A program made the translations under genes and the position numbers. Shown in pieces: positions 1 to 42,122 of a stretch of 42,122 bases of DNA. Below the pieces are notes generated by a model, which did not search any database, was not told the origin of the DNA, and worked only from the letters and a program-made list of their open reading frames with translations. The stretch lies in assembly GCA_012518535.1 (NCBI GenBank), contig JAAYRX010000179.1:1-42122 (forward strand), given 5' to 3'. Every line of letters starts with the position of its first letter. Position 1 is the first letter of the stretch. This stretch comes from Clostridiales bacterium (GTDB taxonomy: Bacteria > Bacillota > Clostridia > Caldicoprobacterales > UBA3941).

Positions 1-57
1 CTTAGAGAAATGTCACCCTTGTTTGTGCAAGAAAAAGGAGGATGCCAATATGTATAG
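1..57 (+). CDS. nifS: Cysteine desulfurase C-terminus (partial, 5' end outside window)
   Basis: The window opens in an open frame of 18 codons ending in TAG at 55-57 and containing LREMSPLF. The LR-MSPL pattern is typical of the C-terminal end of NifS/IscS-type cysteine desulfurases, which supply sulfur for Fe-S cluster assembly. The frame overlaps the start of the NifU scaffold gene by 8 nt, the usual nifS-nifU order, which suggests translational coupling. Only the tail is visible, so the call rests on a short motif plus context. Confidence 0.6.
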   Translation, partial: LREMSPLFVQEKGGCQYV

Positions 58-433
58 TGATAAGGTAATGGATCATTTTACAAACCCACGGAATGTTGGA
101 GAATTGGATAGTCCCGATGGCGTAGGGGAAGTAGGCAATGCAAGATGTGGGGATATAATGAGGATATACTTGAAAGTAGAAAACGATGTTATCGTTGATG
201 TCAAATTTAAGACTTTTGGCTGTGGTGCAGCTATTGCCAGCAGTAGTATGGCCACGGAGTTAATCAAGGGTAAGACTATAGATGAAGCCTTACTTATAAC
301 CAACAAAGCGGTTACCCAGGCATTGGACGGATTACCACCGGTAAAGCTGCATTGCTCTGTTTTAGCGGAAGAGGCTATTCAAAAAGCTATAAGTGATTAT
401 AAGGAGAAGCAGAAAAGCAAAGTGGGTGCATAA
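50..433 (+). CDS. nifU: NifU/IscU-type Fe-S cluster assembly scaffold protein
   Basis: A 127-residue protein of full IscU/NifU N-domain length. It is the cytoplasmic scaffold on which the partner cysteine desulfurase builds [2Fe-2S] or [4Fe-4S] clusters before transfer to apo-proteins. The three cluster ligands are present: Cys33 in ARCGD, Cys58 in FGCGAAIASSS and Cys102 in HCSVLAEEA; Asp35 is also conserved. I chose ATG 50 because AAGGAGG (35-41) lies 8 nt upstream. A longer frame from TTG 23 would start inside the ribosome binding site and add non-homologous residues. The gene overlaps the preceding nifS tail and is followed by an intrinsic terminator, so it ends that operon. Confidence 0.93.
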   Translation: MYSDKVMDHFTNPRNVGELDSPDGVGEVGNARCGDIMRIYLKVENDVIVDVKFKTFGCGAAIASSSMATELIKGKTIDEALLITNKAVTQALDGLPPVKLHCSVLAEEAIQKAISDYKEKQKSKVGA

Positions 434-525
434 AAACCATCCTAAGGATGATTTGTTTATGTTCATTTAACAGCAATACTGTATAATGAGATTAGTAACT
501 TAATTATCGAGAATTTGTGAAAACG

Positions 526-569
526 GCTGAATAATATAGGCAAAACTACCTATATATTCAGCTTTTTTT
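526..569 (+). terminator. Intrinsic terminator after nifU
   Basis: GGCTGAATA-ATATAGG pairs with CCTATAT-ATTCAGC around a short loop and is followed at once by seven T residues (563-569). It closes the nifS-nifU unit. The rest of the 434-738 gap is AT-rich; I see no gene there and no promoter I can defend. Confidence 0.8.
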
Positions 570-738
570 GTCTTAAACCAAGCAAAAAAATTATTCCTAA
601 TTTGTTTGGATACAATAAAATAATGTTTTTTTGTTTTTGGGAGAAACTATGGATAAACTGGATTTTTAGTAAGAATGTTGGGGTGATTGTATAAAGGGTT
701 TAAGTAAAAATGGGTATAAGGACATTATAGGTAAGACG

Positions 739-984
739 GTGATGATGGCTGACGGACAGGAATTGGGAACTATAAGTGATGTCATTTTCAACCCTGAAAA
801 TGGAGAGATAATGGGTTATGAGATCTCTAAAGGGATTATCGATGATTTATTGACTGGACGTAACATATTATCAGGACACTTTTCTCCATATTCGGGCAAG
901 GATGTAATAGTAGTCCCCATAAGTGAGGAAATTCAGGTAAAGCCCAATAATGGAGGAATTATAAATAAATTATCAGATCTTTAG
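739..984 (+). CDS. PRC-barrel domain protein (5' end uncertain)
   Basis: As drawn from GTG 739 the protein has 81 residues and matches the PRC-barrel pattern, with DG-ELG-ISDVIFNPENGEIMGYEI followed by a second short barrel segment. PRC-barrel proteins are small cytoplasmic beta-barrel modules, often of unknown function in Firmicutes. The frame is open upstream to 673 and encodes residues that look like the expected first strand (YKDIIGKTV) but contains no ATG, GTG or TTG. ATG 710, behind AAAGGG, is one base out of frame. The true start is therefore either non-canonical or hidden by a one-base change. The next gene is a YtxH-like small protein; both are probably envelope or stress accessory proteins, which is inference. 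Confidence 0.65.
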   Translation: MMMADGQELGTISDVIFNPENGEIMGYEISKGIIDDLLTGRNILSGHFSPYSGKDVIVVPISEEIQVKPNNGGIINKLSDL

Positions 985-1019
985 TAACATCAATAAAACC
1001 AAGTAAGGAGTGAGCTCTA

Positions 1020-1190
1020 ATGTCAAATAGGTATATAAGCGGGTTTATTGCAGGAGGACTGATAGGAGCAGCTACTGCAATTATCATTTCTTCCAGAACA
1101 GAAAATGATATGAAAAAGAAAATGATAGCCGGTGGGAAAAGTATGGCTGATGTCGCAACGAGAATAATGCCGAGGATGAAAACAAGATAA
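1020..1190 (+). CDS. YtxH-like small membrane-anchored protein
   Basis: A 56-residue ORF. ATG 1020 is preceded by AAGGAGTGAG. Residues 7-24 form one hydrophobic, glycine- and alanine-rich segment (GFIAGGLIGAATAIIIS), followed by a charged tail with basic residues at the end. This layout resembles YtxH-type gas-vesicle-like/stress proteins, which carry an N-terminal membrane segment and a polar tail, but the protein is shorter than most. It lies 35 nt after the PRC-barrel gene and is probably co-transcribed with it. Function unknown. Confidence 0.6.
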   Translation: MSNRYISGFIAGGLIGAATAIIISSRTENDMKKKMIAGGKSMADVATRIMPRMKTR

Positions 1191-1203
1191 TGGATAATTA
1201 AGG

Positions 1204-1238
1204 GAGACCGGACATATAGCTCTGGTCTCTTATCTTCT
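1204..1238 (+). terminator. Probable terminator after the YtxH-like gene
   Basis: GAGACCGGA (1204-1212) pairs with TCTGGTCTC (1221-1229), with one G-U pair, followed by the T-rich TTATCTTCT. The T tract is interrupted, so termination may be incomplete. The remaining bases to the transporter gene show no gene. Confidence 0.5.
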
Positions 1239-1355
1239 CATACCTGGCATTAATTTACTGAGATTGGCTTATTGGGAAAAGCTATAAGTATATAAGGCCT
1301 GAGCTTATAATCAAAATAAAGAGGTTCATAATTAGGAAGGGAATGTTGGTGCAAT

Positions 1356-2408
1356 TTGGGAATGTGGGCACGTAGACGGATAATAGTCCTAACTATCTTC
1401 TTTCTGGTAATAGCCCTGCTGTTATGGGGGATTATAATTCAGTTGCCAAAGATAGCAGAAATCTCTAAATACATCTTTTTTTCAGCAGTAGTTGCCTATA
1501 TTTTAACACCTCTTAACCGATGGCTTGAACTATATATGTCCCCTGCCAAGGCTGTGATTCTTTTGTATTTGTTATTAGTCTTTGTATCAGTTTTACTTAT
1601 GGTATTATTCATTCCTATATTGATTAAGCAAGCGGTAGCCCTAATTCATAAGCTACCACTTATTATCATGGAAATACAAACCTATATAATGAAACTGCAA
1701 AATTACATAAACAGGCTAGGTGTGCCCTATAGCATTCAGCTTACCATTAACGAATATCGACTCAATTGTGAAAGATGGCTCTTATCCTTTATCAAGGGAA
1801 AGATGAAAGATCCAGTAGAAGGGGTGACTAAGATTACTGCCATATTTACCATACCTGTACTAAGTTTTTATTTTATAAAGGATAGGGAGTATTTTAAAAG
1901 GCTTGGTTTAAGCTTAATACCAAGCAAGGTACGAAACCCTATCCATAAGATGGCAGTGGAGATAAGTAAGATTCTAAACCAATTTATTCGAGGACAGCTC
2001 TTAGTGGCTGCCATAGTAGGGATTCTTGCAACAATAGGCTATATGATAATCGGATTACCCTATGCTGCAGTAATGGGTTTGTTAGCCGGTATATTTGAAA
2101 TTATACCCTATTTGGGTCCTGTTTTGGGAGCAATACCGGCTGGTATGATTGCCGTTTTGCATTCACCATCAAAGTTGTTAGCATCAATAATGGTTATGAT
2201 TATTGTCCAACAACTTGAAAGCAATATCTTTACGCCTAAAATTATGGGAGACCATGTAGGAATGCATCCGGTATATATAATTTTAGCTCTATGGATAGCA
2301 GGGTCGTCCTTCGGTATAGTAGGGATGTTTTTTGCTGTACCTGCTGTGCTCATACTAAAGGTATTAATTAAGAACCTATATCTTGGTATTGTATCGGGGA
2401 ATTATTGA
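1356..2408 (+). CDS. AI-2E family transporter (PerM/YtvI-like integral membrane protein)
   Basis: A 350-residue polytopic membrane protein. It has two hydrophobic segments near the N-terminus, a third at about 65-95, a soluble helical stretch, then a cluster of membrane segments from about 165 to the end. The C-terminal half carries family signatures: IPVLSFYFIKDRE, FIRGQLLVA, IIPYLGPVLGAIPAG and FFAVPAVLILKVL. Family members have been linked to autoinducer-2 export or to Na+/H+ antiport, so the substrate cannot be assigned. TTG 1356 lies 14 nt after AGGAAGGG; ATG 1362 is an alternative two codons in. No other start codon is in frame upstream. The gene directly precedes the alaS leader, a common arrangement in Clostridia. 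Confidence 0.88.
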   Translation: MGMWARRRIIVLTIFFLVIALLLWGIIIQLPKIAEISKYIFFSAVVAYILTPLNRWLELYMSPAKAVILLYLLLVFVSVLLMVLFIPILIKQAVALIHKLPLIIMEIQTYIMKLQNYINRLGVPYSIQLTINEYRLNCERWLLSFIKGKMKDPVEGVTKITAIFTIPVLSFYFIKDREYFKRLGLSLIPSKVRNPIHKMAVEISKILNQFIRGQLLVAAIVGILATIGYMIIGLPYAAVMGLLAGIFEIIPYLGPVLGAIPAGMIAVLHSPSKLLASIMVMIIVQQLESNIFTPKIMGDHVGMHPVYIILALWIAGSSFGIVGMFFAVPAVLILKVLIKNLYLGIVSGNY

Positions 2409-2467
2409 TAGAGTGGTAATTTGCTTAGGTGTGATTAATGAATTTAAATAGCTATTCAAGCTAAATA

Positions 2468-2496
2468 TTGACAAATTTCATTGTCTTCTATATAAT
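2468..2496 (+). promoter_or_regulatory. Sigma-A promoter of the alaS T-box transcript
   Basis: TTGACA (2468-2473) and TATAAT (2491-2496) are both perfect consensus hexamers separated by exactly 17 nt. Transcription would begin near 2503, just before the T-box leader. Confidence 0.88.
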
Positions 2497-2502
2497 GGGC
2501 AT

Positions 2503-2745
2503 AAATGATTGATAGAAGCTATGAAAGGGAGTAGTAAACCAGATCCAGTCCTTAAGCGAGAAGGGGAAGGTGTGAGCCCTTCGGATATGGTTGGTTGAAG
2601 CCGTCCTGGAGCCCTGCAGCTGAATCTTTAGGCTGCGGCGGTGATAAACCGTTATAAATACTGAGTGATCGAATATACATTCGATAACAAGGGTGGTACC
2701 GCGTACAACTACGTCCCTTCTGTTAGAAGGGGCTTTTTTATTATA
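2503..2745 (+). promoter_or_regulatory. T-box riboswitch leader of alaS
   Basis: The leader contains the T-box antiterminator signature GGGTGGTACCGCG (2691-2703), whose bulge pairs with the acceptor end of uncharged tRNA. Upstream are stem-I elements AGTAGTAAACC and GCGAGAAGGGGAAGGTGTGAG, and a GCAGC/GGCTGC helix. A terminator hairpin follows (CCCTTCT/AGAAGGG with a T run, 2715-2740). Uncharged tRNA-Ala is expected to stabilise the antiterminator and allow alaS transcription. A GCC triplet at 2600-2602 is a possible alanine specifier codon, but I could not fold stem I well enough to be sure. Confidence 0.93.
2715..2740 (+). terminator. T-box-controlled attenuator of alaS
   Basis: CCCTTCT (2715-2721) pairs with AGAAGGG (2725-2731) across a 3-nt loop, followed by GC and a run of six T. 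It is mutually exclusive with the T-box antiterminator and ends about 24 nt before the alaS start. Confidence 0.85.
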
Positions 2746-2763
2746 TTGTCAGGAGGATTAAAG

Positions 2764-5409
2764 ATGGAAAAAATGGGATTAAACCAGTTGCGTCATGCTT
2801 TCTTAAAGTTTTTTGAAGAAAAGGATCATCTGATCATGCCTAGTGCTTCGTTGGTTCCCAAATCAGATAAGAGTCTACTGTTGATTAATTCGGGTATGGC
2901 CCCACTAAAAGCCTACTTTACCGGACAGGAAACACCTCCTAGTCCAAGAGTGACCACATGTCAAAAATGTATTAGAACCCCAGATATAGATATAGTAGGA
3001 AAAACTGCCAGGCATGGTACGTTTTTCGAAATGCTTGGTAATTTCTCTTTTGGCGACTATTTTAAAAGAGAGGCAATTGTCTGGGCATGGGAATTTGTAA
3101 CTGAAGTACTAAAGCTTCCACTGGAGAGACTCTGGGTTACCATATATCTGGAAGACGATGAAGCATATGAGATATGGACTGATGTAGTAGGTCTAGACCC
3201 CCAACGGATTGTTCGTATGGGTAAGGAAGATAACTTTTGGGAGATTGGTGTCGGTCCATGTGGTCCATGTTCGGAAATATTCTTCGATAGGGGTAAGGAG
3301 CACGGATGTGGCAGCGATAATTGTGCAATAGGATGCGATTGCGATAGGTTTGTTGAATTTTGGAATCTGGTATTTACACAATTTGATAGAGATGAGGAAG
3401 GTAATTATCATCCCTTGGAACATCCCAGCATTGATACGGGAATGGGATTGGAGAGAATCGCTGCTATTATGCAGGGTGTAAATTCTCTATTCGAAGTGGA
3501 TACCATAAAAAATATTATGAAGGAAGCCAGCCGGATATCTGGAATTAGGTATGGTGATAATGCCAACACGGATATATCCCTAAGAGTTATAACAGACCAT
3601 ATAAGAGGAACCGTTTTTATGATCTCCGATGGAATTATCCCGTCCAATGAAGGAAGGGGATATGTCCTTAGGAGAATTCTGAGGAGAGCTGCCAGACATG
3701 GAAAACTGATTGGCATCAAGAACATGTTTTTATCGGATCTGGCAAAGATAGTTATTCGGGAGTCGGGAGACGCTTATCCAGAGTTAAGGGAAAAACAGCA
3801 GTATATTCTGAAGGTTATTCAAGTAGAGGAGGAAAGATTTAACGAGACCATAGACCAGGGTTTAATCATATTAAAGGGCTATATTGATAATATCAAAAAG
3901 GCTAAATCAAAAGTCCTGGATGGCAAAAGTGCCTTTAGGCTATATGATACCTATGGCTTTCCCTTGGATTTAACCAGGGAAATTTTGGAGGAAGAAGGCT
4001 TTGATGTTGATGAAGCTGGATTCAATGCAGAAATGAAGGATCAGCGAGAGCGGGCCAGATCAGCAAGGGAAGAGACGAACTATATGGGTGAAGAAGATCC
4101 GATCTATGGGCTTTTGAAACCGGATGAAAAGACTGACTTCGTTGGTTACCATACTCTTAATATCCGAAGTAGGGTGATCGGTTTAATTAAAGATAATCAA
4201 CGTGTTGACTCTGCTAATCAAGGTGACCATGTACTGGTGATTTTGGATAAAACTCCCTTTTACGCAGAAAGTGGCGGACAGATAGGTGATAGGGGACTGC
4301 TGCAAACCGACGAAGTCACGGTGGAGATCGAAGATGTTAATATGTTACACGGAGATCATATAGTCCATAAGGGGAAAGTGCTTTATGGAACAATTAGGAC
4401 AAATCAAGAATTAGAAGCAAAGGTTCTAACAGAGGAAAGGTTATCAACAGCCCGTAACCACTCTGCTACCCACCTATTGCACAAAGCTCTTAAGGAAGTT
4501 TTGGGAGACCATGTGGAACAGGCTGGGTCTCTGGTTGCACCCACGAGATTAAGGTTTGATTTTTCTCATTTTGCTCCATTAACTGACGAGGAGATTGATA
4601 GGGTAGAGGGAATAGTAAACAAGAAAATAATGGAAGCTTTGTCTATTGATATTATCGAGACCACATATGATGATGCCAGGAGTTTAGGAGCTGTAGCACT
4701 ATTCGGTGAAAAATATGGAGACATCGTAAGGGTAGTAAAGATGGGGGATTATAGCATCGAACTCTGTGGTGGGACTCATCTTTCCAATACTGGGCAGGCA
4801 GGCTTATTCAAGATCATAAGCGAAACTGGAATAGCTGCCGGCGTAAGAAGGATCGAAGCGGTTACTGGATCCGGAGCTATACAATGGGTAAAACAGCAAA
4901 ACGAGCTAATAAATCAGGTGTCAGAAGTTCTAAAAACCAATCCTACAGGAGTTATACAAAAGGCCAAGGGTATAATGGAGCAGGTTAAGGAATATGAACA
5001 TGAGATACAAATTCTAAAAAGACAACTAATGCAGGGAACTGTAGACATGTTAATGTCCGATAGGAAGTCTATAAATGGTATTCAGTTTATAACTGGCAAT
5101 GTTGAACGACAGGATATGAATACTCTGAGGGATACTGCAGATATTCTAAGAAATAAGCTGAAGTCCGGAGTCGTTGTGTTGGCATCCGAATATCAGGGCA
5201 AGGTCAATATGATAGCTGCTGCAACTAAGGATATGATTGGTAAGGGGATTCATTCAGGAAACCTCATAAGAGAGGTAGCTAAAGTCACAGGTGGGGGCGG
5301 CGGCGGACGACCTGATATGGCTCAGGCAGGAGGCAAGGATCCATTAAAGATATCACAAGCACTGGATAAGGTAGAAGTTATACTTGCACATCAGTTGGAT
5401 AATCAATAA
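2764..5409 (+). CDS. alaS: Alanine--tRNA ligase
   Basis: The protein has 881 residues, normal AlaRS length. It charges tRNA-Ala and edits Ser/Gly mischarging. Domains in order are the class II catalytic core (from MGLNQLRHAFLKFFEEKDH, with MLGNFSFGDYF and GMGLERIA), the tRNA-recognition region, the editing domain with zinc motif HSATH (566-570) and CGGTH (668-672), and the C-Ala domain with its glycine-rich loop from residue 843 and RPDMAQAGG. ATG 2764 follows AGGAGG at 2750. The frame stays open back into the T-box terminator, but that extension is leader RNA. Expression should follow tRNA-Ala charging through the T-box. A strong hairpin lies 51 nt after the stop. Confidence 0.98.
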   Translation: MEKMGLNQLRHAFLKFFEEKDHLIMPSASLVPKSDKSLLLINSGMAPLKAYFTGQETPPSPRVTTCQKCIRTPDIDIVGKTARHGTFFEMLGNFSFGDYFKREAIVWAWEFVTEVLKLPLERLWVTIYLEDDEAYEIWTDVVGLDPQRIVRMGKEDNFWEIGVGPCGPCSEIFFDRGKEHGCGSDNCAIGCDCDRFVEFWNLVFTQFDRDEEGNYHPLEHPSIDTGMGLERIAAIMQGVNSLFEVDTIKNIMKEASRISGIRYGDNANTDISLRVITDHIRGTVFMISDGIIPSNEGRGYVLRRILRRAARHGKLIGIKNMFLSDLAKIVIRESGDAYPELREKQQYILKVIQVEEERFNETIDQGLIILKGYIDNIKKAKSKVLDGKSAFRLYDTYGFPLDLTREILEEEGFDVDEAGFNAEMKDQRERARSAREETNYMGEEDPIYGLLKPDEKTDFVGYHTLNIRSRVIGLIKDNQRVDSANQGDHVLVILDKTPFYAESGGQIGDRGLLQTDEVTVEIEDVNMLHGDHIVHKGKVLYGTIRTNQELEAKVLTEERLSTARNHSATHLLHKALKEVLGDHVEQAGSLVAPTRLRFDFSHFAPLTDEEIDRVEGIVNKKIMEALSIDIIETTYDDARSLGAVALFGEKYGDIVRVVKMGDYSIELCGGTHLSNTGQAGLFKIISETGIAAGVRRIEAVTGSGAIQWVKQQNELINQVSEVLKTNPTGVIQKAKGIMEQVKEYEHEIQILKRQLMQGTVDMLMSDRKSINGIQFITGNVERQDMNTLRDTADILRNKLKSGVVVLASEYQGKVNMIAAATKDMIGKGIHSGNLIREVAKVTGGGGGGRPDMAQAGGKDPLKISQALDKVEVILAHQLDNQ

Positions 5410-5460
5410 CCGGATAGATCTCTATTGAGCTTTACATGCAATGCCGCAATATTACTAACT

Positions 5461-5495
5461 GGGGGCATGTTCAATGCCCCCGTAAATTGTTTTAA
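5461..5495 (+). terminator. Terminator after alaS
   Basis: GGGGGCAT (5461-5468) and ATGCCCCC (5474-5481) form an 8-bp perfect GC-rich stem with a 5-nt loop. The tail GTAAATTGTTTTAAT is U-rich but interrupted. The position fits termination of alaS. Confidence 0.7.
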
Positions 5496-5514
5496 TAGTA
5501 CTCGTAATCAATAC

Positions 5515-5543
5515 TTGTTATATATGATGACTATAGATATACT
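5515..5543 (+). promoter_or_regulatory. Promoter of the ireB-AKR-ruvX unit
   Basis: TTGTTA (5515-5520) and TATACT (5538-5543) are separated by 17 nt and lie about 78 nt before the ireB start, just after the alaS terminator. Confidence 0.6.
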
Positions 5544-5620
5544 AGAAGTCAGAACATAGTAAAGCATTTTAAGTAATGGGTGTAGTCTATCTTGTATTAC
5601 ATAGGAGGTGGGTATGTTTT

Positions 5621-5881
5621 ATGGATAGGGATATACAAAAGACCATGAAGTTTAGCCTTGATAAGGATAACGGTAAGACCCCTAAAGAAATATTGTTGAG
5701 GGTTTATAGTGCCTTAAGGGAAAAGGGATATGATCCTGTAAACCAGATAGTTGGATATTTAATATCCGGTGACCCCACTTATATTACCAGCCACCAAAAT
5801 GCCAGAGCATTAATTCGTAGGCTGGAAAGAGATGAATTACTTGAAGAGCTTATCTTACATTACATTGAATCAAACAAGTAA
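5621..5881 (+). CDS. ireB: IreB family regulatory phosphoprotein (UPF0297/DUF965)
   Basis: An 86-residue protein. In Enterococcus faecalis, IreB is phosphorylated on N-terminal threonines by the kinase IreK and modulates cephalosporin resistance; the family is conserved in Firmicutes next to ruvX. The sequence shows an N-terminal threonine (QKTMKF, Thr8), the [31 protein letters not shown] core and the [20 protein letters not shown] end. ATG 5621 gives a protein of family length; AGGAGGTG lies about 11 nt upstream. ATG 5576 would add 15 unrelated residues, and ATG 5614 is out of frame and stops at once. The promoter at 5515-5543 drives it together with the AKR and ruvX genes. Confidence 0.92.
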
Positions 5882-5916
5882 CATGCATAATTATGAAAGA
5901 GAGATATTGTCAGCAA

Positions 5917-6864
5917 ATGATCTATAGCGAATTAGGTAAAACTGGGATAAAGGTTTCCAAGCTTTGTTTTGGTTCCCTGACCCTGGGGCCTTTGCAAAAG
6001 AATTTATCCGTAGAGGAAGGTGCAGCGGTAATCAGGAGAGCTGCTGAAATGGGGGTTAACTTTATAGATACGGCTGATCTATATGGTACCTACCCATACA
6101 TTAGAGAAATACTAAAGGATTTCCCCGATATGGTGGTTTCTAGCAAATCCTATGCCTATGATATTAAGACAGCAGAGGAAACATTAAACAGGGCTTTAGC
6201 TGGCATAAGCAGGGACTATATTGATTGTTTCCTGTTACATGAGCAGGAGGGCCCATTGACTCTGAAGGGACATTGGGAAGCAATCGAATATCTGTCCCGG
6301 TGTAAGAACAAAGGATTAGTAAGAGCGATAGGAATTTCTACACACCACGTAGCTGGTGTTAGGGCAGCCGCAGAAATTCCAGAAATTGATATTATCCATC
6401 CTATAATAAATTATAGGGGTGTGGGCATAGTAGATGGAGATTTAGAGGACATGGAACAGGCTATATCGTTGGCCTGGTCCAAGGGGAAGGGTATATATGC
6501 TATGAAAGCTTTGGGAGGTGGACACCTTATACCAGATCTTCAGAAAGCCTTTGACTATATTTTAAACTTCCCTTACCTCCATTCCGTAGCCGTTGGTATG
6601 CAAATGACGGAAGAAGTCGAAATTAATGTGGATATCTTTAATGGTATAATTCCAAATAAGGATAAATTGGATTCAGTAAGATATTACGAAAGAAAACTTT
6701 TCATTCAAGACTGGTGTACCGGTTGCGGCAGATGTATAAGAAGATGTCAGCAAGGAGCCCTTATCATAGGTGAAGATGGTAAATCACAAGTAGATGGTAA
6801 TAAATGTATCCTTTGCGGCTATTGTGGTTCAGTCTGCAAGGAGCTGGCTATTAAGGTTATTTAG
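5917..6864 (+). CDS. Aldo/keto reductase with C-terminal 2x[4Fe-4S] ferredoxin domain
   Basis: A 315-residue protein in two parts. Residues 1 to about 250 are an AKR-type TIM barrel: ELGKTGIKVSKLCFG start, NFIDTADLYGTYP with the catalytic Asp/Tyr region, YIDCFLLHEQ for the conserved His, and YAMKALGGGHL. The last 50 residues hold two four-cysteine motifs, CTGCGRCIRRC and CILCGYCGSVC, each able to bind a [4Fe-4S] cluster. Such fusions are common in anaerobes and probably link the barrel to ferredoxin-like electron transfer; the substrate is unknown. ATG 5917 matches the family start; ATG 5893 is possible, and neither has a good ribosome binding site. Confidence 0.85.
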   Translation: MIYSELGKTGIKVSKLCFGSLTLGPLQKNLSVEEGAAVIRRAAEMGVNFIDTADLYGTYPYIREILKDFPDMVVSSKSYAYDIKTAEETLNRALAGISRDYIDCFLLHEQEGPLTLKGHWEAIEYLSRCKNKGLVRAIGISTHHVAGVRAAAEIPEIDIIHPIINYRGVGIVDGDLEDMEQAISLAWSKGKGIYAMKALGGGHLIPDLQKAFDYILNFPYLHSVAVGMQMTEEVEINVDIFNGIIPNKDKLDSVRYYERKLFIQDWCTGCGRCIRRCQQGALIIGEDGKSQVDGNKCILCGYCGSVCKELAIKVI

Positions 6865-6930
6865 TGGTACACCTATTTCAGGTATAGCAGGATGAAATAG
6901 AAGGAAGATTATATAGGAGGCAATCATACT

Positions 6931-7365
6931 TTGAGGATTTTGGCTATGGATGTTGGTGACAGGCGAATAGGGATGGCTATTAGTGATAGTTTAGGTTTGA
7001 TGGCTCATGGCATCGAAACACTGGTTAGAAAGGGCGAAAAGCATGACATGGAACGTATTGGGCAAATAATAGATATATATAAGCCGGATAAAATGGTTTT
7101 AGGTCTGCCTATCAATATGAATGGCACCATAGGTCCTCAAAGTGAGAAGGTTAAAAAGTTCGGAGACTTGATAAAAGAACATGGTTTTACCGGGGATATT
7201 ATCTATTGGGATGAAAGGCTCACCTCAATGCAAGCTAATCGTATTATGATAGATGCTGATGTTAGCAGGAAGAAAAGAAAAGAGAACGTAGACATGATGG
7301 CAGCTATTTTTATCCTACAGGGTTATCTGGATTTTACAAACAACAAAAAAAGGGGGGGGAATTAG
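6931..7365 (+). CDS. ruvX: Putative pre-16S rRNA nuclease / Holliday junction resolvase-like protein YqgF
   Basis: A 144-residue RNase H-fold protein of standard length. The family has been assigned to processing the 5' end of 16S rRNA and, earlier, to Holliday junction resolution. Motifs visible are [14 protein letters not shown] with catalytic Asp7, the LGLPINMNG strand, the YWDERLTS glutamate and the ENVDMMAA aspartate, which together form the acidic active site. TTG 6931 is preceded by AGGAGG (6915-6920). The gene overlaps nothing and is 2 nt from the DUF1292 gene. The C-terminus is encoded by an A7-G8 homopolymer stretch (7345-7359), a place where sequencing or polymerase slippage is possible. 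Confidence 0.92.
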
Positions 7366-7367
7366 AG

Positions 7368-7658
7368 ATGGACAATAAAAATCTAGTTGAACTGATAGAC
7401 GATGACAGCAACAAGTTTATCTTTGAATATATTATGACAATAGATTTTGGAGAAAAGGAATATGTGGTATTGACACCCATGACCTCCCAAGTAGAAGTTG
7501 TTCAGAATAATTATGAAGACCAGGTTGTTATTCTTAGAGTAGAGCATGATACAAATCAGGAAAACATTTATGTTAGTATAGATGATGAAGATGAACTAAA
7601 TGAAGTCTTTGAAGCCTTCTGTGAAATAGTGACACAGAGTGATGAAGAGGATCCCTAA
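7368..7658 (+). CDS. DUF1292 (YrzB) family protein
   Basis: A 96-residue, strongly acidic protein with ATG 7368 just behind the GGGGGGGG run that serves as ribosome binding site. The FEYIMTIDFGEKEYVVLTP core and the acidic C-terminus (DDEDELNEVFEAF) match the DUF1292 family, which is regularly found downstream of ireB and ruvX in Firmicutes. No enzymatic motif is visible and function is unknown. The stop codon lies inside the loop of the terminator that ends the operon. Confidence 0.88.
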   Translation: MDNKNLVELIDDDSNKFIFEYIMTIDFGEKEYVVLTPMTSQVEVVQNNYEDQVVILRVEHDTNQENIYVSIDDEDELNEVFEAFCEIVTQSDEEDP

Positions 7659-7674
7659 AAAGGATCCTTTTTTT
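7648..7674 (+). terminator. Intrinsic terminator ending the ireB-DUF1292 operon
   Basis: AGGATCC (7648-7654) pairs with GGATCCT (7662-7668) across a CTAAAAA loop that includes the DUF1292 stop codon, followed by seven T. It separates the housekeeping operon from the flagellar one. Confidence 0.88.
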
Positions 7675-7712
7675 ATGAAAAAAGTACTATGGAAAGTTAT
7701 TCCGTCATATTG

Positions 7713-7750
7713 TATAATTAGACTTAATATGATAAAATTGTATAAACTAT
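7713..7750 (+). repeat. 38-bp direct repeat, copy 1, upstream of flgB
   Basis: Identical to 7773-7810, at an offset of exactly 60 bp with a 22-bp spacer. Each copy contains TTAGAC, 17 nt, then TATAAA (here 7718-7723 and 7741-7746), a plausible sigma-A-type promoter. It may be a duplicated flagellar-operon promoter or a paired regulator site. Confidence 0.85.
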
Positions 7751-7772
7751 TTAAAAAAAACTAAAAAAATAA

Positions 7773-7810
7773 TATAATTAGACTTAATATGATAAAATTG
7801 TATAAACTAT
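7773..7810 (+). repeat. 38-bp direct repeat, copy 2, upstream of flgB
   Basis: Exact second copy of 7713-7750, with candidate -35 TTAGAC (7778-7783) and -10 TATAAA (7801-7806). It ends 111 nt before the flgB start and is the best candidate for the proximal promoter of the motility operon. I see no sigma-D-type element here. Confidence 0.85.
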
Positions 7811-7860
7811 CCATAAACCATAAATTCCAAAATATTTGTCAACCAAAAGGGATAGGTTTT

Positions 7861-7917
7861 GTGATGGAATGTTTTGGGTATCTTTTATCTATATCTGAAT
7901 ACCATGTATGGGGGTGA
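7861..7917 (+). CDS. Possible 18-codon leader ORF before flgB
   Basis: GTG 7861 (or ATG 7864) opens a frame of 18 codons that ends in TGA at 7915-7917. A purine-rich AAAGGGATAGG lies just upstream. The stop codon sits within the flgB ribosome binding site GGGGGTGA and 4 nt before the flgB TTG start, an arrangement that would allow translational coupling. The peptide has no recognisable motif, and coding status is unproven. Confidence 0.3.
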   Translation: MMECFGYLLSISEYHVWG

Positions 7918-7921
7918 AGAC

Positions 7922-8335
7922 TTGGCTAAAGGATGGTTTTTTTCTAATATAACTCCTTTAGAGCGAGCCCTGGATGTGACTTGGAAAAGACATGAAGTAA
8001 TTTCCCACAATATATCAAATGCGGACACACCAGGTTACAAGAAAAAAAATGTGGTTTTTGAGGAAGAATTATTATCTGCTCTTGCCGGCTATGGAATGAA
8101 GGGCAGACAAACCAGGGAAAAACATCTTAGAATAGGGGATGGCCCCATAAATGAAATTGAGGCAAAAATAACCGAAGTAGATTCCACTAAAATGCGAGTA
8201 GACGATAACAATGTAGATATAGAAACCGAAATGTCAAACCTGGCTACTAATACCATTATGCATCATGCTTTGGTTCAAAAATTAAATGGGGAGTTTTCGA
8301 GAATTAGGACCATAATCAACGAGGGGAGGCGTTAA
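7922..8335 (+). CDS. flgB: Flagellar basal-body rod protein FlgB
   Basis: A 137-residue proximal-rod subunit, exported through the flagellar type III apparatus. The N-terminal rod signature VISHNISNADTPGYKKK and the C-terminal helix (EMSNLATNTIMHHALVQKLNGEFSRIRTII) are both present, so the gene is full length. TTG 7922 is chosen because GGGGGTGA lies 4 nt upstream and the product then begins at the usual place. In-frame TTG 7874 and ATG 7904 lie upstream but lack this spacing. It is the first structural gene of the operon and is 2 nt from flgC. Confidence 0.95.
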   Translation: MAKGWFFSNITPLERALDVTWKRHEVISHNISNADTPGYKKKNVVFEEELLSALAGYGMKGRQTREKHLRIGDGPINEIEAKITEVDSTKMRVDDNNVDIETEMSNLATNTIMHHALVQKLNGEFSRIRTIINEGRR

Positions 8336-8337
8336 AG

Positions 8338-8775
8338 GTGATAAAATCAATGCAAATTAGTGCTTCTGGTATGGCGGTTCAGCGGCTCAGAATGGATATT
8401 ATAGCACAGAATATAGCTAACATAAATACAACACGGACAGCCAACGGGGGCCCTTACCGTCGCAGACTGGTAACAGTACAGGAAAACATAGACTCAAAGC
8501 CTTTTTCCCAATTTCTCTCTGAAAGAAGCAATGCTTTTACTGGTCAGGGAATAAAAGCCACGGGGATAGTTGAAGATCCTACCCCGTTAAAGACGATTTA
8601 TGATCCTGGGCATCCGGATGCTGATGAGCAGGGCTATGTTCAAATGCCTAATGTAGATAACCTGAAAGAGATGGTGGATATGATATCTGCTACACGCTCC
8701 TTTGAAGCCAATGTTACTGCCTTTAATGCGGCAAAGAGCATGGCAATTAAAGGGTTAGAGATAGGTAAGAGATAA
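8338..8775 (+). CDS. flgC: Flagellar basal-body rod protein FlgC
   Basis: A 145-residue rod protein starting at GTG 8338 behind GGGGAGG. It contains the axial-protein signature SASGMAVQRLRMDIIAQNIAN and the C-terminal helix (VDMISATRSFEANVTAFNAAK) shared by rod and hook proteins. FlgB, FlgC and FliE together form the proximal rod joined to the MS ring. Length and order are as in other Firmicutes. Confidence 0.96.
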   Translation: MIKSMQISASGMAVQRLRMDIIAQNIANINTTRTANGGPYRRRLVTVQENIDSKPFSQFLSERSNAFTGQGIKATGIVEDPTPLKTIYDPGHPDADEQGYVQMPNVDNLKEMVDMISATRSFEANVTAFNAAKSMAIKGLEIGKR

Positions 8776-8789
8776 AAGGAGGCTTTTAG

Positions 8790-9083
8790 GTGAGAATTGA
8801 TAATTTGTATTCGAATGCTATTAACCTAACAGGACCTACCAGGACCAAGTCCACAGCCAATACAGGTAATTTTAAAGACATATTTGAAAACGTTGTTCAA
8901 GAAGTCAAAGATACTAGGGAAAAGGATATTCTTAATAATACACAAATGGCTGCGGGGCAAATAGACAACATAGATAAGATAATGATCGACATGGAAAAGG
9001 CTGATATCGCCCTCCAGTTTACTTTACAAGTTAGAAACAAAGTATTGGATGCCTATCAGGAAATAATGAGGATGCAGATATAG
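8790..9083 (+). CDS. fliE: Flagellar hook-basal body complex protein FliE
   Basis: A 97-residue protein, the adaptor between the MS ring and the rod. GTG 8790 follows AAGGAGG. The C-terminal half matches FliE, with IDKIMIDMEKADIALQFTLQVRNKVLDAYQEIMRMQI, including the characteristic M-Q-I end. It is followed by an unusual gap of about 300 nt before fliF, whereas these genes usually sit close together. Confidence 0.95.
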   Translation: MRIDNLYSNAINLTGPTRTKSTANTGNFKDIFENVVQEVKDTREKDILNNTQMAAGQIDNIDKIMIDMEKADIALQFTLQVRNKVLDAYQEIMRMQI

Positions 9084-9130
9084 CATAAACTGGTGTAGGG
9101 ATATTGGATAGACTACTTAAGTGAGTAATT

Positions 9131-9211
9131 ATGAAAACAGTAGTCCGAAAGATGAGGTATGATCTTATATTAATTATTGTTTTACTGCTGTATCTTTTAC
9201 TTACTACTTGA
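9131..9211 (+). CDS. Possible 26-residue membrane peptide in the fliE-fliF gap
   Basis: ATG 9131 opens a 26-codon frame with a basic N-terminus (MKTVVRKMRYD) followed by an uninterrupted hydrophobic run (LILIIVLLLYLLL). This is the layout of a single-span membrane micropeptide. The ribosome binding site is weak (TAAGTGAG). It ends 3 nt before a potential RNA structure. I do not recognise a family; it could be chance in an AT-rich gap. Confidence 0.35.
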   Translation: MKTVVRKMRYDLILIIVLLLYLLLTT

Positions 9212-9213
9212 AA

Positions 9214-9325
9214 GGTCATTTCCATTAGATGCTCCCCCGTCCCGGAACAAGTCTGAGGTTGGGACATGACCTACACAGAATCTGGATATGTGATGAGCCG
9301 GCTTTTGATCTAATGCTCTTTTTAT
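9214..9325 (+). ncRNA. Possible structured RNA element in the fliE-fliF gap
   Basis: GGTCAT (9214-9219) pairs with ATGACC (9266-9271), and GTCCC (9239-9243) pairs with GGGAC (9261-9265), so the two helices stack on one side around a 19-nt bulge. CATTAGAT (9223-9230), inside that bulge, is exactly complementary to ATCTAATG (9308-9315), which is followed by CTCTTTTTAT. This could form a pseudoknot, or an alternative helix acting as a terminator upstream of fliF. It resembles no riboswitch class I can name. Confidence 0.35.
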
Positions 9326-9385
9326 AATAAACAATAGATTGGCAGTTGGTGGATAACTTGGTATTTGAGGGGAAGCGGGGATGGG

Positions 9386-10915
9386 ATGTTAAGTGCACTG
9401 GAACCTATTAAACAACAACTGAATAGCTTTTGGGACAATCTGGATAGAAATAAAAGAAGGAATTTTATTTTCATAATTGTTTTGGTTGTGATAACCATAG
9501 TTTTTACCACGGTTTTATTGACCAAAAAGGACTATGTGGTATTGTATTCTGGATTGAATGACAAGGAAGCAGCCGAGATTTATACTAATTTAAAAGAATC
9601 AAATGCCCAGCCTAAAATGGAAGGCACAACGACTATACTTGTCCCAAAGGATAAGGAAGCGGAATTACGGATGCAAATGACCTTGGAAGGCTATCCAAAA
9701 TCTGGTTTTAACTATGATTTGTATCTTCAGGGTAGTAGTTTTGGTCAAACCAATGATGAGATCCAAAAAAGATGGATTATACAGCTTCAGGAACGGTTGG
9801 GTCAATCCATACGCTTTTTAGAAGGAGTGGATGATGCAGTAGTGACTATTGCTATGCCCAAGTCTGACTCCTTTGTTTTAAAAGAGGATGAAATACCCGT
9901 GTCGGCATCTGTGATAATTCTACCGAGACAAGGGTATGAAATAAACAGCCAACAAGCAAAGAGCATTGAGCAACTAATGTCTACCAGTGTTCCCGGGCTG
10001 AATAAGGAGAATATCACTATAATAGATAATAAGATGAATATTCTTAATCTTGAGGGGGAATCAGGAACCCAAATGGTTGCCAACCAGTTTATCATGCAGC
10101 AACAGTTGGAGGATAGAATAAAGGCAGAAATCATGAGTTTGTTGGAACCTGTGTTTGGATATGGTAAGGTAAAGATTGCCGTAAATGCTAAGTTAAACTT
10201 TGACAAAAGAACAACAGAATCAATAACGTTTGAACCCGTTATGGACGATTCGGGCATAATTATTAGCCAGGAATTATTAAAAGAGAAAATGAGCAACGCC
10301 CCTGTTGGTGGAGTACCAGGAGAGACCAATAATACGACCCAATATCCTGAAGCCGGCATGGGAACAGATTCTACATCGCAAAAGGATCACAGAAAAATTA
10401 ACTACGAGGTCAATGAAATAAAAGAGATGATAGAGGAAGAGCAGGGCAAGCTTGAGAACTTGTCCATCGCGGTTGTTATTGATAATGATCAACTTGACCA
10501 ACAAACTATAAACGGTGTGAGAGAATTAGTATCAACAGCCATGGGTACGGATTTGGATAGAGTAGCAGTCCAAAACTGGGGATTTAACACAGATATCCAG
10601 CAGGATCTACTGGACGCTATAAAGGACAGATCAATGGAAAGGCCATGGATAAACTTAAATTGGATTGCAATAATTGTGTCTTCTTTGATCTTAATCACTG
10701 CTATAGCTTTGATTATACGAAAGAGCAAACAACCAATCCCTATTGAAGCTACAGGAGAGTATTTCCCGCAAGAATTAGTAGTCACAGAGGAAGAAAATAT
10801 ACCTGAAATCGCTGTTAGTGAAGAGAATACGATTAAAACACAATTGAATAAGTTTGCGGAAGAACAGCCCGAAGAGATTGCTCAACTATTGAGAAATTGG
10901 TTAAGCGAGGATTAA
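9386..10915 (+). CDS. fliF: Flagellar MS-ring protein FliF
   Basis: A 509-residue protein forming the membrane MS ring, the base on which the C-ring and export gate assemble. It has an N-terminal transmembrane segment (FIFIIVLVVITIVFTTVLLT), ring-building motifs YVVLYSGLNDKEAAEIY and FLEGVDDAVVTIAMPKSDSF, a second membrane segment (IAIIVSSLILITAIALII) near residue 435, and a C-terminal FliG-binding tail ending in PEEIAQLLRNWLSED. ATG 9386 is preferred; the in-frame TTG 9365 would put the purine-rich GAGGGGAAGCGGGG inside the coding region. Confidence 0.96.
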   Translation: MLSALEPIKQQLNSFWDNLDRNKRRNFIFIIVLVVITIVFTTVLLTKKDYVVLYSGLNDKEAAEIYTNLKESNAQPKMEGTTTILVPKDKEAELRMQMTLEGYPKSGFNYDLYLQGSSFGQTNDEIQKRWIIQLQERLGQSIRFLEGVDDAVVTIAMPKSDSFVLKEDEIPVSASVIILPRQGYEINSQQAKSIEQLMSTSVPGLNKENITIIDNKMNILNLEGESGTQMVANQFIMQQQLEDRIKAEIMSLLEPVFGYGKVKIAVNAKLNFDKRTTESITFEPVMDDSGIIISQELLKEKMSNAPVGGVPGETNNTTQYPEAGMGTDSTSQKDHRKINYEVNEIKEMIEEEQGKLENLSIAVVIDNDQLDQQTINGVRELVSTAMGTDLDRVAVQNWGFNTDIQQDLLDAIKDRSMERPWINLNWIAIIVSSLILITAIALIIRKSKQPIPIEATGEYFPQELVVTEEENIPEIAVSEENTIKTQLNKFAEEQPEEIAQLLRNWLSED

Positions 10916-10941
10916 CCTGAAAAAGGGGGAGAGTATAGGAT

Positions 10942-11955
10942 ATGGCAAGAAATAGAGGGACCTTAACCGGTAGAGAGAAGGCAGCGATTTTACTTATATC
11001 CCTGGGGACCGAAAGAGCATCTCAAATATACAAACACCTTAAGGAAGAGGAAATTGAGCAACTGACCTTGGAAATCGCAAACTTACGAAAAGTTGACAGC
11101 GACGTAAAAGACGCTATACTTGAGGAATTCTATGAGATATGTTTAGCAAAGAATTACATAGCTGAAGGCGGAATAGGATATGCCAAAGAAGTTCTCGAGA
11201 AGGCTTTAGGAGGGCAAAAAGCTTTGGAATTGATCAACAAATTGACTTCCTCCCTCCAAGTCAGACCTTTTGATTTCGCAAGAAAGGCAGATCCTACACA
11301 ACTGTTGAACTTTATCCAGAATGAACATCCACAAACTATTGCGTTAATTATGGCTTATTTAAGCCCCCAACAAGCAGCGATAATACTATCCGCACTCCCC
11401 ATGGAAAAACAGGCCGAGGTAGCATCGAGGATTGCCATGATGGATAGTACATCTCCAGAGATTATTAAGGAGATAGAAAGAATTTTAGAAAAAAAGCTAT
11501 CCTCTATGGTAACTTCTGATTTTACAACAGCTGGAGGCATAGAGGCTATTGTGGATATATTATTATCCGTAGATAGGGGAACGGAAAAACATATAATGGA
11601 ATCACTCGAGATGAGAGACAGTGAGTTGGCAGAAGAAATCAAAAGAAGAATGTTTGTTTTCGAGGATATTGTAACGCTGGATAACCGTTCAGTCCAACGG
11701 TTCCTGAGAGAAGTAGACAACAATGATCTTGCTCTGGCCTTGAAAACTGCAAGTGAGGAAGTTAATAGGGTTATATTTTCAAATATATCTAAACGTCTTC
11801 AAGATATGCTAAAAGAAGATATGGAGTTTATGGGCCCTGTCAGACTTCGGGACGTCGAGGATGCCCAGCAAAAGATTGTAAATATCATCAGAAGGTTGGA
11901 GGATGCTGGTGAAATCGTAGTTTCACGGGGTGGAGGGGACGAGATAATTGTCTAG
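10942..11955 (+). CDS. fliG: Flagellar motor switch protein FliG
   Basis: A 337-residue C-ring protein that contacts the MotA stator and transmits torque and switching. The three-domain layout is intact: FliF-binding N-domain (GREKAAILLISLG), middle domain with EHPQTIALIMAYL, and torque-generating C-domain (FEDIVTLDNRSVQRFLREVDNNDLALALK) carrying the conserved charged residues. ATG 10942 follows AGGGGGAGAG. The last 8 nt overlap the TTG start of fliH. Confidence 0.97.
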   Translation: MARNRGTLTGREKAAILLISLGTERASQIYKHLKEEEIEQLTLEIANLRKVDSDVKDAILEEFYEICLAKNYIAEGGIGYAKEVLEKALGGQKALELINKLTSSLQVRPFDFARKADPTQLLNFIQNEHPQTIALIMAYLSPQQAAIILSALPMEKQAEVASRIAMMDSTSPEIIKEIERILEKKLSSMVTSDFTTAGGIEAIVDILLSVDRGTEKHIMESLEMRDSELAEEIKRRMFVFEDIVTLDNRSVQRFLREVDNNDLALALKTASEEVNRVIFSNISKRLQDMLKEDMEFMGPVRLRDVEDAQQKIVNIIRRLEDAGEIVVSRGGGDEIIV

Positions 11956-12730
11956 GATAGTTAAGAATGATAGGATTGTAATCAAAGGTGCAAAAAAAAT
12001 TCTATCAAATGGCACTGGTCCGAATAGTATTGGAGAGCATGTTTCAGCCCTAAACGATGATCAGGGTATGAAGATTAATTATTATGAAATTATTGAACAC
12101 GCCAAGGAACAGGCTAATGAAATAATCGAAAAAGCACGAGAGAAGGCCAATATAATAGAAATAGATGCTCAAAGAGCAGCAGTTAAGACCATGGAGACTG
12201 CAAAGGAAGAGGGGCGTGCCAACGGGTATTCAGAGGGATACGATAATGGTTACGCGCAGGGTTTAAAGGAAGGCAATGACCTTGGTAGGGCCCAATACGA
12301 GGATGCAATAAACGAAGTTCAAGAATTAAAGAAGAAATACCAGGAAGATTATGATAACCTCTATAAGATTAGCGAAAGATATATGCTTGAGCTGGCAATT
12401 GAGATTGCACGAAAAGTCATTGGCGATGCCTTGGGTAGTGATGACAGGGTGTATACTGAGTTAGCCTATAAAGCTCTAAAGCAAGTACGGGGACAGGAAA
12501 AGGTAGCGATTAGAGTGAGTAGCCATGATTATCCAAGAGCACTTGAGAACAAGGGTGCTTTGCTTTCAAAACTAAATGAAATAGAAGATATTGAGATCAT
12601 TGAAGACGGCTATTTGGAGAATGGTAGCTGCGTTGTTGATACTGGGACAGGCACAATAGACGCCAGTGTAAATGTTCAGATGGAGATTATAGAATCTTCC
12701 CTTCTTAAACAAGAGGGGAAGCTTATATAA
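11948..12730 (+). CDS. fliH: Flagellar export ATPase regulator FliH
   Basis: A 260-residue protein that dimerises, binds the FliI ATPase and docks it to the C-ring. The middle contains a long coiled coil with the glycine-repeat region typical of FliH (GYSEGYDNGYAQGLKEGNDLG). The C-terminal domain (ELAIEIARKVIGDAL, then VAIRVSSHDYPRA) matches the V-ATPase subunit E-like fold. TTG 11948 overlaps the fliG stop and implies translational coupling. Confidence 0.92.
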   Translation: MSRIVKNDRIVIKGAKKILSNGTGPNSIGEHVSALNDDQGMKINYYEIIEHAKEQANEIIEKAREKANIIEIDAQRAAVKTMETAKEEGRANGYSEGYDNGYAQGLKEGNDLGRAQYEDAINEVQELKKKYQEDYDNLYKISERYMLELAIEIARKVIGDALGSDDRVYTELAYKALKQVRGQEKVAIRVSSHDYPRALENKGALLSKLNEIEDIEIIEDGYLENGSCVVDTGTGTIDASVNVQMEIIESSLLKQEGKLI

Positions 12731-12744
12731 ATGGAGGGATATAG

Positions 12745-14055
12745 TTGGAGCCCATCATCTTTGATACATATAGAGAAATGCTAGGAACCATAAAAAGCAT
12801 ATCACATACGGGTAAAGTTACCCAGGTTATTGGGCTCACTATAGAATCAAATGGACCTACAATGGAGCTAGGACAGATATGTTTGCTGCATAACTATAAA
12901 AGGACTTGCTCAATAAGGGCCGAAGTTGTTGGTTTTAGGGAGGATAGGGTGCTATTAATGCCCTTGGGTGAGCCTAAAGGGATAGGCCCCGGTAGCTTGG
13001 TTGAATCGATACAAAGTGCTCTGGAGATATCTGTTAGCGATGACTTAAAGGGGAGGATCTTGGATGGACTGGGCAATCCCATGGATGGCAAAGGACCTGT
13101 TTCCAATCATATATTGATACCTATCGACAATGTTCCACCAAATCCCCTGGAACGGAAAAGGATATCAAAGCCGCTAGTACTAGGTATAAAAGCAATAGAT
13201 GGGCTGTTAACCTGTGGAAGCGGTCAAAGGTTGGGTATATTTGCCGGTAGCGGAGTTGGGAAAAGCACCTTGCTTGGTATGATTGCGAGAAATACGGAAG
13301 CCGATGTTAATGTTATAGCCCTGGTAGGCGAACGTGGTAGGGAGGTCCAAGAGTTTATCCAGAAAGATTTGGGAGAAGAAGGGCTAAAACGGTCAGTTTT
13401 GATAGTCGCAACATCTGATCAACCTCCTTTGGTAAGGGTTAAGGCAGCTTTGGTAGCAACAACAATTGCAGAATACTTTAGGGATAAAGGATTAGATACA
13501 CTATTGATGATGGACTCCATTACGAGATTTGCCATGGCCCAGCGGGAAATCGGTCTTGCTATTGGGGAGCCCCCAGTGGCAAGAGGATATACGCCTTCGG
13601 TTTTTGCGCAATTACCTAAACTGTTGGAACGATCCGGTAATTCGTCGAAAGGCTCAATTACCGGTTTATACACGGTGTTGGTAGATGGTGACGATTTCAA
13701 TGAACCCATAAGCGATGCAGTAAGGGGTATATTGGATGGACATATAATCCTATCAAGGGATCTGGCTAATAGCAACCATTATCCGGCCATCGAGGTATTA
13801 GGTAGTGTTAGCAGAGTTATGCCGGACATAGTCCTCGATGACCATTTACACAAGGCCGGTAGAATAAAAAACCTGCTTGCTGCTTATAGGGAATCTCAGG
13901 ATCTAATAAATATAGGTGCCTATAACCATGGGAGCAATCCTACAATTGATGAGGCTATAGAAAAGGTGCACCTGATCAACGAATTTTTACAGCAATCTGT
14001 AGGCGAAAGATTTGATATGGACACCACAATGGAATGGATGTCGAGGATAGTATAA
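12745..14055 (+). CDS. fliI: Flagellar-specific ATPase FliI
   Basis: A 436-residue F1-beta-like ATPase that helps unload and export flagellar substrates. It has the Walker A motif AGSGVGKST near residues 168-176, Walker B LLMMDSITRFA near 252-262, and the family motif REIGLAIGEPPVARGYTPS. TTG 12745 is preceded by ATGGAGGGATAT. The stop codon shares one base with the fliJ start. Confidence 0.97.
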   Translation: MEPIIFDTYREMLGTIKSISHTGKVTQVIGLTIESNGPTMELGQICLLHNYKRTCSIRAEVVGFREDRVLLMPLGEPKGIGPGSLVESIQSALEISVSDDLKGRILDGLGNPMDGKGPVSNHILIPIDNVPPNPLERKRISKPLVLGIKAIDGLLTCGSGQRLGIFAGSGVGKSTLLGMIARNTEADVNVIALVGERGREVQEFIQKDLGEEGLKRSVLIVATSDQPPLVRVKAALVATTIAEYFRDKGLDTLLMMDSITRFAMAQREIGLAIGEPPVARGYTPSVFAQLPKLLERSGNSSKGSITGLYTVLVDGDDFNEPISDAVRGILDGHIILSRDLANSNHYPAIEVLGSVSRVMPDIVLDDHLHKAGRIKNLLAAYRESQDLINIGAYNHGSNPTIDEAIEKVHLINEFLQQSVGERFDMDTTMEWMSRIV

Positions 14056-14519
14056 TGAGTTTAAAAGGTTTTAAATTTAGCCTAGAGGCACCTCTTAAGG
14101 TCAAAGAGTTGCACAAGTCACAGTTAGAAGTAAAACTAGCTAAGGCAAAAAAGAAAATGGACGCCTATAAAAGAGCTTTGGTTCTTTTGACTATGGAAAG
14201 TGATGAGCTTCACTTTAAGTTGGCTGATTCACTTTCCGCTGGTATCAAAGCAGTGAATTTAATAGAACTTAACAAATACTTAAATATTTTATCCGACAGG
14301 ATAGCTGATGCGCAAATTCAATATCGTGAGGCTAGCGATAAGTTTGCAGCATTACGAAATTCTTTGATAGATGTTATAAACGAAATCGATATACTAGAGG
14401 AACTAAAGGAAAAGCAGGAAAAAGAGTATCTTAAAGAAATACAAAAAAAGGAAGAGAAAGATCTGGAGGAAAGAATAAACTTCCATACCTTTATGCGAGG
14501 TGGAAAAATGTATGGCTAA
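14055..14519 (+). CDS. fliJ: Flagellar export chaperone FliJ
   Basis: A 154-residue, highly charged protein that is almost all helix, with long coiled-coil stretches (LKVKELHKSQLEVKLAKAKK; the lysine/glutamate-rich end). FliJ forms the central stalk of the export ATPase ring. It begins KGFKFSLEAPLKVKEL, close to the family pattern F-F-L--LL-----E. ATG 14055 overlaps the fliI stop by one base; ATG 14034 would extend into the fliI C-terminus and is not needed. Its end overlaps the start of the next gene. Confidence 0.85.
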   Translation: MSLKGFKFSLEAPLKVKELHKSQLEVKLAKAKKKMDAYKRALVLLTMESDELHFKLADSLSAGIKAVNLIELNKYLNILSDRIADAQIQYREASDKFAALRNSLIDVINEIDILEELKEKQEKEYLKEIQKKEEKDLEERINFHTFMRGGKMYG

Positions 14520-15060
14520 GAGGGGCAGAAAGATCCCAGTTGCATTAGTAATCATCTTAATATTGCTTATATCCGTTACTTTAGCGATTGTCTTTAATAT
14601 TGGGGGTATTAGGGATCTGGTCTTTTCTATAATTGGTAAGGACATAGCTGAAGATATTATTGGTATCCCCTCGGACCAGGATCCTTACCAGGCTGAAAGG
14701 GAGTTTATTAATACCGAAAAGACTAAATTGATGGCTTTGAGAACTGATCTGGAAAACTACAGAGCTCAACTACAGGACAAAGAAAATGAACTACAGGAGA
14801 AAGAAGCCCAGTTGCTAGAAAAGGAAAGGGAAATCGAAAGGTTAAGTGAGAAACTTTCTGTACAATACGATGATCTAATAGAGCTTACTAAGATTTATGA
14901 GCAAATGGATGGAGAAGAGGCTGCTGCGATTCTATCCCAAATTGATGACACCCAACAGGTAATCCTAATAATTAGGAGCTTAAAAAAAGAGAAATCAGCC
15001 GAGATATTGGGCTTGATGGACGCAAAGTTGGCCGCTGATATACTAAGCAAAATGTACTAA
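14512..15060 (+). CDS. ylxF: YlxF/MotE-like membrane protein with coiled coil and MgtE-N domain
   Basis: A 182-residue protein in the position of B. subtilis ylxF, between fliJ and fliK. It has a basic N-terminus, one membrane segment (VALVIILILLISVTLAIVF), a long periplasmic-type coiled coil (about 65-115, LQDKENELQEKEAQLLEKE) and a C-terminal module ending AEILGLMDAKLAADILSKMY. That module resembles the MgtE intracellular N-domain repeats, which also resemble the FliG superhelix. The layout recalls MotE-type stator chaperones. ATG 14512 follows GAGGTGG; GTG 14500 is an alternative. The role in this organism is inferred from position. Confidence 0.8.
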   Translation: MAKRGRKIPVALVIILILLISVTLAIVFNIGGIRDLVFSIIGKDIAEDIIGIPSDQDPYQAEREFINTEKTKLMALRTDLENYRAQLQDKENELQEKEAQLLEKEREIERLSEKLSVQYDDLIELTKIYEQMDGEEAAAILSQIDDTQQVILIIRSLKKEKSAEILGLMDAKLAADILSKMY

Positions 15061-15087
15061 TACAGTATAGCAACCAGAGGATTTCAA

Positions 15088-15148
15088 AAATAATCCCATA
15101 AGCTTTATCTAATCGTTGTTGCTGATAGTGTCATTTATGGGTTTATTT
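15088..15148 (+). other. Inverted repeat between ylxF and fliK
   Basis: AAATAATCCCATAA (15088-15101) and TTATGGGTTTATTT (15135-15148) are complementary over 14 positions with one mismatch, around a 33-nt loop. The 3' arm is U-rich and ends about 15 nt before the fliK ribosome binding site. It may be a weak mid-operon terminator or a processing site. Confidence 0.6.
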
Positions 15149-15179
15149 CAATAAAATTAATGAAAGGAGGTGTGTTGAC

Positions 15180-16547
15180 TTGTATCCAGTATTTTTCTCT
15201 TCACAAATTACCCGTGATGATATAACAATTCATAAGGGAAGCCACCAGGAACAGCCTTCTTATAACGAAAGATTTAGGGATATAATGGTATCCAGGGACT
15301 CATCTCTTAAACCTGAATCCGGAGATGCTATCAATGAAGAATCTACAAGAATTGCAGAACCCGATGACAAGGACGAAAATACCGTACCGACCAGTTATCT
15401 GTCATATGGGACGAGGACTGATACCCTATATACTTCATCAATTATCCCGATGGTAGTTGATCTGATCCCTACTGATGAGAGGACAATGGACGAGGGTAAC
15501 AGCCTAGTTTTACAATACACTGATGGTAATGTTATGGGGTTGGGAGTTACAGAAGGTGAAGCTGACGACATATTAGTTTTGGATAAGGAAGTGGCGGGTA
15601 GGAATCACTATTCGGAGCTTATTGGCAATAATGCTGCCCAAGCCTTTTTACAGGACAGTGAGTTCAGCGAGCATATAAACAAGAAAACCGACATCAGCAT
15701 GGGGTATTTTGACAATAAGGAAATTTCAAAATACAATTCATCAGATAGTGGTACCGAAATAGCTGGAGTGGTGATAAGCGAGACTGACGAAGAGAATAGA
15801 GTCCATGGGCCACAGGTCCATATAATGGATAACCGCATTTTGGATAATGCAGTTCAAGGACGGGACCGAGCATTGAGGCAAGTTATTTTATCATCAGAAC
15901 ATAAAGACCCCGGCAATTTATTTATGGAATCAGAGAAAGACAATAAAGCCACAAGTGCAGAACAGATTGGCCATCCTGAAAAAGGAGAAAGAACTTATGA
16001 CAGTTCGCTGACCTTAGAGAAAGGATTCTTTGATAATGACGCCGAATCGGATTATGACAACGGAAACAATTCAGATGGTCTAGGCAATGTGATTCTGGAT
16101 GGTGGTCTTGATCTTTCAAAGGCACTGGAGAATTCCGATTCAGTTGGGAAAATTGAAGTTGTAGAGCAATTGGCAAGAAGGATGGTAGTGACCCTGAATA
16201 AACGATCATCAGAGTTGGCAATAGAAGTAAAACCCAACCATTTGGGTAAACTTCTTCTCAAGGTTGCCATTGAAGACGGCAATTTAACGGGAAAGATTTA
16301 TACCAACAACCAGCAAGTAAGGGACTTCTTGCAGCGAAACTTGAATGACCTGTGGGCTACCCTCAAGGATCAGGGTTTTGTGTTCACTTCACTGGACGTT
16401 AATGTAGGTAGCCAACCCGATTTTGAGCAATTCCATCAAACGAGGACGATAAGACAAAGTACCAGAAAGGCCATTACTCCATCCGATATTTCCAGGATAA
16501 TGGCTAATGGACTTTCAGAACTGAATCAAATCGATTGTTTGGCCTAG
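15180..16547 (+). CDS. fliK: Flagellar hook-length control protein FliK
   Basis: A 455-residue protein. The first 300 or so residues are acidic, low in hydrophobics and probably disordered, as expected for the molecular-ruler part. The C-terminal substrate-switch domain is clear: LAIEVKPNHLGKLLLKVAIEDGNLTGKI, then QVRDFLQRNLNDLWATLKDQGF, where the P-LG motif is conserved. FliK measures hook length and switches FlhB specificity. TTG 15180 lies 9 nt after AAAGGAGG. The 3' end overlaps a possible upstream flgD start at 16535. Confidence 0.92.
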   Translation: MYPVFFSSQITRDDITIHKGSHQEQPSYNERFRDIMVSRDSSLKPESGDAINEESTRIAEPDDKDENTVPTSYLSYGTRTDTLYTSSIIPMVVDLIPTDERTMDEGNSLVLQYTDGNVMGLGVTEGEADDILVLDKEVAGRNHYSELIGNNAAQAFLQDSEFSEHINKKTDISMGYFDNKEISKYNSSDSGTEIAGVVISETDEENRVHGPQVHIMDNRILDNAVQGRDRALRQVILSSEHKDPGNLFMESEKDNKATSAEQIGHPEKGERTYDSSLTLEKGFFDNDAESDYDNGNNSDGLGNVILDGGLDLSKALENSDSVGKIEVVEQLARRMVVTLNKRSSELAIEVKPNHLGKLLLKVAIEDGNLTGKIYTNNQQVRDFLQRNLNDLWATLKDQGFVFTSLDVNVGSQPDFEQFHQTRTIRQSTRKAITPSDISRIMANGLSELNQIDCLA

Positions 16548-16558
16548 GAGGTGAAATT

Positions 16559-16996
16559 ATGAGAGTACAAGCTGATGGTTATTTTGATGGCACAAATAGG
16601 CCGACCAGGGAAATAAAAACCCAATTAGGCAAAGATGAATTCTTAAAGATACTAATAGTCCAGTTACAAAATCAAGATCCACTTAACCCCATGGAAGATA
16701 AGGATTTCATCGCCCAAATGGCACAGTTTAGCACCCTGGAGCAAATTCAAAACCTGGGTAGGGATTTTCAATCATTAAAAGCTATGAACCTTGTAGGAAA
16801 GATGGTCTATGGAGAAATAGATATAGAAAATTCATCTCAAGTAATTCCTGTGTTGGGAAGGGTTGGAAGCGTGACTTACTCTGATGGGAAAATGTACCTA
16901 CAGGTGGGTGATTATACCTTAAGTATGGATGAATTGTTTACAGTTTTCTCAGAGGATGAGGCAGAGTCGATTGAAATGCCAAATGGTGTGGATTAA
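16559..16996 (+). CDS. flgD: Flagellar hook assembly protein FlgD (short Firmicutes form)
   Basis: A 145-residue hook-cap scaffolding protein. The N-terminal signature LGKDEFLKILIVQLQNQDPLNPMEDKDFIAQMAQFSTLEQI is textbook FlgD. As in many Firmicutes the protein is much shorter than the enteric form and lacks the large C-terminal Ig-like domains. ATG 16559 lies behind AGGAGGTG (16546-16553). TTG 16535 in the same frame overlaps fliK and is rejected. Confidence 0.95.
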   Translation: MRVQADGYFDGTNRPTREIKTQLGKDEFLKILIVQLQNQDPLNPMEDKDFIAQMAQFSTLEQIQNLGRDFQSLKAMNLVGKMVYGEIDIENSSQVIPVLGRVGSVTYSDGKMYLQVGDYTLSMDELFTVFSEDEAESIEMPNGVD

Positions 16997-17027
16997 GTTG
17001 ATAGCCTAGGTATAGGATGGTGGAAAA

Positions 17028-17459
17028 ATGAAAATCAGAAATGAAAATATCAATATCAATCGTTTAGTAACATTAGGGAATCCCGCGACCAAGCCTAAAA
17101 GACCAGGTATTAGCACTCTGCAGACCGTCCCCAACAATATAAAATCCGATGGAAAACAGGATTTTAAAGATGTTTTCAAGGCAGCTCTTGACAGCAGTAC
17201 GGCATTGGATATAAAGTTCAGTAAACATGCGATCCGAAGAATGGAGGATCGGAATATAGAGCTTTCTGCAAGACAACTCCAGGATCTAAAGGATGCCTTA
17301 ACTAAGGTAAAGAACAAAGGGGTTAAAGATTCGCTAATTTTAATGGAGGATGCAGCTTTGATTGTTAATGTACCCACCAGGACTGTTGTAACAGCTGTGG
17401 ATAATAACAGTATCCGTGAAAATATTTTTACTAATATTGATGGTGCGATAATTATCTAG
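17028..17459 (+). CDS. TIGR02530 family flagellar operon protein
   Basis: A 143-residue protein. The N-terminal half is basic and poorly ordered; the C-terminal half matches the family found between flgD and flgE in Clostridia and Bacilli (FSKHAIRRMEDRNIELSARQLQDLKDALTKVKNKG, then SLILMEDAALIVNVPTRTVVTAV). It has no signal peptide or membrane segment. The family is described only as a flagellar-operon protein; a part in hook assembly is inferred from its place between the hook cap and hook genes. ATG 17028 follows ATGGTGG. Confidence 0.85.
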   Translation: MKIRNENININRLVTLGNPATKPKRPGISTLQTVPNNIKSDGKQDFKDVFKAALDSSTALDIKFSKHAIRRMEDRNIELSARQLQDLKDALTKVKNKGVKDSLILMEDAALIVNVPTRTVVTAVDNNSIRENIFTNIDGAIII

Positions 17460-17539
17460 CCGGACCTTTTTAGGAGGCTTATGTCCTGGAATGACAGAAG
17501 GGGCATACATCGCACAAAAACTAAGGAGGTTATTAATTT

Positions 17540-18874
17540 ATGTTACGTTCCATGTTTTCAGGAGTATCAGGACTCCGCTCTCATCAAACAAAAATGGATG
17601 TTATAGGCAATAATATTGCTAACATAAACACTGTTGGCTTCAAGGCAAGTAGGGTTACCTTCCAGGAAGTGTATAACCAGACTTTGAAAGCAGCGTCTGC
17701 TTCTACCAGTGCTACAGGGCGTGGCGGTACCAATGCCCATTCAGTAGGTTTGGGCGTTTCTGTTGCTTCTATCGATGTGTTTCATACCCAGGGAGGAGCT
17801 CAGAGAACTGATAAGGCTACGGATCTATCCCTGGACGGGGATGGGTTCTTTATCCTCTCAGACGGAGCAAAGAACTATTACACTCGTGCTGGTAATTTTG
17901 ATGAGGACCCCTACGGCTACCTGGTAGCTGCCAACGGCTTAAAGGTACAGGGATGGACCACCAGGGATAGTGACGGAAACATAGTCACAACAGGGTCGAC
18001 CAGGGAAATCAATCTGGCAAACCTATCCATGTCCCCCCATGCTAGTTCCATGATTAGATTTGAAGGTAATCTTAACAGCAGGTTGCCAGATGATGGTATG
18101 GTGGAATATACAACCAGTGTTTTTGACAATCTTGGAGAAGAACATAGTATAAAACTTATTTTCTCGAGGGTTACCAGTGAGGTTATGGGACCTGACGGGG
18201 ACCCTGTTATTGAAGTTGTACCCAATCAATGGGATCTTGTCATTGAACCGGCCAGCGAAGATAGCAGAATTACCACCAGACCCTTGTATGATACGAAGGT
18301 TGGGGGTGCGAGACCAATTGAATTCGATGGCAATGGAAGACTGGTTTACCCCTTGGATGGTATTACGATCCCATTGATAGAGTTCAACAATGGATCTAAC
18401 CCCATAATTAGAGTCGATGATGTTGGAGGCTTAACGATAATATTTGATCCTGAGAAAATGACTCAAAATGACAGTGAATCCACATTCAAGATAGCTGAAG
18501 CCGATGGGTATGAGTATGGCACCCTGAATAATATCACCATAGATTCAATGGGCAGAGTAATTGGTATTTATTCCAATGGTATGTCCCGTATAGATGCGAT
18601 ATTGGCAATATCAAGATTCAATAATCCTGCAGGCCTGTTAAAGTTAGGGGATAATCTGTTCGAGATCTCTGCAAACTCTGGCGACCCCATTGTAGGACAA
18701 GCAGGGATAGACGGGAGAGCATTAATAAACCCGGGTGCTTTGGAAATGTCCAATGTCGATTTAGCCGGAGAGTTTACTGACATGATTATTACTCAAAGGG
18801 GTTTTCAAGCCAACTCAAGAATCATTACTACATCGGATGAAATACTACAGGAATTAGTCAACCTGAAAAGGTAG
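17540..18874 (+). CDS. flgE: Flagellar hook protein FlgE
   Basis: A 444-residue axial protein forming the hook. It has the N-terminal D0 signature MLRSMFSGVSGLRSHQTKMDVIGNNIANINTVGFK, a surface-exposed middle region of about 300 residues, and the C-terminal D0 helix (NVDLAGEFTDMIITQRGFQANSRIITTSDEILQELVNLKR). ATG 17540 lies 9 nt after AAGGAGG. It is followed by a perfect 12-bp inverted repeat before swrD, the clearest interruption of the operon's tight spacing. Confidence 0.96.
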   Translation: MLRSMFSGVSGLRSHQTKMDVIGNNIANINTVGFKASRVTFQEVYNQTLKAASASTSATGRGGTNAHSVGLGVSVASIDVFHTQGGAQRTDKATDLSLDGDGFFILSDGAKNYYTRAGNFDEDPYGYLVAANGLKVQGWTTRDSDGNIVTTGSTREINLANLSMSPHASSMIRFEGNLNSRLPDDGMVEYTTSVFDNLGEEHSIKLIFSRVTSEVMGPDGDPVIEVVPNQWDLVIEPASEDSRITTRPLYDTKVGGARPIEFDGNGRLVYPLDGITIPLIEFNNGSNPIIRVDDVGGLTIIFDPEKMTQNDSESTFKIAEADGYEYGTLNNITIDSMGRVIGIYSNGMSRIDAILAISRFNNPAGLLKLGDNLFEISANSGDPIVGQAGIDGRALINPGALEMSNVDLAGEFTDMIITQRGFQANSRIITTSDEILQELVNLKR

Positions 18875-18879
18875 GCTGT

Positions 18880-18909
18880 AACTAGCCGGGACTAAAATCC
18901 CGGCTAGTT
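18880..18909 (+). other. Perfect 12-bp hairpin between flgE and swrD
   Basis: AACTAGCCGGGA (18880-18891) is exactly complementary to TCCCGGCTAGTT (18898-18909), with a 6-nt loop CTAAAA. No T tract follows. It may be an mRNA-stabilising or processing hairpin at the 3' end of the abundant hook message, rather than a full terminator. Confidence 0.8.
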
Positions 18910-18938
18910 AATAATAGTTTGAGGGTGGTGAGGCTCAG

Positions 18939-19127
18939 GTGATCAAGGTTACCAGGTTGAACGGTAAGGAGTTTGTTATAAACACCGAAATAATAGAATT
19001 CATAGAAAGCACACCCGATACGGTAATTACGACGACTACAGGCAAGAAGGTTATAGTAAAAGAAGATGTTGATGAGGTAATTAACAGAGTTATAGATTTT
19101 AAAAGACGAGTTTTGGAGATTCAATAA
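18939..19127 (+). CDS. swrD: FlbD/SwrD family flagellar protein
   Basis: A 62-residue protein (IKVTRLNGKEFVINTEIIEFIESTPDTVITTTTGKKVIVKEDVDEVINRVIDFKR) matching the FlbD family. In B. subtilis, SwrD (YlzI), encoded right after flgE, raises flagellar torque and swarming. GTG 18939 is preceded by GAGGGTGGTGAGG. The conserved position between hook and stator genes agrees with a role in stator function. Confidence 0.88.
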   Translation: MIKVTRLNGKEFVINTEIIEFIESTPDTVITTTTGKKVIVKEDVDEVINRVIDFKRRVLEIQ

Positions 19128-19141
19128 GTGAGGTGTAGTCA

Positions 19142-19927
19142 ATGGATGTATCAACATTGGCTGGAATAGTTGCGGGAGTAGCTTTTATTATAGTTGGAAT
19201 AATCCTTGGCGGAACATTGCAAAGCTTTTATGATTTACCCTCCATTATGATAGTTTTTGGGGGGACGATTGCTGCGACAATGGTGTCCTACCCATTTAGG
19301 AGACTGATAAGTTTTACTAAGGTAGTTAAGAAACTCTTCCTTACATCTGATGAAAAACCACAGGAGGCAATCGTCCGGATAATCGAATTAGCTAATATAG
19401 CGAGAAAAGAAGGTTTATTGGCCCTGGAGGAAGCAGCGTATGGTACCGACGATCCATTTCTACAAAAAGGTATACTCCTTATCGTAGATGGAACAGATCC
19501 TGAACTGGTAAAGAACATTCTGGAGACCGAGCTGGACTTTGTAGAAGAGAGACACCAGGAAGGACAAGGGATTTTTGAGACTATGGCCTCCCTTGCCCCT
19601 GCATTTGGTATGATTGGTACCTTAATTGGACTAATTAATATGCTAAAAAACCTGGATGATCCCTCTACCTTAGGACCCAGTATGTCAGTAGCCTTGGTTA
19701 CAACACTCTATGGATCCATGTTGGCTAACTTGTTTTTTACGCCTATGGCAATTAAGCTGAAGTACAAGAGTAGCCAGGAGATTCTTCTAAAGGAAATCAT
19801 GTTAGAGGGTATGCTCTCGATCCAGGCGGGCGAGAACCCCCGTATTATAGAAGAAAAGTTAAAGGCTTTTCTACCACCAAGTGATAGAATAAACAGGGAG
19901 GGAAATCCTCCAGAAGAGGATGAATGA
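19142..19927 (+). CDS. motA: Flagellar motor stator protein MotA
   Basis: A 261-residue stator subunit with four membrane segments: two near the N-terminus (LAGIVAGVAFIIVGIILGG; PSIMIVFGGTIAATMV), a cytoplasmic loop that contacts FliG, and two after residue 150 (MASLAPAFGMIGTLIGLINML; SMSVALVTTLYGSMLANLFFTP). MotA and MotB form the ion-conducting torque unit. The stop overlaps the motB start as ATGA. Whether H+ or Na+ is used cannot be settled from sequence here. Confidence 0.96.
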   Translation: MDVSTLAGIVAGVAFIIVGIILGGTLQSFYDLPSIMIVFGGTIAATMVSYPFRRLISFTKVVKKLFLTSDEKPQEAIVRIIELANIARKEGLLALEEAAYGTDDPFLQKGILLIVDGTDPELVKNILETELDFVEERHQEGQGIFETMASLAPAFGMIGTLIGLINMLKNLDDPSTLGPSMSVALVTTLYGSMLANLFFTPMAIKLKYKSSQEILLKEIMLEGMLSIQAGENPRIIEEKLKAFLPPSDRINREGNPPEEDE

Positions 19928-20736
19928 GGTTGGCTAGAAAAAGAACGCCAAAACAAGAGAATAAAGGTGCAGCTGAATGGTTACTTACTTATGGTGACCT
20001 GGTTACCTTGCTATTGACTTTTTTTGTGATGCTTTTCTCATTTTCCACTATAGACGCTCAAAAATGGCAGAGCTTGGTTTCGGCACTTGGGGGACAAACC
20101 GGTATCCTGGAGAGTGGAAAAGTAATAAACGAAAAACCAGATACAGGCGATAATCCAAGTATTGATGATTTTCTTGAGCTTTTTCCTGGTGGTACCGATA
20201 AATTAAATGATTTCCAGGGAGATGAGGATAGTGAACATGATACTGAAGATGAGTTTGTTCGCCTTTATAAGGCTATAGAAGGTTTTTTAGAAGAAAGGGA
20301 GATACCTGCAGAGGTTAAAATCTCAGATGCTCATACTGAAATACTGCTGAGGTTCAAGGATACGGTACTTTTTGATTCAGGAGCAGCTAATATAAAGCAA
20401 GATGCCAAGGAGATTTTAGTGGGAATCAGTGACGTTTTAGATGAATTTCAAGAACATATAAGCAGGGTCAGGATAGATGGCCATGCAGATATTATACCTG
20501 TTAACCCTAGGAAGCATCCGACTAATTGGGAATTATCCGCTGAACGTGCGGTAAATGTAGTTAGATTTTTGTGTGAAGAACAAGGCTTTGATCCATCAAA
20601 GCTATCGGCTGCCGCATATGGGGAGTTTCACCCCATAGACGACAGCAATACTGAAGAAGGTTTGTCCAGAAACAGAAGGGTAGAGGTTTTTATTATTAGA
20701 GAGATCAAATCCGGAGAAATAACCGAAATAGATTAG
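19924..20736 (+). CDS. motB: Flagellar motor stator protein MotB
   Basis: A 270-residue stator subunit. A basic N-tail precedes one membrane helix with the ion-binding aspartate (WLLTYGDLVTLLLTFFVMLFSF), then a linker and a C-terminal OmpA/MotB peptidoglycan-binding domain (DGHADIIPV, NWELSAERAVNVVRFL, LSRNRRVEVFI). It anchors the stator to the cell wall. Translation is coupled to motA by a 4-nt overlap. Confidence 0.96.
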   Translation: MRLARKRTPKQENKGAAEWLLTYGDLVTLLLTFFVMLFSFSTIDAQKWQSLVSALGGQTGILESGKVINEKPDTGDNPSIDDFLELFPGGTDKLNDFQGDEDSEHDTEDEFVRLYKAIEGFLEEREIPAEVKISDAHTEILLRFKDTVLFDSGAANIKQDAKEILVGISDVLDEFQEHISRVRIDGHADIIPVNPRKHPTNWELSAERAVNVVRFLCEEQGFDPSKLSAAAYGEFHPIDDSNTEEGLSRNRRVEVFIIREIKSGEITEID

Positions 20737-20826
20737 TAAACTGGGATTATTGGCAATATGGTCCAACCCATTAATTATCATGTATTCGAATAACCTTATT
20801 AATTCTATGGGGGTAAGGTAGTTACT

Positions 20827-21237
20827 ATGAATAAAACATTAATAATTATTATTGCGGTATTGCTTACTATTACAATTGGGATTGGGTCTTTTATTATAAT
20901 CCTATTGATTCCTTCTGAGAGAGAGAATGACGAGCAGCCCGGATACGTTTATAGTACCGGAGATAATTTTTTAACTAATTTAAAAACCGAGGGACACTAC
21001 ATAAAGGCCGATATCCTTATAGAGGTAACGGACAAAAGGACGCTGAAGGTTTTGGAGAAAAACAACCATAGGATTAGGGATCAGATTATTGAGATTTTGG
21101 GGGATATAAACGAAGAAGAATTAAAACAAAAGAATTTTAAGAGAAATTTGCGAGATTTGATAAGAGATGACTTACAAAACATCCTCAAAATTGATAATAT
21201 AAAAGGCGTCTATTTTAATGACTTCATAATCCAATAA
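20827..21237 (+). CDS. fliL: Flagellar basal body-associated protein FliL
   Basis: A 136-residue single-pass membrane protein with an N-terminal helix (TLIIIIAVLLTITIGIGSFIIILLI) and a compact extracytoplasmic domain of FliL type (FLTNLKTEGHYIKADILIEV, then the C-terminal IKGVYFNDFIIQ). FliL surrounds or supports the stator. ATG 20827 follows GGGGGTAAGG, which may be partly masked by an inverted repeat at 20767-20811. Confidence 0.9.
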   Translation: MNKTLIIIIAVLLTITIGIGSFIIILLIPSERENDEQPGYVYSTGDNFLTNLKTEGHYIKADILIEVTDKRTLKVLEKNNHRIRDQIIEILGDINEEELKQKNFKRNLRDLIRDDLQNILKIDNIKGVYFNDFIIQ

Positions 21238-21268
21238 ATTTTAAGCATCTCATGGAAGGTGGATTACT

Positions 21269-22264
21269 TTGGCAGAGATATTATCTCAAAATGAAATAGA
21301 TGAACTATTGAATGCACTCAATTCCGGAGAGCTAGATGCCTTACAGATGAACAGCGAGGCAGAAGATAGGAAAATAAAGTCATATGACTTTCGAAGGCCT
21401 GATAAGTTTGCAAAAGATCAATTAAGAACTATGCAGGTGATCTATGAGAACTACTCCAGGCTAATAGCCTCATATTTGTCAGGTATTCTACGGAGTTTTT
21501 GTCAGGTAGATGTGACATCTGTTGAGCCGCAGACATATTATGAGTTTATTAATTCACTACCTGATCCTGCTGTTCTTGGTATCTTTAGATTTAGGCCACT
21601 GGCTGGGTCTGCCATTATAGAGGTTTCTCCAGATATAACATACGCAATTATTGATAAAATGTTGGGTGGTACCGGTGAGTTGGTTGATCTTAGAAGAGAC
21701 TTCACGGATATTGAACTCTCTCTGATTCAAAGAATTATTACAGAATTAGTCTCTATAATGAATGAACCATGGGTAAATGTGATGGGGAGCAATTTTCGAT
21801 TGGAAAGGATTGAAACCAATCCCCAATTTGCCCAGATTATTTCTCCCAATGAGACTATTGCAATTATTACTATGAACATAAGTATAGGTGAGATAGATGG
21901 TTTGTTAAATGTTTGTATCCCCTTTATGGTTATAGAACCGATTATTGACCAGTTAAGCACAAAGTATTGGTTTACTTCCAGCCTGGAAGGAGAAAGAAGC
22001 GACGCACAAAGCGAATTGTTAGCCAGGCAAATAAAAGATTCAGATGTAGATCTAACCGCAAAACTGGGCTATAGTAAAATAACCATAAGGGAATTTATAG
22101 GTTTACAGACAGGAGATGTAATTAAATTGGACACTCGGACAAGTGATGGGGTGTCCCTGGTAATTGGAGAAAGAGAAAAATTCCTTGGCGTTATAGGTAC
22201 AAAGAACAATAATTACGCTGTAAAAATAACTGGCATAAAAGGAGGAAGGCTAAGAAATGGGTGA
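21269..22264 (+). CDS. fliM: Flagellar motor switch protein FliM
   Basis: A 331-residue C-ring protein. The N-terminal CheY-P-binding peptide is intact (ILSQNEIDELLNAL), followed by the FliG-binding middle domain (YDFRRPDKFAKDQLRTMQVIYENYSRLIASYLSG) and the C-terminal SpoA domain (LTAKLGYSKITIREFIGLQTGDVIKLD). TTG 21269 follows GGAAGGTGG. The stop overlaps fliY by 8 nt. Confidence 0.97.
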   Translation: MAEILSQNEIDELLNALNSGELDALQMNSEAEDRKIKSYDFRRPDKFAKDQLRTMQVIYENYSRLIASYLSGILRSFCQVDVTSVEPQTYYEFINSLPDPAVLGIFRFRPLAGSAIIEVSPDITYAIIDKMLGGTGELVDLRRDFTDIELSLIQRIITELVSIMNEPWVNVMGSNFRLERIETNPQFAQIISPNETIAIITMNISIGEIDGLLNVCIPFMVIEPIIDQLSTKYWFTSSLEGERSDAQSELLARQIKDSDVDLTAKLGYSKITIREFIGLQTGDVIKLDTRTSDGVSLVIGEREKFLGVIGTKNNNYAVKITGIKGGRLRNG

Positions 22265-23384
22265 ACTGCTCTCTCAGGAAGAAATAGATGCTCTGCTTAA
22301 AGGAAATACCGATGAAGATGGGCATAATAGTCCCCAGAACATGGTATTAACCGAAGAGGAAAAGGATGCCTTGGGGGAAATAGGAAATATAAGTATGGGT
22401 ACCGCAGCTACTACTCTTTATACCCTATTAAACCACAAAGTTCTAATAACTACTCCACATGTTTCTGTAACGACCCTGAATGATATAGCGGAACAATATC
22501 CAATACCCTTTGTAGCCGTTAAGATTCGGTATACCAGAGGTCTTGAAGGCAATAATTTATTGATCATAACTGAAGATGACGTAAAAACCATAACGGATCT
22601 GTTAATGGGTGGAGATGGTACAAACATAGTGGGGGATCTGAACGAATTGCATCTAAGTGCTATAAGTGAAGTCATGAACCAAATGATAGGTTCATCGGCC
22701 ACATCCATGGCTTCTATGTTTGGAAAAGATATAAACATATCCCCACCAGAAGTTTTTAATATGGATCTTACCAATAAGATCCCAGATACCTTTTTTAAGT
22801 CTGACGAACTTATAGTGAAAGTTAATTTTAAAATGGAAATACCAGGTATACTAGATAGCTATATTATGCAGCTAATTCCACTGGAATTTGCTAAAGAAAT
22901 AGTTGAAAGCCTTATTAGAGGTCAGAACGATAACTATGGACAAGACGCAACTGTTACTCCATTAGTAACCACTGATACCGTACATTCGGCCCCTAACAGT
23001 TTAGGGGATAGTGCCACAATTGAGCATGAGTCCACTACTGCAAAAGACAGGGTTTCCATGCCCCCTGTTGGAGTGCAGCCCGTAATCTTTCAGCCTTTAG
23101 AGGAAGAACCTGTACAAAAGGAGAGTAGAAATATCGATCTCATTTTGGATGTACCTCTGCAGATATCAGTGGAACTGGGTAAGACGCGAAAAAAAATTCA
23201 AGAGATTCTTGAGTTAAGCCCGGGATCCATCGTAGAACTTGATAAGATGGCGGGTGAACCTGTAGATATTTTGGTCAATGGTAAGATTATAGCTAAAGGT
23301 GAAGTAGTTGTTATCGATGACACTTTTGGTGTAAGAATAACAGACATATTAACCCCATCTAACAGAATATCCCATTTAAGATAA
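22257..23384 (+). CDS. fliY: Flagellar motor switch phosphatase FliY (FliN-type)
   Basis: A 375-residue C-ring component combining a CheY-P-binding N-peptide (LLSQEEIDALLKG), a CheC-like phosphatase domain with two S/D-x3-E-x2-N active-site motifs (DALGEIGN and SAISEVMN), a variable linker and a C-terminal FliN/SpoA domain (DLILDVPLQISVELGKTRKKI). It both builds the switch and removes phosphate from CheY-P, as in Bacillus. ATG 22257 overlaps fliM and follows AGGAGGAAGG. Confidence 0.96.
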   Translation: MGELLSQEEIDALLKGNTDEDGHNSPQNMVLTEEEKDALGEIGNISMGTAATTLYTLLNHKVLITTPHVSVTTLNDIAEQYPIPFVAVKIRYTRGLEGNNLLIITEDDVKTITDLLMGGDGTNIVGDLNELHLSAISEVMNQMIGSSATSMASMFGKDINISPPEVFNMDLTNKIPDTFFKSDELIVKVNFKMEIPGILDSYIMQLIPLEFAKEIVESLIRGQNDNYGQDATVTPLVTTDTVHSAPNSLGDSATIEHESTTAKDRVSMPPVGVQPVIFQPLEEEPVQKESRNIDLILDVPLQISVELGKTRKKIQEILELSPGSIVELDKMAGEPVDILVNGKIIAKGEVVVIDDTFGVRITDILTPSNRISHLR

Positions 23385-23409
23385 TTTTACAGAAAGGTAG
23401 GTAGCTACT

Positions 23410-23772
23410 ATGAAAAATAAAATACTTATTGTAGACGATGCAGCCTTTATGAGAATGATGATCAAAGATATATTGACCAAGAATGGATACGATGTCGTGG
23501 GCGAGGCGGAAAATGGGGGAAAGGCGGTTGAAAAATATAAGGAACTGAATCCAGATTTGGTTATTATGGACATTACTATGCCTGAAGTCGATGGTATTCA
23601 AGCAGTAAGGGAGATCAAAAGAATTGATGACGATGCAAAGATCATTATGTGTTCGGCAATGGGGCAGCAGGCAATGGTCATTGAGTCTATACAGGCTGGT
23701 GCCAGAGACTTTATTGTAAAACCATTCCAGGCAGAAAGAGTTCTGGAAGCCGTAAGGAAAGTGTTGTTATAA
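23410..23772 (+). CDS. cheY: Chemotaxis response regulator CheY
   Basis: A 120-residue stand-alone receiver domain. It has the acidic pocket Asp9-Asp10, the phospho-acceptor Asp54 in LVIMDITMPEVDG, a conserved Ser in IMCSAM and the Lys in FIVKPF. CheA phosphorylates it; it binds FliM/FliY to change rotation. Its stop overlaps the fliO start by one base. Confidence 0.97.
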   Translation: MKNKILIVDDAAFMRMMIKDILTKNGYDVVGEAENGGKAVEKYKELNPDLVIMDITMPEVDGIQAVREIKRIDDDAKIIMCSAMGQQAMVIESIQAGARDFIVKPFQAERVLEAVRKVLL

Positions 23773-24188
23773 TGGATAACCTTCTACAAGTTATCCCCCT
23801 TTTGTTAGGTTTTTTTGCTGTATTATTTATAGCTTATTTGGCAACTAAATTTCTAGGTCCCAAAATGAGCCATATGGGTGCCAGTAAGCATATTAGGATA
23901 ATAGATAGAGTGTTTTTAGGTAATGATAAATCCGTTTGTATAATACAGGTGGGAGAACGTTTTTTTCTAATCGGGGTTACCAATCACCATATAGGAGATA
24001 TTAGTGAAATTCAAGAGGCTGATCTAGTACCCTTAACAGTTCAAAAGAATAATGCCTTCAATAGCCTGTTTGAGGTGTATATAAGGAAATTCCGTCAGAA
24101 TCCTGAAGATAGTTTGGATGAAAGGGATAGGATTCAGCAGATTAAAGAAAGCTTGGAGAACCAGAGAAGGAAAATGAAAGATCTATGA
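23772..24188 (+). CDS. fliO: Flagellar biosynthetic protein FliO
   Basis: A 138-residue protein with one N-terminal membrane helix ([22 protein letters not shown]) and a small cytoplasmic domain ([31 protein letters not shown]) characteristic of FliO/FliZ. It helps assemble the FliP core of the export gate. The position between cheY and fliP is as in Bacillus. Confidence 0.88.
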
Positions 24189-24216
24189 AAATAGGGGATT
24201 AATCGGGGTTGATTTT

Positions 24217-24987
24217 TTGAACAAAAGGCTTGGTCTGAAAGTATTTTTATGTTTGATTGTTAGTATAGGAATAATGCTTTTCATGGCATCCTATTCTTTA
24301 GCTCAACCAGAGGAACCGGTAAAATTAGGAATCAATATTGAAGGAACAGGCCCTTCAGGGGAATCCCTAAACGGGTTTGAAATTATATTTTTATTTACTA
24401 TTTTAACTCTTGCTCCTTCAATCCTAATCATGATGACTTCTTTTACCAGAATCATTATAGTATTGTCGTTTACAAGAAATGCACTGGGTACTCAGCAGAT
24501 GCCCCCCAATCAAGTTTTGATTGGGTTGGCTTTATTTCTTACCTTTTTCATTATGGCCCCTATTGGTGCAACAATTAACGAAAGTGCTATCGGTCCTTAC
24601 TTAGCCGGTGAAATAGGCCAAGAACAAGCTTTGCAAGAAGCAATGGAACCAATAAGGAATTTTATGTTTAAGCAAACACGGGAAAAAGATTTAGCCATGT
24701 TCGTCAACTTATCCTCTATACCAAAACCGGAGACACTGACGGACATACCGAATAATGTATTAATACCATCCTTCATTATTAGCGAACTGAAAACAGCTTT
24801 TCAGATGGGCTTTTTAATCTATGTACCCTTTATAGTAGTTGACATGGTAGTGGCCAGTACCCTGATGTCCATGGGTATGATGATGTTGCCACCTGTAATG
24901 ATATCCCTACCTTTTAAAATCCTTCTATTTGTGATGGTAGATGGTTGGAATCTAATCGTCAAAACTTTAGTTGCCGGGTTTAATTAG
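24217..24987 (+). CDS. fliP: Flagellar type III export gate protein FliP
   Basis: A 256-residue protein with a cleavable signal peptide (residues 1-28, ending FMASYSLA) and four membrane segments. Signatures are [29 protein letters not shown] (positions about 85-115) and [21 protein letters not shown] near the end. FliP, FliQ and FliR form the helical export channel. TTG 24217 follows AATCGGGGTT. Confidence 0.97.
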
Positions 24988-25008
24988 CGATTGGGGGTGT
25001 TGATTGAT

Positions 25009-25281
25009 ATGATGGAAGGCGAAATTATAAATATAGCTCAACAGGCAATCTACACTGGACTTTTAATTGCTTCACCCATGCTGGGGTTGGGCTTGATCGT
25101 AGGTTTGATAGTAGCAATTTTTCAGGCAACGACACAGATCAACGAGCAAACCCTGGTGTTTGTCCCAAAGATTCTTGCCGTTATGATAGCGCTCCTCGTT
25201 TTTGGACCCTGGATCATGAGAACCATGACTGAATTTACAACTAAATTATATAATAGCATAAACACAATAACTGGGCTGTGA
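25009..25281 (+). CDS. fliQ: Flagellar export gate protein FliQ
   Basis: A 90-residue protein with two membrane helices (AIYTGLLIASPMLGLGLIVGLIVAIFQA; LAVMIALLVFGPWIM) and the family motif FQATTQINEQTLVFVPKI between them. ATG 25009 is chosen because GGGGGTG (24993-24999) sits 9 nt upstream and gives the usual length; TTG 24991 would lie before that ribosome binding site. Confidence 0.95.
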   Translation: MMEGEIINIAQQAIYTGLLIASPMLGLGLIVGLIVAIFQATTQINEQTLVFVPKILAVMIALLVFGPWIMRTMTEFTTKLYNSINTITGL

Positions 25282-25288
25282 GGTATAG

Positions 25289-26077
25289 ATGGATCTGATT
25301 CTGCAAGAAGTGATGGATAAGTTTGAAATTTTCATATTGATCCTTGTCCGCATGGCAGGATTATTTCTGATGTCTCCCGTATTTGGCAGGCAGAATGTTC
25401 CTGCTTATTCAAAGGTAGGTTTATCCCTGTTTCTTTCCTATATGGTACTTAGCAACAGATTCCTGTCAACGGGAATTGAAATACAGACCCCATATGTGTT
25501 TGGCATTCTAATTGTTCGAGAAGTCTTGGTTGGTTTTGTCATGGGGTATGTAACGACCCTGATCTTTTCTGCCATTTGGACAGCAGGTCAACTAATTGAC
25601 ACCCAAATAGGATTTGGGATAGTAAGCGTAATTGATCCTCAAAACAGCATACAGGTACCCTTAATGGGCAATTTCAAGAATATCCTGGCCTTATTAGCTT
25701 TCTTTGTTTTAGATGGACATCGCACCTTGATAGAGTTGATATTTGGCAGTTACGAACTTATTCCATTAGGAGAAGGTTTCATAACCAATGAATTATCTTC
25801 TTTAATTTTCAGGCTGTTTTCGGACTCCTTTCTTTTGGCATTAAAAATTGCCCTACCCGTTTTTGCCATAACTTTTATATCAGAAGTAGCCTTTGGAATA
25901 TTAGTCAGGGTTATACCACAGATGAACATATTTATTGTTGGTATCCCAGTAAAAATATTCATTGGACTTGTTACGATAATGATATTTATACCCTTATATA
26001 TTGGTTCCCTTAATGGGGTATACAATGAAATGTTTAGCAATATAGGTAGTAGCCTATGGAGGATGGTAGCTAAGTGA
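25289..26077 (+). CDS. fliR: Flagellar export gate protein FliR
   Basis: A 262-residue protein with about six membrane segments. Family patterns are LILVRMAGLFLMSPVFGRQNVPAYSKVGLSL near the N-terminus and MNIFIVGIPVKIFIGL near the C-terminus. It completes the FliPQR channel and contacts FlhB. The stop overlaps the GTG start of flhB by 4 nt. Confidence 0.96.
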   Translation: MDLILQEVMDKFEIFILILVRMAGLFLMSPVFGRQNVPAYSKVGLSLFLSYMVLSNRFLSTGIEIQTPYVFGILIVREVLVGFVMGYVTTLIFSAIWTAGQLIDTQIGFGIVSVIDPQNSIQVPLMGNFKNILALLAFFVLDGHRTLIELIFGSYELIPLGEGFITNELSSLIFRLFSDSFLLALKIALPVFAITFISEVAFGILVRVIPQMNIFIVGIPVKIFIGLVTIMIFIPLYIGSLNGVYNEMFSNIGSSLWRMVAK

Positions 26078-27171
26078 AATTAGTAAATAATTCAATTGAT
26101 CTTCAACTTTTCGCAGGCGAGAAGACGGAAAAGGCGACATTAAAAAGAAGGCGAGATGCCCGGGAGAGGGGCCAGGTATTTCGCAGCCTGGAGATGAACT
26201 CCGCTATAATCTTATTGGTGGCATTTTCTACCTTGAAATTCACTCTTCCAAGTGTTTTAAAGAGCTTGGAAAAAATATATATGGAAATGCTAAATGGAAA
26301 TGCTTATATAGACCAGGTATTTTCCTACCAAGGCATAAGAAAGCTTACACTGGATATAACCTTGGTTGTGGGCTCTGCTATTGGTCCCTTCCTTTTGACA
26401 TCGTTGACCGCTGGATTGGCAATAAATTATGGCCAGGTTGGATTCTTATTCACTACTAAGACAATTGCTCCAAAATTTAGCAAAATAAACCCTTTAGAAG
26501 GTTTTAAGAGGATATTTTCCAAAAGATCCTTGGTGGATTTAGCCAAGGCTATAATAAAATTGGCTATTATAGGCAGCATAGTATATACTGAAATAAAAAA
26601 GAATGTCGAAAATATTAGTTTATGGTATACAGGCAATATTTGGGGGACGGTCAGCTTGTTAGGTAACACCGTGTTTGATTTGGCAATTAAGATCGGGACA
26701 ATCCTGCTTGTCTTTGCTATATTGGACTATGGTTATGAGTGGTGGCGTCATGAGTTGGACCTAATGATGACCAAACAAGAGGTAAAGGATGAATATAAGC
26801 TAATGGAGGGAGATCCACAGGTCCGCTCGCGTATCAGGGCAAAACAAAGGGAATTGGGTATGCGGAGGATGATGCAGGAGATACCGAAAGCAGATGTGGT
26901 TATCACTAATCCTACCCATTATGCTGTCGCCATCAGCTATGATCCCGATAATGATGAGGCCCCGGTTGTTGTTGCAAAGGGGCAAGGGTTTTTAGCCCTT
27001 AAGATAAAAGAAGTAGCCCAAAGGAATGGGGTAGTAATAACTGAAAATAAACCTTTGGCCAAGGCCCTTTTCACTTCCACTGAAGTGGGTCAGATGATTC
27101 CATCGGAGCTATTTCATGTAGTAGCCGAGGTTTTGGCCTATGTATATGACCTTAAGGGTAAAATTGTTTAA
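26074..27171 (+). CDS. flhB: Flagellar export substrate-specificity protein FlhB
   Basis: A 365-residue protein with four membrane segments in the first 220 residues and a cytoplasmic domain with the autocleavage motif NPTH at 279-282 (VVITNPTHYAVAISY). The N-terminal signature GEKTEKATLKRRRDARERGQV is present. FlhB switches export from rod/hook to filament subunits under FliK control. GTG 26074 overlaps fliR. Confidence 0.97.
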   Translation: MKLVNNSIDLQLFAGEKTEKATLKRRRDARERGQVFRSLEMNSAIILLVAFSTLKFTLPSVLKSLEKIYMEMLNGNAYIDQVFSYQGIRKLTLDITLVVGSAIGPFLLTSLTAGLAINYGQVGFLFTTKTIAPKFSKINPLEGFKRIFSKRSLVDLAKAIIKLAIIGSIVYTEIKKNVENISLWYTGNIWGTVSLLGNTVFDLAIKIGTILLVFAILDYGYEWWRHELDLMMTKQEVKDEYKLMEGDPQVRSRIRAKQRELGMRRMMQEIPKADVVITNPTHYAVAISYDPDNDEAPVVVAKGQGFLALKIKEVAQRNGVVITENKPLAKALFTSTEVGQMIPSELFHVVAEVLAYVYDLKGKIV

Positions 27172-27201
27172 GATTTTCTTTGGTTTTAAGGGGGGGTTGG
27201 G

Positions 27202-29223
27202 TTGAGATTCGCAGACAATGTTATAGCTTTTATAATAATCATGATTGTATTATTGATTATTGTACCCCTTAGTGAATTTGTAATGGATATATTGCTAACC
27301 ATGAATCTGGCATTATCTTTGGTCATCCTTCTAATTAGTCTTTTTACAAAGAATGCCCTGGAGTTCTCTATCTTTCCATCTTTACTATTGATTACCACCC
27401 TATATAGATTAGCTCTCAATGTTTCCTCAACCAGACTAATTCTAATTGAAGGATCAGCAGGAAAAGTTATAGAGACCTTTGGCAGATTTGTCGTCAGAGG
27501 AAATGTAGGCGTAGGTTTCATAATTTTCCTTATTATAATAATCGTACAATTCGTTGTGATTACAAAGGGAGCAGAAAGGGTTTCAGAGGTAGCCGCCAGA
27601 TTTACCCTGGATGCCATGCCCGGTAAGCAGATGGCAATTGATGCGGATTTGAATTCCGGCCTGATTGATGAAAGAGAGGCTAGAACCAGAAGACGGGACA
27701 TCCAAAGGGAAGCAGATTTTTACGGAGCAATGGACGGCGCCAGTAAGTTTGTTAAAGGGGACGCCATTGTAGGCATTATAATAACCATTATTAATGTAGT
27801 AGGCGGTATAATAGTTGGATTTGGCAAGATGGAGATCCAGGAGATAATATCTACATACGTCCTACTGACCGTAGGAGATGGATTGGTAAGCCAGATACCT
27901 GCATTGCTTATTTCAACATCTATGGGTATTATAGTAACCAAGGCTGCCTCTGAGTCCAGCCTGGGACAGGATTTACTCAAACAGATTACCGGTCAACCAG
28001 TTGTACTTATCATATCCGGAATTATGCTATGCTTATTGGGTTTTTTCCCTGGATTTCCCACATGGTTACTTCTTCCATTAGGTGGAATACTGATATATTT
28101 GGGCTTTTTCTTGCTCAGGTCTTGGCAAGATGATGTGGTTGTTGAAGAAGATATGATCCAACAGGAATTAGAGGATATACGCAAACCGGAAAATGTAGCA
28201 AACTTATTATCCTTGGATCCTATTGAACTTGAGTTTGGATATGGCATTATTCCCCTGGCTGATGTAAACCAAGGTGGAGATTTATTGGATCGGGTGGTGA
28301 TGATAAGAAGACAGATGGCTTTAGAACTGGGGCTAATAGTTCCTGTAGTTCGTCTAAGGGATAATATACAGCTGGACCCTAATGAGTATGTAATTAAAAT
28401 AAAAGGTACAGTGATAGCCCGGGGTCAGGTAATGGCAGATCGTTTTTTGGCTATGGATCCAGGTATTGCTGAAGGGGAAATCGAAGGTATAGACACTTTA
28501 GAGCCAGCTTTTGGATTACCAGCAAAATGGATTGAGGAAGATCATCGTGAAAGAGCCGAATTTATGGGCTACACAGTAGTAGATGCTCCCTCAATAATAG
28601 CTACCCATCTAACAGAGGTGATAAAACAATACGGTCATGAATTACTGGGACGGCAAGAGGTACAGTCCTTATTGGATAATCTAAGGGAAAGAAATCCAGT
28701 CTTAGTTGATGAGGTGGTTCCGAAACTCCTATCCTTGGGGGAACTGCAAAAAGTACTGGCTAATTTAATTAGGGAAAGTGTATCGATACGGGATATGGTT
28801 ACTATTTTAGAAACTTTGGCTGATTATGCCGGTATAGTAAGGGATCCCGACCTATTGACGGAATATGTCAGGCAGGCACTGTCCAGAACCATAACCCAAA
28901 GATTTATACCAGATAATAAAGGCCAAGTCATAACCTTGGACAGCCAATTAGAGAAAGATATTATGGACAGTGTGCAACAGACAGAACACGGTTCTTATCT
29001 TTCTATGCCCCCTGATAAGACCCAGAGAGTGTATAGCAGTCTCTCCAGGGAGATTAATAAGATAACTTCTTTGGGTATGCCGCCTATTGTTTTAACTTCA
29101 CCGGTAGTTAGGATTTATTTTAAGAGACTGACCGAGCAAATCATGCCTGATTTAATAGTGCTGTCCTACAACGAACTGGATAGTAAGGCTGAAATACAAT
29201 CTGTAGGGGTGGTGAACGGGTAA
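27202..29223 (+). CDS. flhA: Flagellar export gate protein FlhA
   Basis: A 673-residue protein. The N-terminal half holds about eight membrane helices and the highly conserved cytoplasmic loop (GAERVSEVAARFTLDAMPGKQMAIDADLNSG), which couples to the proton gradient. The C-terminal half is the chaperone- and substrate-docking domain. TTG 27202 is preceded by AAGGGGGGGTTGGG. It is followed 3 nt later by flhF. Confidence 0.97.
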   Translation: MRFADNVIAFIIIMIVLLIIVPLSEFVMDILLTMNLALSLVILLISLFTKNALEFSIFPSLLLITTLYRLALNVSSTRLILIEGSAGKVIETFGRFVVRGNVGVGFIIFLIIIIVQFVVITKGAERVSEVAARFTLDAMPGKQMAIDADLNSGLIDEREARTRRRDIQREADFYGAMDGASKFVKGDAIVGIIITIINVVGGIIVGFGKMEIQEIISTYVLLTVGDGLVSQIPALLISTSMGIIVTKAASESSLGQDLLKQITGQPVVLIISGIMLCLLGFFPGFPTWLLLPLGGILIYLGFFLLRSWQDDVVVEEDMIQQELEDIRKPENVANLLSLDPIELEFGYGIIPLADVNQGGDLLDRVVMIRRQMALELGLIVPVVRLRDNIQLDPNEYVIKIKGTVIARGQVMADRFLAMDPGIAEGEIEGIDTLEPAFGLPAKWIEEDHRERAEFMGYTVVDAPSIIATHLTEVIKQYGHELLGRQEVQSLLDNLRERNPVLVDEVVPKLLSLGELQKVLANLIRESVSIRDMVTILETLADYAGIVRDPDLLTEYVRQALSRTITQRFIPDNKGQVITLDSQLEKDIMDSVQQTEHGSYLSMPPDKTQRVYSSLSREINKITSLGMPPIVLTSPVVRIYFKRLTEQIMPDLIVLSYNELDSKAEIQSVGVVNG

Positions 29224-29226
29224 GCA

Positions 29227-30360
29227 ATGGTCATTAAGCGCTATATAGGTAATACAATGCAGGATGTAATGACCCAGGTAAAGGCAGACTTGGGATCAGA
29301 TGCAATTATTCTTAATACCAAGCGTATAAGGAAAAAAGGTTTTTTTAGTTGGTTTAGTAAACCGTTAATTGAGGTTACCGCAGCAATAGATAATGCGATA
29401 ATAGGTTTTTCAAACCATGGGACAAAAGAGGTTGGGGATACCCGAGATATAACCCGTGATGATTCATATTACAAGTTCGAAAGAAAAGTTGATGCCATGG
29501 AAGAAATGATCAGACAGTTAGTCACGGAATTCGAACGAGATAAGGATATGGAGCCCCAAAAAACGTATGGAGAGAACCGAGCTTACTTTGATATATTGAT
29601 CAGTAACGAAGTTAATCAAAAGTATGCGTTGGAGATAATGGAAAAGGCTATGGCAGAATACAATGGAAGTGAGCGGGATTTTTCCAAGTGTTTCGAACAG
29701 GTAATATTGGATTATCTAGGTAGTGATATTCAGCCAATAGAGCTAATCCCGGGACAAAGAAAAGTCGTTCTTTTCGTGGGACCAACAGGCGTAGGCAAGA
29801 CTACGACTCTGGCAAAGCTAGCAGCAGGTTTTGCAATAGAGGATGTGAAAAAGGTAGGACTAATAACCGCAGATACATATCGAATAGCTGCAGTTGATCA
29901 ATTAAGGGTATATGCAGAGATTTTAGGGATTCCTATGAGCGTCATCTACTCTCCGAAGGATATATCCAGTGCCCTTGATGAGCATGGCGACAGAGATATA
30001 GTCTTAATAGATACCGCCGGAAGAAGCATAAAGGATGAAAACCATGAGAAAGAAATTAAGGAAATAATAGAATATGGAAATATTGATGATGTCTATCTGG
30101 TAATAAGTGCTAACTCAACCTATCAGGGTTGTTTAGATATCCTAAAAAGCTACGAATTCCTCGGCAAATATAAGCTTATATTCACCAAAATGGATGAAAT
30201 AACCACCTATGGGACGATAATTAACTGCAAAATAATATCTGGTAAACCCCTATCATATATAACAACTGGGCAAAATGTACCTGTTGATATAGAAATAGCC
30301 AATATCCATAAAATAAAAGATTTGTTGATGGGCAATAAGGATCATGAAGGATCAGGCTGA
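29227..30360 (+). CDS. flhF: Flagellar biosynthesis GTPase FlhF
   Basis: A 377-residue SRP-type GTPase that sets flagellar position. It has the N-terminal B domain (MVIKRYIGNTMQDVMTQVKADLGSDAIILNTK), the N domain, then the G domain with GPTGVGKTT (185-193), LITADTYRIAAVDQLRVYAEI, DTAGRS and TKMDE. The C-terminus overlaps flhG by 17 nt, so the two are translated together. Confidence 0.96.
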   Translation: MVIKRYIGNTMQDVMTQVKADLGSDAIILNTKRIRKKGFFSWFSKPLIEVTAAIDNAIIGFSNHGTKEVGDTRDITRDDSYYKFERKVDAMEEMIRQLVTEFERDKDMEPQKTYGENRAYFDILISNEVNQKYALEIMEKAMAEYNGSERDFSKCFEQVILDYLGSDIQPIELIPGQRKVVLFVGPTGVGKTTTLAKLAAGFAIEDVKKVGLITADTYRIAAVDQLRVYAEILGIPMSVIYSPKDISSALDEHGDRDIVLIDTAGRSIKDENHEKEIKEIIEYGNIDDVYLVISANSTYQGCLDILKSYEFLGKYKLIFTKMDEITTYGTIINCKIISGKPLSYITTGQNVPVDIEIANIHKIKDLLMGNKDHEGSG

Positions 30361-31222
30361 ACAGTTAAGGCATATCGTCGCTAGGCTAAGACAGAAGGAT
30401 ATGGATAGGGGTAATGCTCGAATTATCACGGTAACCAGCGGTAAAGGTGGTGTAGGCAAGACCAGTCTTACAGCCAATTTGGGTATTTGCCTGGTCCAAA
30501 TGGGATACAAGGTTATAATAATAGATGGAGATTTTGGCTTAGCCAATATAGATTTGATGTTGGGTATAGTATCCAGATATGGGCTCAAGGAATTGATATT
30601 GGGTCAAATGGAACTGAATCAGGTAATATTGGAAGGTCCATCGGGAATAAAGTTCATATCGGGAGGCTCAGGCATGAGAGAACTCATTAATCTGGGATCG
30701 CATCAGTTGGACAACTTTCTGAAAAAGATTGATGAACTAAATGATATGGCGGATATAGTATTAATTGATACAGGAGCAGGAGCTACGGACAATGTAGTAA
30801 AGATGGCTCTGGCAGCACATGAAATAGTTCTGGTAGTTACTCCGGAACCAACTTCAATCACAGATGCTTATGCTCTTACTAAAATAATTACATCCATTAG
30901 AAAGGATGTTGATCTCCGACTGATAATTAATAGGGTCCGGAGCGCGGCTGAAGCCGAGGATATATTGGACAAGTTTACCAAAACGGTCCGTAATTTTTTA
31001 GGCGTAAACGTAGGGACCCTTGGATCTGTATATGATGATATCCATGTCTCCAGATCAATCAGGGAGCAAGTTCCATACCTGGTCAGCTATCCAAATTGTC
31101 GTGCATCCAGACAGGTTGAATATATTGCTAAGAGACTAATTGAGCAAGATACAGGAGACGGAAGGAATAATCAAGGATTGGTGTCCTATTTCAGGAGGTT
31201 TTTGGACTTTTTTCAAATTTAA
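30344..31222 (+). CDS. flhG: MinD-like ATPase FlhG (YlxH)
   Basis: A 292-residue P-loop ATPase of the MinD/ParA group. It has the deviant Walker A GKGGVGKT (33-40), DGDFGLANIDLMLG and a C-terminal membrane-targeting-type helix (LVSYFRRFLDFF). The N-terminus (DQAEQLRHIVARL) matches the FlhG segment that activates FlhF GTPase. With FlhF it controls flagellar number and place. ATG 30344 overlaps flhF. Confidence 0.95.
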   Translation: MKDQAEQLRHIVARLRQKDMDRGNARIITVTSGKGGVGKTSLTANLGICLVQMGYKVIIIDGDFGLANIDLMLGIVSRYGLKELILGQMELNQVILEGPSGIKFISGGSGMRELINLGSHQLDNFLKKIDELNDMADIVLIDTGAGATDNVVKMALAAHEIVLVVTPEPTSITDAYALTKIITSIRKDVDLRLIINRVRSAAEAEDILDKFTKTVRNFLGVNVGTLGSVYDDIHVSRSIREQVPYLVSYPNCRASRQVEYIAKRLIEQDTGDGRNNQGLVSYFRRFLDFFQI

Positions 31223-31271
31223 AGATAGACAGGAGGACATGTCATCAAATTCTGATGAAGTTGGGTGAAAA

Positions 31272-31937
31272 ATGGATCTCAAGAAGATGGTTGAAATCGG
31301 AGGTAAAATTGAAATTATCTCAAAGGTTACCAAATCCAAGAACTTAAGAAGTTTTAGTATGATTCAGGATATTTCAGATGAAGGCGATCTTGTCATTTCC
31401 CTACCTATGTTGGAAGGGAGACCTATTCTGCTGAATCCGGGAGAAAGGGTGGAAATACGTTTATTTAAGGAAGAAGCAAGTTATTTATTTAACGGTAATG
31501 TTAAGAATAGGTATAGAATAAATGATGCTATTTTTTTTAGTATAATAAAAACATCCCCAATTAAGAGGATACAAAGAAGAGAGTACTATAGACTTAAGGT
31601 TGTCCTGCCCGTTACTTCTAGGGTGTTGGATGACGACATAGAAAAAGAATCCCAGTTCATAAAGGGATACTCAATTGATATCAGTGGGGGCGGATTAAAA
31701 CTAAGTACGGATTATTACCTGGAACTAAACACGTTGGTTGAGTGTCATATCGATTTGGACAAGGGGGAAGAGTTGATTATAAAGGGTAAAGTGGTAAGAG
31801 TCAATCAAGCTAACAGTCCAGACCACAAATATGAACTGGGTATCTCATTCTGTTGCATAACCCGTAAAGTGCGGGATGATCTAATTAGGTTTATTTTTTC
31901 CAAACAGCGTGAGATTAGGAAAAAAGGTCTCATATAA
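31272..31937 (+). CDS. YcgR-like PilZ domain c-di-GMP receptor
   Basis: A 221-residue protein. The first 95 residues form a YcgR N-domain-type beta fold; the rest is a PilZ domain. The c-di-GMP-binding motifs are intact: R103-x3-R107 (RREYYR) and D136-x-S138-x2-G141 (DISGGG). Such proteins usually slow the motor when c-di-GMP is high. ATG 31272 starts 49 nt after flhG. It occupies the place held by cheB in the B. subtilis operon. Confidence 0.92.
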   Translation: MDLKKMVEIGGKIEIISKVTKSKNLRSFSMIQDISDEGDLVISLPMLEGRPILLNPGERVEIRLFKEEASYLFNGNVKNRYRINDAIFFSIIKTSPIKRIQRREYYRLKVVLPVTSRVLDDDIEKESQFIKGYSIDISGGGLKLSTDYYLELNTLVECHIDLDKGEELIIKGKVVRVNQANSPDHKYELGISFCCITRKVRDDLIRFIFSKQREIRKKGLI

Positions 31938-31958
31938 CGTTAAGGGGGTTATGGAATC

Positions 31959-33950
31959 ATGGATAGTAATACATATATTACACTTTTTATAGAAGAGGCT
32001 AAGGAGCATATCCAAATTCTCAATGATAATTTACTCAAGTTAGAAGAAACAAATGATAATAACGAACCACTAAATGAGATATTCCGTGCAGCCCATACCC
32101 TAAAAGGAATGGCGGGCACATTAGGGTTTGAGAGAATCACTAATTTAGCTCATGCTATGGAAAATATCCTTGACGAAATTCGCAACAATAAAATAGAAAT
32201 ATCGGGAGCTATAATTGATATTTTATTGGAATCTACGGATGCTATTGAGGAGTTAGTTCAGAATGTTATGGAATTTGGGAATGAAGGTTCAAAGGATATA
32301 AAGGATTTACTATTTAAACTAAATCAATCAGAGGACTCCTTTAGCGATGAGATTAGTGGTCATCCTGATCCCAGATCATTGGAGCTGGACGAATATCAAT
32401 TAAACATTATAAACGTTGGTGTTGGTCAGGGATTAAGCCCATACTTGGTCGAGATAACGCTTAAATCGACATGCTTGTTAAAGGCTGCTAGAGCATATAT
32501 TGTTTTCCAGGCCTTAGAGGAATTTGGGGAAATTATCAAAACCTTTCCCCAAGTCCAGGATATCGAGGAGGAAAGATTTGAAGATACCTTTGGTGTGCTA
32601 CTACTTACCCAAGAGGGAGAAACAACAATAAGGAGTAGACTGGACTTGATCTCTGAACTCCAATCCATTAAAGTTGAAAAACTTACATATGATGTGGATA
32701 GGGCAGATAGTTCTGACTCCAGCGACTCATCCGAGACACCCGATAAGAAAAGGGAAGCAACGACTGCCAAACAGTATACAGTTCAGGATAGAACTCGCAT
32801 ACAAACCCGCAGTATAAGAGTAGATACCGAAAAACTCGACAATTTGATGAATCTGGTCAGTGAACTGATTACAATAAAAAATACCCTGGTGGACATTCTA
32901 GGAGAAGGCATGGAGTCCGGTATTAATGAATCTATGGAATACCTGGCCAGAATAACTAATGGGCTTCATGATGCCGTCACAAAGGTAAGAATGGTACCTA
33001 TAGAGATGGTGTTCAGCCGATTTCCCAGGGTAGTCAGGGATTTATCAAAAAACACCAACAAGGAGATTGTACTTGATATCTTAGGTGCAGAAACTGAGAT
33101 AGATCGAACTATAATCGACGAAATAGGCGATCCATTAATTCATTTATTAAGAAACGCCGTTGATCATGGGATAGAAACGCCGGATGAGAGGGTAAAGGCG
33201 GGTAAGGATCCTGTTGGCAGGATAGAATTAAAGGCACACCATGATGGCAATAATGTTGTTATTCTTGTAGGGGATGACGGTCATGGAATCGATCTGGGAA
33301 ACATTGTGAATAAGGCCCTACAAAAGAGCTTAATATCAGAAGAAGATGTTGAGCATTTAGACGATCAGGATATTATCAATCTTATGTTTCATCCGGGCTT
33401 TAGTACTGCAAAATCCATATCCAACATTTCCGGCAGGGGAGTAGGGATGGATGTGGTCAAGACTAAAGTGGAATCTATGGGCGGATCAGTAGATGTGTCT
33501 ACACAAGAGGGTATGGGCAGTACATTTACGATTCGGCTTCCATTAACTCTATCCATTATCCAAGCCTTGTTAGTTGAAGTCAGTGACGAGATATATGCAA
33601 TACCACTTAACTCAATCCAGGAGATAATAGATATTTCAGAATCAACGATAAAGAAATTTGAGGATCAAGAAACAATACCATATAACGGAATATTACTTCC
33701 TCTTATTCGCCTGGAAGAGGCGTTAGATACAGATACGATAAGTGGGCAACAGGACCAGAATATGAAAGTGGTAGTGATTAGAAGAGGGGACAGGCAAATC
33801 GCATTGTCCATAGGCAATCTAATAGGGCAACAGGATATTGTAATAAAATCATTGGGAAAATACCTGTCCAATATCAGGATAATATCAGGGGCAACCATCC
33901 TTGGCGATGGAAGGGTGGCATTAATATTGGATATTAATCATCTAATTTAG
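31959..33950 (+). CDS. cheA: Chemotaxis histidine kinase CheA
   Basis: A 663-residue kinase. Domains in order are the P1 HPt with phospho-His46 (FRAAHTLKGMAGTLGF), the P2 CheY-docking domain around 150-225, an acidic/serine linker, P3 dimerisation, the P4 ATP domain (LLRNAVDHGIETPDERVKAGK; GDDGHGIDL; GRGVGMDVVK; GSTFTIRLPLTL) and the P5 CheW-like domain. All catalytic boxes are present. ATG 31959 follows AAGGGGGTT. CheW follows at once. Confidence 0.97.
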   Translation: MDSNTYITLFIEEAKEHIQILNDNLLKLEETNDNNEPLNEIFRAAHTLKGMAGTLGFERITNLAHAMENILDEIRNNKIEISGAIIDILLESTDAIEELVQNVMEFGNEGSKDIKDLLFKLNQSEDSFSDEISGHPDPRSLELDEYQLNIINVGVGQGLSPYLVEITLKSTCLLKAARAYIVFQALEEFGEIIKTFPQVQDIEEERFEDTFGVLLLTQEGETTIRSRLDLISELQSIKVEKLTYDVDRADSSDSSDSSETPDKKREATTAKQYTVQDRTRIQTRSIRVDTEKLDNLMNLVSELITIKNTLVDILGEGMESGINESMEYLARITNGLHDAVTKVRMVPIEMVFSRFPRVVRDLSKNTNKEIVLDILGAETEIDRTIIDEIGDPLIHLLRNAVDHGIETPDERVKAGKDPVGRIELKAHHDGNNVVILVGDDGHGIDLGNIVNKALQKSLISEEDVEHLDDQDIINLMFHPGFSTAKSISNISGRGVGMDVVKTKVESMGGSVDVSTQEGMGSTFTIRLPLTLSIIQALLVEVSDEIYAIPLNSIQEIIDISESTIKKFEDQETIPYNGILLPLIRLEEALDTDTISGQQDQNMKVVVIRRGDRQIALSIGNLIGQQDIVIKSLGKYLSNIRIISGATILGDGRVALILDINHLI

Positions 33951-33960
33951 GGGGTTGGCG

Positions 33961-34428
33961 ATGATGGGTAGTCTTAATGAAGAAAAAAGCAGATTTATTA
34001 GCAGACAATTTATTAGTTTTGGACTTGGTGAGAGCGTCTATGGCTTGGATATATTGATGACCGAATCTATAGAAAGAATATCGAAAATTACCAGGGTCCC
34101 CAAGGCTTCAGAACATGTTCTAGGGGTAATCAATGTAAGAGGGGATATTATTCCGGTAATTAGTTTACGAAGCAGGATTGGAATAGGGGAAGAACAATAT
34201 AGTGAGGATAGTAGGATTATTATTACGTCGTACGATGGATTTCGGGTTGGTCTATTGGTTGACAGGGTTATAAATGTTTTTACTGCCTCTGATATTGACA
34301 TACAAAGCGGTGGTGAAGTTTTTAAGAGTGGTATAAATGAACATGTTTTAGGGATCGTGAATCAGGAAAGTGCCCATGTATTGATCTTGGATTTAGCAAG
34401 AGTTCTGGATTTAGGGGGGTTATCATGA
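33961..34428 (+). CDS. cheW: Chemotaxis coupling protein CheW
   Basis: A 155-residue CheW domain protein (FISFGLGESVYGLDILMTESIERISKITRVPKA; GVINVRGDIIPVISLRSRIG; LLVDRVINV), linking CheA to chemoreceptors. GGGGG at 33950-33954 serves ATG 33961 or the adjacent ATG 33964; TTG 33955 is unlikely. The stop overlaps the cheC start as ATGA. No receptor gene is in the window. Confidence 0.95.
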   Translation: MMGSLNEEKSRFISRQFISFGLGESVYGLDILMTESIERISKITRVPKASEHVLGVINVRGDIIPVISLRSRIGIGEEQYSEDSRIIITSYDGFRVGLLVDRVINVFTASDIDIQSGGEVFKSGINEHVLGIVNQESAHVLILDLARVLDLGGLS

Positions 34429-35036
34429 CCTTTTTGGACGGTATCTATCTAGACGCACTAAAGGAAGTAGGTAATATCGGAGCCGGCACTGCTGCGACTT
34501 CCTTGTCAAAGCTATTGAACAGAAAGGTGAATATGAATGTCCCGGAAATAAAAATATTGAGCTTTAATGAGGTCGAGACTGTTGTGGGAGGGGCAGAGAA
34601 GCTGGTGGCTGGCATATACCTGGAATTTGTAGGTGATATCCAAGGAACCATATTGTATATTCTGGACAGAGATTCAGCCGACAACCTCCTACGCTTCTTG
34701 ATACCTAATTATTGTGTAAATTCACAATCTGGTTTTTCCACCATTGAATCGTCAGCCCTCCGAGAAGTAGGTAATATTTTAGCAAGTGCCTATTTAGGCT
34801 CCCTTTCCACTTTTACAGGGCTATCTGTTAAACCTTCAGTTCCGGCCCTGGCTTATGATATGGCCGGAGCAATTCTTAGCGTACCATTAATTGAATTTGG
34901 ACAGATTGGTGAACAGGCCTTCTTTATTGAAACCATATTTATAGATGGGTTGGATAGAATAAAGGGTAATTTCTTCTTGATACCGAATATCGATTCCTAT
35001 CCTATTATTCTAAAGTCATTAGGAGTAATAAAATGA
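34425..35036 (+). CDS. cheC: CheY-P phosphatase CheC
   Basis: A 203-residue protein with two active-site motifs of the D/S-x3-E-x2-N type (DALKEVGN and SALREVGN), so both phosphatase centres look functional. In B. subtilis, CheC dephosphorylates CheY-P and is stimulated by CheD. It overlaps cheW upstream and cheD downstream by 4 nt each. Confidence 0.95.
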   Translation: MTFLDGIYLDALKEVGNIGAGTAATSLSKLLNRKVNMNVPEIKILSFNEVETVVGGAEKLVAGIYLEFVGDIQGTILYILDRDSADNLLRFLIPNYCVNSQSGFSTIESSALREVGNILASAYLGSLSTFTGLSVKPSVPALAYDMAGAILSVPLIEFGQIGEQAFFIETIFIDGLDRIKGNFFLIPNIDSYPIILKSLGVIK

Positions 35037-35521
35037 TACAAAGGGTTAAGGTGGGGATGGCAGACCTGAATACCGTAATATCACCTGGAATCTTGATAAC
35101 ATTAGGGTTAGGGTCTTGTGTGGGCATCGCCCTCTATGACGGGCAAGTCAAAATAGCGGGTCTTGCTCATATTATGCTTCCTTACAGTAATTTAATAAAG
35201 AACAACGAGAACAAAGCTAAATTTGCTGATACCGCCATTTTGCAACTAGTAGAAGATATGATTGCCTTAGGTGCTAAAAAGGAGAGATTAAGAGCTAAAC
35301 TTGCCGGAGGTGCACAGATGTTTACCTTTAATGATCGCGACAGCAATCTTTTAAAAATCGGTGAGAGAAATGTCATTGCAAGTTTGGAGACATTAAGCAA
35401 ATTAAACATACCGGTGGTTGCCCAGGATACCGGTGGGAATTATGGCAGAACTGTTGAGTTGTATGCTGATACTGGTGATTTCCTAATTAAAACAATCGGA
35501 CACGGAACTAAATACATCTAG
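35033..35521 (+). CDS. cheD: Chemoreceptor glutamine deamidase CheD
   Basis: A 162-residue protein with catalytic Cys29 in GLGSCVGIALYD and His46 in AGLAHIMLP, the active-site pair of CheD deamidases. It amidates or deamidates receptor glutamines and forms a complex with CheC. It overlaps cheC by 4 nt and precedes the sigma factor gene by 47 nt. Confidence 0.95.
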   Translation: MIQRVKVGMADLNTVISPGILITLGLGSCVGIALYDGQVKIAGLAHIMLPYSNLIKNNENKAKFADTAILQLVEDMIALGAKKERLRAKLAGGAQMFTFNDRDSNLLKIGERNVIASLETLSKLNIPVVAQDTGGNYGRTVELYADTGDFLIKTIGHGTKYI

Positions 35522-35568
35522 CATTTCTAAATGATAACCTTGGAATCTCTGAGGATTGAGGGAGGCAT

Positions 35569-36351
35569 ATGACACAAAAAGAAGATGTTGGTATAGATGG
35601 CTTATGGGTTAAATTCAAAAAGAGTGGCGATCTGGATCTAAGGAATCAACTAATTGTACACTACAGCGATCTGGTAAACCGTGTTGTGAATAGAATTGCA
35701 GTAAAATACATGGATCATATGGATATAGATGATTTGATCGGTTACGGTATCTTTGGATTAATCGACGCAGTAGAAAAATTTGATATTGATAGAGGAATCA
35801 AGTTTGAAACCTACGCTTCTTTTAGAATACGTGGTGAGATTATAGATCGTATACGCCAACAGGATTGGATTCCAAGAAGTCTGAGGGCTAAGACAAGGCA
35901 GGTAGAAAGGGCACTTGAAGAACTGGAAATGAAGCAGGGCCGAAATGTGTCAGATGTGGAATTGGCGGAATATATTGGTATTAGTATCGAAGAACTCAAT
36001 ATACTTATGGCACAGATGCACACTTCAGCAGTATTATCCTTGGACAGTCAAATACTCGATATCGTTGACATGTCGTCTAGCGAATTGGTTGAAAGAGCAG
36101 GGATACCTGAAGAACATGCTATGGCCAAGGAATTGAAGGAAATACTGGGACAGGCTATAGAGCAATTAACAGCGAGGGAGCAAAAGATTGTGGATCTCTA
36201 TTACTATCACGAATTAACCCTCAAGGAAATAGGAATGGTTATAGGGGTATCTGAATCGAGGATCTCACAATTGCTTTCGAGAACACTGCTAAAGCTTAAA
36301 AACAAGCTTAAAGGAACTGGCTTGTATCTTAAGGAGGAGGACCATGGATAG
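35569..36351 (+). CDS. sigD: Flagellar sigma factor SigD/FliA (sigma-28)
   Basis: A 260-residue sigma-70-family factor of FliA/WhiG type. It has region 2 (DLIGYGIFGLIDAVEKFDIDRGIKFETYASFRIRGEIIDRIR), region 3 (ELEMKQGRNVSDVELAEYIGI) and region 4 (LTAREQKIVDLYYYHELTLKEIGMVIGVSESRISQL). It directs late flagellar and chemotaxis genes. ATG 35569 follows TGAGGGAGG. The last 8 nt overlap fapA. Confidence 0.95.
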   Translation: MTQKEDVGIDGLWVKFKKSGDLDLRNQLIVHYSDLVNRVVNRIAVKYMDHMDIDDLIGYGIFGLIDAVEKFDIDRGIKFETYASFRIRGEIIDRIRQQDWIPRSLRAKTRQVERALEELEMKQGRNVSDVELAEYIGISIEELNILMAQMHTSAVLSLDSQILDIVDMSSSELVERAGIPEEHAMAKELKEILGQAIEQLTAREQKIVDLYYYHELTLKEIGMVIGVSESRISQLLSRTLLKLKNKLKGTGLYLKEEDHG

Positions 36352-37969
36352 TGCTAAAACTGTGGATAGACTTTCAGAAAACACCTTTTTTACCATAGAG
36401 TATAGAGATGAAGGCGTATTTTTTTCCGTTTCTCCATCCGAGGATGGATTATCAAAGGAAGATGAAAATAATATCTTAAATTATATAAGAAGAAAAGAGA
36501 TAAGGAATGTCGATAGCACAGCTATTTTTAATGCAATATATAGTAATCCCGGAGAAGAAGTAAAAATCGCTGATTCACAGAATGAGAAAATCCTGGGGCA
36601 AGACATTGAAATCAGGGTGGTTAACAGAGGGATGGAGGCACGGGCTACTCTTTTGCCCGGTGATGGAGGGGAGAAGCTAACCCTCAAAAAAGCAGTTGAA
36701 TTATTACATCGCAAGGGTATTGTTTTTGGTATAGATGAATCTGCAATAGAGCGGATGCTAAATCAGGAGATAAATTATAAAGAGGTGCCCATCGCCTACG
36801 GACAACCACCCAAAAAGGGCCAGGATGCCAGGATTAAGTATTATATTGATTTTGATCATAAAGCTAAACCCAGTATTTTAGAAGATGGGACGGTCGATTA
36901 TAAAGAATTGAATTTAGTACATAACGTTACAAAAGGACAAGTGTTGGCAGACCTTATTCCAGCTACAGAAGGGATACCGGGAAAAACTGTAATAGGCAAA
37001 TCCATTGCAGCGAGGTCAGGAAAGAATCTTTCACTCCCTATGGGTAAGAACACCGTAATTTCTGAAAATAAGTTGTCTTTAGTTGCTGGAATAGATGGCA
37101 AGGCTGAAATGATAGATGGGAAGATTCATGTCTTTGCTGTCTATGAAGTTCCGGGTAATGTGGACAATTCAACAGGCAATATAGATTTTGTAGGAAATGT
37201 TATTGTCAATGGTAATGTATTGACGGGCTTTGAGATAAAAGCCGGAGGTTATGTTGAAGTAAGAGGTGTTGTCGAGGGGGCTAGCATATTTGCAAAGGGA
37301 GATGTAGTTCTTAAACAAGGTATGCAAGGAATGGGCAGAGGTAATATTGAATCTCATGGAAATGTTGTAGCTCGCTTCATTGAAAACGGAACTGTTTCTG
37401 CAAAAGGTGATATACTTACTGAAGTCATACTACATAGCAACGTTAACTGTGGGGGCAAGATTGAAGTTACAGGAAGAAAGGGCCTGATTGCCGGCGGATC
37501 AATTTCTGCAGGAAGTGATATATCCGCCATAAACATTGGGTCTCCAATGGCAACCATTACTGAACTGGAAGTTGGAATCAGTCCCGTCTTACGGGAAGAA
37601 TATTCTGCACTGGTCAGAGAAATGGACGAGATTAATCGGGAATTAAAGATGGCAGATCAATGCCTTGCACTATTGAACAAGATGGAATCCATAGGAAAAC
37701 TGCCTACAGATAAAGCAGAGCTGAAGATAAAAGCAATTAGGACAAAACTAACATATGGCCAAAAAGTGCCAGTCATAAAAGCCAGGATCATGGAACTTGA
37801 GGATTTACTTAAAGGTGTATACACAGGCAAAATAAATATTAAGGGGACGGTATATCCTGGGGTGAAAATTGTCATTGGGACATCTGTACTATATGTAAAG
37901 GAACAAGAACAACATGTAACATTTACCAGGGACCATGGAGATTTGGTGAGGACTTCTTATCTAGGTTAG
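36344..37969 (+). CDS. FapA family protein (DUF342)
   Basis: A 541-residue protein. After an N-terminal domain it has the DUF342 signature (YYIDFDHKAKPSILEDGTVDYKELN) and a right-handed beta-helix-like repeat region (VIVNGNVLTGFEIKAGGYVEVRGVVEGASIFAKGDVVL), then a C-terminal coiled coil. FapA proteins have been linked to flagellar assembly in Vibrio; in Clostridia they are a regular part of this operon with unclear function. ATG 36344 follows AAGGAGGAGG and overlaps sigD. No membrane segment is seen. Confidence 0.88.
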   Translation: MDSAKTVDRLSENTFFTIEYRDEGVFFSVSPSEDGLSKEDENNILNYIRRKEIRNVDSTAIFNAIYSNPGEEVKIADSQNEKILGQDIEIRVVNRGMEARATLLPGDGGEKLTLKKAVELLHRKGIVFGIDESAIERMLNQEINYKEVPIAYGQPPKKGQDARIKYYIDFDHKAKPSILEDGTVDYKELNLVHNVTKGQVLADLIPATEGIPGKTVIGKSIAARSGKNLSLPMGKNTVISENKLSLVAGIDGKAEMIDGKIHVFAVYEVPGNVDNSTGNIDFVGNVIVNGNVLTGFEIKAGGYVEVRGVVEGASIFAKGDVVLKQGMQGMGRGNIESHGNVVARFIENGTVSAKGDILTEVILHSNVNCGGKIEVTGRKGLIAGGSISAGSDISAINIGSPMATITELEVGISPVLREEYSALVREMDEINRELKMADQCLALLNKMESIGKLPTDKAELKIKAIRTKLTYGQKVPVIKARIMELEDLLKGVYTGKINIKGTVYPGVKIVIGTSVLYVKEQEQHVTFTRDHGDLVRTSYLG

Positions 37970-37979
37970 GAGGGTTTTT

Positions 37980-38300
37980 ATGTCGATCCGACCCGTTGAT
38001 ATGCAAGTTGCAATACAAAGGTCCGACCAATATACAAAAGACATAAATAGAGATGGCCAGATTGCAAATAATCAATTTGGAATTGCGGTTGAAACCCAGA
38101 AAAAGGCATTGCAATCCCAACGTGAAGTTAGCTCTCCTGAAGCCTCTAAATATAACAATATTAGCAGAGATGATGACAATAAGGCAAATGTAGGGAGTAA
38201 TTCGCGAAAAAACAGAAAAAGAACAAAAAATGGCAGAAAGAATACCGATGATCTGTTAGCGGATGGTGATAAAGGGGTTTTTATAGATGTTATTATATGA
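37980..38300 (+). CDS. Uncharacterised basic protein between fapA and the SwrB-like gene
   Basis: A 106-residue protein with ATG 37980 after AGGAGGG. The N-terminal half begins MSIRPVDMQVAIQRSDQ and is polar; the C-terminal third is very basic and low in complexity (SNSRKNRKRTKNGRKN), ending in an acidic then hydrophobic tail. There is no signal or membrane segment. I recognise it only as a member of small clostridial flagellar-operon proteins in this position. The basic stretch could bind nucleic acid or a partner. Confidence 0.7.
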   Translation: MSIRPVDMQVAIQRSDQYTKDINRDGQIANNQFGIAVETQKKALQSQREVSSPEASKYNNISRDDDNKANVGSNSRKNRKRTKNGRKNTDDLLADGDKGVFIDVII

Positions 38301-38308
38301 GGTGACAT

Positions 38309-38770
38309 ATGGGTAAAGGTTTCTATATATTATTATGGGGCGGTTTGTTTTTTCTTTCAATTGGCTTATGGATGATGAAAAGGGACAGAGATGATATGCG
38401 TATGCGTGAGGCCAAGATGATTGAAAAGGAAAACAGTCTGTATGAATTATATGAATCCCTGGAGGAGATAATGAACGAAATGATCTATCTCTATGGAGAT
38501 GAGTATAGTACAGAGCCTGCCCCCATTACCCCGAATCTTGATAGCAATGATCCTGTATTGGAGGAAAAAGATCAGAAAAATTTCAAAGAGGAAATAGGTA
38601 ATAAGAACCAGGTTGAACCAGGAGAATTACAGGATCGAGGCTCTGAAAACCAGAAATATCGTCAAATTACAGATCTTATTGATCAGGGGTTTTCAGTAGA
38701 GGAGATAGCAAAAGAGTTGGGGGTTGGTAAAGGGGAGATAATGCTGGTTTTAAAGCTTTATAAAGGATAG
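38309..38770 (+). CDS. SwrB-like membrane protein (DUF6115-type)
   Basis: A 153-residue protein with an N-terminal membrane helix (FYILLWGGLFFLSIGLWMM), a charged helical region likely to form a coiled coil, a disordered acidic linker, and a C-terminal helix-turn-helix-like segment (ITDLIDQGFSVEEIAKELGVGKGEIMLVLKLYKG). The layout and position after sigD match B. subtilis SwrB, which promotes activation of the flagellar export apparatus. Orthology is inferred. ATG 38309 follows GAGGTGAC. Confidence 0.78.
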   Translation: MGKGFYILLWGGLFFLSIGLWMMKRDRDDMRMREAKMIEKENSLYELYESLEEIMNEMIYLYGDEYSTEPAPITPNLDSNDPVLEEKDQKNFKEEIGNKNQVEPGELQDRGSENQKYRQITDLIDQGFSVEEIAKELGVGKGEIMLVLKLYKG

Positions 38771-38778
38771 GAGTATAG

Positions 38779-39009
38779 ATGATGAGAGGTTTCACATTAT
38801 CAACTTTTTTCATTGGAATCGGACTTGGTATGATTTTAAGCTTTTTTATAGTTTGGGACACTGCTAAATCTAGTCCCGCAGTTGACATAAATAGGATCCC
38901 CGATGAGCTAGTAATACAAAGAGCCAAGGAGATTGGCCTTATTGATCCCTATGAAGGTGTATTTAAGGATTCAATTGAGGAAAAACAATTTAAGGAAAAT
39001 AGTCCTTGA
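38779..39009 (+). CDS. Small single-pass membrane protein, last gene of the motility operon
   Basis: A 76-residue protein with one N-terminal membrane helix (TLSTFFIGIGLGMILSFFIVW) and a polar tail (DELVIQRAKEIGLIDPYEGV) resembling a small helical domain found in MltG-like and other clostridial envelope proteins. Function unknown. It is 8 nt after the SwrB-like gene. Its stop codon lies inside the -35 box of the rpsB promoter. Confidence 0.65.
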   Translation: MMRGFTLSTFFIGIGLGMILSFFIVWDTAKSSPAVDINRIPDELVIQRAKEIGLIDPYEGVFKDSIEEKQFKENSP

Positions 39010-39034
39010 AAATTAGTTTTGGTTATGCTATACT
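39006..39034 (+). promoter_or_regulatory. Promoter of rpsB
   Basis: TTGAAA (39006-39011) and TATACT (39029-39034) are 17 nt apart, with the extended -10 TG at 39026-39027. The -35 overlaps the stop codon of the preceding gene, so ribosomal-protein transcription restarts at the boundary of the flagellar operon. Confidence 0.8.
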
Positions 39035-39064
39035 ACTGACGGTGAAAACACACCCTTTTTGACG

Positions 39065-39097
39065 AAAAAACCAGTGCCCTATAAAGGTTGTTTTTTT
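39065..39097 (+). terminator. Possible attenuator hairpin in the rpsB leader
   Basis: AAAAAACC (39065-39072) can pair with GGTTGTTTTTT, ending in a run of seven T (39091-39097). It may also end read-through from the motility operon. The GC part of the stem is short. Confidence 0.4.
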
Positions 39098-39138
39098 GGA
39101 TGAAGAAAGGGGAGGAATAACTGAGGAGGTGAATTAAT

Positions 39139-39852
39139 ATGGCAGTAGTCAGCATGAAGGAATTGCTGGAAGCAGGTGTCCATTTTGGACATCAAACCCG
39201 TAGATGGAATCCCAAGATGGCGACTTATATTTTTACCGAGAGAAATGGTATTTATATCGTTGACCTTCAAAAAACAGTTCGCAAGATGGAAGAAGCTTAT
39301 AATTTTGTGAGGGATTTAGCTGCGGAAGGAAAAGAAATCTTGTTTGTTGGAACCAAGAAGCAAGCTCAGGAGGCCATTGAATACGAAGCTCAAAGATGTG
39401 GTATGTTTTATGTGAATCAGAGATGGCTGGGGGGAATGCTAACCAATTACAAGACCATTCGCATGAGGATCGATGAACTCCATCGCTTAAACAAAATGGA
39501 AGAAGACGGTTCATTTGAAATTCTACCTAAGAAAGAAGTCATAAAACTTCGCTTAGAAAGGGATAAGCTGGAAAGAAATCTTGGTGGGATAAAAGGAATG
39601 AAGAGGCTTCCCGCGGCTATCTATGTGGTTGATCCAAGAAAGGAAAGGATTGCCATAGCAGAGGCTCGCAAATTGGGTATACCCATTATATCAATTGTTG
39701 ATACCAATTGTGATCCGGATGAAGTCGATTATGTTATCCCTGGAAACGATGATGCAATTCGTGCCGTTAAACTGATTACTTCTAAAATTGCGGATGCAGT
39801 ATTGGAAGGCCGCCAAGGCGAACAGTTTACCGATGTGAATGAGGAGCAGTAA
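39139..39852 (+). CDS. rpsB: 30S ribosomal protein S2
   Basis: A 237-residue S2 protein, an essential part of the small subunit. Signatures are [22 protein letters not shown] at the start and [34 protein letters not shown] in the second half. ATG 39139 lies 8 nt after GAGGAGGTG. It has its own promoter and is followed by a hairpin and a 281-nt gap before tsf. Confidence 0.98.
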
Positions 39853-39857
39853 TGTAT

Positions 39858-39889
39858 AAGGGGGAAGAAAGGTTATCCGTTCTTCCCTT
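39858..39889 (+). terminator. Hairpin after rpsB, possible partial terminator
   Basis: AAGGGGGAAGAA (39858-39869) pairs with TTCTTCCCTT (39880-39889), with a bulged G. The tail AATTGTTAATTT is only partly U-rich. The rest of the gap to tsf contains AT-rich sequence and a 12-nt imperfect direct repeat; no gene is seen. Confidence 0.55.
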
Positions 39890-39948
39890 AATTGTTAATT
39901 TGAGGGTTTGGAAAATCTAATAAGTGTCTAGTCATAGGGATCATTTTA

Positions 39949-40021
39949 CTTAGACAGTTTTTCAATAGACATGTACATACTTAACCAGTATATATAGCTA
40001 ATTTATGACCTTAGACTGTTT
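39949..40021 (+). repeat. Imperfect 12-bp direct repeat upstream of tsf
   Basis: CTTAGACAGTTT (39949-39960) and CTTAGACTGTTT (40010-40021) differ at one base and are spaced 61 bp apart. The second lies 15 nt before TATATT (40036-40041), so it may mark a tsf promoter. Either chance or a regulator site is possible. Confidence 0.4.
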
Positions 40022-40133
40022 AAGATGAGTTGGATTATATTATGAAGGATAAAAGATTATTTCCAATACTTTATACATTAATACAGAAAAAATGATTTAT
40101 TATTAGAAATCAGAGATAAGGGAGGAATGCTAC

Positions 40134-40781
40134 ATGATTACAGCTTCAATGGTAAAAGAATTAAGGGACCGCACCGGAGTTGGAATGATGGATTGTAAAA
40201 GAGCCCTCCAGGATTCAAATGGTGATATGGAGAAAGCCATTGAGTTATTAAGAGAAAGAGGGCTTGCATCTGCAGCAAAAAAGGCAGGTAGGATTGCAGC
40301 GGAAGGAATAGTTGAATCTTATATACATGCCGGAGGAAGAATTGGTGTTCTGGTTGAAGTAAACTGTGAGACGGATTTTGTAGCCAAAACAGACGAGTTC
40401 AAGGCTTTTGTACGGGACATCGCTATGCATATAGCGGCGACTAATCCTCAATATGTTTCAAGGGATCAGATTCCTCAAGAGGATTTAGAGAAAGAGAAAG
40501 AGATTCTAAGGGCTCAAGCAATAAACGAAGGAAAGCCTGAACAGATTGCTGATAGGATGGTCGCTGGAAGAATCGAAAAGTATGTAAAAGAAATATGCCT
40601 TATGGAACAACCTTTTGTCAAGGATCCTGATAAGACAGTGCAAGATGTACTAAACGAGCAGATAGCTACCATCGGAGAAAATATGAGCGTCCGGAGATTT
40701 GTTCGCTTTGAAAAGGGCGAAGGTTTAGAAAAGAGACAAGATGACTTTGTTGACGAGGTTATGAGCCAAGTACGGGGCTAA
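40134..40781 (+). CDS. tsf: Elongation factor Ts (short form)
   Basis: A 215-residue nucleotide-exchange factor for EF-Tu. The N-terminal UBA-like domain ([20 protein letters not shown]) and core motif ([17 protein letters not shown]) are intact. It is about 75 residues shorter than the E. coli or B. subtilis protein, missing part of the dimerisation domain; this short form is common in Clostridia and thermophiles. ATG 40134 follows AAGGGAGG. Confidence 0.97.
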
Positions 40782-40785
40782 TGAA

Positions 40786-40810
40786 GAACACATCTGTGTT
40801 CTCTTTTTTT
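40786..40810 (+). terminator. Intrinsic terminator after tsf
   Basis: GAACACA (40786-40792) pairs with TGTGTTC (40795-40801) around a tight loop, followed by TC and seven T. It ends the rpsB-tsf unit. The following 165 nt before pyrH hold a TATAAT (40855-40860) without a clear -35. Confidence 0.88.
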
Positions 40811-40882
40811 ATGAGATATGCAAGGTTAAAGCCTATCCTGTTATGCCAATACAATATAATGGAGCTTCTGCTTTTCATATAG

Positions 40883-41692
<810 letters not shown>

Positions 41693-41694
41693 CA

Positions 41695-42122
41695 GTGCTT
41701 GAGGGACTTTATAAACAAACTAGGGAGACAATGGATAAAACCGTATCAAATCTAAGCAGAGAATTAGGGAGCCTTCGGGCAGGAAGAGCAAATCCCCAAT
41801 TATTAGACAGAATTGTGGTGGATTATTACGGCGTTCCTACCCCACTGAATCAAGTAGGTAATATTTCTGTTCCTGAACCTAGACTGTTGGTTATTGCTCC
41901 TTGGGAAGCTAAAATGATTCCAGCCATTGAGAAGGAAATAATGAAATCCGATTTGGGTATTACACCTAACAATGATGGCAAGGTAATACGTTTGGCGTTT
42001 CCAGAGTTAACTGAGGAGCGAAGGAAGGAACTGGTAAAGATTGCTCATAGGATGGGAGAAGAAGCAAAGGTAGCAATCCGAATGGTCCGTCGCAACTCAA
42101 ATGACCAAATCACAAAGATGAA
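41695..42122 (+). CDS. frr: Ribosome recycling factor (partial, 3' end outside window)
   Basis: The first 142 codons of a protein normally near 185 residues. The sequence GLYKQTRETMDKTVSNLSRELGSLRAGRANPQLLDRI and VDYYGVPTPLNQVGNISVPEPR is characteristic of RRF, which splits post-termination ribosomes with EF-G. GTG 41695 lies 7 nt after GAGGAGG. The window ends before the stop codon. Confidence 0.97.
   Translation, partial: MLEGLYKQTRETMDKTVSNLSRELGSLRAGRANPQLLDRIVVDYYGVPTPLNQVGNISVPEPRLLVIAPWEAKMIPAIEKEIMKSDLGITPNNDGKVIRLAFPELTEERRKELVKIAHRMGEEAKVAIRMVRRNSNDQITKM

Follow-up and report, generated by a model that had tools for sequence, protein, structure and literature searches.

Riboswitch-like and protein-binding cis-regulatory leaders, grouped in Rfam as Cis-reg, are the closest described systems to the candidate RNA that we report here from the gap between fliE and fliF. 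The window, that is, the whole stretch of DNA that was analysed, comprises 42,122 nucleotides from a Clostridiales bacterium (contig JAAYRX010000179.1), and all coordinates below refer to its plus strand unless stated otherwise. Like the Cis-reg leaders, the fliE-fliF element has a predicted multi-branch domain closed by a helix (P1) beside a gene start, as well as mutually exclusive pairings that, we infer, could reach the ribosome site. In contrast to them, it sits within an operon, is confined to one genus and matches no Rfam family. T-box leaders are a second point of comparison. The same genomes have one (2512-2721 in the window) that is likewise structured and conserved and precedes a gene, but it belongs to a known and widespread family (139.5 bits here), whereas the fliE-fliF element gave no match to T-box. 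Finally, Termite-flg RNA (RF01729) is a flagellar-operon-associated RNA motif located near flagellar genes; the fliE-fliF element differs in that it was not matched in the Rfam scans. None of the 4227 families of Rfam 15 reached the gathering threshold in the gap, and at E values up to 10 we obtained only chance-level matches to CRISPR-DR65 and mir-241 in the genome of this window (G000) and to GNAS-AS1_3 in a relative of the same genus (G001). Our literature searches brought up no description of a fliE-fliF RNA; PMC8546590 concerns Salmonella FliE suppressors.

A conserved block in the fliE-fliF gap

Pfam matches identified fliE (8790-9083; PF02049, E 2.1e-26) and the MS-ring gene fliF (9386-10915; PF01514 and PF08345), and confirmed the identity of fliG. 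The gap is thus limited by the fliE stop (9083) and the fliF ATG (9386), and the 297 nt at 9084-9380 were used in the relatives search and the shuffles. An earlier note on this DNA had described the fliE-fliF junction as normally tight. This holds for three sister genomes of the family (48-54 nt), but not for families f2 (216-245 nt in six genomes) and f3 (about 135-153 nt in three), gap lengths in the order being measured between FliE and FliF matches. Both matches were absent from one further family member.

Among 61 related genomes, a significant DNA match to the gap was found only in the genome itself and in G001 (79% identity, E 2.2e-65). Where matches at E ≤ 1 were listed for the other genomes, 52 in all, they were only short (best E 0.0016), and we took them as chance. 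The search was repeated on the 6 genomes of the family with the same outcome. As a neutral yardstick for the comparison of G000 with G001 we used the fourfold-site identity of ten syntenic genes (493/789 = 62.5%). At 9084-9281 the two genomes agree in 164 of 201 columns (binomial P 3e-9 against 0.625), and within this block in 64 of 72 columns at 9213-9281. Conservation falls to 5/13 columns at 9282-9294, which places its boundary a few bases beyond the 3′ strand of P1, and the stretch at 9308-9350 (24/43 identical) is at or below the fourfold-site level. The real signal would then be a candidate element of about 190 nt at 9084-9281, larger than the one proposed in the earlier note and shifted upstream.

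The two genomes are also identical in 34 of the 35 columns at 9351-9385, the fliF ribosome-binding region AAGCGGGGATGGGATG. By eye, this region is recognisable in other genomes of f1-f3, and it is G-rich without a classical AGGAGG.

The gap contains indels of 1 and 2 bases between G000 and G001, and its reading as coding sequence is therefore disfavoured. A leader peptide was considered and rejected: a hydrophobic frame of 26 codons runs from about 9131 in G000, preceded by a weak AAGTGAG, and G001 breaks this frame by a shifted start, an early stop and a 2-base deletion, as judged by eye. An open reading frame on the minus strand (9031-9267) was set aside as well, having no Pfam match.

To look beyond the genus, two covariance models were searched, R1 in 30 genomes of the order and 398 of the phylum and R2 in 391 of the class, the class and phylum sets being samples searched with stricter filters, so that weak relatives may be missed; in none of these genomes did we find a convincing relative beyond G000 and G001. 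No further relative was obtained with R1 and R2 in the window plus 18 fliF loci. Only two other matches were obtained, both marginal and taken as chance, one in G021 (E 0.17), which overlaps a 396-aa reading frame, and one in G301 (E 0.02), which lies beside reading frames that look phage-like by eye. We also rejected a dispersed repeat, MITE or other mobile element: the element is single copy in its genome, the 12 further matches covering 14-31 nt of the query. The plasmid search gave no match to the element, and the viral contigs held no exact match to its core. The element is an orphan candidate for a structured cis RNA, with neither an Rfam family nor, in the genomes searched, a relative outside the genus.

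A common predicted fold closed by P1

When each genome was folded separately, the same three helices were predicted. P1 is a 9-bp closing helix in which the 5′ strand CUG(g)UGUAGG (9090-9099) pairs with CCUACACAG (CCUACA-CAG, 9270-9278, invariant) in the minimum free energy structure of both genomes, with probabilities of 0.99 and 0.92 for the domain alone. Through this pairing the constrained block is predicted to form a closed RNA domain as well. The 5′ strands of P2 (UGGA) and P3 (GACU) lie within 9105-9114 and pair in both genomes with UCCA at 9221-9224 and GGUC at 9214-9217, respectively (probability 0.85-0.99, domain alone). The rest of the domain is folded less uniformly. In the long arm at 9120-9205, the P4 (AGUGAGUAA/UUACUUACU) and P5 (CAGUAG/UUACUG) pairs are possible in both genomes, with probabilities of 0.98 and 0.93 in G001 and of 0.23 and 0.00 in G000, where the region prefers another register. 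The joining strand UUAGAUGCUCCCCC (9225-9238) is identical in the two genomes, unpaired in the G001 fold and partly paired in the G000 fold. It is followed by arm B, a hairpin GUCCC(RG)...(UU)GGGAC at 9239-9265 whose GUCCC/GGGAC strands are invariant (probability 0.65 in G001 and 0.01 in G000, domain alone); G001 differs by A-U in place of G-U at 9244 and by an extra C-G pair, both compatible with the hairpin.

The domain folds better than its dinucleotide shuffles, with z -2.07 in G000 (equalled by 9 of 200 shuffles) and -3.18 in G001 (0 of 200). Folded as a consensus, the two sequences reach z -4.6 on the plus strand versus -2.5 to -2.8 on the minus strand. Across 186 control windows from the same alignment the mean was -0.57 (sd 1.22), two being as low as the element, and the known T-box scored -2.4 in the same test. 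With only two sequences and helix pairs that are nearly all invariant, covariation is essentially absent and provides no proof of the fold. Homology, constraint and a common predicted closed fold are what the comparison establishes.

Two further pairings were seen within the domain. UUAGAU at 9225-9230 could form a pseudoknot with GUCUGA at 9251-9256 (6 invariant pairs), and GACUAC at 9111-9116 and GUAGUC at 9140-9145 offer a mutually exclusive pairing.

A possible role in fliF expression

Our preferred reading, which we hold tentatively, is that the gap carries a genus-restricted, structured cis RNA of roughly 190 nt (9084-9281) that sets fliF expression. It would be part of a polycistronic flgB-flgC-fliE-fliF mRNA, begin directly 3′ of the fliE stop and be closed by P1. 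Acting in cis, it would probably set fliF expression separately from that of fliE. Its transcription as RNA, its action in cis and whatever switching, ligand or protein it might involve are inferred.

The most likely route would be translational. With P1 and arm B closed, the fliF ribosome site would be free; with both open, the C-rich CCCGUCCC (9236-9243) could pair with GGGAUGGG (9378-9385) over the fliF start, in the region of the ribosome-binding site and ATG (9376-9388). The 8 pairs are possible in both genomes. When the fliF start is included in the folded RNA, the predicted probability of P1 is 0.00 in G000 (open) and 0.20 in G001 (mostly open). The predictions for the two genomes also differ on the partner of the ribosome site: the CCCGUCCC/GGGAUGGG pairing has a probability of 0.99 in G000 and of 0.01 in G001. 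Compared with shuffled upstream sequence, occlusion of the ribosome site is not unusual, 33 and 85 of 100 shuffles being as occluded or more, and we rejected this sequestration as a statistical signal. We regard the anti-ribosome-site mechanism, taken by itself, as rather doubtful. A switch between mutually exclusive folds is possible in the models, since the P1-closed fold and the hairpin of the earlier note (see below) exclude each other.

A point against our reading is that the element is absent from the sister genomes with fliF and is therefore dispensable for a flagellum. It is a candidate only, from two sequences. If real, it would place an RNA checkpoint right at the junction of the rod adaptor gene fliE with the MS-ring gene fliF. 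A bolder proposal, and a quite improbable one, is that it represents a new, lineage-confined family of intercistronic RNA regulators in uncultured Firmicutes, which would sense a signal and gate FliF, the MS ring at the base of the flagellum, by exchanging the P1-closed fold for the anti-ribosome-site pairing.

Alternative explanations

The main rival to a cis RNA is a DNA control region, in which a promoter with regulator sites would serve fliF and the following genes, the conserved blocks would be protein-binding sites and the inverted repeats operators instead of RNA helices. We consider it unlikely, although it is made more plausible by the different, promoter-like block that the sister families carry in the same gap. 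The gap sequences of f2 (six genomes) and f3 (three genomes) are unrelated to the element. Six of the 30 genomes of the order have the block, AAATAGGTCGAAAGRCYNATT, each a single time and always within the fliE-fliF gap (1 mismatch allowed; 0 matches to the reversed control); its carriers, L109-L114, are the gaps of G006, G009, G022, G018, G012 and G007. By eye, an A/T-rich hexamer resembling TATAAT lies about 20 nt downstream, and block and hexamer are likely a fliF-specific activator site and promoter. The block is absent from the family of the window. G000 itself has a TATAAT at 9323-9328, which also favours a promoter, but no promoter-like site was scored within the gap, and neither the plus-strand fold signal nor a conservation boundary that coincides with P1 would be expected from operators.

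In the gaps of the four g5 genomes (L073-L075 and L077), CAGCAGGGAACA...TGTTACCTGCTG and its variants form a strong inverted repeat that, by eye, lies a few tens of nucleotides ahead of fliF, apparently a second, unrelated structure at this junction. Should the candidate RNA be real, it would show that different lineages have repeatedly placed control elements of different kinds at the fliE-fliF junction.

Alternatively, the domain could serve mainly in mRNA processing or stability, as a structured spacer that lets the fliE and fliF segments decay independently of each other, without switching. A structured position directly 3′ of the fliE stop, the restriction to one genus and the different, unrelated gap sequences of the order's families would all fit. 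The invariant UUAGAUGCUCCCCC and the largely invariant loop of arm B suggest instead sequence-specific recognition over plain stability, and we hold this explanation to be improbable.

The bulged hairpin and the proposed pseudoknot

The earlier note, whose letters and coordinates are all correct, had proposed a pseudoknot or switch centred on a bulged hairpin at 9214-9271. Its outer stem GGTCAT/ATGACC (9214-9219/9266-9271; 7 bp when read as AGGTCAT/ATGACCT) is flush on the 3′ side with the inner stem GTCCC/GGGAC (9239-9243/9261-9265), leaving a 19-nt bulge (9220-9238). Within the bulge, CATTAGAT (9223-9230) is complementary to ATCTAATG (9308-9315), located 78 nt downstream and followed by a T run (9319-9323). 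Of 2000 dinucleotide shuffles of the 297-nt gap, 42% contained one or more perfect 8-nt inverted matches (two were observed), so that, as had been suspected, the match alone could be chance; stems of 6 and 5 bp stacked in the same way occurred in 20%. The whole combination, on which the case had been said to rest, was found in only 0.35% of the shuffles, but it was defined post hoc and its pseudoknot pairing is only partly kept in G001.

Both stems are kept there (7/7 and 5/5 pairs). CATTAGAT is likewise unchanged, but faces ACCTAAAT, with which 5 of 8 pairs form, so that the homologue does not have the two conserved helices of an H-type pseudoknot. The alignment of the gap with a relative, which the note had suggested as a check and for which G001 is the only homologue, thus speaks against the pseudoknot: 3/8 pairs are broken, and the partner lies outside the conserved domain in a neutral-looking stretch. 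Another partner for CATTAGAT in G001, AUUUGAGG, adjoins the fliF ribosome site and forms 7 of 8 pairs using G-U pairs. The hairpin itself is an alternative to P1 and P3, with pairs possible in both genomes and an outer-stem probability of 0.00-0.08. Without downstream sequence, this probability is 0.00 in both, because GGUC is taken up by GACU further upstream and the whole domain is closed by CCUACACAG. The 126-nt region at 9205-9330 folds at shuffle level (z -0.09; 87/200). No terminator-like site, defined as a G+C-rich hairpin with a T run immediately behind it, was found in 8000-10500. Despite the exact 8-nt match in G000, a pseudoknot acting as switch or terminator before fliF is very unlikely; what survives of the proposal is a structured, constrained RNA-like element, backed by conservation and folding in two genomes.

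Slow local divergence combined with a lucky fold is hardly credible given the strength of the constraint (P 3e-9), even with two sequences, two equally low control windows and a whole-gap single-sequence z of just -1.08 and -0.67. Both control windows are non-coding with a terminator-like hairpin and may hold real structures: 5350-5547, after alaS, has a 9-bp hairpin at 5460-5482, and 400-597 a weak one of just 5 bp at 438-450. Upstream, the T-box leader overlaps the predicted start of alaS (ORF 2665-5409, TIGR00344), and the true start is probably further downstream.
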